Assembly (NCBI GenBank): GCA_030649735.1
Contig: JAUSFL010000042.1
Coordinates: 1 to 37,577 of the forward strand
Reading direction: 5' to 3'
DNA length: 37,577 nucleotides
From: Candidatus Iainarchaeum sp.
GTDB taxonomy: Archaea; Iainarchaeota; Iainarchaeia; Iainarchaeales; UBA10191
Below, one piece after another: positions 1-37,577 of this stretch; the first letter of the stretch is position 1; the number at the start of each line of letters is the position of its first letter. The notes under the pieces were generated by a model. It searched no databases and was not told the DNA's origin. It was given only the letters and a program-made list of their open reading frames with translations. Made by a program: the position numbers and the translations under genes.

Positions 1-2
1 AA

Positions 3-203
3 AGAATGGAAGCTGGCGGAGACAGCACTTTCCAAAGCCCTTTTGACGCGGCAAAAGCACTCAAGACGCTAGTGCAGTACTACTCAATCAAAGAAGCAAG
101 GAAAAAAGCCGCAGAAAAACCAGTTGCTGAAAAAGCAGCAAAGCCAAAAGTGGAAAAAACCTTACCCAAGAAAAAAACAAAGCCAGCAAAAAAGAAAAGA
201 TGA
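3..203 (+). CDS. C-terminal end of a probable ADP-forming acyl/acetyl-CoA synthetase (partial)
   Basis: The reading frame is open to the left edge, so this is only the last 65-66 codons of a longer gene; the in-frame ATG at 6 need not be a start. The segment reading SPFDAAKALKTLVQYY resembles the end of the alpha part of fused ADP-forming acetyl-CoA synthetases, where a Pro-x-x-Ala-x-x-Ala-Leu-x-x-Leu-x-x-Tyr pattern closes the last CoA-binding domain. Those enzymes convert acyl-CoA, ADP and phosphate to acid, CoA and ATP. A Lys/Ala/Pro-rich tail of about 35 residues follows and is not part of the usual family; similar basic tails occur on other proteins here, such as L10e. Only about 30 informative residues are visible, so the family call is tentative. 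Confidence 0.45.
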   Translation, partial: RMEAGGDSTFQSPFDAAKALKTLVQYYSIKEARKKAAEKPVAEKAAKPKVEKTLPKKKTKPAKKKR

Positions 204-208
204 AATGA

Positions 209-433
209 ATGATCACAGTTAAAAAGGCAGTGGAAGTTGAATGCATTTATTGCAAAAGCAAAAATGACAGCTGGCCAATTGTTGACGGCAACGGAGAATT
301 CTTATCAGAAGTAACTGTAGAATGCAAAAATTGCAAAAAGAAATTCAAGCACAAAGTCACAGAAGAAGATAAAAAAATAATTAAGCAACGCTGGGAAGAA
401 ACCAGCAATAAGCCATGGGCTAAAATAGCCTAA
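209..433 (+). CDS. Small zinc-ribbon protein, unknown function
   Basis: A 74-residue protein with two CxxC pairs (CIYC near residues 12-15 and CKNC near 39-42) about 24 residues apart, as in a four-cysteine zinc ribbon. The C-terminal third is charged and helical in character and ends in a Trp-containing segment. It starts 5 bases after the upstream stop, so it may be co-transcribed with it. The ATG at 205 reads into a stop after five codons; the ATG at 209 gives the full frame. Its stop overlaps that of the convergent mre11-like gene by 4 bases. Nucleic-acid binding is a common role for such ribbons, but nothing here identifies a target. Confidence 0.7.
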   Translation: MITVKKAVEVECIYCKSKNDSWPIVDGNGEFLSEVTVECKNCKKKFKHKVTEEDKKIIKQRWEETSNKPWAKIA

Positions 434-1668
434 TTCTTTCTCGCAGCCTTCAAAATCTGCTCTACGTCTTCAGTCTTTCCCTCGCTTAAAAGCTCAAAAA
501 TTCTTTTCACGTCAAACGCATTGCCAAAGGAAGTTTCAAGCAATTTCTTTTCAAGCATATCCAATCCCATTGCAGAAACGCTTTTCTTTTCAAGCTGCAA
601 GGCACGCAGTTCAGAAATTGTCTTCTTGAAATCTGCAGAGTCAAAATTCTTGTCCAAGGAAAGCAGTGCTTTTTCAGAAAACTTTTTTTCAATGCCTGAA
701 AAATTCACGTCGCTTTGCGCAAATCCTTTCTCCAAAGAGCCAATGCATTTTACGCGAATCAAAGGCTCTAGCTTTCCAGTGTTTTGCTTCAAAAAGCCTT
801 CAATTTCCTGCTCTACATCAGCAAGAACTTTTTGCGGCCTTGCATCCTCAAACTTCAATTTTGCATGGAATGCCTTGCGCTGTTCTGGAATCTCCTTAAA
901 CTCTAAATCCATGGTTTTAGAGTCCAAGATAAAAACTCCTTTTGGCTTCAGGCATTCGGAGCTTTTGATTTGGGTTGTGATAGTGCTTCCAGGCAGAAGA
1001 AATATTGTAGTGCCCAATTGCTTTTGCAGGCTCCAGTGCAAATGCCCATTAATCACCAAGTCAAATCCTTTAGGCAAGTCTTCCAAAGCCAAAGTGGCAG
1101 TCATTTCATCATCAAAAGGCAAAAAGTCAGTGAAAGACTGATGCAGTACCAAAACATTCAAAGCATTCTTTTCAGGAATTGGCTTCCACGCATTCAATGC
1201 ATCCCTCGCGTATTTTTCAGGCACTCCGCCAATCCCAAAAACAGCCACTTTATCACCGACTTTTTCCACAACTGACTTTGCAGCATGCACGTGCAGCAAA
1301 GAGCCGGCCTTTTGCAAAACATCAAGCGCGTTCTTTCTTGACTTGCTCAAGTGCTCGTGAGTTCCATGAATTGCAATTATTGGAATTCCAGAAAAGTCAA
1401 AAGCAGACTTGCTTTCTTTCTTTTCCAAAGAAACACTTACGCCGGATTTTGCGGCAGAATTTGCAATCTCCAAAAGCTCAAACGCGTCATGCCATGACTC
1501 TTGCGTTGGAATGCCGTCATCAAAAAAATCCCCGGCCATTATAATGCAGTCGACGCGCTCGTTCACTAAAATTTGCAAGGCTTGCTTTGCCTGCATTAAA
1601 GCATCGCCAGAACGCTTGCCGCCTGCAGAAAAGCCCAAGTGAGTGTCTGAAAAAATTCCGACCTTCAA
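430..1668 (-). CDS. mre11: Mre11/SbcD-type metallophosphoesterase, DNA double-strand break repair nuclease
   Basis: A 412-residue protein with the five Mre11 phosphoesterase motifs in order: SDTHLG (D8, H10), GDFFDD (D47), GTHEH (H104), LHQ (H176) and GHLH (H209, H211). Family knowledge: Mre11 uses two Mn ions to process DNA ends with the ATPase Rad50. The third motif is normally G-N-H-D/E and its Asn binds metal; here it is Gly-Thr-His-Glu, so this ligand is replaced by Thr103. Length is normal for archaeal Mre11. The ATG overlaps the stop of the upstream ThiI-like gene by 4 bases, indicating one operon. No rad50, herA or nurA is in the window, so the usual partners must lie elsewhere. Confidence 0.85.
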   Translation of the reverse strand: MKVGIFSDTHLGFSAGGKRSGDALMQAKQALQILVNERVDCIIMAGDFFDDGIPTQESWHDAFELLEIANSAAKSGVSVSLEKKESKSAFDFSGIPIIAIHGTHEHLSKSRKNALDVLQKAGSLLHVHAAKSVVEKVGDKVAVFGIGGVPEKYARDALNAWKPIPEKNALNVLVLHQSFTDFLPFDDEMTATLALEDLPKGFDLVINGHLHWSLQKQLGTTIFLLPGSTITTQIKSSECLKPKGVFILDSKTMDLEFKEIPEQRKAFHAKLKFEDARPQKVLADVEQEIEGFLKQNTGKLEPLIRVKCIGSLEKGFAQSDVNFSGIEKKFSEKALLSLDKNFDSADFKKTISELRALQLEKKSVSAMGLDMLEKKLLETSFGNAFDVKRIFELLSEGKTEDVEQILKAARKN

Positions 1669-2531
1669 TCCACAGCACCCTTCAATAATTCTTTAGGGAA
1701 CAAAAGCAAAGGCCGCAAAACCAAAAACTTTCTTTCAGAATCGAACTTTTCAAAGCCGGCAATTGATTTTTCGTCAATTTTTGAGTCTGAAGTCGCAAAG
1801 CAAACGCACTCTTTCAAAACCGCCTCTTGCTCGCTTTTCACTACTTCCAAATCATTGAAAGAATTCCAAGCATTGAGTTTTTTCGCGAGCTTTTCGCTCT
1901 TTCCAACCAGGACAATCTCGCACCCGCGCTTCATCAAAAGCCAGCAGGCATTAAAGTCGCAAGAAAGCTTTTTGCCAGGAAAAAAGGCGGTTTTTCCAGA
2001 AACCCCGACAGGCAAGCCGCCTTCGCAAAGCCTTTGGCCGGCATAAACATAAAATGAATTCTCAAAAATCTCAAAGACAATTTTCACGTCAGGCTTTGAA
2101 AGATTCACTTTCAAGCCATTCACTGCATTCAAGACAGAGTCTCCGCCTTGCACTTCAACAGCGTGAGAATTGAATTGTTTCTTTGCGCCAATTTTAGCGC
2201 GGACAGCAAAGCTTTGGCCTTTCTTCAAATGCTTTTTCGCAAAACTCGCTGCTTCCTGCCCTATTGCAGGCAATTCTGCGGGCGAATGCTTTTCAGCAAT
2301 TGCAAGCGCGTGAATTCCAAAAACCTTGCGCAAAACCTTCAAGCACTTTTCAGGATTTTCAGTCTTGAAGAAAATCCTGCCGCCTTTCCTGTCCAAATCC
2401 CAAGCCTTCAAATTGTTTGCTGACAATGAATTCTTGATGTTCCACTCCAGCCTTTTCATGAACATTGAGCGCACAAAACCGCTTTTCAGGCTGATTTCCG
2501 GCGCTGTCTTCACAACAATCCAGGATTCCAT
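1665..2531 (-). CDS. ThiI-like THUMP protein with a destroyed PP-loop
   Basis: About 288 residues from the ATG at 2531, which begins as ThiI proteins do (VVKTAPEISLKSG-type N-terminal ferredoxin-like domain); the frame runs open upstream to 2666 but that part overlaps the cysE coding region. A THUMP domain follows (residues ~70-165), ending in YVYAGQRLCEGGLPVGVSGK, which matches the ThiI linker into its ATP-pyrophosphatase domain. ThiI makes 4-thiouridine at tRNA position 8. The PP-loop, normally SGGIDS before a PVAAWLMMKRG-like helix, reads KKLSCD here (residues ~187-192) although the helix ACWLLMKRGCE is kept. The protein also stops about 75 residues later, far short of ThiI. I infer a tRNA-binding paralogue without adenylation activity. 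It heads an operon with mre11. Confidence 0.7.
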   Translation of the reverse strand: MESWIVVKTAPEISLKSGFVRSMFMKRLEWNIKNSLSANNLKAWDLDRKGGRIFFKTENPEKCLKVLRKVFGIHALAIAEKHSPAELPAIGQEAASFAKKHLKKGQSFAVRAKIGAKKQFNSHAVEVQGGDSVLNAVNGLKVNLSKPDVKIVFEIFENSFYVYAGQRLCEGGLPVGVSGKTAFFPGKKLSCDFNACWLLMKRGCEIVLVGKSEKLAKKLNAWNSFNDLEVVKSEQEAVLKECVCFATSDSKIDEKSIAGFEKFDSERKFLVLRPLLLFPKELLKGAVD

Positions 2532-2676
2532 AATACTTATTAATTTAAAGCAAAGCCAATAAAAAACAATAAAACAATCAAAAAAAGGCGGTTTTTTCAC
2601 GGGTTTTTGGAAAAAAATAAGGTCAGACCTTAAGGCATTCAAGGCAGACCCAGCGGCAAAAAGCACTCTTGAAATA

Positions 2677-3168
2677 ATGCTTTGCTACAACACTTTTCAC
2701 GCAATACTACTGCACCGCATGACATACCCGTTATACAAGGCGAAGATTCCAATAATTCCAAGATTCATTTCAAACACCAACAGGTTCTTGACCGGAATTG
2801 AAATACACCCGGGCGCTGAAATCGGCGAAGGGTTTTTCATAGACCACGGCACTGCAACAGTGATTGGCGAAACAGCAAAAATCGGGAAAAACTGCACTTT
2901 ATTCCACAACGTAACGCTTGGAGGCACTGGAAAGCATTCGGGAAAAAGGCATCCCACGCTAGGCAATAACGTGCTAATTGGAACAGGAGCAACTCTCCTA
3001 GGCCCAATAACAATCGGCGACAACGTGAAAATCGGGGCTGAAACTTTCATAATAATGCAGGACGTTCCATCAAACTGCACTGTAGTTGGAATTCCCGCAA
3101 GAATAGTAAAGCAGGATGGAAAGAAAGTCAACAAAAAACTTGCAAGAACAAAGCCCAAAAAGCCATAA
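2677..3168 (+). CDS. cysE: Serine O-acetyltransferase (CysE family), N-terminus extends upstream
   Basis: The visible ATG gives 163 residues of a hexapeptide-repeat acyltransferase: HAILLHR, FLTGIEIHPGA, FFIDHGTATVIGETA, NVTLGGTGK, RHPTLGNNVLIG and VGIPARIV are all CysE hallmarks. The enzyme acetylates L-serine to O-acetylserine for cysteine synthesis. The same frame upstream of the ATG (from about 2599) translates to FWKKIRSDLKAF then KADPAAKSTLEI, exactly the CysE N-terminal helix, so the true protein starts further upstream. No ATG, GTG or TTG exists in that frame after the stop at 2560-2562. A TTG at 2607 would be in frame if the A7 run at 2611-2617 had six A. The C-terminus is Lys-rich. 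tRNA-Cys lies just downstream. Confidence 0.85.
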   Translation: MLCYNTFHAILLHRMTYPLYKAKIPIIPRFISNTNRFLTGIEIHPGAEIGEGFFIDHGTATVIGETAKIGKNCTLFHNVTLGGTGKHSGKRHPTLGNNVLIGTGATLLGPITIGDNVKIGAETFIIMQDVPSNCTVVGIPARIVKQDGKKVNKKLARTKPKKP

Positions 3169-3190
3169 GGGTTTAAAACAAAACGCGGGC

Positions 3191-3200
3191 TAAAAATATG
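3191..3200 (+). promoter_or_regulatory. TATA-like box for tRNA-Cys
   Basis: The AT-rich sequence TAAAAATATG is centred about 25 bases before the first base of the tRNA, the usual archaeal TATA-to-start distance. Confidence 0.45.
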
Positions 3201-3219
3201 TGCCGACTAACAAAACGCC

Positions 3220-3291
3220 GCGGGGGTGGCAGAGCGGTTATGCATCAGCCTGCAGAGCTGAAGATCGCGAGTTCAAATCTCGCCCCCCGCT
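3220..3291 (+). tRNA. tRNA-Cys (anticodon GCA)
   Basis: A complete cloverleaf can be drawn: acceptor GCGGGGG (3220-3226) pairs with CCCCCGC (3284-3290); D stem GCA/TGC with a GG-containing loop; anticodon stem TCAGC/GCTGA with loop CTGCAGA giving anticodon GCA; T stem GCGAG/CTCGC with loop TTCAAAT. The discriminator base is T (U73), a known cysteine identity element. There is no intron and no encoded CCA. A T5 run (3291-3295) begins at the 3' end and may serve as terminator. Confidence 0.95.
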
Positions 3292-3303
3292 TTTTGCCGA
3301 TTG

Positions 3304-3312
3304 ATTTAAATA
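3304..3312 (+). promoter_or_regulatory. TATA box for the lipoprotein gene
   Basis: ATTTAAATA is centred about 26 bases before the ATG at 3334 and no Shine-Dalgarno sequence precedes that ATG, as expected for a leaderless transcript. Confidence 0.5.
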
Positions 3313-3333
3313 GGAAAAAATAGTCTTTTATTT

Positions 3334-3894
3334 ATGAAAAAGGAATTCCTGGTTTTGATTTGCATTGTTGCAGTGCTGGCTTTGGCTGGCTGTACAGCAA
3401 AAGGCCCTGACGCGAATGTTCCGGCAAATGTTCCGGACAATAATTCAACAAACAACCAGCCTCCAATGCCGCCGCCAATTCCAGAAGCCCTGCCTGAAGT
3501 AAATGATTTAGAGCAGGCATGCAGTGTTTTTTCTAATGCCGAATTGACGCAAAGCCTGAATGCTGAAGTCACTGAAGACTTGCCTGCGGCAGTCAATTCA
3601 GCGTCAAAATGCTCCAGGACTTGGGTTGGATTAAGGAGCGGGGTTCCTGCAGCGACTGTTGCATTGACAATCATTGACTCCCAAAAGGACAGTTCTTTCA
3701 CTGCAGGCATTGCCGACTTTTTGAACAAGGCTTGCGCGCAAAACAAAATCAGCCTTGGAGATTACACTGCATGCAGGTACACGAACAATGTCAGGTTTGG
3801 CAAGGGAAGGTATTATGTGAGCATTGCCTGCCTTGGCTGCCCTTCAGACAAAGACCTGGAATTGGCATCTTTGATTAATCAAAGAATCAAATGA
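3334..3894 (+). CDS. Secreted lipoprotein, unknown function
   Basis: A 186-residue protein starting with a lipoprotein signal peptide: KK, a hydrophobic core (LVLICIVAVLAL) and a lipobox LAGC with Cys20. A flexible Asn/Pro-rich linker follows (residues ~22-55, including PPMPPPIP), then a compact domain of about 125 residues with six further cysteines, among them a CLGC motif near the end, which could form disulfides outside the cell. The domain is not recognised. It is expected to be lipid-anchored on the outer face of the membrane. The promoter looks leaderless. Its stop codon lies within a palindrome that separates it from the convergent microprotein genes. Confidence 0.75.
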   Translation: MKKEFLVLICIVAVLALAGCTAKGPDANVPANVPDNNSTNNQPPMPPPIPEALPEVNDLEQACSVFSNAELTQSLNAEVTEDLPAAVNSASKCSRTWVGLRSGVPAATVALTIIDSQKDSSFTAGIADFLNKACAQNKISLGDYTACRYTNNVRFGKGRYYVSIACLGCPSDKDLELASLINQRIK

Positions 3895-3898
3895 TTCT
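3870..3898. repeat. Two adjacent palindromes between convergent genes, possible bidirectional terminator
   Basis: TTTGATTAATCAAA (3870-3883) is a perfect 14-base palindrome, and AGAATCAAATGATTCT (3883-3898) is an inverted repeat with 7-base arms and a 2-base loop. They sit at the end of the lipoprotein gene and just past the end of the minus-strand microprotein gene. T-rich sequence is limited, so termination is only a possibility. Confidence 0.4.
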
Positions 3899-3900
3899 CT

Positions 3901-4029
3901 TCAAGAAAAGCATTTTTTTGAAAACTTTGCAAGGTAGATTTTTTGCAGGTCTTCTGAAGAACTGTCTTGCGAAGCAAATTCCAAAAGGCTTAATTCATTG
4001 CAATCCAGCCTGCTTATTTTGCCTGTCAT
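3901..4029 (-). CDS. Microprotein B, paralogue of the adjacent 40-residue protein
   Basis: A 42-residue ORF starting at ATG 4029, preceded by a strong Shine-Dalgarno GGAGGG (4036-4041) with a 6-base spacer. It aligns without gaps to the upstream microprotein A: both have Cys10 and Cys40, and share I5, E12-L13, E17, L28, I31-Y32, K35-F36 (12 of 40 identical). Having two colinear related copies is strong evidence that both are translated. The longer frame opening at 4155 only overlaps microprotein A in another frame and has no such support. The two cysteines could bind metal or form a disulfide within or between chains. No family is recognised. Confidence 0.6.
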   Translation of the reverse strand: MTGKISRLDCNELSLLEFASQDSSSEDLQKIYLAKFSKKCFS

Positions 4030-4075
4030 TTCAATCCCTCCATAATTTTTTTTTAGTGAAAAAGGAAAGAAACCG

Positions 4076-4198
4076 CTAACAGTTTCTTTCAAATTTTGAC
4101 GCGTAAATTCTTGAAAGAACCCGCTCGTCATCAGTCCTGATCTTGCCTTCGGCAAAGTCTAGCTCTCTGCACGTCATTTCTTCAATTCTCTTTCTCAA
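4076..4198 (-). CDS. Microprotein A, two-cysteine paralogue of microprotein B
   Basis: A 40-residue ORF that appears to start at TTG 4198, preceded by GAGGTG at 4205-4210 (6-base spacer). This start gives exactly the same register as microprotein B: Cys10, Glu12-Leu13, Ile31-Tyr32, Lys35-Phe36 and Cys40 all coincide. A GTG at 4207 and an ATG at 4177 are alternatives. It is rich in Arg, Glu and Asp, soluble, and probably helical. A TATA-like GTTTTAAAG lies near 4235-4243 on the plus strand, suiting a short leader with a ribosome-binding site. It lies 46 bases before microprotein B and is likely co-transcribed with it. Function unknown. Confidence 0.55.
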   Translation of the reverse strand: MRKRIEEMTCRELDFAEGKIRTDDERVLSRIYASKFERNC

Positions 4199-4307
4199 GA
4201 AAACCACCTCTCTCTTCACTAAAGAATGCCGGCTGTTTTAAAGCAGTTTTTGGTGCTTTCATGGTTTTCAGAAAAGCAATTTAAATGCTTGCGGGCTTAT
4301 TTATTTC

Positions 4308-4631
4308 ATGCCAGGATTTTTCAAGCGAGTTTTGGGAAAGCTTTCGAGAAAGCCAAAATTGGAAAAAACTCCAGCCAGGCCTGCAGAAAAGCCAAAAACC
4401 ATGGAAGGCCTTGTTGCAGCAAACTGGAAAAGCCATTTTGGCTATCACACGCTGAATGCTGGAAAAGTAAGCCAGGTTGCAAGGGCATTGGAAGCCTATA
4501 AGGATAGAAGATTAAAGCCTGGAAAGAATGGAATTTTGATTCCTGAAGGCTTTGATTCCAAGCAATTGCAAGTTTTCAATTCCTTGAAATACCATGTCCA
4601 AAGCCCGCAGCAAAGGCTTGGCAAGCTCTGA
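4308..4631 (+). CDS. Hypothetical basic protein
   Basis: A 107-residue protein with a strongly basic, Pro/Lys-rich N-terminal 30 residues (possibly unstructured) followed by a more globular part with aromatic residues (NWKSHFGYH near 39-47) and a basic C-terminus. TATA-like ATTTAAAT at 4279-4286 is about 26 bases before the ATG, consistent with a leaderless transcript and supporting this start. It lies before the ribosomal protein gene but has its own promoter. Its charge suggests nucleic-acid binding, which is inference only; no known domain is recognised. Confidence 0.6.
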   Translation: MPGFFKRVLGKLSRKPKLEKTPARPAEKPKTMEGLVAANWKSHFGYHTLNAGKVSQVARALEAYKDRRLKPGKNGILIPEGFDSKQLQVFNSLKYHVQSPQQRLGKL

Positions 4632-4715
4632 AAATGCAGAGGGTTTAAAAGCTTTTTTTTGGAAAAGTAATGTATTGACGGTTAAAACAGCTATTTTTTA
4701 GCGATTTAACAACCA

Positions 4716-4723
4716 CTATAAAT
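4716..4723 (+). promoter_or_regulatory. TATA box for the L10e gene
   Basis: CTATAAAT is centred about 27 bases before the L10e ATG, giving a leaderless or nearly leaderless mRNA. Confidence 0.5.
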
Positions 4724-4746
4724 GAATTTTTGAAGGGTGTTTTTTA

Positions 4747-5442
4747 ATGCCATTAAGGCCAGCAAAGTGTTATCGTTCGACAAAGAAAAAGCCATCATAC
4801 ACTCGCTCTGCAGTTAAAGTGCACAAGCGAAATTACATTGGAGCCACTCCTGGCCTGAAAATCAGGCAGTTTAACATGGGGAATCCTTTGAAGAACTTTC
4901 CATTCATTCTTGACTTGATTTGCGACGAGAAAATCCAAATTCGGGACAATGCTTTTGAGGCAATCAGGACCACAATTAACAGGAACTTGAACAAAAAGCT
5001 CGGAAAAGACGGCTATTTCATGAAACTCCGCATTTACCCTTTCCAGATTTTGCGCGAAAACAAGCAAGCGCAAGGGGCCGGGGCAGATCGTGTAACCAAG
5101 GGAATGGCGCATCCTTTCGGAAAGCCAATTGGAAGGGCGGCAAGAATCAAGAAAGGCCAGGTTTTAATCAGCATATTACTTGACAAAGAAAACATTGACT
5201 TTGGAAGAAAGACTTTAATGAGAGTCAAGTCAAAATTGCCTTGCAAAATAAGCGTTAAAGTTCACACTGACGTTAACAGCCTTGGAACAAAGCCTCGGAA
5301 GACAAAGGAAGAAAAAGTCGAGGAAAAAGTGGACGCAACAGCTGCGGCAGGAACTGCCACTACTCCAGCGGCTGACGGAAAAGAAGCGGCAGCGCCGGCA
5401 ACTGGCAAAACATCAGGCAAAAAAGAAGAGAAAAAGAAGTAA
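4747..5442 (+). CDS. rpl10e: 50S ribosomal protein L10e (uL16)
   Basis: A 231-residue protein whose first ~175 residues are archaeal L10e/uL16. It starts LRPAKCYR, followed by the Lys/Arg-rich segment and a long conserved core containing FPFQILRENK, RVTKGMAHPFGKP and GRAARIKKGQ. This protein sits near the A-site tRNA and the central protuberance of the large subunit. The family is usually about 170-180 residues; here a tail of about 50 residues follows, made of Lys/Glu, then Ala/Thr, then Lys/Glu. The tail is low complexity and probably disordered. A strong TATA box precedes the gene and a terminator-like hairpin follows it, so it looks monocistronic. Confidence 0.95.
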   Translation: MPLRPAKCYRSTKKKPSYTRSAVKVHKRNYIGATPGLKIRQFNMGNPLKNFPFILDLICDEKIQIRDNAFEAIRTTINRNLNKKLGKDGYFMKLRIYPFQILRENKQAQGAGADRVTKGMAHPFGKPIGRAARIKKGQVLISILLDKENIDFGRKTLMRVKSKLPCKISVKVHTDVNSLGTKPRKTKEEKVEEKVDATAAAGTATTPAADGKEAAAPATGKTSGKKEEKKK

Positions 5443-5469
5443 TTTCTCTACGCTATTTTTTCTTTTCAA

Positions 5470-5490
5470 GGGAATTTTATTCCCATTTTT
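5470..5490 (+). terminator. Terminator-like hairpin after L10e
   Basis: GGGAAT, loop TTT, ATTCCC (5470-5484) is a perfect 6-base stem followed directly by ATTTTT and then further T-rich sequence, 27 bases after the L10e stop. Confidence 0.5.
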
Positions 5491-5519
5491 AACCTTTTTC
5501 TGCCTGAATTCTCTCAATT

Positions 5520-6734
5520 ATGCAAGAATTATTGTTTGTGTTCGGAAGAAACAAGGAATTGTCACTGCTTGAGGCAGTGAGTTATTTCCGCGCAAATGGC
5601 TTTGAGTTTCAAATTCAATTCCTGTCAAAAGACTCTGTAATTTTCCAACTGCCTGACAGTTTCAAGTCCAGTGAAAGAATCAAGGATTTTGGCGGCATTG
5701 TAAAGATTGGGAAAGTAATGATTCATGCAGGCGGAGAAGGCTTTGATGACTTGAAGGAAAAGCTTGAAGCAATAGATTTTACAGAAAGGCTTGGAAAAAA
5801 ATTCTTTTACAGCATTCAAGACTATGGCGAAACACAGGGCAATAACGAGCTTTGCTCTTTCATTGGCGAATACTTCAAGCAAAAATTCAAGGGCCAAAGG
5901 CTAAAGGCAATGTTCAAGCAGCCAAAGCAAGTCAAGGGCGAGAAAAAAAACACTATTTCCCCAAAGCTTTTGGCAAAAAGGCTTGCGACAGAGCATTTGG
6001 ACTTGTTCTTCATTGATGTTGGCGAAAAAATACTGCTTGGAGAGACTGTTGCCTCAAGCAATCCATTGGATTTTGCAGAACGCGACACCCAAAGGCCAGT
6101 AGTCAAGGCAGAGCTTGTGACTTCAGTGAGGCTTGCGCGCATTCTAGTAAACCTTGCAGGCGCTGAGAAAGGAAAGACAATTTTGGACCCTTTTTGCGGG
6201 ATTGGAAGCATAATGCAGGAAATATTGCTTTCACGGCATAATGCAATTGGAGTTGACGCAAGCGCGGAAAACGCAAGTGCTTGCGAACAAAACCTAGAAT
6301 GGACCAAGAAAAAATACCACGTTCAAAGGGAATTCAGTGTCTTCAATAATGATTCACGAAGGCTTTCAAGCTTTTTGAAGCAAGGAAGCTTTCAGGCAGT
6401 TGTTTCAGAGCCATACCTCGGGCCTTACTTAAGAAAGCTGCCTTCACAGCCAACCGCGGAAAGGACAGCAAGAGAGCTTGAAAGCCTTTACGCCGGAGTT
6501 TTCAAGGAATTAAGCAAGCTATTATCCAAAGGCGGAAAAGTCGTTTTCATAATGCCTGTCTTTCCGACAATCCAGAACAAGAAGGTTAAAATACCAGAAA
6601 CAGTCTTTTTGAATAATGGATTCAAGAAAGCGAATCCATTGCTGAAAGAACTGCCTGACGCATTGCCTTTTGTTTACAAGGATGCTGAAAGCAGGATTGA
6701 AAGACTGATTTACGTTCTGGAGAAAACATTATGA
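5520..6734 (+). CDS. THUMP/SAM methyltransferase, Trm-G10 (Trm11-like) tRNA guanine-N2 methyltransferase
   Basis: A 404-residue protein of the COG1041 type: an N-terminal NFLD/THUMP part (residues ~1-180) and a C-terminal Rossmann methyltransferase with motif I DPFCGIGS (223-230), preceded by a Arg-Pro-containing segment and LVTSVRLARILVNLAG, which matches the family. Relatives methylate N2 of guanine 10 in tRNA. The catalytic motif IV, usually DPPY, reads SEPYLGP (296-302), so the first two residues differ while Pro-Tyr is kept; this subgroup may act differently. Downstream a 59-residue membrane protein starts inside the stop codon (ATGA overlap), so the two are translationally linked. Family certain, exact substrate less so. 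Confidence 0.75.
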   Translation: MQELLFVFGRNKELSLLEAVSYFRANGFEFQIQFLSKDSVIFQLPDSFKSSERIKDFGGIVKIGKVMIHAGGEGFDDLKEKLEAIDFTERLGKKFFYSIQDYGETQGNNELCSFIGEYFKQKFKGQRLKAMFKQPKQVKGEKKNTISPKLLAKRLATEHLDLFFIDVGEKILLGETVASSNPLDFAERDTQRPVVKAELVTSVRLARILVNLAGAEKGKTILDPFCGIGSIMQEILLSRHNAIGVDASAENASACEQNLEWTKKKYHVQREFSVFNNDSRRLSSFLKQGSFQAVVSEPYLGPYLRKLPSQPTAERTARELESLYAGVFKELSKLLSKGGKVVFIMPVFPTIQNKKVKIPETVFLNNGFKKANPLLKELPDALPFVYKDAESRIERLIYVLEKTL

Positions 6735-6910
6735 AATTAAGCATTTCAACAATAGGCCTTGTTCTGGAAGTAATCGCGCTCGCGATAATTTTTATTGCAA
6801 TCCTTGGGGGAGTCTTCAATGTAATAATCCTCCTAATAGTTATTCTTGCAATAATCAATTATGGGATTGCAATATACCATTTGAAAAGCGAAAAGCCGCA
6901 AGTAACATGA
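6731..6910 (+). CDS. 59-residue membrane protein
   Basis: A short ORF whose ATG overlaps the stop of the preceding methyltransferase gene (ATGA). Residues ~5-48 are almost entirely hydrophobic and can form two transmembrane helices separated by a turn at Gly26-Gly27-Val-Phe-Asn30, with a charged end (LKSEKPQ). The coupled start and strongly membrane-like composition support it as a real gene. Function is unknown; nothing ties it to tRNA methylation beyond operon position. Confidence 0.55.
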   Translation: MKLSISTIGLVLEVIALAIIFIAILGGVFNVIILLIVILAIINYGIAIYHLKSEKPQVT

Positions 6911-6973
6911 AGCAAGAGCCAAAAAAAAGCAAGCTTAATAAATTCCAAATTCCTAATTTGAGAACTGGTCAAA

Positions 6974-9433
6974 ATGGGCTTTATTCAAACAATCGCATGG
7001 TTTAGGGAACTTGGAAGAGACAGCATTCCAATTGCCGGCGGAAAAGGCGCAAACCTTGGCGAAATGTTCAGGGCAGGATTTCCAGTGCCCGCAGGATTTG
7101 TTGTAACAGCACAGGCTTATTTTGAATTCATAAACAGCACGGGAATAAAGGCCGAAATTGTGAAAAAGATTGACGCAATTGACGTTGAAAAAACCCGCGA
7201 TTTGGAAGACACAAGCAGTGCAATCAGGGAATTAATCATTAATACTCCAATGAGCCAAAAGCTCAAGGATGACATTCGGAAAAGCTATTTATCAATGGAT
7301 GAGAAAAAAATCCTCAATCTTTCAACGCCGCTGGAATGCTTTGTTGCAGTAAGGAGCTCTGCAACCGCAGAAGACCTTCCGGAAGCAAGCTTTGCAGGAC
7401 AGCAGGAAACTTTCGTGAACATCAAAGGCGCTAACGAAGTAGTTGAGGCAGTAAAAAAATGCTGGGCTTCACTATTCACTGCACGCGCAGTCTACTACAG
7501 GAAAAAGCAGGGGTTTGGGACAGAAAAAGTGGGAATTGCGGTTGTAGTGCAAAAAATGGTGAACAGTGAAAAGTCCGGAATAATTTTCACTGCAGAGCCG
7601 CAGACAGGAGACTTGAGCAAAATAATGATTGAGGCAATTTATGGCCAGGGAGAAGCCATTGTTTCAGGCAGCATTACTCCAGATACTTATGTTGTAAGCA
7701 AGGAAGGATTCAAAATCCTGGACAAGAAAATAGTGAAGCAGGAATGGCTTTTGGAAAGGGGAATGCAGGGAAACAACAAGGAAAACGTTCCAATGAAAAT
7801 CCAAAGCGAGCAAAAGCTCACTGACCCGCAAATTATTGAACTGGCAAAGTACGGGCTGAAAAGCGAAACCCATTATGGAAAGCCGCAAGACATGGAATTT
7901 GCAGTGGAAAAAGGCAGGATTTTCATTGTGCAAACAAGGCCGATCACCACAATCAATGCAGTAAGGAAAGTGCAAGAGGAAGAGAAAATTGAAACCAGGG
8001 AAAAGCCAATATTGAAAGGCCTGCCTGCAAGCCCGGGAATTGCCTTCGGCAATGTCAGGGTAGTTCTGGACATCAAGGACATTGGAAAAGTGAAAGAAGG
8101 CGACATTTTATGCACTGTAATGACAAACCCTGACTGGGTTCCGGCAATGCGAAAGGCAAAGGCAATAATAACCAATGAAGGCGGAATTACAGCTCACGCC
8201 GCAATTGTTTCAAGAGAATTGGGAATTCCCTGCGTTGTCGGGACTGGAACAGCGACAGAAATATTAAAGGACGGGCAGGCAATTACAGTCGACGGGTTTA
8301 AGGGAAATGTTTACGCTGGCAAAATCGCGCTGAAAAGCGACGAGAAAAGCAAGGAAAAAGTCCGTGAAGAAATGAAAGCCGAACAGGCAAAGCTTGAAAT
8401 GTTTTTGGAAGAGGCAATTGAAGAGGGAGAGGCAAAAGAGTTCACAATAAACGCGGCGCCTGAAAAAATCATAGAGCAAGAGGCGGGAAAAGAATTGAAA
8501 AGACTGAATGACGTCTTGGACAAGGTCCGCGTGAAAGTGAAAGTGAATGTCGCGCTTCCTGACGCTGCGCAAAAAGCCGCAGACACTGGAGCTGACGGAG
8601 TCGGGCTTTTGCGCGCAGAGCACATGATCACTTCTTCAGGAATGCATCCTGCAGAATTCATAAGGCAGGGAAAATACAATGAGTTGGTAAGCACTGTGAA
8701 AAAAGGAATCAGGGCAGTTGCTGAAAAATTCCCGGGAAAGCAAGTGTGGTACAGGACTTTTGACGCAAGGACTGACGAATTCAAGGCAATGATTGGCGGG
8801 GACAAGGAGCCAAAGGAAGAAAACCCAATGCTGGGCTGGCACGGAATAAGAAGGGATATTGACGATTCTCAAATGTTAAAGGCGCAATTCATGGCAATAA
8901 AAGAACTGCGAAAAGAAGGCATTGTGAATGTCGGAATAATGCTGCCTTTCCTGACTCACATTGAGCAATTGCGCGCTGCAAAAAAGCTTGCGACAGAATT
9001 GGGACTGAAGCCATTGAAGGAAGTCGAGTTTGGCGTAATGGTTGAAACTCCGGCTTCAGTGTGGATTATTGACGACTTGATCAATGACGGAATCTCTTTC
9101 ATTAGCTTTGGAACAAACGACCTGACTCAATTGACTTTGGGAATTGACAGGAACAATGAAAAAATACAGAAAATCTTCACAGAATTGCATCCTGCAGTTT
9201 TGAAGCAATGCGCTTATGTAATTGAAAGATGCAGGAAAAACAACGTGCAATGCAGCATTTGCGGACAGGCTGGAAGCAATCCGGAAATGGTGAAAAAGCT
9301 CGTGAGAATGGGAATAAGCTCGGTTTCAGCAAACATTGACTCTGTGGAAAAAATAAAGACAGTGGTTGCTGAAGAAGAGCAAGAATTGATTAAAAAAACA
9401 CTTGACAGCATTCGCGGCATTACAAAAGTTTAA
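6974..9433 (+). CDS. ppsA: Phosphoenolpyruvate synthase
   Basis: An 819-residue protein with all three PEP synthase parts. The N-terminal ATP-binding domain has GGKGANLGEM and RSSATAEDLPEASFAGQQ. The swivelling phosphohistidine domain has GGITAHAAI with His408. The C-terminal PEP/pyruvate TIM barrel has GLLRAEH, FGVMVETPAS, ISFGTNDLTQ and catalytic CGQ with Cys763. It converts pyruvate and ATP to PEP, AMP and phosphate, feeding gluconeogenesis, or the reverse in some archaea. Length is normal. The ATG lies 63 bases after the small membrane protein gene; an AT-rich TAATAAAT near 6934 may be its promoter. No other central-carbon gene is next to it. Confidence 0.95.
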   Translation: MGFIQTIAWFRELGRDSIPIAGGKGANLGEMFRAGFPVPAGFVVTAQAYFEFINSTGIKAEIVKKIDAIDVEKTRDLEDTSSAIRELIINTPMSQKLKDDIRKSYLSMDEKKILNLSTPLECFVAVRSSATAEDLPEASFAGQQETFVNIKGANEVVEAVKKCWASLFTARAVYYRKKQGFGTEKVGIAVVVQKMVNSEKSGIIFTAEPQTGDLSKIMIEAIYGQGEAIVSGSITPDTYVVSKEGFKILDKKIVKQEWLLERGMQGNNKENVPMKIQSEQKLTDPQIIELAKYGLKSETHYGKPQDMEFAVEKGRIFIVQTRPITTINAVRKVQEEEKIETREKPILKGLPASPGIAFGNVRVVLDIKDIGKVKEGDILCTVMTNPDWVPAMRKAKAIITNEGGITAHAAIVSRELGIPCVVGTGTATEILKDGQAITVDGFKGNVYAGKIALKSDEKSKEKVREEMKAEQAKLEMFLEEAIEEGEAKEFTINAAPEKIIEQEAGKELKRLNDVLDKVRVKVKVNVALPDAAQKAADTGADGVGLLRAEHMITSSGMHPAEFIRQGKYNELVSTVKKGIRAVAEKFPGKQVWYRTFDARTDEFKAMIGGDKEPKEENPMLGWHGIRRDIDDSQMLKAQFMAIKELRKEGIVNVGIMLPFLTHIEQLRAAKKLATELGLKPLKEVEFGVMVETPASVWIIDDLINDGISFISFGTNDLTQLTLGIDRNNEKIQKIFTELHPAVLKQCAYVIERCRKNNVQCSICGQAGSNPEMVKKLVRMGISSVSANIDSVEKIKTVVAEEEQELIKKTLDSIRGITKV

Positions 9434-9459
9434 AACCCTGATTTTGCTTAATTGTTTCA

Positions 9460-10770
9460 ATGAGCGAAAAAACAGAAATTCCAAAACTAATTGTCGGCAA
9501 AAGCATTGAGCGCGAAATCCAGAAAGGAACGCGCCTAATTTACGGAACAGTTGTCAAAAAGACAAAAGGCGAGCCAAAAAAAGGCGAATTAGTCTGGATT
9601 ACTGACGAAAATGGAAAATTCCTTGCACAAGCTTTCGCAAACCCGAAAAGCGCAGCAGTCGCGCAAATCCTGAGCCTGAACGAGAAGGAGAAAATCAATG
9701 AAGAGTTTTTCCGCAAGAAAATTTTCAAGGCAAATTCTTTTCGTCAAGATACATTAAAGTTAGGCACTACAATTTCTGAAAAGCCAGAATTCAACAAATT
9801 CGCGGCAAACTCACCAGCCTTAATTGAAAGACTGAACTCACAGCACGAAAAAAAACTGCAAGAGCATGCCGCAACATCAAATGCTTACCGCCTGTTTTAT
9901 GGGGAAACTGACGAAATTCCCGGCCTCTTGATTGACAGGTTCAACACTATTTGCTCACTGCAAATTTCCTGCCCTGGCGTTGAAAGCTGGAAGCAAAAAA
10001 TCGCGGAAATTCTTTTGGAAATTGACGGAGTAGAAACAGTCGTTGAAAGAAATGACTCGCGCAATCGCGTAAAGCTTGGCTTGCCAATTTTGAAAGGAGT
10101 GCTTGCAGGAAACAAGAAAACCCAGACTGTAATTGAGGAAGGAAAAGTGAAGTTTGAAGTTGACGCCTTGCGCGGGCACAAGACTGGATTTTATTTGGAC
10201 CAGCGCGAGAACAGAATTGCAATAGAGCAGTACTGCAATTCTGAAACTGAAATGCTTGATGTTTTTTCATACACTGGCGGCTTTGGACTGCACGCGGCAG
10301 TTGCCGGAGCAAAAGTCACAATGGTTGACCTTCCTGAAGCATTGGGCCAGGCAAAGCGCAATGCAAAATTGAACAAGGTCGAAGACAAAATCAATTTTAT
10401 GGAAGGCGATGCTTTCGACATGACACAAAAAATCAATTCTCAAGGAAAAAAATTCGATGTAATAAGCTGCGATCCGCCGGCATTCATTCAAAAACTTGAA
10501 GATTTGGAAAGAGGAAAAAAAGCGTACCATCAAATCAACTACAACTGCATCAAGCTGTTTAAAGAAAGCGGCATTCTAGTTTCAAGCTCTTGCAGTCATT
10601 TCCTGGAATTGCAGGACTTCATTGACATCTTGATTGCCGCATCTGCAAATGCTGGAAAAAGGGCAAGCTTAATGGAGCAAAGGTTTCAGGCACGCGATCA
10701 CTTGACGCCAATTGGAAGCAAGAAAGGAAACTACTTGAAATGCATTTTTTTAAGGATTGAGGACAAGTGA
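9460..10770 (+). CDS. rlmI: RlmI-like 23S rRNA cytosine-C5 methyltransferase (PUA + SAM domain)
   Basis: A 436-residue protein of the COG1092 family: N-terminal PUA domain (~1-75), a linker with NAYRLFYGETDEIPGLLIDR (~141-160), then a Rossmann methyltransferase with FYLDQRENR, motif I LDVFSYTGGFGLHAA (266-280) and motif IV DPPAF (338-342). A late Cys pair (SSSCS) is consistent with m5C-type chemistry. Bacterial RlmI methylates C1962 of 23S rRNA; the archaeal target is inferred. Compared with RlmI there seem to be about 35-40 extra residues between the PUA and middle domains (~98-137). A TATA-like GTTTAAAAC inside the end of ppsA, about 28 bases before the ATG, suggests its own leaderless promoter. 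Confidence 0.8.
   Translation: MSEKTEIPKLIVGKSIEREIQKGTRLIYGTVVKKTKGEPKKGELVWITDENGKFLAQAFANPKSAAVAQILSLNEKEKINEEFFRKKIFKANSFRQDTLKLGTTISEKPEFNKFAANSPALIERLNSQHEKKLQEHAATSNAYRLFYGETDEIPGLLIDRFNTICSLQISCPGVESWKQKIAEILLEIDGVETVVERNDSRNRVKLGLPILKGVLAGNKKTQTVIEEGKVKFEVDALRGHKTGFYLDQRENRIAIEQYCNSETEMLDVFSYTGGFGLHAAVAGAKVTMVDLPEALGQAKRNAKLNKVEDKINFMEGDAFDMTQKINSQGKKFDVISCDPPAFIQKLEDLERGKKAYHQINYNCIKLFKESGILVSSSCSHFLELQDFIDILIAASANAGKRASLMEQRFQARDHLTPIGSKKGNYLKCIFLRIEDK
9758..9771 (+). repeat. 14-base direct repeat AGTTAGGCACTACA, copy 1 of 3
   Basis: The same 14 bases occur at 9758-9771 (rlmI), 11267-11280 and 11501-11514 (both dph2). All are on the plus strand and all encode Leu-Gly-Thr-Thr. Copies 1 and 3 also share the next base. 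Confidence 0.5.
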
Positions 10771-11141
10771 AAACTATGGGAATTGCAGTACAATTTGATC
10801 CAGAGCTTGCATTAAGGAACATTGCGGAATTCAGGCAAGGCAAAAGAAAGCTTGAAGAATGCATTCCAGAAAAGCCCGAGGCCGGAAAAACTTACAATTT
10901 CTTGAAGACAGAGCAAAGGAACTATTACCTTTTGGGAGAAATTGCATTGATTGAAACCAAAGGAAACAAGCAATGGTCTAGGCCGGTTGCAAGCATCATT
11001 ATTCTGGAATCAACGCACTTTCTGGACAATGGAAAGCTTTGCACTAAAGGAAAATACAAAGTGATTGAAGTCTTCAAGGACAATAAAGTCCATTTTGAAT
11101 GCACTGACAAAATAGGCACAAGGTATGATGCAAATGTTTAA
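10767..11141 (+). CDS. Conserved-looking hypothetical protein
   Basis: About 124 residues with a GTG start overlapping the rlmI stop (GTGA) and a GAGG ribosome site 5 bases upstream; an ATG three codons later (10776) is the alternative. The sequence is a mixed alpha/beta soluble domain: an N-terminal helix with Lys/Glu-rich stretch, then strands such as YYLLGEIALIE, ASIIILES and KVIEVFK, resembling a small beta-barrel of PUA/ASCH character. That resemblance is impression, not a motif match. It overlaps the start of dph2 by 17 bases, so rlmI, this gene and dph2 form one transcription unit. A role in RNA or translation would fit the neighbours, but is unproven. Confidence 0.7.
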   Translation: MKTMGIAVQFDPELALRNIAEFRQGKRKLEECIPEKPEAGKTYNFLKTEQRNYYLLGEIALIETKGNKQWSRPVASIIILESTHFLDNGKLCTKGKYKVIEVFKDNKVHFECTDKIGTRYDANV

Positions 11142-12090
11142 TCTAAATCTTCCAGAACTTGCCAAAAAAATCAAGGCATTAAAGGGAAAGCCAGAGCTGG
11201 TTTTGGCGCAAGTGCCTGAAGGATTGAAGCCGCAGGGGAAAGAAATTGTTGAGTTTTTGGAACACGAGTTAGGCACTACAGTGGTTCTAAATGCAGAGCC
11301 TTGCTTTGGAGCCTGCGACTTGGCCACTAAAGAAGCGGAAATGCTCAAGGCAGACCTTTTACTGCACTTCGGGCACTCTGATTTTGGAGTCAAAACCAAA
11401 ATGCGCGTAATTTACTGGCCCGTGGAAATGGAATTTGACGAGAAAAAAGTTTGCGAAAAGATTGTGGAAGAATGCACTAAACGAAACTGGTTCAAAATAG
11501 AGTTAGGCACTACAATCCAGCACATAACGCAAGCAAAAAAACTCGAAAAACTCCTTTTGGCAAAACACATTACTGCAAAAGCAACTCAAGTCTTAGGCTG
11601 CAGTTCTACAATCGCAAAAAACCCGAAAAAGCTTGACGGAGCATTCTTTCTGGGAACTGGGGTTTTTCACGCTTTAGGAATGCAATTCAACACCAGCGCA
11701 AAAGTGCTTGCGCTAAATTCAGAAAGCCTTGCAGTGAAAGAGCTGGATTCTGAAAAAGACGCTTACTACCGAAGGAGAATTTCGCAAATCTCGCTTTCTT
11801 CACAAGCCAAAATTTTTGGAATTTTGATTTCAACAAAGCCGGGCCAATTAAACATTAAAACCGCGCTTTCCGCAAAAAAGCTTTTGGAAGAAAAAAAGAA
11901 AACCGCAATTCTCTTAGCAGCCAACTTGCTGAAGCCAGAGTACTTGACTGGAATGCACTTTGACGCTTTCGTGAACACTGCATGCCCGCGCATTGCGGTC
12001 GATGACTCGATGCTTTACGGCAAGCCGGTCTTAAGCTTTAAAGAATTGGAGATAGCAATGGGAAAAAGAAAGCTTGAAGAATTCAAGTGA
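11125..12090 (+). CDS. dph2: 2-(3-amino-3-carboxypropyl)histidine synthase Dph2 (diphthamide synthesis step 1)
   Basis: A 321-residue protein matching archaeal Dph2, a non-classical radical SAM enzyme that transfers an aminocarboxypropyl group from SAM to a histidine of elongation factor 2. The three family cysteines that bind the 4Fe-4S cluster are visible, one per subdomain: GACD (Cys64), LGCS (Cys159) and NTACPRIAVDD (Cys287). Other family features are LAQVPEGL near the start, YWPVEM and TTIQHI. ATGs at codons 1, 2 and 4 are possible starts; all overlap the previous gene. It is the last gene of the rlmI transcription unit. The window has no dph5 or dph6. Confidence 0.9.
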   Translation: MMQMFNLNLPELAKKIKALKGKPELVLAQVPEGLKPQGKEIVEFLEHELGTTVVLNAEPCFGACDLATKEAEMLKADLLLHFGHSDFGVKTKMRVIYWPVEMEFDEKKVCEKIVEECTKRNWFKIELGTTIQHITQAKKLEKLLLAKHITAKATQVLGCSSTIAKNPKKLDGAFFLGTGVFHALGMQFNTSAKVLALNSESLAVKELDSEKDAYYRRRISQISLSSQAKIFGILISTKPGQLNIKTALSAKKLLEEKKKTAILLAANLLKPEYLTGMHFDAFVNTACPRIAVDDSMLYGKPVLSFKELEIAMGKRKLEEFK

Positions 12091-12114
12091 TTTTAAGCCC
12101 CAAGCGCCCTTTTA

Positions 12115-12123
12115 TTTTAAATA
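12115..12123 (+). promoter_or_regulatory. TATA box for the aspS transcript
   Basis: TTTTAAATA is centred about 27 bases before the ATG of the Asn-rich leader ORF (12146), the same spacing as for leaderless genes here. Transcription would then start at or next to that ATG and leave about 150 bases before aspS. Confidence 0.5.
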
Positions 12124-12145
12124 CTCCTTCAGCAGCAATATTATC

Positions 12146-12244
12146 ATGCAAGGCAGTTGTTCGTTAAGGGACTTTTCTGTTTTTGGTTTTAGGCCTTGCA
12201 ACGCAAACAATAATGGCAATAATAACAATAATGGGAATTGCTAG
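12146..12244 (+). CDS. Putative Asn-rich leader peptide upstream of aspS
   Basis: A 32-codon ORF from ATG 12146 to TAG 12242-12244. Residues 19-32 contain ten Asn, including runs of three (21-23) and five (25-29), with the last Asn at 31. The N-terminal half is unremarkable (MQGSCSLRDF). It is too short to be an enzyme; the Asn run suggests a leader peptide sensing Asn-tRNA. The TATA box 27 bases upstream makes leaderless translation from this ATG plausible. The end of the ORF is also the 5' arm of a hairpin that competes with pairing to the aspS ribosome-binding site. Alternatives: a non-coding leader with a chance ORF, or a small Cys/Asn-rich protein. Confidence 0.4.
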   Translation: MQGSCSLRDFSVFGFRPCNANNNGNNNNNGNC

Positions 12245-12295
12245 AATTCCCGCCATTAAAAAAACTAGTGAACTAATATTTTTTGGAGGGAATTC
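12211..12295 (+). promoter_or_regulatory. Candidate translational attenuator of aspS
   Basis: Three mutually exclusive segments are visible: 1, GGGAATT (12233-12239); 2, AATTCCC (12245-12251, with preceding G at 12244); 3, GGGAATTC (12288-12295) covering the Shine-Dalgarno region of aspS. Segment 2 pairs with 1 (7 bases, loop GCTAG containing the leader stop) or with 3 (8 bases). The 1:2 hairpin is extended by TAATGGC (12211-12217) pairing with GCCATTA (12252-12258), leaving the Asn codons as a 15-base bulge. The 1:2 form frees the ribosome site; the 2:3 form hides it. Confidence 0.45.
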
Positions 12296-12297
12296 AA

Positions 12298-13602
12298 ATG
12301 GAAAGGACAGACATCAGTAAAGCCGCAAAGAAAATAGGCCAAAAGGCATTGCTTAAAGGCTGGGTGCAAAAAGCAAGAAACCAAAGCAAGGTAAAATTTA
12401 TTATTTTGCGGGACAGCACTGGCACTATCCAAACAGTAGCAACTCCAGAACTCACGAAAAACTTTGAAGAATTCGGAAAAATTCCGGAAGAAAGCGCAAT
12501 CAGCATTCAAGGAATCATTAAAGCAGAAAAGCAAGCACCTAACGGAATAGAATTGCAGGCTGAAAGCTTTCAAATAATTTCAAAAGCCGCAGAATTGCCG
12601 ATTCCAGTAATTGAAAAGACTGGCTCTGAAACCCAATTGCCGAAACGATTGGACTGGCGAAGCATTGACTTGAGAAAGCCGGAAAACCAGGCAATTTTTA
12701 AAATACAGTCCGCATTGATTGAAGGCATGCAAGAGTGCTTGATTAAGGAAAATTTTCAGCAAGTTTTCACGCCTTGCCTTATGGGAGTTCCTTCAGAATC
12801 AGGCGCTGAACTGTTTGAAGTGAAATACTTTGAGAAAAAAGCCTTTTTGCGGCAAGACCCTCAATTGCACAGGCAATTGACAATTGCAGGCGGGATTGAA
12901 AGGCTTTACGACATTGGGCCAAGCTGGCGTGCAGAGCAATCGCACACTACAAAGCACTTGTGCGAGCACAGGACTTGCGCTGTAGAATTCGCATTCATTG
13001 AAAGCGAGCAGGACACAATGCGGGTTGAAGAGCAAGTGATAATTTCATCCTTAAAAAAAGTAAATGAAAAATGCAGTGAAGAATTAAAGCTCTTAAAGAT
13101 AGAGTTGAAAATTCCGAAAGCGCCGTTTCCAGAATTAAGGTTTCCTGAAATTTACGGCATTCTGGAAAGCAAGGGAAAAAGCATTCGCGGACAAGACTTG
13201 GATTCAGAGGCTGAAAAACTGCTTTGGGAATTCGTTCAGGAAAACTATGACAATGAATTTTATTTTTTCAACAGGTTTCCTTCAAAAATCAAGCCATTTT
13301 ATGTAATGCATGTTGACGAAGAGCCAGAGTTTGCAAGAAGCGTGGACTTGAACTGGAAAGGCCTTGAATTAAGCAGCGGCGGCCAAAGAGAACACCGTTA
13401 TGAAATCTTGATGAAGCAAGTTCAGGAATCAGGCCAAAACCCAAAAAGCCTTGAATGGTTCACTAAATTCTTCCAGTACGGAGTTCCAACACACGGCGGA
13501 TTCGCAATAGGAATTGAAAGACTGACAAAATCCTTGCTTAACTTGCCAAACATCAGGGAAGCAGTGCTGTTTCCCAGAGACACTGAAAGAATCACTCCGT
13601 AA
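12298..13602 (+). CDS. aspS: Aspartyl-tRNA synthetase, archaeal type, possibly non-discriminating
   Basis: About 434 residues from ATG 12298, preceded by GGAGGG at 12285-12290 with a 7-base spacer; the upstream in-frame TTG (12283) lies at the ribosome site itself. An N-terminal OB-fold anticodon domain (GWVQKARN, ~20-28) is followed by a class II catalytic domain with RSIDLRKPENQAIFKIQ, an FRAEQ-like SWRAEQSHTTKHL, SSGGQREHR and the motif 3 GFAIGIERL. SSGGQREHR marks AspRS rather than AsnRS. Archaeal discriminating AspRS carries Trp and Lys at two OB-fold positions (W26, K85 in Thermococcus); by alignment these are Gln24 and Pro81 here, and Pro is seen in non-discriminating enzymes. Such an enzyme also makes Asp-tRNA(Asn) for GatCAB. 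The leader region suggests expression control. Confidence 0.93.
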   Translation: MERTDISKAAKKIGQKALLKGWVQKARNQSKVKFIILRDSTGTIQTVATPELTKNFEEFGKIPEESAISIQGIIKAEKQAPNGIELQAESFQIISKAAELPIPVIEKTGSETQLPKRLDWRSIDLRKPENQAIFKIQSALIEGMQECLIKENFQQVFTPCLMGVPSESGAELFEVKYFEKKAFLRQDPQLHRQLTIAGGIERLYDIGPSWRAEQSHTTKHLCEHRTCAVEFAFIESEQDTMRVEEQVIISSLKKVNEKCSEELKLLKIELKIPKAPFPELRFPEIYGILESKGKSIRGQDLDSEAEKLLWEFVQENYDNEFYFFNRFPSKIKPFYVMHVDEEPEFARSVDLNWKGLELSSGGQREHRYEILMKQVQESGQNPKSLEWFTKFFQYGVPTHGGFAIGIERLTKSLLNLPNIREAVLFPRDTERITP

Positions 13603-13616
13603 AAGAAAGTTACAGC

Positions 13617-13970
13617 CTAATCATCAGCCAGAGGCTGGCTTTCAAGGCCTTTGTAGAATTCAAACTTTTTTCCTTTCCTTTCAGCCTTGCTTTTAACATC
13701 CAATTCAACAAAAGTCGCATTATACAACGGGCCTTCCATTTGATGCGGCCCCCAGGCCAAATAGTATTTTATCTTCACAATACTTTTGCCTTCTTTTTCA
13801 GGAATTATTTCTGCCCTGCCTTTGTTCTTATCCAAATTTACTCTGGCATTTTCCGCAGACATTACTTCAACAGGCGAGTCTTTTCCAAGCTTGCCTAGCT
13901 CAATTGTGACTTTTTCACCGGCAAAGCAAACCCCGTTTTTTCTTACAATGATTGGAAGTCCTGCGCCCAC
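13617..13970 (-). CDS. Hypothetical small protein downstream of the UMP-kinase-like gene
   Basis: A 117-residue protein, mostly beta-strand in character (GEKVTIELGKLG, GRAEIIPEKEG, IVKIKYYLAWG, ATFVELDVKS), resembling a single immunoglobulin-like or beta-sandwich domain, with one Cys. No signal peptide or membrane segment is evident. It starts 8 bases after the stop of the UMP-kinase-like gene and is likely in the same operon. It faces aspS convergently with only 14 bases between their stops. No family is recognised. Confidence 0.65.
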   Translation of the reverse strand: MGAGLPIIVRKNGVCFAGEKVTIELGKLGKDSPVEVMSAENARVNLDKNKGRAEIIPEKEGKSIVKIKYYLAWGPHQMEGPLYNATFVELDVKSKAERKGKKFEFYKGLESQPLADD

Positions 13971-13978
13971 AAAATCGC

Positions 13979-14758
13979 CTATTCTATCCTGGTTCCTTCA
14001 AACTCTCCGCCATTAAGCGCTGACTCAAGGTTTGTCAAGTCATTTGCTTTCAAGACCATTGCCTTAATGCTGCTGCGCTTCAGCACTTGCGCTGAAAAAG
14101 TGTCAAACACTGCTTCTCCTTCAGACTCTAGGCTCATTCCAAGGCTTAACTGCAATAATTCGTCAAAAGAAACGCTCTTCAAAAGCCTTGATTTTTTTCC
14201 ACTGCTTGAAAGAATTCCTTTAACGTCTGTGAGATTGATTAAAGTGCCTCCTAGATATTCTGCGGCTAAGGCTGCGGTTCCTTCAGCGCTGATTCCAGAG
14301 ACGTGGGGAACCATTATTGGAATCCTGCCAGAATCAAGAACGCTGACTGCTTCGGAAAACTCGCTTATTATTTTAGGATGCGCAGCATCCAATGCCTGTG
14401 AAAGCAGCAATGCATTTGCTTTAGAGAATTGCAGGCCTAATTCATCCAAAGCTGTTTTGGAAGCATTGAATTGCTTTGCAGTTTCAATAAAATCGCGGGC
14501 AATGCTTCCTTTTCCGACAACTAGAACAAATCGCAATCCTTGAGAGTGCAATTGGCTGATTTTTGCTGAAAAATCCCTGACAAACTTTTCATCCAGGCCT
14601 TCATTCACTATGGCTTTTCCAGAAACTGAAACAACAAACAATTGCCCATTAGAGCTTGAACTGCTTTGGTAATTTGCGCCAGAGCTCTTGTTCTCAATCT
14701 CATGCTCTCTGATGACTGTGTCCATCGAGCTTGGCTCGTCAAACATGCTGCCGAACAT
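13979..14758 (-). CDS. Divergent UMP-kinase-like amino-acid-kinase family protein
   Basis: A 259-residue protein with the overall plan of archaeal UMP kinase: LVVGKGSIARDFIETAKQF (~79-97), LDELGLQFSKANALLLSQAL, RIPIMVPHVSGIS, LAAEYLGGTLINLTDVKGI (~164-182) and a C-terminus GTRIE. Archaeal PyrH converts UMP to UDP. Several conserved sites are altered: the N-terminal glycine loop (GGS) is SGK at 46-48, the GGG before the first helix is GKG, and GHTTDAVAA in the UMP site reads GISAEGTAA (155-163). It also has a Ser-rich N-terminal extension of about 38 residues (ATG alternatives at codons 5 and 12). It may be a working but divergent kinase or a regulatory homologue. The promoter is divergent from prf1. 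Confidence 0.65.
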   Translation of the reverse strand: MFGSMFDEPSSMDTVIREHEIENKSSGANYQSSSSSNGQLFVVSVSGKAIVNEGLDEKFVRDFSAKISQLHSQGLRFVLVVGKGSIARDFIETAKQFNASKTALDELGLQFSKANALLLSQALDAAHPKIISEFSEAVSVLDSGRIPIMVPHVSGISAEGTAALAAEYLGGTLINLTDVKGILSSSGKKSRLLKSVSFDELLQLSLGMSLESEGEAVFDTFSAQVLKRSSIKAMVLKANDLTNLESALNGGEFEGTRIE

Positions 14759-14782
14759 TCAAAACACTCCATTTACCCTTTG

Positions 14783-14791
14783 TTTTAAAAA
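14783..14791. promoter_or_regulatory. Near-palindromic TATA element between the UMP-kinase-like gene and prf1
   Basis: TTTTAAAAA is centred about 28 bases from the minus-strand ATG at 14758, a good leaderless distance. It could also direct plus-strand transcription starting near 14813, just before a nine-codon ORF. A second AT-rich box, GTATTTATT (14802-14810), is a candidate for prf1. Confidence 0.4.
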
Positions 14792-14855
14792 GCACTTTGG
14801 AGTATTTATTCATTACTTATGACTGATTTCTCTCTAGTTGAGAATTAGCTTTTCA

Positions 14856-14878
14856 CTCCCAGTTCGGGAGCTTTTTTT
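14856..14878 (+). terminator. Terminator-like hairpin inside the prf1 leader
   Basis: CTCCC (14856-14860), loop AGTTC, GGGAG (14866-14870), then C and seven T (14872-14878). It has the form of an intrinsic terminator but no plus-strand gene lies upstream of it; prf1 starts 12 bases later, so it may act as an attenuator. Confidence 0.45.
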
Positions 14879-14890
14879 AGGGATGATTTT

Positions 14891-16141
14891 ATGGTAAAGA
14901 ACGAGCTTGCGGAAGACTTTGAGGCTGAAATGTCAGTCTTCAAGAAAAAGCTAAAATTCTTTAAAGAATTCAAGGGAAAAGGCACAGAACTCATTAGCCT
15001 GTATGTTCCGGCAACTGCAGACCGCGGTTCAGTAATGGGGCAAATAACTGAAGAAACCAGCCAAAGCTCCAACATAAAGTCACAGCTCACTCGAAAGAAT
15101 GTTCAAGGCGCTTTGCGCAAGATTGGAAACTTCTTAAAGCAAATAAACTTCAGGATTCCAGAAAATGGAATTGTCGTTTTTTGCGGCAATGTTTCAGAAA
15201 GAGAAGGAGTTTCAGACATAAAGCTTTTCACTGTAAAGCCAATTCAAAAACTGAAGACAAAGCTTTACTGGTGCGATTCAAGATTTCACTTGGACCCATT
15301 AGAGGAAATGGTAAAACCCAATGAATACTACGCGATTTTGGTTGTCGACAAGCGAGAGGCAACAATTGCATTATTGATCGGAAAAAAATACGAAATTCAA
15401 GGCCATTTCACTTCAAATGTTGCTGGCAAAATAAAGGCCGGTGGCCAAAGTGCAGGCCGTTTTGAGCAATTAAGGGTTGAGGCTGAAAAAGAGTTTTTTG
15501 GAAGGATTTCCGAAAGAATGAACTCTATTCTTCTGCAGCATGGAGACAAGGTAAAAGGGCTAATAATTGCAGGACCGGGAATTACAAAAAACGAGTTTTT
15601 GGAGAGAGAAATGCTTGATTACAGATTGAAGCAAAAAATCATGGGCAGCATTGACACTTCATACACTGACGAGTCTGGAATTCGCGAAGTAATGCAGCAA
15701 AGCGATTCGCTGTTAAAAGATGCCGAAGTCACTAAAGAAAGGCAAATAATGAACAAGTTCATGGAAGAAATAGCAAAAGACGGCCTTGTCACTTACGGAG
15801 AGAAAGAAGTAATGCAGGCAATCGAATCGCGAAAGGCAAAAACAGTAATGGTCAGCGAAGGACTTGGGTGGGACGCAGTCAAGATTGAATGCGAAGCATG
15901 CGGGAATGTTGAAGACTTTGTAATCAAAGACCCTGCAACTTTCAAGTCTAAAGAATTGAAGTGCTCAAAGTGCGATTCTTCAAAGGTCGAAGAGCTTGAA
16001 GAAATTGACTATATTGACTTGATTATTGAAAAAGCCCATGCTGTAGGCGCTGATGTAAAAGTCTTAAGCACTGACACTCCGGAAGGCGAGCAATTCCTCA
16101 AAAGCTTCGGTGGATTAGGCGCTTTCTTAAGGTACAAGTGA
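14891..16141 (+). CDS. prf1: Peptide chain release factor aRF1
   Basis: A 416-residue archaeal class 1 release factor that reads all three stop codons and triggers peptide release. The stop-codon recognition motif NIKS is at 61-64, and the catalytic GGQ at 184-186 within AGGQSAGRFEQLR. The C-terminal domain carries a four-cysteine zinc ribbon (CEAC ... CSKC, ~335-360) and ends GLGAFLRYK as typical. The start is supported by GGGATGA just upstream. A leader of about 60-75 bases holds a terminator-like hairpin and a possible nine-codon ORF ending in TAG. It is followed 16 bases later by a methyltransferase gene, then truD and aroB on the same strand. Confidence 0.95.
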   Translation: MVKNELAEDFEAEMSVFKKKLKFFKEFKGKGTELISLYVPATADRGSVMGQITEETSQSSNIKSQLTRKNVQGALRKIGNFLKQINFRIPENGIVVFCGNVSEREGVSDIKLFTVKPIQKLKTKLYWCDSRFHLDPLEEMVKPNEYYAILVVDKREATIALLIGKKYEIQGHFTSNVAGKIKAGGQSAGRFEQLRVEAEKEFFGRISERMNSILLQHGDKVKGLIIAGPGITKNEFLEREMLDYRLKQKIMGSIDTSYTDESGIREVMQQSDSLLKDAEVTKERQIMNKFMEEIAKDGLVTYGEKEVMQAIESRKAKTVMVSEGLGWDAVKIECEACGNVEDFVIKDPATFKSKELKCSKCDSSKVEELEEIDYIDLIIEKAHAVGADVKVLSTDTPEGEQFLKSFGGLGAFLRYK

Positions 16142-16157
16142 ATTTTGAGAAGCAATT

Positions 16158-16973
16158 ATGAAAACCAAAAGCAAATCAATGGCCAGAGAAAACTTGGCTC
16201 ACGACAGTAAAGTTCTCGGGAAAAAGTGGAATAATACATACAACAAATATTTTGGCAGCAAAAAGAACATGCTTTCATTTGTAAAACAAGTAATTCCCTA
16301 CACTTTGAAAATGAGCAAAGTGCAAGTATTGTACGCTTGCTCTGGACCTGGCTTTCTTGGAGAAGAATTACTTAATGAATTGGAAAAAAAGAGAATCCGG
16401 GCAGATTTAGTTTTGCTTGACATTTCAAAAGAACACTTGAGCCAAAACAAAAACCAGAAAACTAGAAAGATTTGCGCAGACCTTCTGAAAGCAAAAATTG
16501 AAGGAAAATTTGACATTATCATAATGCGAAGCTCCTTGGATTATTTTTGGACTGAAAAAACCCAGATTCAGGCATTAAAAAAACTGGAAAAAATGCTTAA
16601 GCCAACCGGAGTTTTCTTCAACCAAGCGGCGTCAATGCCCACTTTAATGCAAAGAAACCTTGCCGACAAAATCTATTCTTCAAATGAAAAAATGGGAAAA
16701 AGGCATTTTCAATGCCCTGCAGACATTGCTAAAATATGCCTTGCTGGCGGGTTTTCAAAAATAAAAAAAATCGGGAACGCTCCAGAATTGATTGTCACGG
16801 AAAAAGAGCACATTGAAAGGTATTCAACAAGCAAAAAAAATATTGCAAAAATTCAAGGAATCATTAACAAGATTCCAGCGGAAAAAAGGCCAAACATTAA
16901 ATTAACAAAAACAGGCTATTCTTTGAAATTCATTTTTCCAATTTATGCAGCCAAAGCAACAGGGCGGTTTTAA
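16158..16973 (+). CDS. Class I SAM-dependent methyltransferase, unknown substrate
   Basis: A 271-residue protein with a Rossmann-type SAM domain: a motif I-like VLYACSGPGFLGEELL (~58-73), an acidic end of the second strand in LVLLDIS, and FDIIIMRSSLDYF as a motif IV region, followed by a helix and VFFNQAAS. The layout resembles small-molecule or protein methyltransferases of the ubiE-like kind, but no substrate-specific motif is seen. The N- and C-terminal extensions are basic. Its last base overlaps the ATG of truD, so it is in one operon with prf1 and truD. Methylation of RNA or a translation factor is possible by context only. Confidence 0.75.
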   Translation: MKTKSKSMARENLAHDSKVLGKKWNNTYNKYFGSKKNMLSFVKQVIPYTLKMSKVQVLYACSGPGFLGEELLNELEKKRIRADLVLLDISKEHLSQNKNQKTRKICADLLKAKIEGKFDIIIMRSSLDYFWTEKTQIQALKKLEKMLKPTGVFFNQAASMPTLMQRNLADKIYSSNEKMGKRHFQCPADIAKICLAGGFSKIKKIGNAPELIVTEKEHIERYSTSKKNIAKIQGIINKIPAEKRPNIKLTKTGYSLKFIFPIYAAKATGRF

Positions 16974-18232
16974 TGCATTCAACAAAATGCATTGGAATTG
17001 GCGGCAGGATAAAGCAGAGAATTTCAGACTTTCAAGTTGAAGAAATCACGACTGAAGGAAAAGTTTGCGAAATCAAGGCTTTCGGGCCTGATGGAAAAAT
17101 TGCCGGCTTTACTGAAGGCTTGATTGAAATTCCCGCAAACCCTGAAGGAAAGGAATTTTTGATTTGCGAGCTTGAAAAATTCAATTACGACCTTAACATG
17201 GCAATCCGCTTTGTCTCTCACTACTTGCAGTTTTCCCGCACTCGCATTGGCTATGCCGGCCTGAAGGACAAGCGGGGAATCACTTGCCAGAAAATCAGCA
17301 TTTGGAAGCCTGATTTGCAAAAGCTTGCGAATTTCAAGAGCAAATTCATTGAACTGCGGCCTTTAGAATGGTCTAATGAAAGAATGGAAATTGGAAAATT
17401 AAAAGCCAACAAGTTCAAAATCACTGTAAGAAACATTGAGCTTCAAGAGCCAAAATTGAAAGAAAGGATTCTGGATTTTCAAAAGGAAATTGAAAAGAAT
17501 GGAATTGCGAATTTTTTCGGAGAGCAAAGGTTTGGCGGAGTACGCCAAGTCACTCATTTGGTTGGAAGGGAAATCTTGCGCGGCGACTTGAAAAGCGCAG
17601 TAATGCTTTACTTAGGCTCTGACAATGGTAGAGAAAATGAGGAAACAAGCAAAGCAAGGGCATTGGCTAAAGCCGGAAAATTTGCGGAATCGCTGGCGGC
17701 ATTCCCGCGAGAATACAGGTTTGAAAAGTCCATGCTCAATCACTTGGTGAAAAACCCTAATGATTTCGCGAACGCGATTGGAAAACTCCCGAAAGCAATG
17801 CGTTTTCTTTTCACTCATGCCTTCCAGTCTTTCCTGTACAACAATATTATTGAAGAACGCTTGAAGCAAGGCTTTAGCCTTGGGGAAATTGAAGGCGACT
17901 TGAAAGACCCTGAAGGAAATGTTTTGATTCCACTAATTGGCTTTGAAAGCGTTTTGCCTTCAGGAAAGTCTGGTGAAATAGTCCAAAAAATCCTTGACTC
18001 CGAAAACGTGAAAAAGGAAGACTTTAAAGTCAAGCAAATGCCTGAGCTTTCTTCCAAAGGCGCTGCAAAAAAGCTGAAGCTTGATGTTTCTGATTTTAAA
18101 GTTTTGGAAATTGCGATTGACGAATTCAATGAGGGAAAACTAAAGGCAACGATTGCCTTTGAGCTGGAAAAAGGCAATTATGCGACTACTGTACTAGGCG
18201 AATTATTAAAGCAATCTTCTGAAAAAGTTTAG
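16973..18232 (+). CDS. truD: tRNA pseudouridine(13) synthase TruD
   Basis: A 419-residue TruD-family protein that isomerises U13 of tRNA. It has the catalytic signature YAGLKDKRGITCQ with Asp99, the FFGEQRFGG motif (~180-190), and FTHAFQSFLYNNII (~280-293). A long central insertion typical of archaeal and eukaryotic TruD/Pus7 is present. The start ATG overlaps the end of the preceding methyltransferase gene by one base; a second ATG-containing repeat of sequence near the start (MHSTKC) leaves the exact start fairly clear. It lies 16 bases before aroB. Activity is well supported by the intact motifs. Confidence 0.93.
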   Translation: MHSTKCIGIGGRIKQRISDFQVEEITTEGKVCEIKAFGPDGKIAGFTEGLIEIPANPEGKEFLICELEKFNYDLNMAIRFVSHYLQFSRTRIGYAGLKDKRGITCQKISIWKPDLQKLANFKSKFIELRPLEWSNERMEIGKLKANKFKITVRNIELQEPKLKERILDFQKEIEKNGIANFFGEQRFGGVRQVTHLVGREILRGDLKSAVMLYLGSDNGRENEETSKARALAKAGKFAESLAAFPREYRFEKSMLNHLVKNPNDFANAIGKLPKAMRFLFTHAFQSFLYNNIIEERLKQGFSLGEIEGDLKDPEGNVLIPLIGFESVLPSGKSGEIVQKILDSENVKKEDFKVKQMPELSSKGAAKKLKLDVSDFKVLEIAIDEFNEGKLKATIAFELEKGNYATTVLGELLKQSSEKV

Positions 18233-18248
18233 TACTCAAGGTGTTTGT

Positions 18249-19346
18249 TTGAAAGTCAAGGTAGAATTGCGCAAAAAAATCGACGAAAGCTATGACGTCA
18301 TTATTGAAGACGGCAAGTCCAAAATGCTTGCAAAGGAAATAATAAAAGGCGGTTTTGGGCGCAAATATTTCATAATAACAGACTCTAATGTCGAGAGAAT
18401 AATCGGGAAAAGACTGCTGGCCCAATTTGCCAAGGAAAAAACAATTGCAGAAATGGTTTCGTTTCCAGCTGGAGAAAAAAGCAAAAACATGCAGACTGTC
18501 TCGCGCCTTGCTGAAAAAATGCTGCTCTTGGGTTTTGACAGGAAAGACTGCATTATTGCGTTAGGTGGGGGAGTTACAGGCGATGTTGCAGGATTTACTG
18601 CTTCAATCTACATGCGCGGGATAAATTTCGTTCAGGTTCCAACAACATTGCTTGCAATGGTTGATTCCAGCATTGGCGGAAAAACTGGCGTTGACTCCGC
18701 ATTGTCAAAAAACTCCATTGGCTCTTTCAAGCAGCCGAAAAAAGTTTACGCCTGCGTTGAGTTCTTGCAAAGCCTGCCGAAGAAAGAATTGATTAATGGA
18801 ATGAGCGAGGTTGTAAAACACGCCGTCATTACTGACAAGGGGCTTTTCAAGTTCATTGAAAGCAACCGCGAAAAAATCCTCGCGTTAGACAGCAAAACAA
18901 TGGCTTTTTTAGTCAAGAGAAGCTGCGAGATTAAAGGAAATGTTGTTGAAAAAGACGAAAGGGAGGAAAACTTGAGAAAAATCCTCAATTACGGGCACAC
19001 AATTGGGCATGCAATTGAAAACCTGGGAAATTATTCAAGACTGGCCCACGGAGAGGCTGTTTCTATCGGAATGATTGCAGAAGCCAAAATTTCTAAAGCT
19101 TTAGGCTTGATGAATGAAGCAGAAATTGAAAGAATCAGAAAGTTGCTGGGAAAAATTGGCTTGCCTGCAAAACTGCCAAATTATGGGCTCAAAAAAATCA
19201 TTGAAAAAACCCATTCTGACAAGAAAGCAATCGGCAGCCAGGTTTTTTATGCCTTGCCTGAAAGAATTGGAAAAATGCACTCGGTTAATGGAAGGTTTGC
19301 AATTCCAGTGCAGGATTCAACTGTTCTAAAGGCACTTGCTCATTGA
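18249..19346 (+). CDS. aroB: 3-dehydroquinate synthase (AroB)
   Basis: A 365-residue enzyme of the bacterial AroB type, which turns DAHP into 3-dehydroquinate, step 2 of the shikimate pathway, using NAD and zinc. Motifs: FPAGEKSKN (72-80), GGGVTGDVAGF (106-116), VPTTLLAMVDSSIGGKTGVD (130-149) and LNYGHTIGHAIE, which carries a metal-binding His. The start is TTG at 18249, preceded by AAGGTG at 18238-18243; the first residues (KVKVELRK) match an N-terminal strand. Many archaea use the unrelated AroB' with aminoketo precursors, so the classical enzyme is notable. No other aro gene is nearby. Confidence 0.93.
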   Translation: MKVKVELRKKIDESYDVIIEDGKSKMLAKEIIKGGFGRKYFIITDSNVERIIGKRLLAQFAKEKTIAEMVSFPAGEKSKNMQTVSRLAEKMLLLGFDRKDCIIALGGGVTGDVAGFTASIYMRGINFVQVPTTLLAMVDSSIGGKTGVDSALSKNSIGSFKQPKKVYACVEFLQSLPKKELINGMSEVVKHAVITDKGLFKFIESNREKILALDSKTMAFLVKRSCEIKGNVVEKDEREENLRKILNYGHTIGHAIENLGNYSRLAHGEAVSIGMIAEAKISKALGLMNEAEIERIRKLLGKIGLPAKLPNYGLKKIIEKTHSDKKAIGSQVFYALPERIGKMHSVNGRFAIPVQDSTVLKALAH

Positions 19347-19433
19347 ATGACAACTGTCCTTACAGAATTAATGAAGCTTTAAGCCAAAAGATTGAGCAAT
19401 TATTAAACCTTTTTCTAGAAAATTGGTTAAGTT

Positions 19434-20021
19434 ATGGCTTTTGAAAAGGATTTGGAGCTTGCCTTTGAAATCGGCAACTTGCGCTTGATTCAGCGTTCTT
19501 GGACGCGCTTTCTAATGCCTAACTGCGCGAATCTTGCAGACCACCATTTGAGAGTCATTTGGATTTCTTTGATTCTTGCAAAAATGGAAGGCGTGAAAGA
19601 CATTGAAAAAATAATGAAAATGGCCTTGGTGCATGACTTGGATGAGTCAAGGAGCGTTGACGTTGATTATGTTTCAAGGCAGTTTGCTGAAAGGAAAAGC
19701 GAAAAGGCAATCGCTGAAACCTTGAAAGGCAGTTCTTTGGAAGAATTCATTGAAGTGTGGAAAGAGTATTCTGCAAAGGAAAGCATTGAGGCAAAAATTG
19801 TCAAGGATGCTGATATTTTGGACGTTGACATTGAATTGCAAGAGTTTGAAGCAATGGGAAGCCGCATTAAGAAAGACTGGAAAGAGCACAGGAAAGCCCA
19901 GGCTGAAAAGTTATTCACAGAATCAGCGAAAAAACTCTGGCTTGAATTACAGAATTCCAATCCTCATGCCTGGCACTTGAATGCAAGCAATCGCTTGACT
20001 GCTGGGGACTGGAAAAAATAG
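19434..20021 (+). CDS. HD-domain phosphohydrolase (YfbR/HDDC2-like)
   Basis: A 195-residue HD-superfamily protein. The metal-binding residues are seen in order: His in LADHHLRVIW (~34-43), His-Asp in ALVHDLDESR (~63-72) and Asp in VKDADILDVD (~122-131). This arrangement is that of the COG1896 group, which includes dNMP 5'-nucleotidases. The exact nucleotide is not predictable. A TATA-like TATTAAA at 19401-19407 precedes the ATG by about 30 bases. It stands alone between aroB and the envelope genes. Confidence 0.85.
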   Translation: MAFEKDLELAFEIGNLRLIQRSWTRFLMPNCANLADHHLRVIWISLILAKMEGVKDIEKIMKMALVHDLDESRSVDVDYVSRQFAERKSEKAIAETLKGSSLEEFIEVWKEYSAKESIEAKIVKDADILDVDIELQEFEAMGSRIKKDWKEHRKAQAEKLFTESAKKLWLELQNSNPHAWHLNASNRLTAGDWKK

Positions 20022-20064
20022 CGAATGCTTTTTATTTTAGAACTCTCTAATTTTTCTGAAATTT

Positions 20065-21006
20065 ATGATTGAACTTTACATTGCAATCTTTTTGCTTTCG
20101 GCCTTTAGCGTCTGGCTTTGGATTAAAGCCAACAGGAAGATTGTAGGCATTGACATCAACAAGCTCTCGCAGCCGAAAATCACTGAAAGCACTGGAATTG
20201 CCTTGCTTATTCCGCTTTGGACAGCAATTGCATATTTTGAAATAATATCATTTAGCATTGACTGGATTGCATTCGGGCTTTTAGTTACTGGCTTTACAAT
20301 TATTGGCTTTTTGGATGACACTAAGCACAAGTGGAGCACTTCTTCAACGCCTTGGATGTCAAGGGCAATGCCAATTGCAGTAATTTGCCTTGTTTTTGCG
20401 GGAATTTACTCCCAGAACTGGCTTTGGATTATTCCAATAGCGCTTTTCATTGCTGGACTGGCTTCTTTCCAGAATACTTTTGCAGGCTTGAATGGCTGGC
20501 AGGGTGGAAGCGGGCTTATCATTGCAGTGGCAGTGAGTTTTTTGCTTGCTGGAACTGCTTTTCAGGCGTTTGCGCTGGCATTGGCGGCAATAATACTTGG
20601 TTTTCTGGCTTGGAACAAGTTTCCCGCAAGGGTTTTTGAGGGAGATTCAGGCACGCTTTTGATTGGAAGCTGCATTGCAGGCTTGCTTGTAATGAATGGA
20701 AAGATTGAACTAATGCTTTTGGCGCTCTTGTTTTACATTCCGCACATTGTTGACTTTTTGTTCTTGAAAATCCTGACAAACCGCAGCGATCCAAGCCAGC
20801 AAAGAATAAGGCCTTACAGGCTTTTGAAAGACTCTCGCTTGGCAATTCCAGAATACCCTGACAAGAAAACAAGGTTTGATTTTGCCAAATTGATAATAAG
20901 GATTTTCGGGCCTTTGAAAGAATGGCAGATTGTCGCGGTAATTTGGATAGTGGTTGCGGCAAATGCTTTAATTTGGCTTTTCGCTTTCGGGTTTTTAAGG
21001 TTTTGA
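20065..21006 (+). CDS. Polyprenyl-phosphate GlcNAc-1-phosphate transferase (WecA/AglH/MraY family)
   Basis: A 313-residue membrane enzyme with about ten hydrophobic helices. Family motifs: GFLDDTKHKW with Asp84-Asp85, NTFAGLNGWQGG (137-148) matching the N-x-x-A-G-x-N-G signature, and FEGDSG with Asp194. A His-rich or basic cytosolic loop (RSDPSQQRIRPYR) lies near the end. Relatives move a sugar-1-phosphate from a UDP-sugar to dolichyl or undecaprenyl phosphate, starting N-glycan or cell-surface glycan assembly on the inner face of the membrane. Next to it, convergently, is a UPF0104-type membrane protein, and the S-layer gene is nearby, so S-layer glycosylation is a reasonable inference. Confidence 0.85.
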   Translation: MIELYIAIFLLSAFSVWLWIKANRKIVGIDINKLSQPKITESTGIALLIPLWTAIAYFEIISFSIDWIAFGLLVTGFTIIGFLDDTKHKWSTSSTPWMSRAMPIAVICLVFAGIYSQNWLWIIPIALFIAGLASFQNTFAGLNGWQGGSGLIIAVAVSFLLAGTAFQAFALALAAIILGFLAWNKFPARVFEGDSGTLLIGSCIAGLLVMNGKIELMLLALLFYIPHIVDFLFLKILTNRSDPSQQRIRPYRLLKDSRLAIPEYPDKKTRFDFAKLIIRIFGPLKEWQIVAVIWIVVAANALIWLFAFGFLRF

Positions 21007-21018
21007 GCTTTAGCAAAA

Positions 21019-22020
21019 TCACATCAGGCTTTTTCTCTTGTGAATGCCTGAATCAAAGCTTCTTGAAAAAACAAACAATGCAATCAGGCTTGTTATTGTC
21101 GGAATGACCAGCCTTACAAGGTCGAATGCAATTATTGCGGCCCCAATTTGCCCAGTGCTCAATCCGGCTGCAAATGCGGGAAGGCTCAAGAAATTGAATG
21201 CAACCAATTCGACAATTCCAACGCCGCGCGGCAGTATTGGAGTCCTTTCAAGTATTGAAATCAAAATCATCAAGACAGCCAAGGCCTTAAGGCTTATCAC
21301 AACATTGGCTGCCTGGAAAGCAAAATTTAATGCCAAGAATTCAAGGACGAATGAAAGGACTGCCAGCAGGAATGTTACGGCAAGAGCGCTGATTGTAGTT
21401 CGCTCCAGGTATGAAGAGTAGTTTTTGAAAAAGCTTTCCAGCACTGAAAACTGCCTTATTATTTTGGAAACGCTGTTGAAGAAAGCCGCAATTGTCAATC
21501 CAAATGATTTTTTCAAAGGCAGCAAAAAAATGAACGAAGCCAGTGCAACAACCGCAAAGCCGCTTACAAATGCAATCAATACTGGGGCATCCATCGGGAC
21601 TTGCGAGAACAGGAATGCCATTACAAAGAAAGAAGCCAAAAGCAATACCAAAAATTTAAGCCCTTTCACAACCATTGAAGCGCTGACTGATTCCTGGTAA
21701 GGCACTTTGAAGTAATGCTTTAGCTGGATTGACCTTAATGCTTCAGCGCCCAATTGCACTGGAGTTAAAGCGCCGTAAATTGAAGAATAGCCGATTTTCA
21801 AGAGGTTTTTGTAAGAAACCTTAGAGTTTTTCTTGATCAAGTACGCCCAGGAAAAAATCCAGACAACCATGCTCAGTATGAAAAGCAATGCGCTAATTGC
21901 GAAGAATAATGGGTTGATTTTTTGCAGTTCGTCCTGCGCGTTAGTTAGTGTTGTAGTTATTGAAATTACTGCTGCCGCGACAATCAGTGAAATTATTGCC
22001 TTTCTTAAGTAATCATCCAT
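21019..22020 (-). CDS. UPF0104 / lysylphosphatidylglycerol-synthase-type membrane protein
   Basis: A 333-residue polytopic protein with about eight hydrophobic helices. Two family hallmarks are seen: the segment YSSIYGALTPVQLGAEALR (~78-96), matching the N-x-x-x-P-x-x-x-G-E-x-x-R core, and RTPILPRGVGIVE (~263-275), matching the P-x-x-G-x-G-x-x-E core. Members include AglD-associated and LPG-synthase membrane domains and are thought to move lipid-linked substrates. No soluble transferase domain is attached. It starts 7 bases after the upstream 207-residue protein and is co-transcribed with it. It faces the GlcNAc-1-P transferase gene convergently. Confidence 0.8.
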   Translation of the reverse strand: MDDYLRKAIISLIVAAAVISITTTLTNAQDELQKINPLFFAISALLFILSMVVWIFSWAYLIKKNSKVSYKNLLKIGYSSIYGALTPVQLGAEALRSIQLKHYFKVPYQESVSASMVVKGLKFLVLLLASFFVMAFLFSQVPMDAPVLIAFVSGFAVVALASFIFLLPLKKSFGLTIAAFFNSVSKIIRQFSVLESFFKNYSSYLERTTISALAVTFLLAVLSFVLEFLALNFAFQAANVVISLKALAVLMILISILERTPILPRGVGIVELVAFNFLSLPAFAAGLSTGQIGAAIIAFDLVRLVIPTITSLIALFVFSRSFDSGIHKRKSLM

Positions 22021-22027
22021 GCGTGTT

Positions 22028-22651
22028 TCACTTGCTTTTAGAATTCTTCAAAAAGTCATTGATCAATTTCACAATGCCTTCAGAATCAGAGTACATTGTT
22101 TTCAAAACCAAAAATCCGGCATCTTGCATTTCAGAATCCTTGCTTGCCTTCAAGAAAATGCTGTTTTTTTCCAAAAAAACTCTCGGCTGCTTTAATTCGG
22201 CATTTGAGGCTTCAATGAAGACAAAAGCCCTGTTGGAGTCAAGCAGTTCATTGCATGCCTTGGGGTCGATTTGCTCATTCAATTGCGCAAGGCCATAATT
22301 TGTGTTGCAGCTTGCAAGGCTTCCTTTTGCGAAATTCCTTATCAATGCAATGGCTTTCTTTTTGTTTGCCGTGAGAATTGACTGGAACATTATCATTGTG
22401 TTGCCTCTTGCAGAAATGTCTTCAGAAACGCTGCTGCTTGAAATCACTATTACAAACTCATTATGGTCTTTCAATGCAGTCAGAAATTCTGAAGGCTGTT
22501 TTTCATTGGATTGGAAAACAACCCCGCCTTCAGTCGCCTCAAACTTGAATTTTTCAGGGCCTGGATTTGCCTGCGTGAAAACAATGAGAATTGCGGAAAA
22601 AACCGCTGCAAAAATGACAATTCCCAAAACCCACTCTGTCCTTGAAGCCAT
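22028..22651 (-). CDS. Membrane-anchored protein of unknown function
   Basis: A 207-residue protein with one N-terminal transmembrane helix (~8-27, GIVIFAAVFSAILIVF) that may be an uncleaved signal anchor, followed by an extracellular domain of about 175 residues with two Cys (~113 and ~132) that could form a disulfide. Alternating strands and helices (EFVIVISSSS, AIALIRNFAKG, RAFVFIEASN) suggest an alpha/beta fold. It is the first gene of a pair with the UPF0104 protein. No domain is recognised; an envelope role is inferred from topology. Confidence 0.65.
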   Translation of the reverse strand: MASRTEWVLGIVIFAAVFSAILIVFTQANPGPEKFKFEATEGGVVFQSNEKQPSEFLTALKDHNEFVIVISSSSVSEDISARGNTMIMFQSILTANKKKAIALIRNFAKGSLASCNTNYGLAQLNEQIDPKACNELLDSNRAFVFIEASNAELKQPRVFLEKNSIFLKASKDSEMQDAGFLVLKTMYSDSEGIVKLINDFLKNSKSK

Positions 22652-22714
22652 AGCAATACCTTTAAAGCTTGGAAATCATTAAAAAACAGAATCAAATTTT
22701 TAGGAAATTTTATT

Positions 22715-22759
22715 AAAAAAAAAGAAAGTAAAAGAACCCGCAGTTTTTGCGGGTTCTTT
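22715..22759 (-). terminator. Strong intrinsic-type terminator after the S-layer gene
   Basis: A perfect 12-base stem, AAAGAACCCGCA (22731-22742) with TGCGGGTTCTTT (22748-22759) and a 5-base loop. Read on the minus strand it is followed by T-rich sequence including nine T (22715-22723), just past the S-layer stop. A strong terminator suits a highly expressed gene. Confidence 0.85.
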
Positions 22760-22770
22760 CATTGAATCAT

Positions 22771-25668
22771 TTATTGTGTTTCCAAGAAATTGATTAATTC
22801 TTGGGCTGCTCTTCCAGTGTCTGCTGCTGTATAACCAGCTACGACAATTTTGTCGCCTGATTTTACAACAATAGCGTCGCCTGCTTTCTGGATCTGCGCG
22901 TTAACTACAGCACCCAAAGCCCTAGTGAGCCTGTTTACTGCCTGTCCGCCGACCAAGATTGCTGCGCCTGGTTCTCCATTGTCCCAAACTACTGTAGCTT
23001 TACCGTTCAATGCTGCTGGAACAGTGACTGTTACAGTCTCTGGTGGAGCGTTTGAATCAGCGCCTGATACAGTGACTCCAGTAACTGCGGCTGCATCGGC
23101 TATTGAAATTTTTGTGGTTCCAATAGTTATTGTTTTTCCGACTTCCAAAGTTCCTGCGTCTCCGTTGGCTATTGATTCAGTAGTTCCTGTTGAGGTTACT
23201 ACTTCCTGGACGTACATTTTTGTTTCCGGAATAGTCAAAGTCAAGACACCATCCGCAACTGCTGCAAGCGATCCTACATCATCATACGCTGTTGCATAGT
23301 ATGAGTCCGCAGTGTCAGACCTTAAATTCAGGGCTTGCACGTTTGCTCCGGAAAGGCGTGTTGCCTGGTAGCTGTATCCGCTAAGGTTTGAGTTTGGCAA
23401 TGTTATCAGTTTTCCGTCGCCGTACTTTGTGCTAACATATGCATTCCAATCCGCTGTTCCGTCTGCTACAGCTGCTGCGCCTACTGTTCCAGTGTCTATC
23501 TGGAATAGTGCAGTGTAGTATGTATTGTCTGCAGAGTCTCCTCCAAATGCTGAGTCGTCTGGCCTGTAGAATGATTGTGCAGTTCCAACATCCCCGTTCA
23601 TTAGGATTGGTCCTCTGTTTGTGTCAACTACGCCGTCTTCAGTGGCCTGTGCATAGTCAGTTCCCAAGAAACTTATTGTTTTGCTGTTTCCTGTGAATTC
23701 AGTGCTGATGTTCTGGTCATTCAACAAAACCCATATCTTGTTGTCTCCTTCCCTGACTTGCAGTGCGTATCTGTAAGTCTGTGAATTTTGCCCCTCTATA
23801 GTGAAGGCAGTTGTTCCTGCTGCTGTTCCGTTAGTGTCCCAAACAGTGCCGTCTGAATAGTACACATACCCGTAACCAGGCCCTGCAGTGTTTGCGTCGC
23901 TAGTATACAGCAAAGAATCTGCGCTTCTAGTCACTGAGTTTTTCAAGAACTGCACTCTACCACTTGTGGAGACAGTTATTGAGTTTGCATCAGCTCCTGT
24001 GACCCTGTAATTTACTCCTTCTGCCCAAATGTTGCCGTCTACTGGAACATTGTAGTCAGAGATGCCTGTGACAGTTAGTTGGGATCTGTCGCCGACTCTT
24101 CCAATGTTGGTCCAAGTTCTTCCGTTGATCTCGTTTCCTTCAGTGATTTTTATGTTTGAGTCTGTCTTGTCGACTTGGTAGTTTATTGTTTTTCCGTCGA
24201 AAGTGAATGCATTCCAAGTGTCGTCAGAAGCGTCTCCTTTGACAACCAATGGTATTGCGTGGCTTGATCCGCTAGAGTCTTTGAAATCCAATTTTTCGTT
24301 TCCAACCTTGATTGTTGTCAATGACTTGTCGTTCTTCCAGCCTTGGAATTTTACCTTGTAAGCTCCGCTGACAAACTCTGCAGATTCGCCTACTTTTACG
24401 GCTGAAGCGTCATTCCATCTCTTGTTGGAATTTGCTATTTTGATTTCTTTCAAGGTTCTAGCCAAAGCCGCAGTGTCTCCATTGCTGAAATAGAAAGTCA
24501 CTGCCCACTCATAGATTCCTGTGGAATTGCTTGAATCATATGGATATCCTTTGGAGTTGTACAAAGTCAACCCTGAAGCTCCGACAAACATGTCAACGTA
24601 ACCGTTTGTTACGCCGGTTGTTGTGTTGCTTCCAGTGGCTGTTATTGTATCAACAGTTACTGTGGTGTCCATTATGTCATTTCCTGCATTGTCTGTGAAA
24701 TCCAAGTCGCCTGTTCCTTGAGTGACTGTCTGCAACACAGTGTCGCCGTCTTTCAAGATGAACTTTGCGCTTGTTCCTGCAGTGTTAAGGACATCCATGA
24801 CCAAAGTCAGTGTCTTTCCTGCATATGCTCCTTTTCCTTCAACTTCTGCTGATTCTCCAGGCAGCAATGTCTTTTTCGCATTGGATTCAACCAATTTTAT
24901 AAGCTCGCTTCCAGCTGTTGTTTCATCAATGTCTTTGACCAAGTAGTTCTTTCCAAAGAAGGGAACCATCATGTGGTCGTCAGTTCCATCGCTGAATGCG
25001 GTTATTGCTGTTGCAGAACTGTGCACTGGAATTCCATTTCCCAAATCCAAAATGTATGCAAAAGAGCCGGCATCAATATCCAATGCCATTCTTTCAACGT
25101 CTGATGCTGTGTTGAATCTAGGGTTTGCCGCCAATGAAAGCCTTTCTTTGACAGTAATGCTTGTGTTTGCTCCATTATATTTGTAAGTCGTTGTCTTGTC
25201 TGTCAAGTCTGGCAATGCAGAGCTTGTCAAAGAAGTTCCTGTTATTGTTCCGTTAGAGTCTATTGCAATGTTTCTGTCAAATGTTGGCTCTAAAGGGCTT
25301 GTTGCTGAAATCAGGTAATCCTCTAAAGTCTTTGCGTTTGCAAAGGTTGTTGCGCCTCCGCCGACAGTTACTGCGATTTTTGCAGCGCTAACGTTTGCTG
25401 TTCCGCCGCCAGAAACTGTTTTTGTTATTGTCTGTGTCGTTGTTGCTTTTTCAGCCAATTTTGAGGCAATATTGCCCGCCCAGATAACGTCTGAGGCTCT
25501 TGCGCTGTTTCCTACAACAACGTTTACTATTGGACTTCCGCTGCTAGCGTAAAAGTCTGCTTTTGTCAAATCTGAAACTGCTGCTGTAGCAAATGGTGCG
25601 ATTGCTGTTCCCAACAATGCTGCTCCGGCTGCTATTGCCGCAAGTTTCTTTACTCCTATATTTTTCAT
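22771..25668 (-). CDS. S-layer surface protein
   Basis: A 965-residue secreted protein. The N-terminus is a signal peptide (KK-containing start, AAIAAGAALLGTAIAPF, cleavage near residue 29-31). Next comes a region like Methanococcales S-layer proteins: SGSPIVNVVVGNSARASDVIWAGNIASKLAEKA (~43-75) split by low-complexity Thr/Gly sequence. The long middle is rich in Thr, Ser, Asn, Gly and Asp with many N-x-S/T sites, suiting N-glycosylation. The C-terminus (~895-965) has AILVGGQAVNRLT and IVVAGYTAADTGRAAQELINFL, the typical closing S-layer domain in which a GG-containing strand and a final helix pair with the N-terminal part. Start: ATG with TGAGGTG 5 bases upstream. A strong terminator follows. 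Confidence 0.9.
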   Translation of the reverse strand: MKNIGVKKLAAIAAGAALLGTAIAPFATAAVSDLTKADFYASSGSPIVNVVVGNSARASDVIWAGNIASKLAEKATTTQTITKTVSGGGTANVSAAKIAVTVGGGATTFANAKTLEDYLISATSPLEPTFDRNIAIDSNGTITGTSLTSSALPDLTDKTTTYKYNGANTSITVKERLSLAANPRFNTASDVERMALDIDAGSFAYILDLGNGIPVHSSATAITAFSDGTDDHMMVPFFGKNYLVKDIDETTAGSELIKLVESNAKKTLLPGESAEVEGKGAYAGKTLTLVMDVLNTAGTSAKFILKDGDTVLQTVTQGTGDLDFTDNAGNDIMDTTVTVDTITATGSNTTTGVTNGYVDMFVGASGLTLYNSKGYPYDSSNSTGIYEWAVTFYFSNGDTAALARTLKEIKIANSNKRWNDASAVKVGESAEFVSGAYKVKFQGWKNDKSLTTIKVGNEKLDFKDSSGSSHAIPLVVKGDASDDTWNAFTFDGKTINYQVDKTDSNIKITEGNEINGRTWTNIGRVGDRSQLTVTGISDYNVPVDGNIWAEGVNYRVTGADANSITVSTSGRVQFLKNSVTRSADSLLYTSDANTAGPGYGYVYYSDGTVWDTNGTAAGTTAFTIEGQNSQTYRYALQVREGDNKIWVLLNDQNISTEFTGNSKTISFLGTDYAQATEDGVVDTNRGPILMNGDVGTAQSFYRPDDSAFGGDSADNTYYTALFQIDTGTVGAAAVADGTADWNAYVSTKYGDGKLITLPNSNLSGYSYQATRLSGANVQALNLRSDTADSYYATAYDDVGSLAAVADGVLTLTIPETKMYVQEVVTSTGTTESIANGDAGTLEVGKTITIGTTKISIADAAAVTGVTVSGADSNAPPETVTVTVPAALNGKATVVWDNGEPGAAILVGGQAVNRLTRALGAVVNAQIQKAGDAIVVKSGDKIVVAGYTAADTGRAAQELINFLETQ

Positions 25669-25935
25669 TCATTCACCTCACAAATCAAATAGATTTGTTT
25701 TGAATCAAGACTGAAGCCAAAGCTATCTTTCCTTGCCAAGTAATGGTTTGGTTTGGAAGACTTAGTTTTAAGGCTCGTACTAATCTGGGTAGAGTTTGTT
25801 TTTAAAGGTTCGCCCGGTAAGAAAAGCAAAAAGCAAGCTTTTTAAACAAAACAGAGCAAAATTCAGGCTTTTGTGGAACTGTGTGAAGGCAATTGCCGAA
25901 AGCGTTTTTTTCGGTTCAAGCATGAGATTTTGGCC
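25669..25935 (-). promoter_or_regulatory. S-layer upstream region with TATA candidates and ribosome site
   Basis: This 267-base gap holds the ribosome site TGAGGTG (25674-25680, minus strand) and two TATA-like boxes near 25766-25772 and 25799-25807, implying a leader of roughly 70-105 bases. That differs from the leaderless genes nearby and may aid high expression. AAATC-TATTT-GATTT near 25682-25696 could form a small hairpin next to the ribosome site. No ORF or RNA gene is seen here. Confidence 0.45.
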
Positions 25936-26574
25936 TTATTTTCCGTAAAGCTTTCTAGTGAAGTCTTCCATTTCTTTCCTGTTCATTAATTTGGTTATTT
26001 GATCAGCGTAGGCGTGGATTAGCTCTGACATGTCCACTAAGGCATCTTGAAGGTCGTCTTGAGTCAGTTCTATTTTGTCTGGCTTTAAGACTTCAATTGC
26101 TGCCGGGGCATAATAGAACATTAAGTGGGTTATTGCCTTGAAGTCTCTAATGCTCAAGTTGACTTCCAGAAAGCTTGAATAGTACTCTCCGTCCAGCATT
26201 GGCTCTGCCTTTCTAATGTCGTAAATTGTGAATGCCTGGTCTGTCTTTAATGCCTCTTCTATTTCATTGATTGATTTTTTCAAAAGCTCTGCTTCAATGG
26301 CTTTTATTTCAATCATGCAGTTCAGGCGGATTTTGAAAAGGTCTTTTTCCTCTATTTTCCTGCGTTCTTTCACTTTTTGCACTATTTGCTGGGCTAGGGA
26401 GTATTTTGTTGGGAAGCCTTCTTTCACAATAAGCTCGGTTTTGAGCATTTCTTTAAGCTCTTCCATGGTTTTCAAGTATGAAAGCTTTAGCTCTGCGGCA
26501 ATTTCTTCCGCTGTTTTAGGACTTTGGGCCAGCAATTTAGCTATTCCTTTCTGGCAGTCTGAGAGTTCTGGCAT
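25936..26574 (-). CDS. Winged-helix DNA-binding protein with a C-terminal helical domain
   Basis: About 212 residues from ATG 26574 (the frame is open further upstream, to 26667, but the first 31 codons overlap the divergent promoter and look non-coding). Residues ~1-60 form a winged helix: GIAKLLAQSPKTAEEIAAELKLSYLKTMEELKEML then a wing with IVKEGFPTKYSL. The rest is helical and acidic, with coiled-coil-like Glu/Lys stretches and DLQDALVDMSELIHAYADQ near the end. It could be a transcription regulator; its ligand or target is unknown. It lies between the S-layer gene and the divergent bofA-like gene, so either is a possible target. Confidence 0.7.
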   Translation of the reverse strand: MPELSDCQKGIAKLLAQSPKTAEEIAAELKLSYLKTMEELKEMLKTELIVKEGFPTKYSLAQQIVQKVKERRKIEEKDLFKIRLNCMIEIKAIEAELLKKSINEIEEALKTDQAFTIYDIRKAEPMLDGEYYSSFLEVNLSIRDFKAITHLMFYYAPAAIEVLKPDKIELTQDDLQDALVDMSELIHAYADQITKLMNRKEMEDFTRKLYGK

Positions 26575-26639
26575 ATAAAAACAACTTTTGTACAAAATGT
26601 TTTTAATAAGCCATTGACAAGTATTTAAAGAGGATTTGG

Positions 26640-26942
26640 ATGTTTTTGCTAGAAGCTTCAACTGCATTGGCCCAGAATGCCGGCGGAATTGTCGAATTTA
26701 CACAAGGCAATTTAGGCCTGCTTTTCAGCGCAATTGCGTTCATAATAATTGCAGTAATTGTTGTCTTGCTAATCAAGCAAATCCTAATCAACAGCGTTTT
26801 GGGAATCATTGCCTGGCTTTTGCTGCAGTACGTGTTTCAAGTGAAATTGAATTTTGGGATTTCCTTAATTGTCAGCATTATTTTCGGGCTTGCTGGAATT
26901 GGCGTTCTCTTGCTTTTGAAGTTTTTGGGAATTCAAGTCTAA
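26640..26942 (+). CDS. BofA-like membrane protein
   Basis: A 100-residue protein with three hydrophobic helices. After a short polar N-terminus it reads VVLLIKQILINSVLGIIAWLLL (~40-61), then a loop with VKLNFGISLIVSIIFGLAGIGVLLLLKFLGI (~67-97 overall), matching the pro-sigma-K processing inhibitor BofA family: a Lys-Asn/Ser-Gly core in the first part and a GhxGhhhhhhLKhLGI end. In Bacillus BofA restrains the intramembrane protease SpoIVFB; in archaea the role is unknown. Its stop overlaps that of the convergent amrS-like gene by 4 bases. Confidence 0.75.
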   Translation: MFLLEASTALAQNAGGIVEFTQGNLGLLFSAIAFIIIAVIVVLLIKQILINSVLGIIAWLLLQYVFQVKLNFGISLIVSIIFGLAGIGVLLLLKFLGIQV

Positions 26943-27952
26943 AGCTTGAAGTCCTTGCTTAAGTCAATTCCGCAATTCTTGCATTCTCCGGCCTTAAAGC
27001 CCAAAACTTCTGCAACATAACTTTTCCTTCTAATTAGCAGATTCCGGCAATTAGGGCATTTGGAGTTTTCTTCCAGGCCCAAGTTTCCGGAATAAACGTA
27101 CTTTAAGCCGGTTTTTTCGGCAATTGCCTGTGCTTCTTTGACTTTGCTTTGAGGCGTTGGCGGCAAGTGCAAGAGCTTGAATTCCGGATGAAATGCTGAA
27201 AAATGCAGTGGAATCTTGTCTGAAAGGCCCAAAACAAAGTCCGCGGCTTCTTGAAAATGCTTTTTGTCGTCATTGAAAGTTGGAACTATGAGATAAGTCA
27301 GTTCCAAATGCACTTTGCTTTTTGAGAGCCATTCAATGTTTTGCAGGACTTTTTTTTGGCCAATGCTTCCGCACACTTTTTGATAAAATTCCTTGCTTCC
27401 CTTCAAATCCACATTTATCGCATCAAGGAATGGCACAATGGCTTCAAGGACTGTTTCAGTCATGAAGCCGTTAGAGACCCAGACATTGTACAAGCCTTTT
27501 TTGCGCGCTAGCTTCATTGTTTCCAACGCATATTCTGCAAACACTGTTGGCTCATTATACGAGTATGCAATTCCTTGCACTTTGTTTTTCAAGCAGGCTT
27601 CAACAATTTGCCCCGGAGAGACAATGCCAAACCGGCCTTCAAGATTTTCTGCGCTGAATTGTTGGCTCATTTCAAAATTCTGGCAAAAATCGCACTTGAA
27701 ATTACAGCCTAAAGTGCTTACAGTCAAGCATTTGCTTTTTGGCTTGAAGTGAAATAAGGGCTTTTTTTCAATCGGGTCAATAGTCAAAGTCTGAGTCTTG
27801 CCATAAACCAAACTGATGAGCTTGCCTTCTTGATTCTGCCTTACAATGCATTTTCCAAACTCATTGTTTGCCAAAACACAGTAGTGATTGCACGCAATGC
27901 ACTGCACTCTTCCTTTTGGAAGTGTTTTGCTGAATTTTGCCTCAAAAGCCAT
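26939..27952 (-). CDS. amrS: AmmeMemoRadiSam-type radical SAM enzyme (AmrS)
   Basis: A 337-residue radical SAM protein. The cluster motif is CNFKCDFC (Cys83, Cys87, Cys90). An N-terminal cysteine cluster CIACNHYC (~18-25) plus Cys35 and the phrase FHFKPKSKCLTVSTLGCNF are typical of AmrS (COG1180, related to PflA). A C-terminal zinc ribbon (CPNC ... CKNC, ~300-328) is present. AmrS occurs with AMMECR1 and Memo proteins in a widespread but unassigned system; neither partner is in this window. The ATG at 27952 is preceded by AT-rich sequence shared with the divergent endoQ promoter. Confidence 0.85.
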   Translation of the reverse strand: MAFEAKFSKTLPKGRVQCIACNHYCVLANNEFGKCIVRQNQEGKLISLVYGKTQTLTIDPIEKKPLFHFKPKSKCLTVSTLGCNFKCDFCQNFEMSQQFSAENLEGRFGIVSPGQIVEACLKNKVQGIAYSYNEPTVFAEYALETMKLARKKGLYNVWVSNGFMTETVLEAIVPFLDAINVDLKGSKEFYQKVCGSIGQKKVLQNIEWLSKSKVHLELTYLIVPTFNDDKKHFQEAADFVLGLSDKIPLHFSAFHPEFKLLHLPPTPQSKVKEAQAIAEKTGLKYVYSGNLGLEENSKCPNCRNLLIRRKSYVAEVLGFKAGECKNCGIDLSKDFKL

Positions 27953-28007
27953 ACTAATATTATTGTTTTGCTGGCTAATTAATTAATCATTTTTTAAGCG
28001 TGAAATC

Positions 28008-29279
28008 ATGGAAGAATTCAATCTGGACTTGCATTTTCATTCCCCGTACGCTGGCGGCGTCAGCAAGAATATGAGCATTCCAGTGCTTGCGGAGCAGGCG
28101 CAGTTGAAGGGATTGGATTGCATTTCAACAGCCGACATTACGCAGCCTGACTGGCTGAAGCATTTGAACGAGAACTTGAAGGAAGAAAAGAATGGAGTTT
28201 ACACTTTTCCGGGCTTTGAGACTAAATTCATTGTCGGGACTGAAATAGAATCTGCAAACAGGATTCATCACTTGGTTTACTTGGAGGATTTGACTCGCGC
28301 TGCGGAATTGCGCGAAAAATTAAAGCCATGGGGAAAACTGGATTATTACGGCGCTGGAAGGCCAAAGCTAAAAATTCCTCCGGAAAAGCTTGCTGAAATC
28401 GTTACAGATTTGGGCGGGCTTTTGGGGCCGGCTCATGCTTTCACGCCTTACTTTGGAATTTACGCTCATTTCAAGTCCATAAAAGAGGCTTACGGGGCTT
28501 TCGGAGACAAAATAAAATTTTTGGAACTCGGGCTTTCTGCAGACTCTTATTATGCTGACTTGATTGAAGAAAACCACAATTACAATTTCTTTTCCTTCAG
28601 TGATGCCCACTCTCCTTGGCCGCACAGGCTTGGAAGGGAATTCATTCGCGCTTCAATGAAGGAAACCACTTTCAAGGAATTGGAAAAGACATTGAATTTT
28701 GAAGGCGATCGAAAAATCAACTTGAATGTCGGCCTTGACCCGCGGGAAGGAAAATACCACGAGACTGCATGCAATGCCTGCTACACTCACTACACCATAA
28801 AGGAAGCCGAAGCATTAAAGTGGAAGTGTCCTTGCCCGGGCCAAATCAAGAAAGGAGTAAAAGACTTGATTCTGGAGCTTGCGGACTATAAGGAAGAAAT
28901 CCACCCGAAATTCAGGCCAGACTATTTGCATATTATTTCGCTTGCTGAAATAATACAATTGACATTGCAGAAAAGGACTCCGGAAGACAAGGCAGTTCAC
29001 GCGCTTTGGAGGCAATTTGTCGACAAGTTTGAAAATGAAATCAATGTTTTGGTTGACGCGCCAATTGTAGAATTAATGGAATTGCATGATTTGATCGGCA
29101 AAAGAATTGAAAGCTTCAGGAAAGGCTTTGTTGTTTACACGCCTGGCGGCGGCGGAGATTATGGAAGGCCTTTTATTTGCTCTGACGAGCACGAATTCAT
29201 TGAAAAAAAGGCAGAGCTTGAAGCAATCGGAAAAGTCTCTGCGGCAAAGAAAAAGCAAAAGACTCTGATGGATTATTAA
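28008..29279 (+). CDS. Endonuclease Q-like PHP-domain nuclease
   Basis: A 423-residue protein of the COG1379 family, whose characterised member is endonuclease Q of Pyrococcus furiosus (about 424 residues), which nicks DNA 5' of deaminated bases and abasic sites. The PHP metal site begins DLHFHSPY (His9, His11), with GTEIES, GPAHAF, and SFSDAHS further on. A zinc motif CNAC ... KCPCPG lies at ~252-275, and the C-terminal part ends with VVYTPGGGGDYGRP. Start: ATG 28008. EndoQ is known from Thermococcales and some methanogens; together with Mre11 it adds a DNA-repair element here. Divergent from amrS; no operon partner. Confidence 0.8.
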   Translation: MEEFNLDLHFHSPYAGGVSKNMSIPVLAEQAQLKGLDCISTADITQPDWLKHLNENLKEEKNGVYTFPGFETKFIVGTEIESANRIHHLVYLEDLTRAAELREKLKPWGKLDYYGAGRPKLKIPPEKLAEIVTDLGGLLGPAHAFTPYFGIYAHFKSIKEAYGAFGDKIKFLELGLSADSYYADLIEENHNYNFFSFSDAHSPWPHRLGREFIRASMKETTFKELEKTLNFEGDRKINLNVGLDPREGKYHETACNACYTHYTIKEAEALKWKCPCPGQIKKGVKDLILELADYKEEIHPKFRPDYLHIISLAEIIQLTLQKRTPEDKAVHALWRQFVDKFENEINVLVDAPIVELMELHDLIGKRIESFRKGFVVYTPGGGGDYGRPFICSDEHEFIEKKAELEAIGKVSAAKKKQKTLMDY

Positions 29280-29285
29280 TGGCTA

Positions 29286-29627
29286 TTAGCAGGCTTGCTT
29301 AACCTTTATTCTTAGCGTTTTATTATTCTCCGGGATTATGCAAATTTTTTCACCTTTCTTCAATTTGTAGGCTTGCACAATATCTGAAGGCAGGGTTATT
29401 GCAAGGCTTCTTCCAGCATTAATTATTGGCCTTTTGAAAGAGAATTTCGTGTTTATCTGCTCGCTTAATTCTTGCATTTGTTCACTGGTGCTGAATGACT
29501 CGCCGCATTTTAGGCACTTATAATACGGAGAATCCTTGATTATCAATTTGCCTTCATTTAACGCCAACTCTTCAAATTTGAGAATCGAATTTCCGCCACA
29601 CAAGTGACATTTTATTTCTTTTTCCAC
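29286..29627 (-). CDS. Antitoxin: MqsA-type zinc finger fused to AbrB-like domain
   Basis: A 113-residue protein. The N-terminal half is a YgiT/MqsA-type zinc finger with CHLC (7-10) and CLKC (38-41) and a strand-rich middle. The C-terminal half (~70-110) looks like a SpoVT/AbrB swapped-hairpin DNA-binding domain: INAGRSLAITLPSDIV, then YKLKKGEKICII. Bacterial MqsA has a helix-turn-helix there instead. The upstream toxin-like gene overlaps it by 16 bases, with the toxin first as in mqsRA. As an antitoxin it would bind the toxin and repress the operon promoter. Confidence 0.7.
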   Translation of the reverse strand: MEKEIKCHLCGGNSILKFEELALNEGKLIIKDSPYYKCLKCGESFSTSEQMQELSEQINTKFSFKRPIINAGRSLAITLPSDIVQAYKLKKGEKICIIPENNKTLRIKVKQAC

Positions 29628-29872
29628 AATTCAACCTCCTTTTCACTTGCTTCCCACAATGTAAGGACATGGATAAATTCTTTTTTTTCAATTTTTACCG
29701 CGGTTAAGACTGTTTCGCCAATCTTGAAAATTGTTTTAATTCTGTCTTTTTCTTCCTTTATTTTTATTAATTGTTTTTTTATTGCAAATTCAAGTTCGCC
29801 ATAATTAATCCCAAGCATTACTGCCCTTTCAGCAAACCTTTGCTTGGCATGCAAACTCCAGCGAACTAACAT
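29612..29872 (-). CDS. DUF4258-type toxin (MqsR/RelE-like)
   Basis: An 86-residue protein beginning LVRWSLHAKQRFAERAV, which fits the DUF4258 signature (His-Ala-x-x-Arg-hh-x-Arg) found in small toxins next to YgiT-type antitoxins. Strands follow (IKTIFKIGETVLTAVKI, FIHVLTLWEA). Such proteins are thought to have a RelE/MqsR-like mRNA interferase fold. It is the first gene of the pair, preceded by an AT-rich promoter region (29873-29947) with several ATTAT repeats that could be operator half-sites. mRNA cleavage is inferred from family. Confidence 0.7.
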   Translation of the reverse strand: MLVRWSLHAKQRFAERAVMLGINYGELEFAIKKQLIKIKEEKDRIKTIFKIGETVLTAVKIEKKEFIHVLTLWEASEKEVELWKKK

Positions 29873-29947
29873 AAATAATAAAACAATAAAGGCATTTAAA
29901 AAGTAATATCATTTAATAATCAAATAATACCAATTGCTTTGCCATAT

Positions 29948-30724
29948 TTACCTGACGTAAGTCAAGTTCGGGTTTTCCTGCTGTTCTACCTGGTCAAGCA
30001 ATTGCTTGTTCAATTTTTCAAATGCTTCCTGGATGTTCTTGGCTTCTTTCTCAAGCTCTGAAAGATTGAGCTTGAACTTGAATTTTTTCACTAGCAATTC
30101 AAGCATTATTTTCGCGCTTCCGTGATCGCCCAAATATAATTGGCTTGAAGTCTCTCCCATTAAGCAAGCGCCTTCAAGGCCTTGCTGTTTTCCAATTCCG
30201 ATAATCAATCCCGCGGCTCCGCTAATTAATCCTTCATTCCTGTCGACTATTGCGTCAAATTTTTTCCATTCTTCCAAGAGCTTTTTTGAAGTTGCCGCAA
30301 TTATGATGCGCGGCTGGGTGTTCATTCTTCGTTCTCTAATGTCAAGCCCTGCAAGAGTGTAAATTTCTTTCACGTTCAATTCTTTCATTGCCTTGACAAT
30401 TGCTTCGGCAAACTCGTAATGCTCTTGAGGGCTTCCTGCCCTAAAGTCCAAGGTTGGCTGCACTGGCCCGGCTAAAAACAAAAACTCTTGCCCTGCAAGC
30501 TTTGCGTAATAAACTTCATCCTTTATCAAATCTAAGACAGCATTTTGAGTGCGAATGCTTGGCGGAAAGCTGTCTGAAGTTATTTCAGCGATTTTTTCAG
30601 GCTTTACCTGCGATATCAAATGGTCTATCGCGATTTTTCCAACAAGCCCAATTCCAGGCAGGCCTGTCAAAAGAATTGCTTTTTTCGGCCTTGTTTTTCT
30701 CAAAAATTTTATTTTAGTCGGCAT
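29948..30724 (-). CDS. PAC2-family proteasome-assembly-chaperone-like protein
   Basis: About 258 residues from ATG 30724, preceded by AAAGGTG; an in-frame TTG at 30739 sits in that ribosome site and is unlikely. The protein shows the archaeal PAC2 pattern: ILLTGLPGIGLVGKIAIDHL (~22-41 of the longer form), SDSFPP, FLFLAGPVQP, YTLAGLDI, and GLISGAAGLIIGIGKQQGLEGACLMGETS. Homologues (PbaB-like) bind proteasome alpha subunits or related factors. The C-terminus is an acidic coiled coil (NLSELEKEAKNIQEAFEKLNKQL). It follows aIF2-alpha by 18 bases, a conserved archaeal pairing; the nop10 gene that often lies between them is absent. Confidence 0.8.
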   Translation of the reverse strand: MPTKIKFLRKTRPKKAILLTGLPGIGLVGKIAIDHLISQVKPEKIAEITSDSFPPSIRTQNAVLDLIKDEVYYAKLAGQEFLFLAGPVQPTLDFRAGSPQEHYEFAEAIVKAMKELNVKEIYTLAGLDIRERRMNTQPRIIIAATSKKLLEEWKKFDAIVDRNEGLISGAAGLIIGIGKQQGLEGACLMGETSSQLYLGDHGSAKIMLELLVKKFKFKLNLSELEKEAKNIQEAFEKLNKQLLDQVEQQENPNLTYVR

Positions 30725-30742
30725 TCTAGCACCTTTCAAAAC

Positions 30743-31519
30743 TTAATTCTCAATTTTTTCGAAAACTGACTTTCCGCTTTCTGCCTTGAGCAAGTTTTCC
30801 AAAGTTTCCGCGACAGTATTCAATGCTTTTTCCGCGCTTTTAAAGTCATTGCTTGTAACCCTCAAGTCCCACTTGCCAGAGCCAAGGTAATTCAATTCGA
30901 CTTTTCCCTGCTTTTGCGAATTCCGTGCCTTGATCATTGCCGCTTTCAAGACTTCAACGCCGTTGGACTTTTCGCTAGACACAGTGACTGTTCCGCGAAC
31001 TGTCCTTTTCGGGATTTCAATGTTTTTTTGCAAAATTTCAATCAATGCTGGCTTCCACTTGTCTGAAACTCCTTTCGCCGCGCTTTCTCCTTTCACTACA
31101 ATTTCAGTGAATGCTTCCTGCAATCCGTCATAATTCTGCAGCAAAGGCTCTGCAATTTCCTTCCAGACTGTTTCAAAATCGGATTTTTTTTCGTTCGCCA
31201 AAATTTCCAGGAGCTTTTGGTTTCTTTTCAATGACTTCCAGGCGTCAATTTTTGCCCTTTGCGTTCCAGCGCTCACTTTTGTAAGGCTTAAGTCAATTTG
31301 GCCTTTTTCAAAGTCAATGTGCATTACTTGGGCCGCGCGAATCTGGTTTTCCTTGACGAAATTCCTGATGTTTTTTACCCAAGAGCTCGCGACTTGCGAA
31401 ATGTGCACAAAGCCATTAAGCCCTTCGTATTCCAGAAGCTCTGCAAAAACCCCGTATTCAAGGATTTTTGTTATCTTGCAGACGACCACTTCTCCATTTT
31501 GCGGAAATTCTTTGGGCAT
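30743..31519 (-). CDS. eif2a: Translation initiation factor aIF2 subunit alpha
   Basis: About 258 residues from ATG 31519; the ORF also opens at a TTG at 31552, but the family starts with the S1 domain as here (NGEVVVCKITKILEYGVFAEL). The S1 fold includes GLNGFVHISQVASSWVKNI, followed by the helical domain and a C-terminal alpha/beta domain with GTVTVSSEKSNGVEVLKAAM. aIF2-alpha forms the heterotrimer that brings initiator tRNA to the ribosome. No Ser51-type regulatory context is clear. A TATA-like TTAAAAATA lies near 31534-31542. It is followed by the PAC2 gene and preceded by the unknown 236-residue gene. Confidence 0.92.
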   Translation of the reverse strand: MPKEFPQNGEVVVCKITKILEYGVFAELLEYEGLNGFVHISQVASSWVKNIRNFVKENQIRAAQVMHIDFEKGQIDLSLTKVSAGTQRAKIDAWKSLKRNQKLLEILANEKKSDFETVWKEIAEPLLQNYDGLQEAFTEIVVKGESAAKGVSDKWKPALIEILQKNIEIPKRTVRGTVTVSSEKSNGVEVLKAAMIKARNSQKQGKVELNYLGSGKWDLRVTSNDFKSAEKALNTVAETLENLLKAESGKSVFEKIEN

Positions 31520-31606
31520 TTTTTCACTCTGTATTTTTAAGTTACAAGACAATTAAGGTTTGAAAAGAGCTAAAAAGGCAACTGGTTCAATCCAAGGATT
31601 TTTGCC

Positions 31607-32317
31607 TTAATTGCTTTTGAACTTTTTCTCCAAAAATTCGCCCATTGCCTTGCGAAAAAGCAGGAAACCATTCCTTGACTCCAAATCAGCGGGCGATTGC
31701 AGCCCATTTTCCTGCTTTAATGTGGGCTTTGGAAACAGCTGGTCTGCAAGGTTGATTCCCCTGCCGAGCTTTGCTGAGCTTAGCTTGATGGCTTGAACAT
31801 TCCCGCCAAGGCTTTTCAATGCATTGCTTATGATTTCAAAAGTGAGCCCGCTGTATTCGGCATCAACAATATAATAAACGCTTTTTTTCTGGGAAAAAAC
31901 CCCGCTTTTCAGGATTGAATTCTTTGCAAGCGCTGTGAGCCTTTGCTTGTCAATTGTCGCGCTTGTTTCTTGCACATAATCTAATGGAGTGAACGGATTC
32001 ACAAAATACTTGAAATCGCGCATGCTTCTGCGCCTATTTCTTGCATTCAAGGCCTTGACTGTTTCAAAAATTGGCCTCATTCCCCTGCCGACAAACAAGA
32101 AGCAGCTGTTTGGAACTGCATGGTATTGCAGTATTTTTTGGGATGCTTCAAAAACATGGTTTAACACAATTGGATCATTAATTGGGAAAGCAAGCGCATT
32201 TTTTGCAATTCTCGCTTCTGCATTTGTAATTCTTTCAAGCCTTTTCCTTGAAAATGTGCTTCCAAAAAATTTTTTCGGAAGCTTTCTTGGATTTGTTCTC
32301 TCAAGCAATTTTCTCAC
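31607..32317 (-). CDS. Unknown protein with a phosphoribosyltransferase-like segment
   Basis: A 236-residue protein, basic at both ends. Residues 70-80 (NSCFLFVGRGM) and 148-162 (VYYIVDAEYSGLTFEII) recall the first strand and the PRPP-binding loop of phosphoribosyltransferases (hhhhD-x-x-x-x-S/T-G-x-T), though the usual second acidic residue is Glu154 at a shifted place. No full family match is recognised. It starts inside the end of the GINS gene (ATG overlap of 4 bases) and so belongs to the priL-priS-gins operon, at the place where ribosomal genes for L44e and S27e are found in many archaea. A nucleic-acid or nucleotide role is possible. Confidence 0.65.
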   Translation of the reverse strand: MRKLLERTNPRKLPKKFFGSTFSRKRLERITNAEARIAKNALAFPINDPIVLNHVFEASQKILQYHAVPNSCFLFVGRGMRPIFETVKALNARNRRRSMRDFKYFVNPFTPLDYVQETSATIDKQRLTALAKNSILKSGVFSQKKSVYYIVDAEYSGLTFEIISNALKSLGGNVQAIKLSSAKLGRGINLADQLFPKPTLKQENGLQSPADLESRNGFLLFRKAMGEFLEKKFKSN

Positions 32318-32907
32318 TCGATTTCTTCCAATTCAGCCATTCCCTTGCTGATCAGCAGTTTTGCGACCTTGTAAGGCAGGTTTACTGCTTGCTGGTCTGA
32401 AAAAGGCCCGTACTCTTTCAAGTTCGCTCCCACAAATGACGGAACGCCTTTCAGGATTTTCACTTGGACGAAATTCAAGTCTTGCTTTTGCTTGGGCTTT
32501 TCGCCGGAAACTGAATTTCCATTTCCATTGGAGAAGATTTCCTCAAACAATGCCTGGTGCTTTTGCATTGCCGCAAGCACAGTACGGAAAAGCTCTTTTT
32601 CCTGCAATGCCATTCTTTCCTCGCTGAATTCTCCAGTGTGCAATGCGCTTAATACTGCATTAAGCAGTTTTTTCTGGCGAATGCCAAAAAACTCTTCAAG
32701 CATTTTTTTCAGATTGCTGAATTCTTTCGCCCTTGAATTGCCCAAGTCCTTTAATGAATCCAAATACTTGTTTTTTTCTTCCTTTGCGAACTCGTTCAGT
32801 AAGTTGTAAAAGTCTTCAGGCAGTTCCACTGGCTTGGAAGTGTTTTTTTCCAGGCGGTAAATTCTCCTTAACTCATCGTAATCAATTGGCATAAACTTCA
32901 CTTTCAA
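32314..32907 (-). CDS. GINS complex subunit Gins51/Gins15
   Basis: A 197-residue GINS protein, part of the archaeal CMG-like replicative helicase with MCM and GAN/Cdc45. The N-terminal helical A domain begins IDYDELRRIYRLEKN, as in archaeal Gins51; the C-terminal small B domain (~145-190) reads KILKGVPSFVGANLKEYGPF then LPYKVAKLLISKGMAEEI-like, a strong family signature. A linker with GNGNS separates the two. The start ATG overlaps the priS stop; an internal ATG at codon 6 is the alternative. It lies in one operon with both primase subunits, a common archaeal arrangement. Confidence 0.88.
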   Translation of the reverse strand: MKVKFMPIDYDELRRIYRLEKNTSKPVELPEDFYNLLNEFAKEEKNKYLDSLKDLGNSRAKEFSNLKKMLEEFFGIRQKKLLNAVLSALHTGEFSEERMALQEKELFRTVLAAMQKHQALFEEIFSNGNGNSVSGEKPKQKQDLNFVQVKILKGVPSFVGANLKEYGPFSDQQAVNLPYKVAKLLISKGMAELEEIE

Positions 32908-34121
32908 ACAAGCCTTGCAGATTTTCTCGCAAGCAAGAATACTGCCGCAAATTCGGGCAATTCAATTTCCTGATTTTCCATTTCTGGAAACCATTCGCCC
33001 CCCAAATAAAACTTTGGAGTTCTTTCGACAAATACTTTGACTGGATTTCTTGAAAAAACTATTGTTTCCTTCAAGGCGTCAAAGCCTTTTAATGAATCCA
33101 AAGGCAGGGTTTTTGCCAAAAGCCCTGTGCTGCCGTGCAATGTTTCAGGAACCCTGACGATTTTCACCAAATCAATGGAAGTTTGCCTGTCAATTTTCAA
33201 CTTTAGGCTTTCGGCGCTGCTTTCAAGAAGCAGTTTCCAGAATTCGCGGCTTTTTTTCCCAAAATCAAGAAGCCTTCCCTGCTCGAAGTCTTGCAAGAGC
33301 TTTTCTTTCTGCTCTAAAAGCCCTGCCGCCTCTTTTTCGCGCAGGTTCGTGACAGAATGCAGACCGAAAGCGTCAGCGCTTTCAATAATTTGCCTGGTTC
33401 TTTTGATTATTTTTTCCTGCCAGCCTTTTGCCTTTTGCAATGCGACTCCTGAAAGCTTTTGCTTTCCTGAAAGAAATCCCAAAAGCTCTAAATTCAGCTC
33501 GTGGCCTGTCAGGTAATTCAGCAATTCAACTCTTCCGGCCTGCGGAATTCCAAAAATTTTTTCAGAGCGCAAGTGAATGTGAAAGCCCTTGCTTCCAGAA
33601 AAATTCAATGAAAGCCCTTCCCCAAACCCAAAATCGTTTTTCAGCCATTCAATCAATTCCAACGCCTGCTTTTTGACTGCCTCAAGGCATTCTGGACAGA
33701 CCCATTCGTCAATTGCAGTTTTTTCCCCGCAGGAAGTGCAGTACTGCTGCCTTCCTGTTCCAGTCAAGCCGCATTTTGAGCACTTCCACAAAGTGTGCTT
33801 TTCAGCGCACGGGGTTTTGAAATCGTCAGCGTCAAATTCCCAAAGCAAGTCAGCCCCTAAAAAATGCTTTGCCTGCATTGGCTGCGCTTCGGGAAACTCG
33901 TAATGCGCCGGACTGCATGAAGCGTAAAACGGCACTTCATTCCGCAAGAAATTGTTGAAGTCCTGCAAGGTTTTGAATGCAAAATGCCTTTCAGATATTT
34001 TCTTGCCAAAAATTCCAAATCCAAACTCCCTTCGTTCAACAAAGGACGGCTCGTTCACGAAATTGCTTGAGTAATGCTCGTGGAATTTTCTTGCAACGAA
34101 TTCCTCTTCTTTTTCATTCAT
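32904..34121 (-). CDS. priS: DNA primase small (catalytic) subunit PriS
   Basis: A 405-residue archaeo-eukaryotic primase subunit. The active-site strand reads DLLWEFDADD (91-100); the usual pair of metal-binding Asp (D-x-D) is Glu95 and Asp97 here. A zinc module CSKC ... CTSC plus CPEC lies at 114-145, larger than in many PriS. The nucleotide-binding loop is SGSKGFHIH (175-183). The third catalytic Asp lies in a SIDLVKIVRVPETLHGSTGL segment. PriS makes RNA/DNA primers with PriL. The gene overlaps both priL and gins by 4 bases. The Asp-to-Glu change is conservative and may be lineage-typical. Confidence 0.93.
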   Translation of the reverse strand: MNEKEEEFVARKFHEHYSSNFVNEPSFVERREFGFGIFGKKISERHFAFKTLQDFNNFLRNEVPFYASCSPAHYEFPEAQPMQAKHFLGADLLWEFDADDFKTPCAEKHTLWKCSKCGLTGTGRQQYCTSCGEKTAIDEWVCPECLEAVKKQALELIEWLKNDFGFGEGLSLNFSGSKGFHIHLRSEKIFGIPQAGRVELLNYLTGHELNLELLGFLSGKQKLSGVALQKAKGWQEKIIKRTRQIIESADAFGLHSVTNLREKEAAGLLEQKEKLLQDFEQGRLLDFGKKSREFWKLLLESSAESLKLKIDRQTSIDLVKIVRVPETLHGSTGLLAKTLPLDSLKGFDALKETIVFSRNPVKVFVERTPKFYLGGEWFPEMENQEIELPEFAAVFLLARKSARLV

Positions 34122-35164
34122 TTTCCCGCCTCCGTTTGCTCATTTTGCCCGGCGCTGGAAAACTTTTGCGACTTGAAGATTTTTCTCCGGTAATACATCA
34201 GCGGGTTTTTTATTCCAGGGCAAAGGGCGCCGTTTTGAATACACAACCCGTAAGAGCGCATTGTGTTGCAGGATGCGGGAGTGTATTTTTTTCCCTTGCT
34301 CATGCGGTCAATGTGGTAAGTCGCTGTCCTTTCGTCATAATTTGGGGCTTTCTTGAAGGCTTCAAGGATTTTGTCGCGCGGCATGCTTATTGCAATCAGG
34401 AAAGTCGCTAGAGTGAAGTTTCCCAAGTGGTTTAACTGCTGGCCTGAATTCAATCGCGAGTAAAGCTCTGAAAAGCAAGGCGGAAAATTCTCGACCTCGA
34501 CTTTTCCCTGCAATGCCTCTACAAGGATTTGCTTTTGCTTTGAGGAAATTTCATTGAAGATTTCTGAAGAAATTTTCTTGAAAGAATCAGGGGTTTTTTT
34601 CACGTCCACTGGAAGGCTTTGGAAAACCTTGAGCTTTACTGCCTCTGACAAGAACCTCGCAAACTCCAGCTGCGTCAGGAACAATTTTCCTTTCAAAAGC
34701 TTTTGGTTTATCAAGTGCATTTGCATTGCAGACTGCGGGATTTTCAAGAACTGCACGACCGGAATTGACACAAAGAACTCTTTCTCTTCAGGCAGTTCGA
34801 AAGACAATGAAAGCTCTTGCGCAAGGTCAAGCAAAACCTCCGACTTTTCCAGTTCCAGGCGATTGAACGCGTTTTCTGAAACAAACACGGCAAACCTTTC
34901 AAAATACGAGGAGTTTTTTGAAAAGGAAAGCAAAATCTTGGCGACTGGAAAAGCCAGAATTTCATTCAGTATAAGTTCAGAGCTTTCCTGAGCCAAAGGC
35001 TTGTATTCCTTGCCAGTCAAGGCATTCAAAAGCATTAGCTTTGCCCTTTGCATTACAGCGCTTGGAACATTGTCTAATGAAAGATTCGAGTTTTTGACAG
35101 CCATTTGGGCTGTTTTTGAAAACTGGTAATACTGCGCAAAGCGAAGCTCTGAAACAGGAAGCAT
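34118..35164 (-). CDS. priL: DNA primase large subunit PriL
   Basis: A 348-residue PriL. The N-terminal half is helical and poorly conserved. The C-terminal Fe-S domain has four cysteines that bind a 4Fe-4S cluster: FPPC (Cys230), ASC (Cys299), LC (Cys308) and ALC (Cys315), the last within LCPGIKNPLMYYRRK, which is typical. PriL helps start primer synthesis with PriS. A TATA-like TTTTAAGG lies near 35188-35195 on the plus-strand numbering, about 27 bases from the ATG at 35164, suggesting a leaderless operon start. A perfect 7-base inverted repeat lies just upstream of that box. Confidence 0.92.
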   Translation of the reverse strand: MLPVSELRFAQYYQFSKTAQMAVKNSNLSLDNVPSAVMQRAKLMLLNALTGKEYKPLAQESSELILNEILAFPVAKILLSFSKNSSYFERFAVFVSENAFNRLELEKSEVLLDLAQELSLSFELPEEKEFFVSIPVVQFLKIPQSAMQMHLINQKLLKGKLFLTQLEFARFLSEAVKLKVFQSLPVDVKKTPDSFKKISSEIFNEISSKQKQILVEALQGKVEVENFPPCFSELYSRLNSGQQLNHLGNFTLATFLIAISMPRDKILEAFKKAPNYDERTATYHIDRMSKGKKYTPASCNTMRSYGLCIQNGALCPGIKNPLMYYRRKIFKSQKFSSAGQNEQTEAGK

Positions 35165-35211
35165 GAGCTAATTTTGGAGGAAAAACCTTAAAACCAGCTT
35201 CTAGGCAAGAA

Positions 35212-35229
35212 TTCCGCTGACGAGCGGAA
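35212..35229. repeat. Inverted repeat between priL and the toxin-antitoxin promoters
   Basis: TTCCGCT (35212-35218), GACG, AGCGGAA (35223-35229): perfect 7-base arms about 20 bases upstream of the priL TATA box and in the gap that also precedes the antitoxin gene. Placement suits a regulator-binding site. Confidence 0.4.
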
Positions 35230-35300
35230 ATCTCGCGCTTGCAAAATGCCTTAAAAGCAACGCCAGTAAAACAATTTATGAAAGAAAGCACCAAATGCAT

Positions 35301-35310
35301 TAAAAATATA
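35301..35310 (+). promoter_or_regulatory. TATA box for the RHH/MazF operon
   Basis: TAAAAATATA is centred about 24 bases before GTG 35329, which supports that codon as the leaderless antitoxin start. Confidence 0.45.
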
Positions 35311-35328
35311 GCCGGCTATAATTATTGC

Positions 35329-35544
35329 GTGTCTACATTAAGTGCCGACGTCACTTCGCAAATGGTAAATTGGATTGACGCCAAAGTAAAAAGCGGTATG
35401 TACAAGAGCAGGAGCGAAGTCATTAGGGACTTGCTTAGGGAGAAAATTGGGGAAGAAAAATACTCCAGGGCGGCCTTGTCTGAAAGCGTTTTGAGAAAAA
35501 TCTGGAACAATGAAAAAGACAGCATTTGGGAATCCTACTTGTGA
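35329..35544 (+). CDS. Ribbon-helix-helix antitoxin
   Basis: About 71 residues from GTG 35329. The sequence STLSADVTSQMVNWIDAKV then SGMYKSRSEVIRDLLREKI is a classic CopG/ParD ribbon-helix-helix: one DNA-contacting strand and two helices with the S-R-S-E-h-I-R motif. An acidic, Trp-containing tail (SVLRKIWNNEKDSIWESYL) would wrap the toxin. The frame is open upstream to ATGs at 35239 and 35278, but the TATA position and the usual RHH length favour 35329. The toxin gene begins at its stop (possible GTGA overlap). It is expected to neutralise MazF and repress its own promoter. Confidence 0.8.
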   Translation: MSTLSADVTSQMVNWIDAKVKSGMYKSRSEVIRDLLREKIGEEKYSRAALSESVLRKIWNNEKDSIWESYL

Positions 35545-35549
35545 ATTTT

Positions 35550-35876
35550 ATGAACCAATTAAGCGTTGTTTTGGCAAGGTTTCCATTCACAAACCAAATA
35601 GACTACAAAATAAGGCCAGTGGTCGTGATTTCAAACAGCAAATTCAATGGCGCGCACAATTTTTGCTGGGCATGCCCAATAACATCGAAAGCCTCTTTGA
35701 AAGAATTCGAGCTGGAAATTAGCAAAGCAGAATTTACAGGCGAATTAAAAACGCAAAGCTTCATCAGGACTGACACAATTGCATCAATGGAAAAAGAGCT
35801 GTTCTTGAAAGAAATCGGAAAAATCACGCCGACGCTTTTTGAAAAATTGAAGAAAGAGTTAATAAAAAACCTGTGA
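35550..35876 (+). CDS. MazF/PemK-family mRNA interferase toxin
   Basis: About 108 residues from ATG 35550; an in-frame GTG at 35541 overlapping the antitoxin stop is an alternative. The MazF/PemK-like SH3 barrel is visible: LSVVLARFPFTNQIDYKIRPVVVISN-like start, with the Lys-x-Arg-Pro-hhh core (KIRPVVVIS), a central strand with WACPITSK, and a C-terminal part with IRTDTIASMEK, where the family has a conserved Asp/Thr. MazF proteins cleave mRNA. The pair sits on the plus strand between pcn and priL, both on the minus strand, so it looks inserted into the replication cluster. Ends 24 bases before the pcn stop. Confidence 0.85.
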   Translation: MNQLSVVLARFPFTNQIDYKIRPVVVISNSKFNGAHNFCWACPITSKASLKEFELEISKAEFTGELKTQSFIRTDTIASMEKELFLKEIGKITPTLFEKLKKELIKNL

Positions 35877-35900
35877 AAAACATTGCAAAAAAGCACAATC

Positions 35901-36623
35901 CTAAAGTATCATGTGCGCCAAATAAAATTCAATAGTGCTTTCGCCAATCTTGAAACTTGCCTTCATTGGCGCGTCGCTTTTCAATTCTAGGACAACAGTG
36001 CTTTCGTTGTCTGCTTCCTTGATTATGTTTTGCAGAAAATTCAGGCTGTACTTGCTCACCACTTCAGAATTCGCGCTCACCATTGTGTTTGTTGTTTCCT
36101 TGGTCACTGTCTTTAAAGTCCCTTGGGAGCCGCGCGCTTCAATGGTGAACAGGTTGGCTTTAGCCCTTAAAATCACGCTGCTTCCAAACAGGCCGGCATC
36201 CTTTAATGCTTCCTTGAGAATGCGCGCGTTGATTGTGACTTTGGCGTCAAATTTCGGGGTTGGAATATTCACTTCTTCCTCATTAATGTCAATTAAAGGC
36301 AACTTGAAGGAACGGCTTAATTCGCCTTCAAACTTAACGAGCATTTCGTTCTCGTCAATGTTCAATTGCATCCTGTCGTTCGGCAAAGAACGCTGCATTA
36401 TCTTGTTCAATTCTGACAAGTCAACGCCGACAAACAATGGCTCAATGTCGTACTTGTCAAAAACATTCTTTGCAACGCTGTAATTCACAAGGACAATTTG
36501 CGAAGGGTCTATTGCCTTGAAAGAAAACCCGCTGGTTGAAAAGCGAAAGTTTCCTTCATTAATGAAAGCGGCAATTGAGTTAATCGCCTTTTGGAAAAAA
36601 ACAACGTTCTTCAGTTCAATCAA
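35901..36623 (-). CDS. pcn: DNA polymerase sliding clamp PCNA
   Basis: A 240-residue PCNA. The N-terminus has FRFSTSGFSFKAIDPSQIVLVNY (~27-49), the family landmark; the interdomain loop region and the C-terminal half follow, ending in FYLAHMIL, the standard PCNA terminus. PCNA trimers encircle DNA and hold polymerase, FEN1 and ligase. It belongs functionally with priL-priS-gins downstream, but a toxin-antitoxin pair lies between. The ATG at 36623 is preceded by AT-rich sequence (36624-36683) that can hold its promoter, separating it from the upstream surface-protein gene. Confidence 0.95.
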   Translation of the reverse strand: MIELKNVVFFQKAINSIAAFINEGNFRFSTSGFSFKAIDPSQIVLVNYSVAKNVFDKYDIEPLFVGVDLSELNKIMQRSLPNDRMQLNIDENEMLVKFEGELSRSFKLPLIDINEEEVNIPTPKFDAKVTINARILKEALKDAGLFGSSVILRAKANLFTIEARGSQGTLKTVTKETTNTMVSANSEVVSKYSLNFLQNIIKEADNESTVVLELKSDAPMKASFKIGESTIEFYLAHMIL

Positions 36624-36683
36624 GGAAAACCATTCTCCATTCTTTAAAGCACAATTGATTAAAGTGCAAAGGTTTTTTTAAAG

Positions 36684-37577
36684 CTAATCTGCCCGCTTGG
36701 CTTTAAAGCCAGCCAAAACAACAACTACGGCAAAGCACAGTAGCACTAAAGGCAAAGGCAGTTCCGGCACATTGGCCTGCTTTTGCTTTACAATAAAAGA
36801 CTTTTCCAAAGTTCCCAAATATATGAACGGGCTTGCCCGCCTTTCAAGAACTGCCACGGCAGAATAATTCCGCCCTTCCTCAAAATCCCGCAGGCAAACT
36901 TCTCCCGCAGTGCAGTTTGCCGGAATTTTGAATGAAAAAATCTTTGTTCCGCTTAATTGCTGAAATGGAGTGAGATTATCCATGCTTGCCGCAATGTCTG
37001 TTCCCTTGCTGTCCTTGACTGTCAAAAGCATGAATCCAGTCCAGCCCATGTCGATTCCATTGTTTTTGACAGTAATTTTTACTGTCAAATCGCCTTTTTC
37101 CTTGTCAACCAGTGTCCCAACATCTTTTGAGTTTTGAAAAAAATTTATTCCAGTAATTTCAACAGAAGGGCCTGAAACTATGACAGTCAATGTTTCTGTT
37201 TTTGGCACGGCTGTCGAGATTGTTGCCTGAAACTTGTAAGTTCCAGAATCAGTGAAATTCGCGGTAATTTTTGGAGTTCCAGCGTCTGCCCTGCCAAAAA
37301 AATTAACGCCTGTGAAAGTGATTCCAGTTCCTTTAAGCGAGGCAGTATTGCAAGGCGTTGACAAAGTTGACGTTCCAGGAGTGCAGATTAAGCTCGCTAT
37401 ATTGTCGCAATTGCTGCCGCTAATGCACTTGAAAGTGATTGATTTTGGGGCTCCATCGTCAGAAATGTTCCTTATTGAAACATCCAATCCGTTTCCAGCA
37501 AGGATATTGCTTTTGCCGGTTGCGAATTTCAAATACTGGCCTGTTGGAGAAGTTTTCAAACCCATAATCCCCCACAT
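36684..37577 (-). CDS. Membrane-anchored surface protein, C-terminal part (partial)
   Basis: The frame is open to the right edge; 297 codons are visible and the ATG at 37577 may be internal. The C-terminus has a transmembrane anchor (LPLVLLCFAVVVVLAGF) followed by KAKRAD, a typical cell-surface anchor. Two beta-sandwich-like domains are visible: one at ~75-135 (with GTGITFTGVNFFGRADAG) and a CARDB-like one at ~135-235 (VEITGINFF, DLTVKITVKNNG, GFMLLTVKDSKG, TKIFSFKIPANCTAGEVC). An N-terminal visible stretch (GQYLKFATGKSNILAGNGLDV) resembles the archaeal pilin-like beta region. Several Cys pairs may form disulfides. Function unknown, presumably cell surface. Confidence 0.7.
   Translation of the reverse strand: MWGIMGLKTSPTGQYLKFATGKSNILAGNGLDVSIRNISDDGAPKSITFKCISGSNCDNIASLICTPGTSTLSTPCNTASLKGTGITFTGVNFFGRADAGTPKITANFTDSGTYKFQATISTAVPKTETLTVIVSGPSVEITGINFFQNSKDVGTLVDKEKGDLTVKITVKNNGIDMGWTGFMLLTVKDSKGTDIAASMDNLTPFQQLSGTKIFSFKIPANCTAGEVCLRDFEEGRNYSAVAVLERRASPFIYLGTLEKSFIVKQKQANVPELPLPLVLLCFAVVVVLAGFKAKRAD

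Follow-up and report, generated by a model that had tools for sequence, protein, structure and literature searches.

The 152-nt leader of an archaeal aspS gene may couple translation of this gene to the charging of tRNA(Asn) by way of a leader peptide with Asn codons, a reading to which we give a probability of about one-half. A conserved leader-peptide element in another family, f9, is well supported by sequence comparison, and the leader described here is probably a further case—either independent or distant. The leader lies in a stretch of DNA of 37,577 nucleotides, the window, which is contig C27 of the archaeal genome G000 (1.28 Mb in 51 contigs; 92.7% complete). The features of the leader are the following:

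12116-12123, plus strand: TATA box TTTAAATA, its first base 30 nt before ATG 12146 (from the sequence and the genome-wide spacing peak)
12146-12244, plus strand: leader ORF MQGSCSLRDFSVFGFRPCNANNNGNNNNNGNC of 32 codons with the stop TAG (from its translation; the same type of ORF occurs in four f9 genomes, G051, G068, G055, and G046)
12147-12200, plus strand: 5' hairpin TGCAAGGC/GCCTTGCA with the arms 12147-12154 and 12193-12200, -17.0 kcal/mol, with two bases of the leader ATG inside it
12200-12238, plus strand: Asn-codon tract with 10 Asn codons (from the leader ORF translation)
12211-12258, plus strand: hairpin A, formed by an outer stem TAATGGC/GCCATTA (12211-12217/12252-12258) and an inner stem GGGAATT/AATTCCC (12233-12239/12245-12251), the leader stop in its loop, -14.7 kcal/mol
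12214-12243, plus strand: hairpin TGGCAAT/ATTGCTA, which can coexist with hairpin B (from folding)
12244-12295, plus strand: hairpin B, in which GAATTCCC (12244-12251) pairs with GGGAATTC (12288-12295) and the pairing extends inwards; the minimum-energy state, predicted to hide the aspS ribosome site
12286-12290, plus strand: aspS ribosome-binding site GGAGG (from the sequence and the enrichment of GGAGG before genes)
12298-13602, plus strand: aspS, archaeal-type aspartate--tRNA(Asn) ligase of 434 aa (from NCBIfam models)

In the proposed mechanism, the transcript would start at 12146 or right beside it, and ribosomes would load directly onto its 5' end with no need of a ribosome-binding site, in the manner of the leaderless genes of G000. 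They would translate a 32-codon peptide, the last third of which consists mostly of Asn codons, and their position would determine whether the hairpin at the leader stop (A) or the one over the aspS ribosome site (B) forms. With Asn-tRNA scarce, an early pause in the Asn tract would allow hairpin A to form and would delay hairpin B, whereupon a second, tRNA(Asn)-charging AspRS would be made. Translation of the leader ORF, the translational readout, and the polarity are what we infer here, and the polarity is the weakest step of the mechanism.

Promoter, leader ORF, and hairpins of the window

The sequence-only reading had placed a TATA box at the right distance for a start at ATG 12146, and the spacing statistics agree. 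Promoter spacing and ORF rarity were counted in 770 kb of G000, taken as stretches. The first base of TTTAWAHA boxes (H = A, C, or T) peaks at -30 to -28 from the ATG at 685 ORF starts. This peak is a mark of leaderless transcripts, and the spacing of 30 nt at the window ORF falls within it. The predicted ORF of 32 codons with 10 Asn among its final 14 residues is found exactly at 12146-12244. Its peptide carries NNxN close to the end and Cys as the C-terminal residue, and the distance from ATG 12146 to the aspS start at 12298 amounts to 152 nt.

The Asn cluster of this ORF is exceptional in G000. With 10 of 14 residues, it is the highest single-residue cluster among 1653 short ORFs upstream of 409 genes, and the window ORF is the sole one with at least five Asn in its last 12 residues among the 207 ATG ORFs of 20-40 codons that follow a correctly spaced TATA-like box in the 770 kb. 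Dinucleotide-shuffled upstream regions yield fewer than 0.02 Asn clusters of at least eight per 770 kb data set; since an imperfect tandem repeat of 9 nt (CAATAATGG, 12208-12238) makes up the Asn tract, such shuffles understate the frequency of an origin by repeat expansion. Runs of five Asn codons (AAY) occur at two places in the 1.28 Mb genome, the second of which lies inside a large ORF in the Thr frame, as judged by reading of the sequence. No further copy of the leader was found genome-wide in G000, and no matching amino-acid bias was seen in its other short TATA-spaced ORFs.

The mutually exclusive hairpins of the window sit at the Asn codons and the leader stop. The segments GGGAATT (12233-12239), AATTCCC (12245-12251), and GGGAATTC (12288-12295) are all present with their two alternative pairings, as had been described, and so is the additional stem TAATGGC/GCCATTA. 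Chance pairing had been named as a concern: The three-segment arrangement arises in just 0.2% of shuffles, and a 7-nt complement of the ribosome site taken alone arises in 6%. The expectation of folding better than shuffled sequence stands for 12200-12300 (z -3.4) and falls for the whole leader (z -1.2). The ribosome site itself belongs to a type that is enriched in this genome, with GGAGG found before genes 18 times versus two times in a control window. At the other end of the leader, the stability of the 5' hairpin is exceeded by one of 45 leaderless-type 5' ends. Such a strong hairpin over the start codon would lower translation of the leader and counts against efficient leaderless initiation.

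Hairpin A has a calculated energy of -9.2 kcal/mol for its inner part and -14.7 kcal/mol in full, and hairpin B reaches about -18 to -20 kcal/mol. The latter pairs four of the five ribosome-site bases unless 12244-12250 is covered. The sequence-only reading took a stall in the Asn codons to switch aspS on, which does not hold at equilibrium: Hairpin B is more stable than hairpin A for all stall positions within the Asn tract, and the ribosome site opens only with a ribosome covering 12244-12254 (3' edge at about 12249), that is, at the last codons or the stop. A stall would switch the gene on only with the first-formed hairpin A kinetically trapped. In modelled transcription, hairpin A is the first to form, before the ribosome site is transcribed, and remains the best structure until about 12290, after which hairpin B takes over. 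The barrier from A to B is estimated at 14.5 kcal/mol for the full hairpin A and 9.8 kcal/mol for its inner part. By the usual rate estimate, the former would correspond to a time far longer than the lifetime of an mRNA and the latter to seconds.

Because equilibrium favours hairpin B, a coupling of the opposite sign is the equilibrium reading. Ribosomes finishing the leader ORF would cover 12244-12254 and open hairpin B, so that aspS would be made with enough Asn-tRNA and would fall in starvation; at equilibrium, indeed, only ribosomes at the last codons or the stop free the ribosome site. We consider this unlikely: Positive feedback is ill suited to a synthetase, a long Asn tract is not required for it, and in f9 the stop lies before hairpin A with the ribosome site not clearly hidden. 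Termination of transcription at the T6 run (12280-12285) was weighed too, with evidence neither for nor against it.

A structured leader could also be read by a protein—for example, by AspRS on its own mRNA—or by a small molecule, with the ORF idle. Autogenous binding of mRNA by a synthetase is known for E. coli thrS and yeast AspRS, and the window offers three consecutive hairpins, one of them hiding the ribosome site. Against this stand the lack of any Rfam match of the window leader, T-box family models included, and the recurrence of Asn-codon ORFs before aspS in relatives whose RNA sequence differs, which leaves this explanation the faintest chance.

AspRS type and tRNA(Asn) pathway

The product of the window aspS is supported by sequence as an archaeal-type, tRNA(Asn)-charging (nondiscriminating, ND-type) AspRS. 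The protein (P0001) scores 487.9 bits against the NCBIfam model NF003483 (cut-off 353) and 402.6 bits against TIGR00458 (cut-off 368.4). Its specificity positions are Gln24 and Pro81, which align to Trp26 and Lys85 of Thermococcus. At positions 26 and 85 of the T. kodakarensis AspRS, we take Trp/Lys to be discriminating and His/Pro in their place to be nondiscriminating. Among 29 archaeal-type AspRS whose genomic background was known, Pro occupies the second position in 10 of 10 whose genomes gave no AsnRS match and in two of 19 whose genomes gave one, some of these genomes being incomplete. No AsnRS was found in the 92.7% complete assembly of G000; gatB is present with gatA adjoining it, and gatC is tentatively placed by its position beside gatA. 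The earlier suggestion that this AspRS supplies Asp-tRNA(Asn) is, thus, in line with the two model scores, the AsnRS search, and the gatA-gatB cluster. G000 also carries a bacterial-type AspRS, which is the common type in the phylum sample (38 of 83 genomes); the archaeal-type enzyme of the window is, hence, its second AspRS.

The window aspS is set among housekeeping genes. Its neighbours Dph2 and UMP kinase are kept in G001, a genome of the same genus, where another gene of 236 aa and no aspS stands between them (window 12091-13978 compared with L096). The gene was therefore either gained in G000 or lost in G001.

Further observations concern the same pathway. The GatB of G000 has 643 aa (C44:67416-69347; L050:9416-11347, minus strand) and bears an inserted aminoacyl-tRNA editing domain (PF04073, residues 57-171) near its N-terminus; the GatB match of G001 shows a gap similar to this insert. 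For an amidotransferase, an editing domain of its own seems unusual. In addition, G000 is predicted from sequence to encode a 261-aa protein with a lone asparagine-synthase domain, which lacks a glutaminase domain and scores below the AsnB cut-offs (C50; L090:1180-1965, minus strand). In a genome labelled Euryarchaeota, genes for a YbaK-like deacylase and for AsnRS come after the gene of an AspRS closely related to that of the window (L033:2992-6127).

Leaders in family f9 and other relatives

Two genera of family f9, represented by G051 and G068, carry leader ORFs before an archaeal-type aspS: MQSLSSKKVYSITIACVNSIFNSNNTN with 27 codons in G051 and MQRTETESQILKAISLAIANAVDDNDNNIN with 30 codons in G068. 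Each is preceded by a TATA-like box whose spacing is roughly that of leaderless starts; the ORFs end NNTN and NNIN at the stop, respectively, and after the stop comes GGGCYWGCCAAGGRGC in both. No AsnRS match was obtained in either genome, and G051 carries both AspRS types, as G000 does. In the phylum sample of 83 genomes, this motif together with the Asn codon and stop before it has one more exact match, in G055, and a match with three mismatches in G046, both of family f9; matches with three mismatches occur at the background rate, and a reversed-pattern control also gives several. The G055 copy lies at the end of a 31-codon ORF (MQCEGMTFELPFGVSSSILLAAALNDNSNIN; C33; L140, L181) whose peptide ends DNSNIN, and the G046 copy at the end of a 29-codon ORF (MCMFAGIQKVRFSPQIKPVSVSTDSNNIN; C51; L142, L182) whose peptide ends DSNNIN. 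Both ORFs have TATA-like boxes 29 nt upstream by our own count and a Peptidase_S51 gene behind them. All four f9 peptides have a C-terminal Asn, and the five leader ORFs—the window and the four of f9—span 27-32 codons. The last codons of the f9 ORFs vary synonymously between AAC and AAT, which suggests selection on the peptide.

The RNA of the f9 elements features two mutually exclusive hairpins after the stop, namely A (GGGCT/AGCCC type) and B (GCCAAGG/CCTTGGT type). Across the four elements, 95.8% of cells pair and three pairs are changed on both sides, compared with at most 56% of cells with the partner slid. The observed covariation values are reached by 35-66 of 500 shuffles and, because of the low number of four sequences, are suggestive only. 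Hairpin A of f9 lies beyond the stop, and the ribosome site is not visibly covered by either hairpin. With a bacterial-size footprint assumed for the ribosome geometry at hairpin A, a ribosome early in the Asn cluster would leave hairpin A or its inner part free in both lineages, and a ribosome at the stop would block it. A covariance model of the f9 element, run over 87 genomes, recovered its four seeds and no other convincing member; among its matches of 18-23 bits, those inspected were unconvincing and lay mostly within coding sequence.

The claim that the leader is conserved in relatives, thus, holds for aspS of G051 and G068 and for the S51 gene of G055 and G046, and fails for the nearest AspRS relatives (G002, L033, and L034; 59-62% identity), where no leader of such kind was found. 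The reference-genome scan for AspRS relatives gave L033-L036, of which L035 is a distant relative and L036 is truncated at the beginning. No close relative of this AspRS was found in viral contigs and plasmids, and no leader of such kind was found upstream of 30 bacterial-type aspS genes. The f9 motif has no match in the window RNA, and the AspRS tree places G000 and G051/G068 in different clades; common descent of the leaders is, hence, not shown, and they are either ancient with losses, of two origins, or transferred.

These differences bear on a reading in which the f9 leaders are real and the window ORF arose by chance from an intergenic 9-nt tandem repeat, the window leader having no regulatory role. 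The repeat nature of the Asn tract, the lack of a common RNA motif, the start codon lying partly in the 5' hairpin, and the nearest AspRS relatives without a leader would all fit it. The exact promoter spacing and the uniqueness of the ORF in 770 kb argue against it, as do its 32 codons versus 27-31 in f9, its NNxN near the end, and its occurrence at the same gene type in the same AsnRS-less background as in f9. We regard a chance origin as rather unlikely.

The S51 genes raise a further alternative. Microcin C has a precursor that terminates in Asn, and its processed form, which inhibits AspRS, is inactivated by S51 peptidases (PMC9239234); the f9 ORFs might, accordingly, be precursor genes. 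The short ORFs would then be microcin-C-like precursors (MccA), and the gene behind them would provide self-immunity, either as MccG, an S51 peptidase, or as a second AspRS. The four f9 peptides end in Asn, as a microcin C precursor must, and a hairpin follows the stop. However, among the ORFs inspected in the window and next to the four f9 elements, none was recognised as an MccB/ThiF-like gene. The S51 proteins stay below the cut-offs of the PepE and cyanophycinase models that they match, and the window peptide has Cys as its last residue, with its gene among housekeeping genes. We judge precursor genes highly improbable here. A wider version of the leader-peptide switch can also be conceived: Archaeal leaders with Asp and Asn codons might sense the loss of AspRS products, including poisoning of the microcin C type, the bypass being a second, divergent AspRS or an S51 peptidase of the microcin-resistance type. 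We hold this extension to be decidedly doubtful.

Known systems and other short ORFs

Ribosome-mediated attenuation is a textbook bacterial mechanism and, to our knowledge, has not been described in archaea. No archaeal leader-peptide attenuator was seen among the titles obtained from the open-access literature searched, most subscription journals being outside its scope. Coupling to tRNA(Asn) charging, as proposed for the window, would share with the bacterial trp, his, and pheST attenuators a short leader ORF rich in the relevant codons and mutually exclusive hairpins. In contrast to these, the window leader is archaeal, is predicted to use leaderless initiation, and has no bacterial-type terminator and apparently a translational readout. 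With ermC-type translational attenuation it shares that the ribosome on the leader peptide would decide on the hiding of a downstream ribosome-binding site, whereas the presumed signal is tRNA charging instead of a drug and stalling would take place on a stretch of Asn codons. In Clostridium acetobutylicum, the tRNA-dependent Asn pathway is reportedly under T-box control (papers referenced in PMC4206432), a resemblance in that an AspRS/GatCAB-type pathway is controlled by tRNA charging; the T-box, however, binds tRNA directly, and the window has no T-box match. In Thermus and Deinococcus, which have GatCAB and a bacterial-type AspRS, the second enzyme, AspRS2, is an archaeal-type ND-AspRS (PMC4206432). 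G000 resembles them in having an archaeal-type ND-AspRS in addition to the bacterial-type AspRS and GatCAB and differs in that the host is an archaeon without AsnRS. We know of no leader of such kind before bacterial AspRS2 genes. A tie between leaderless leader peptides and tRNA-dependent Asn synthesis would, if true, extend the same logic to archaea with an initiation mode of their own. The claim is directly testable on five leaders with defined codons and hairpins.

Other short ORFs are found in the genus. In G000, the 24-mer AGAAGGGATYKTCGGATTCTCAGT lies near the start of the 12-codon ORFs MPSRRDLRILSF and MQARRDCRILSL (C44:10301-10324, minus strand, and C44:65404-65427, plus strand), its context being an isopropylmalate-synthase-like gene, which it precedes, and a nearby tRNA-Ile. 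A copy with two mismatches lies near tRNA-Ile in G001 (C40:1719-1742, minus strand).
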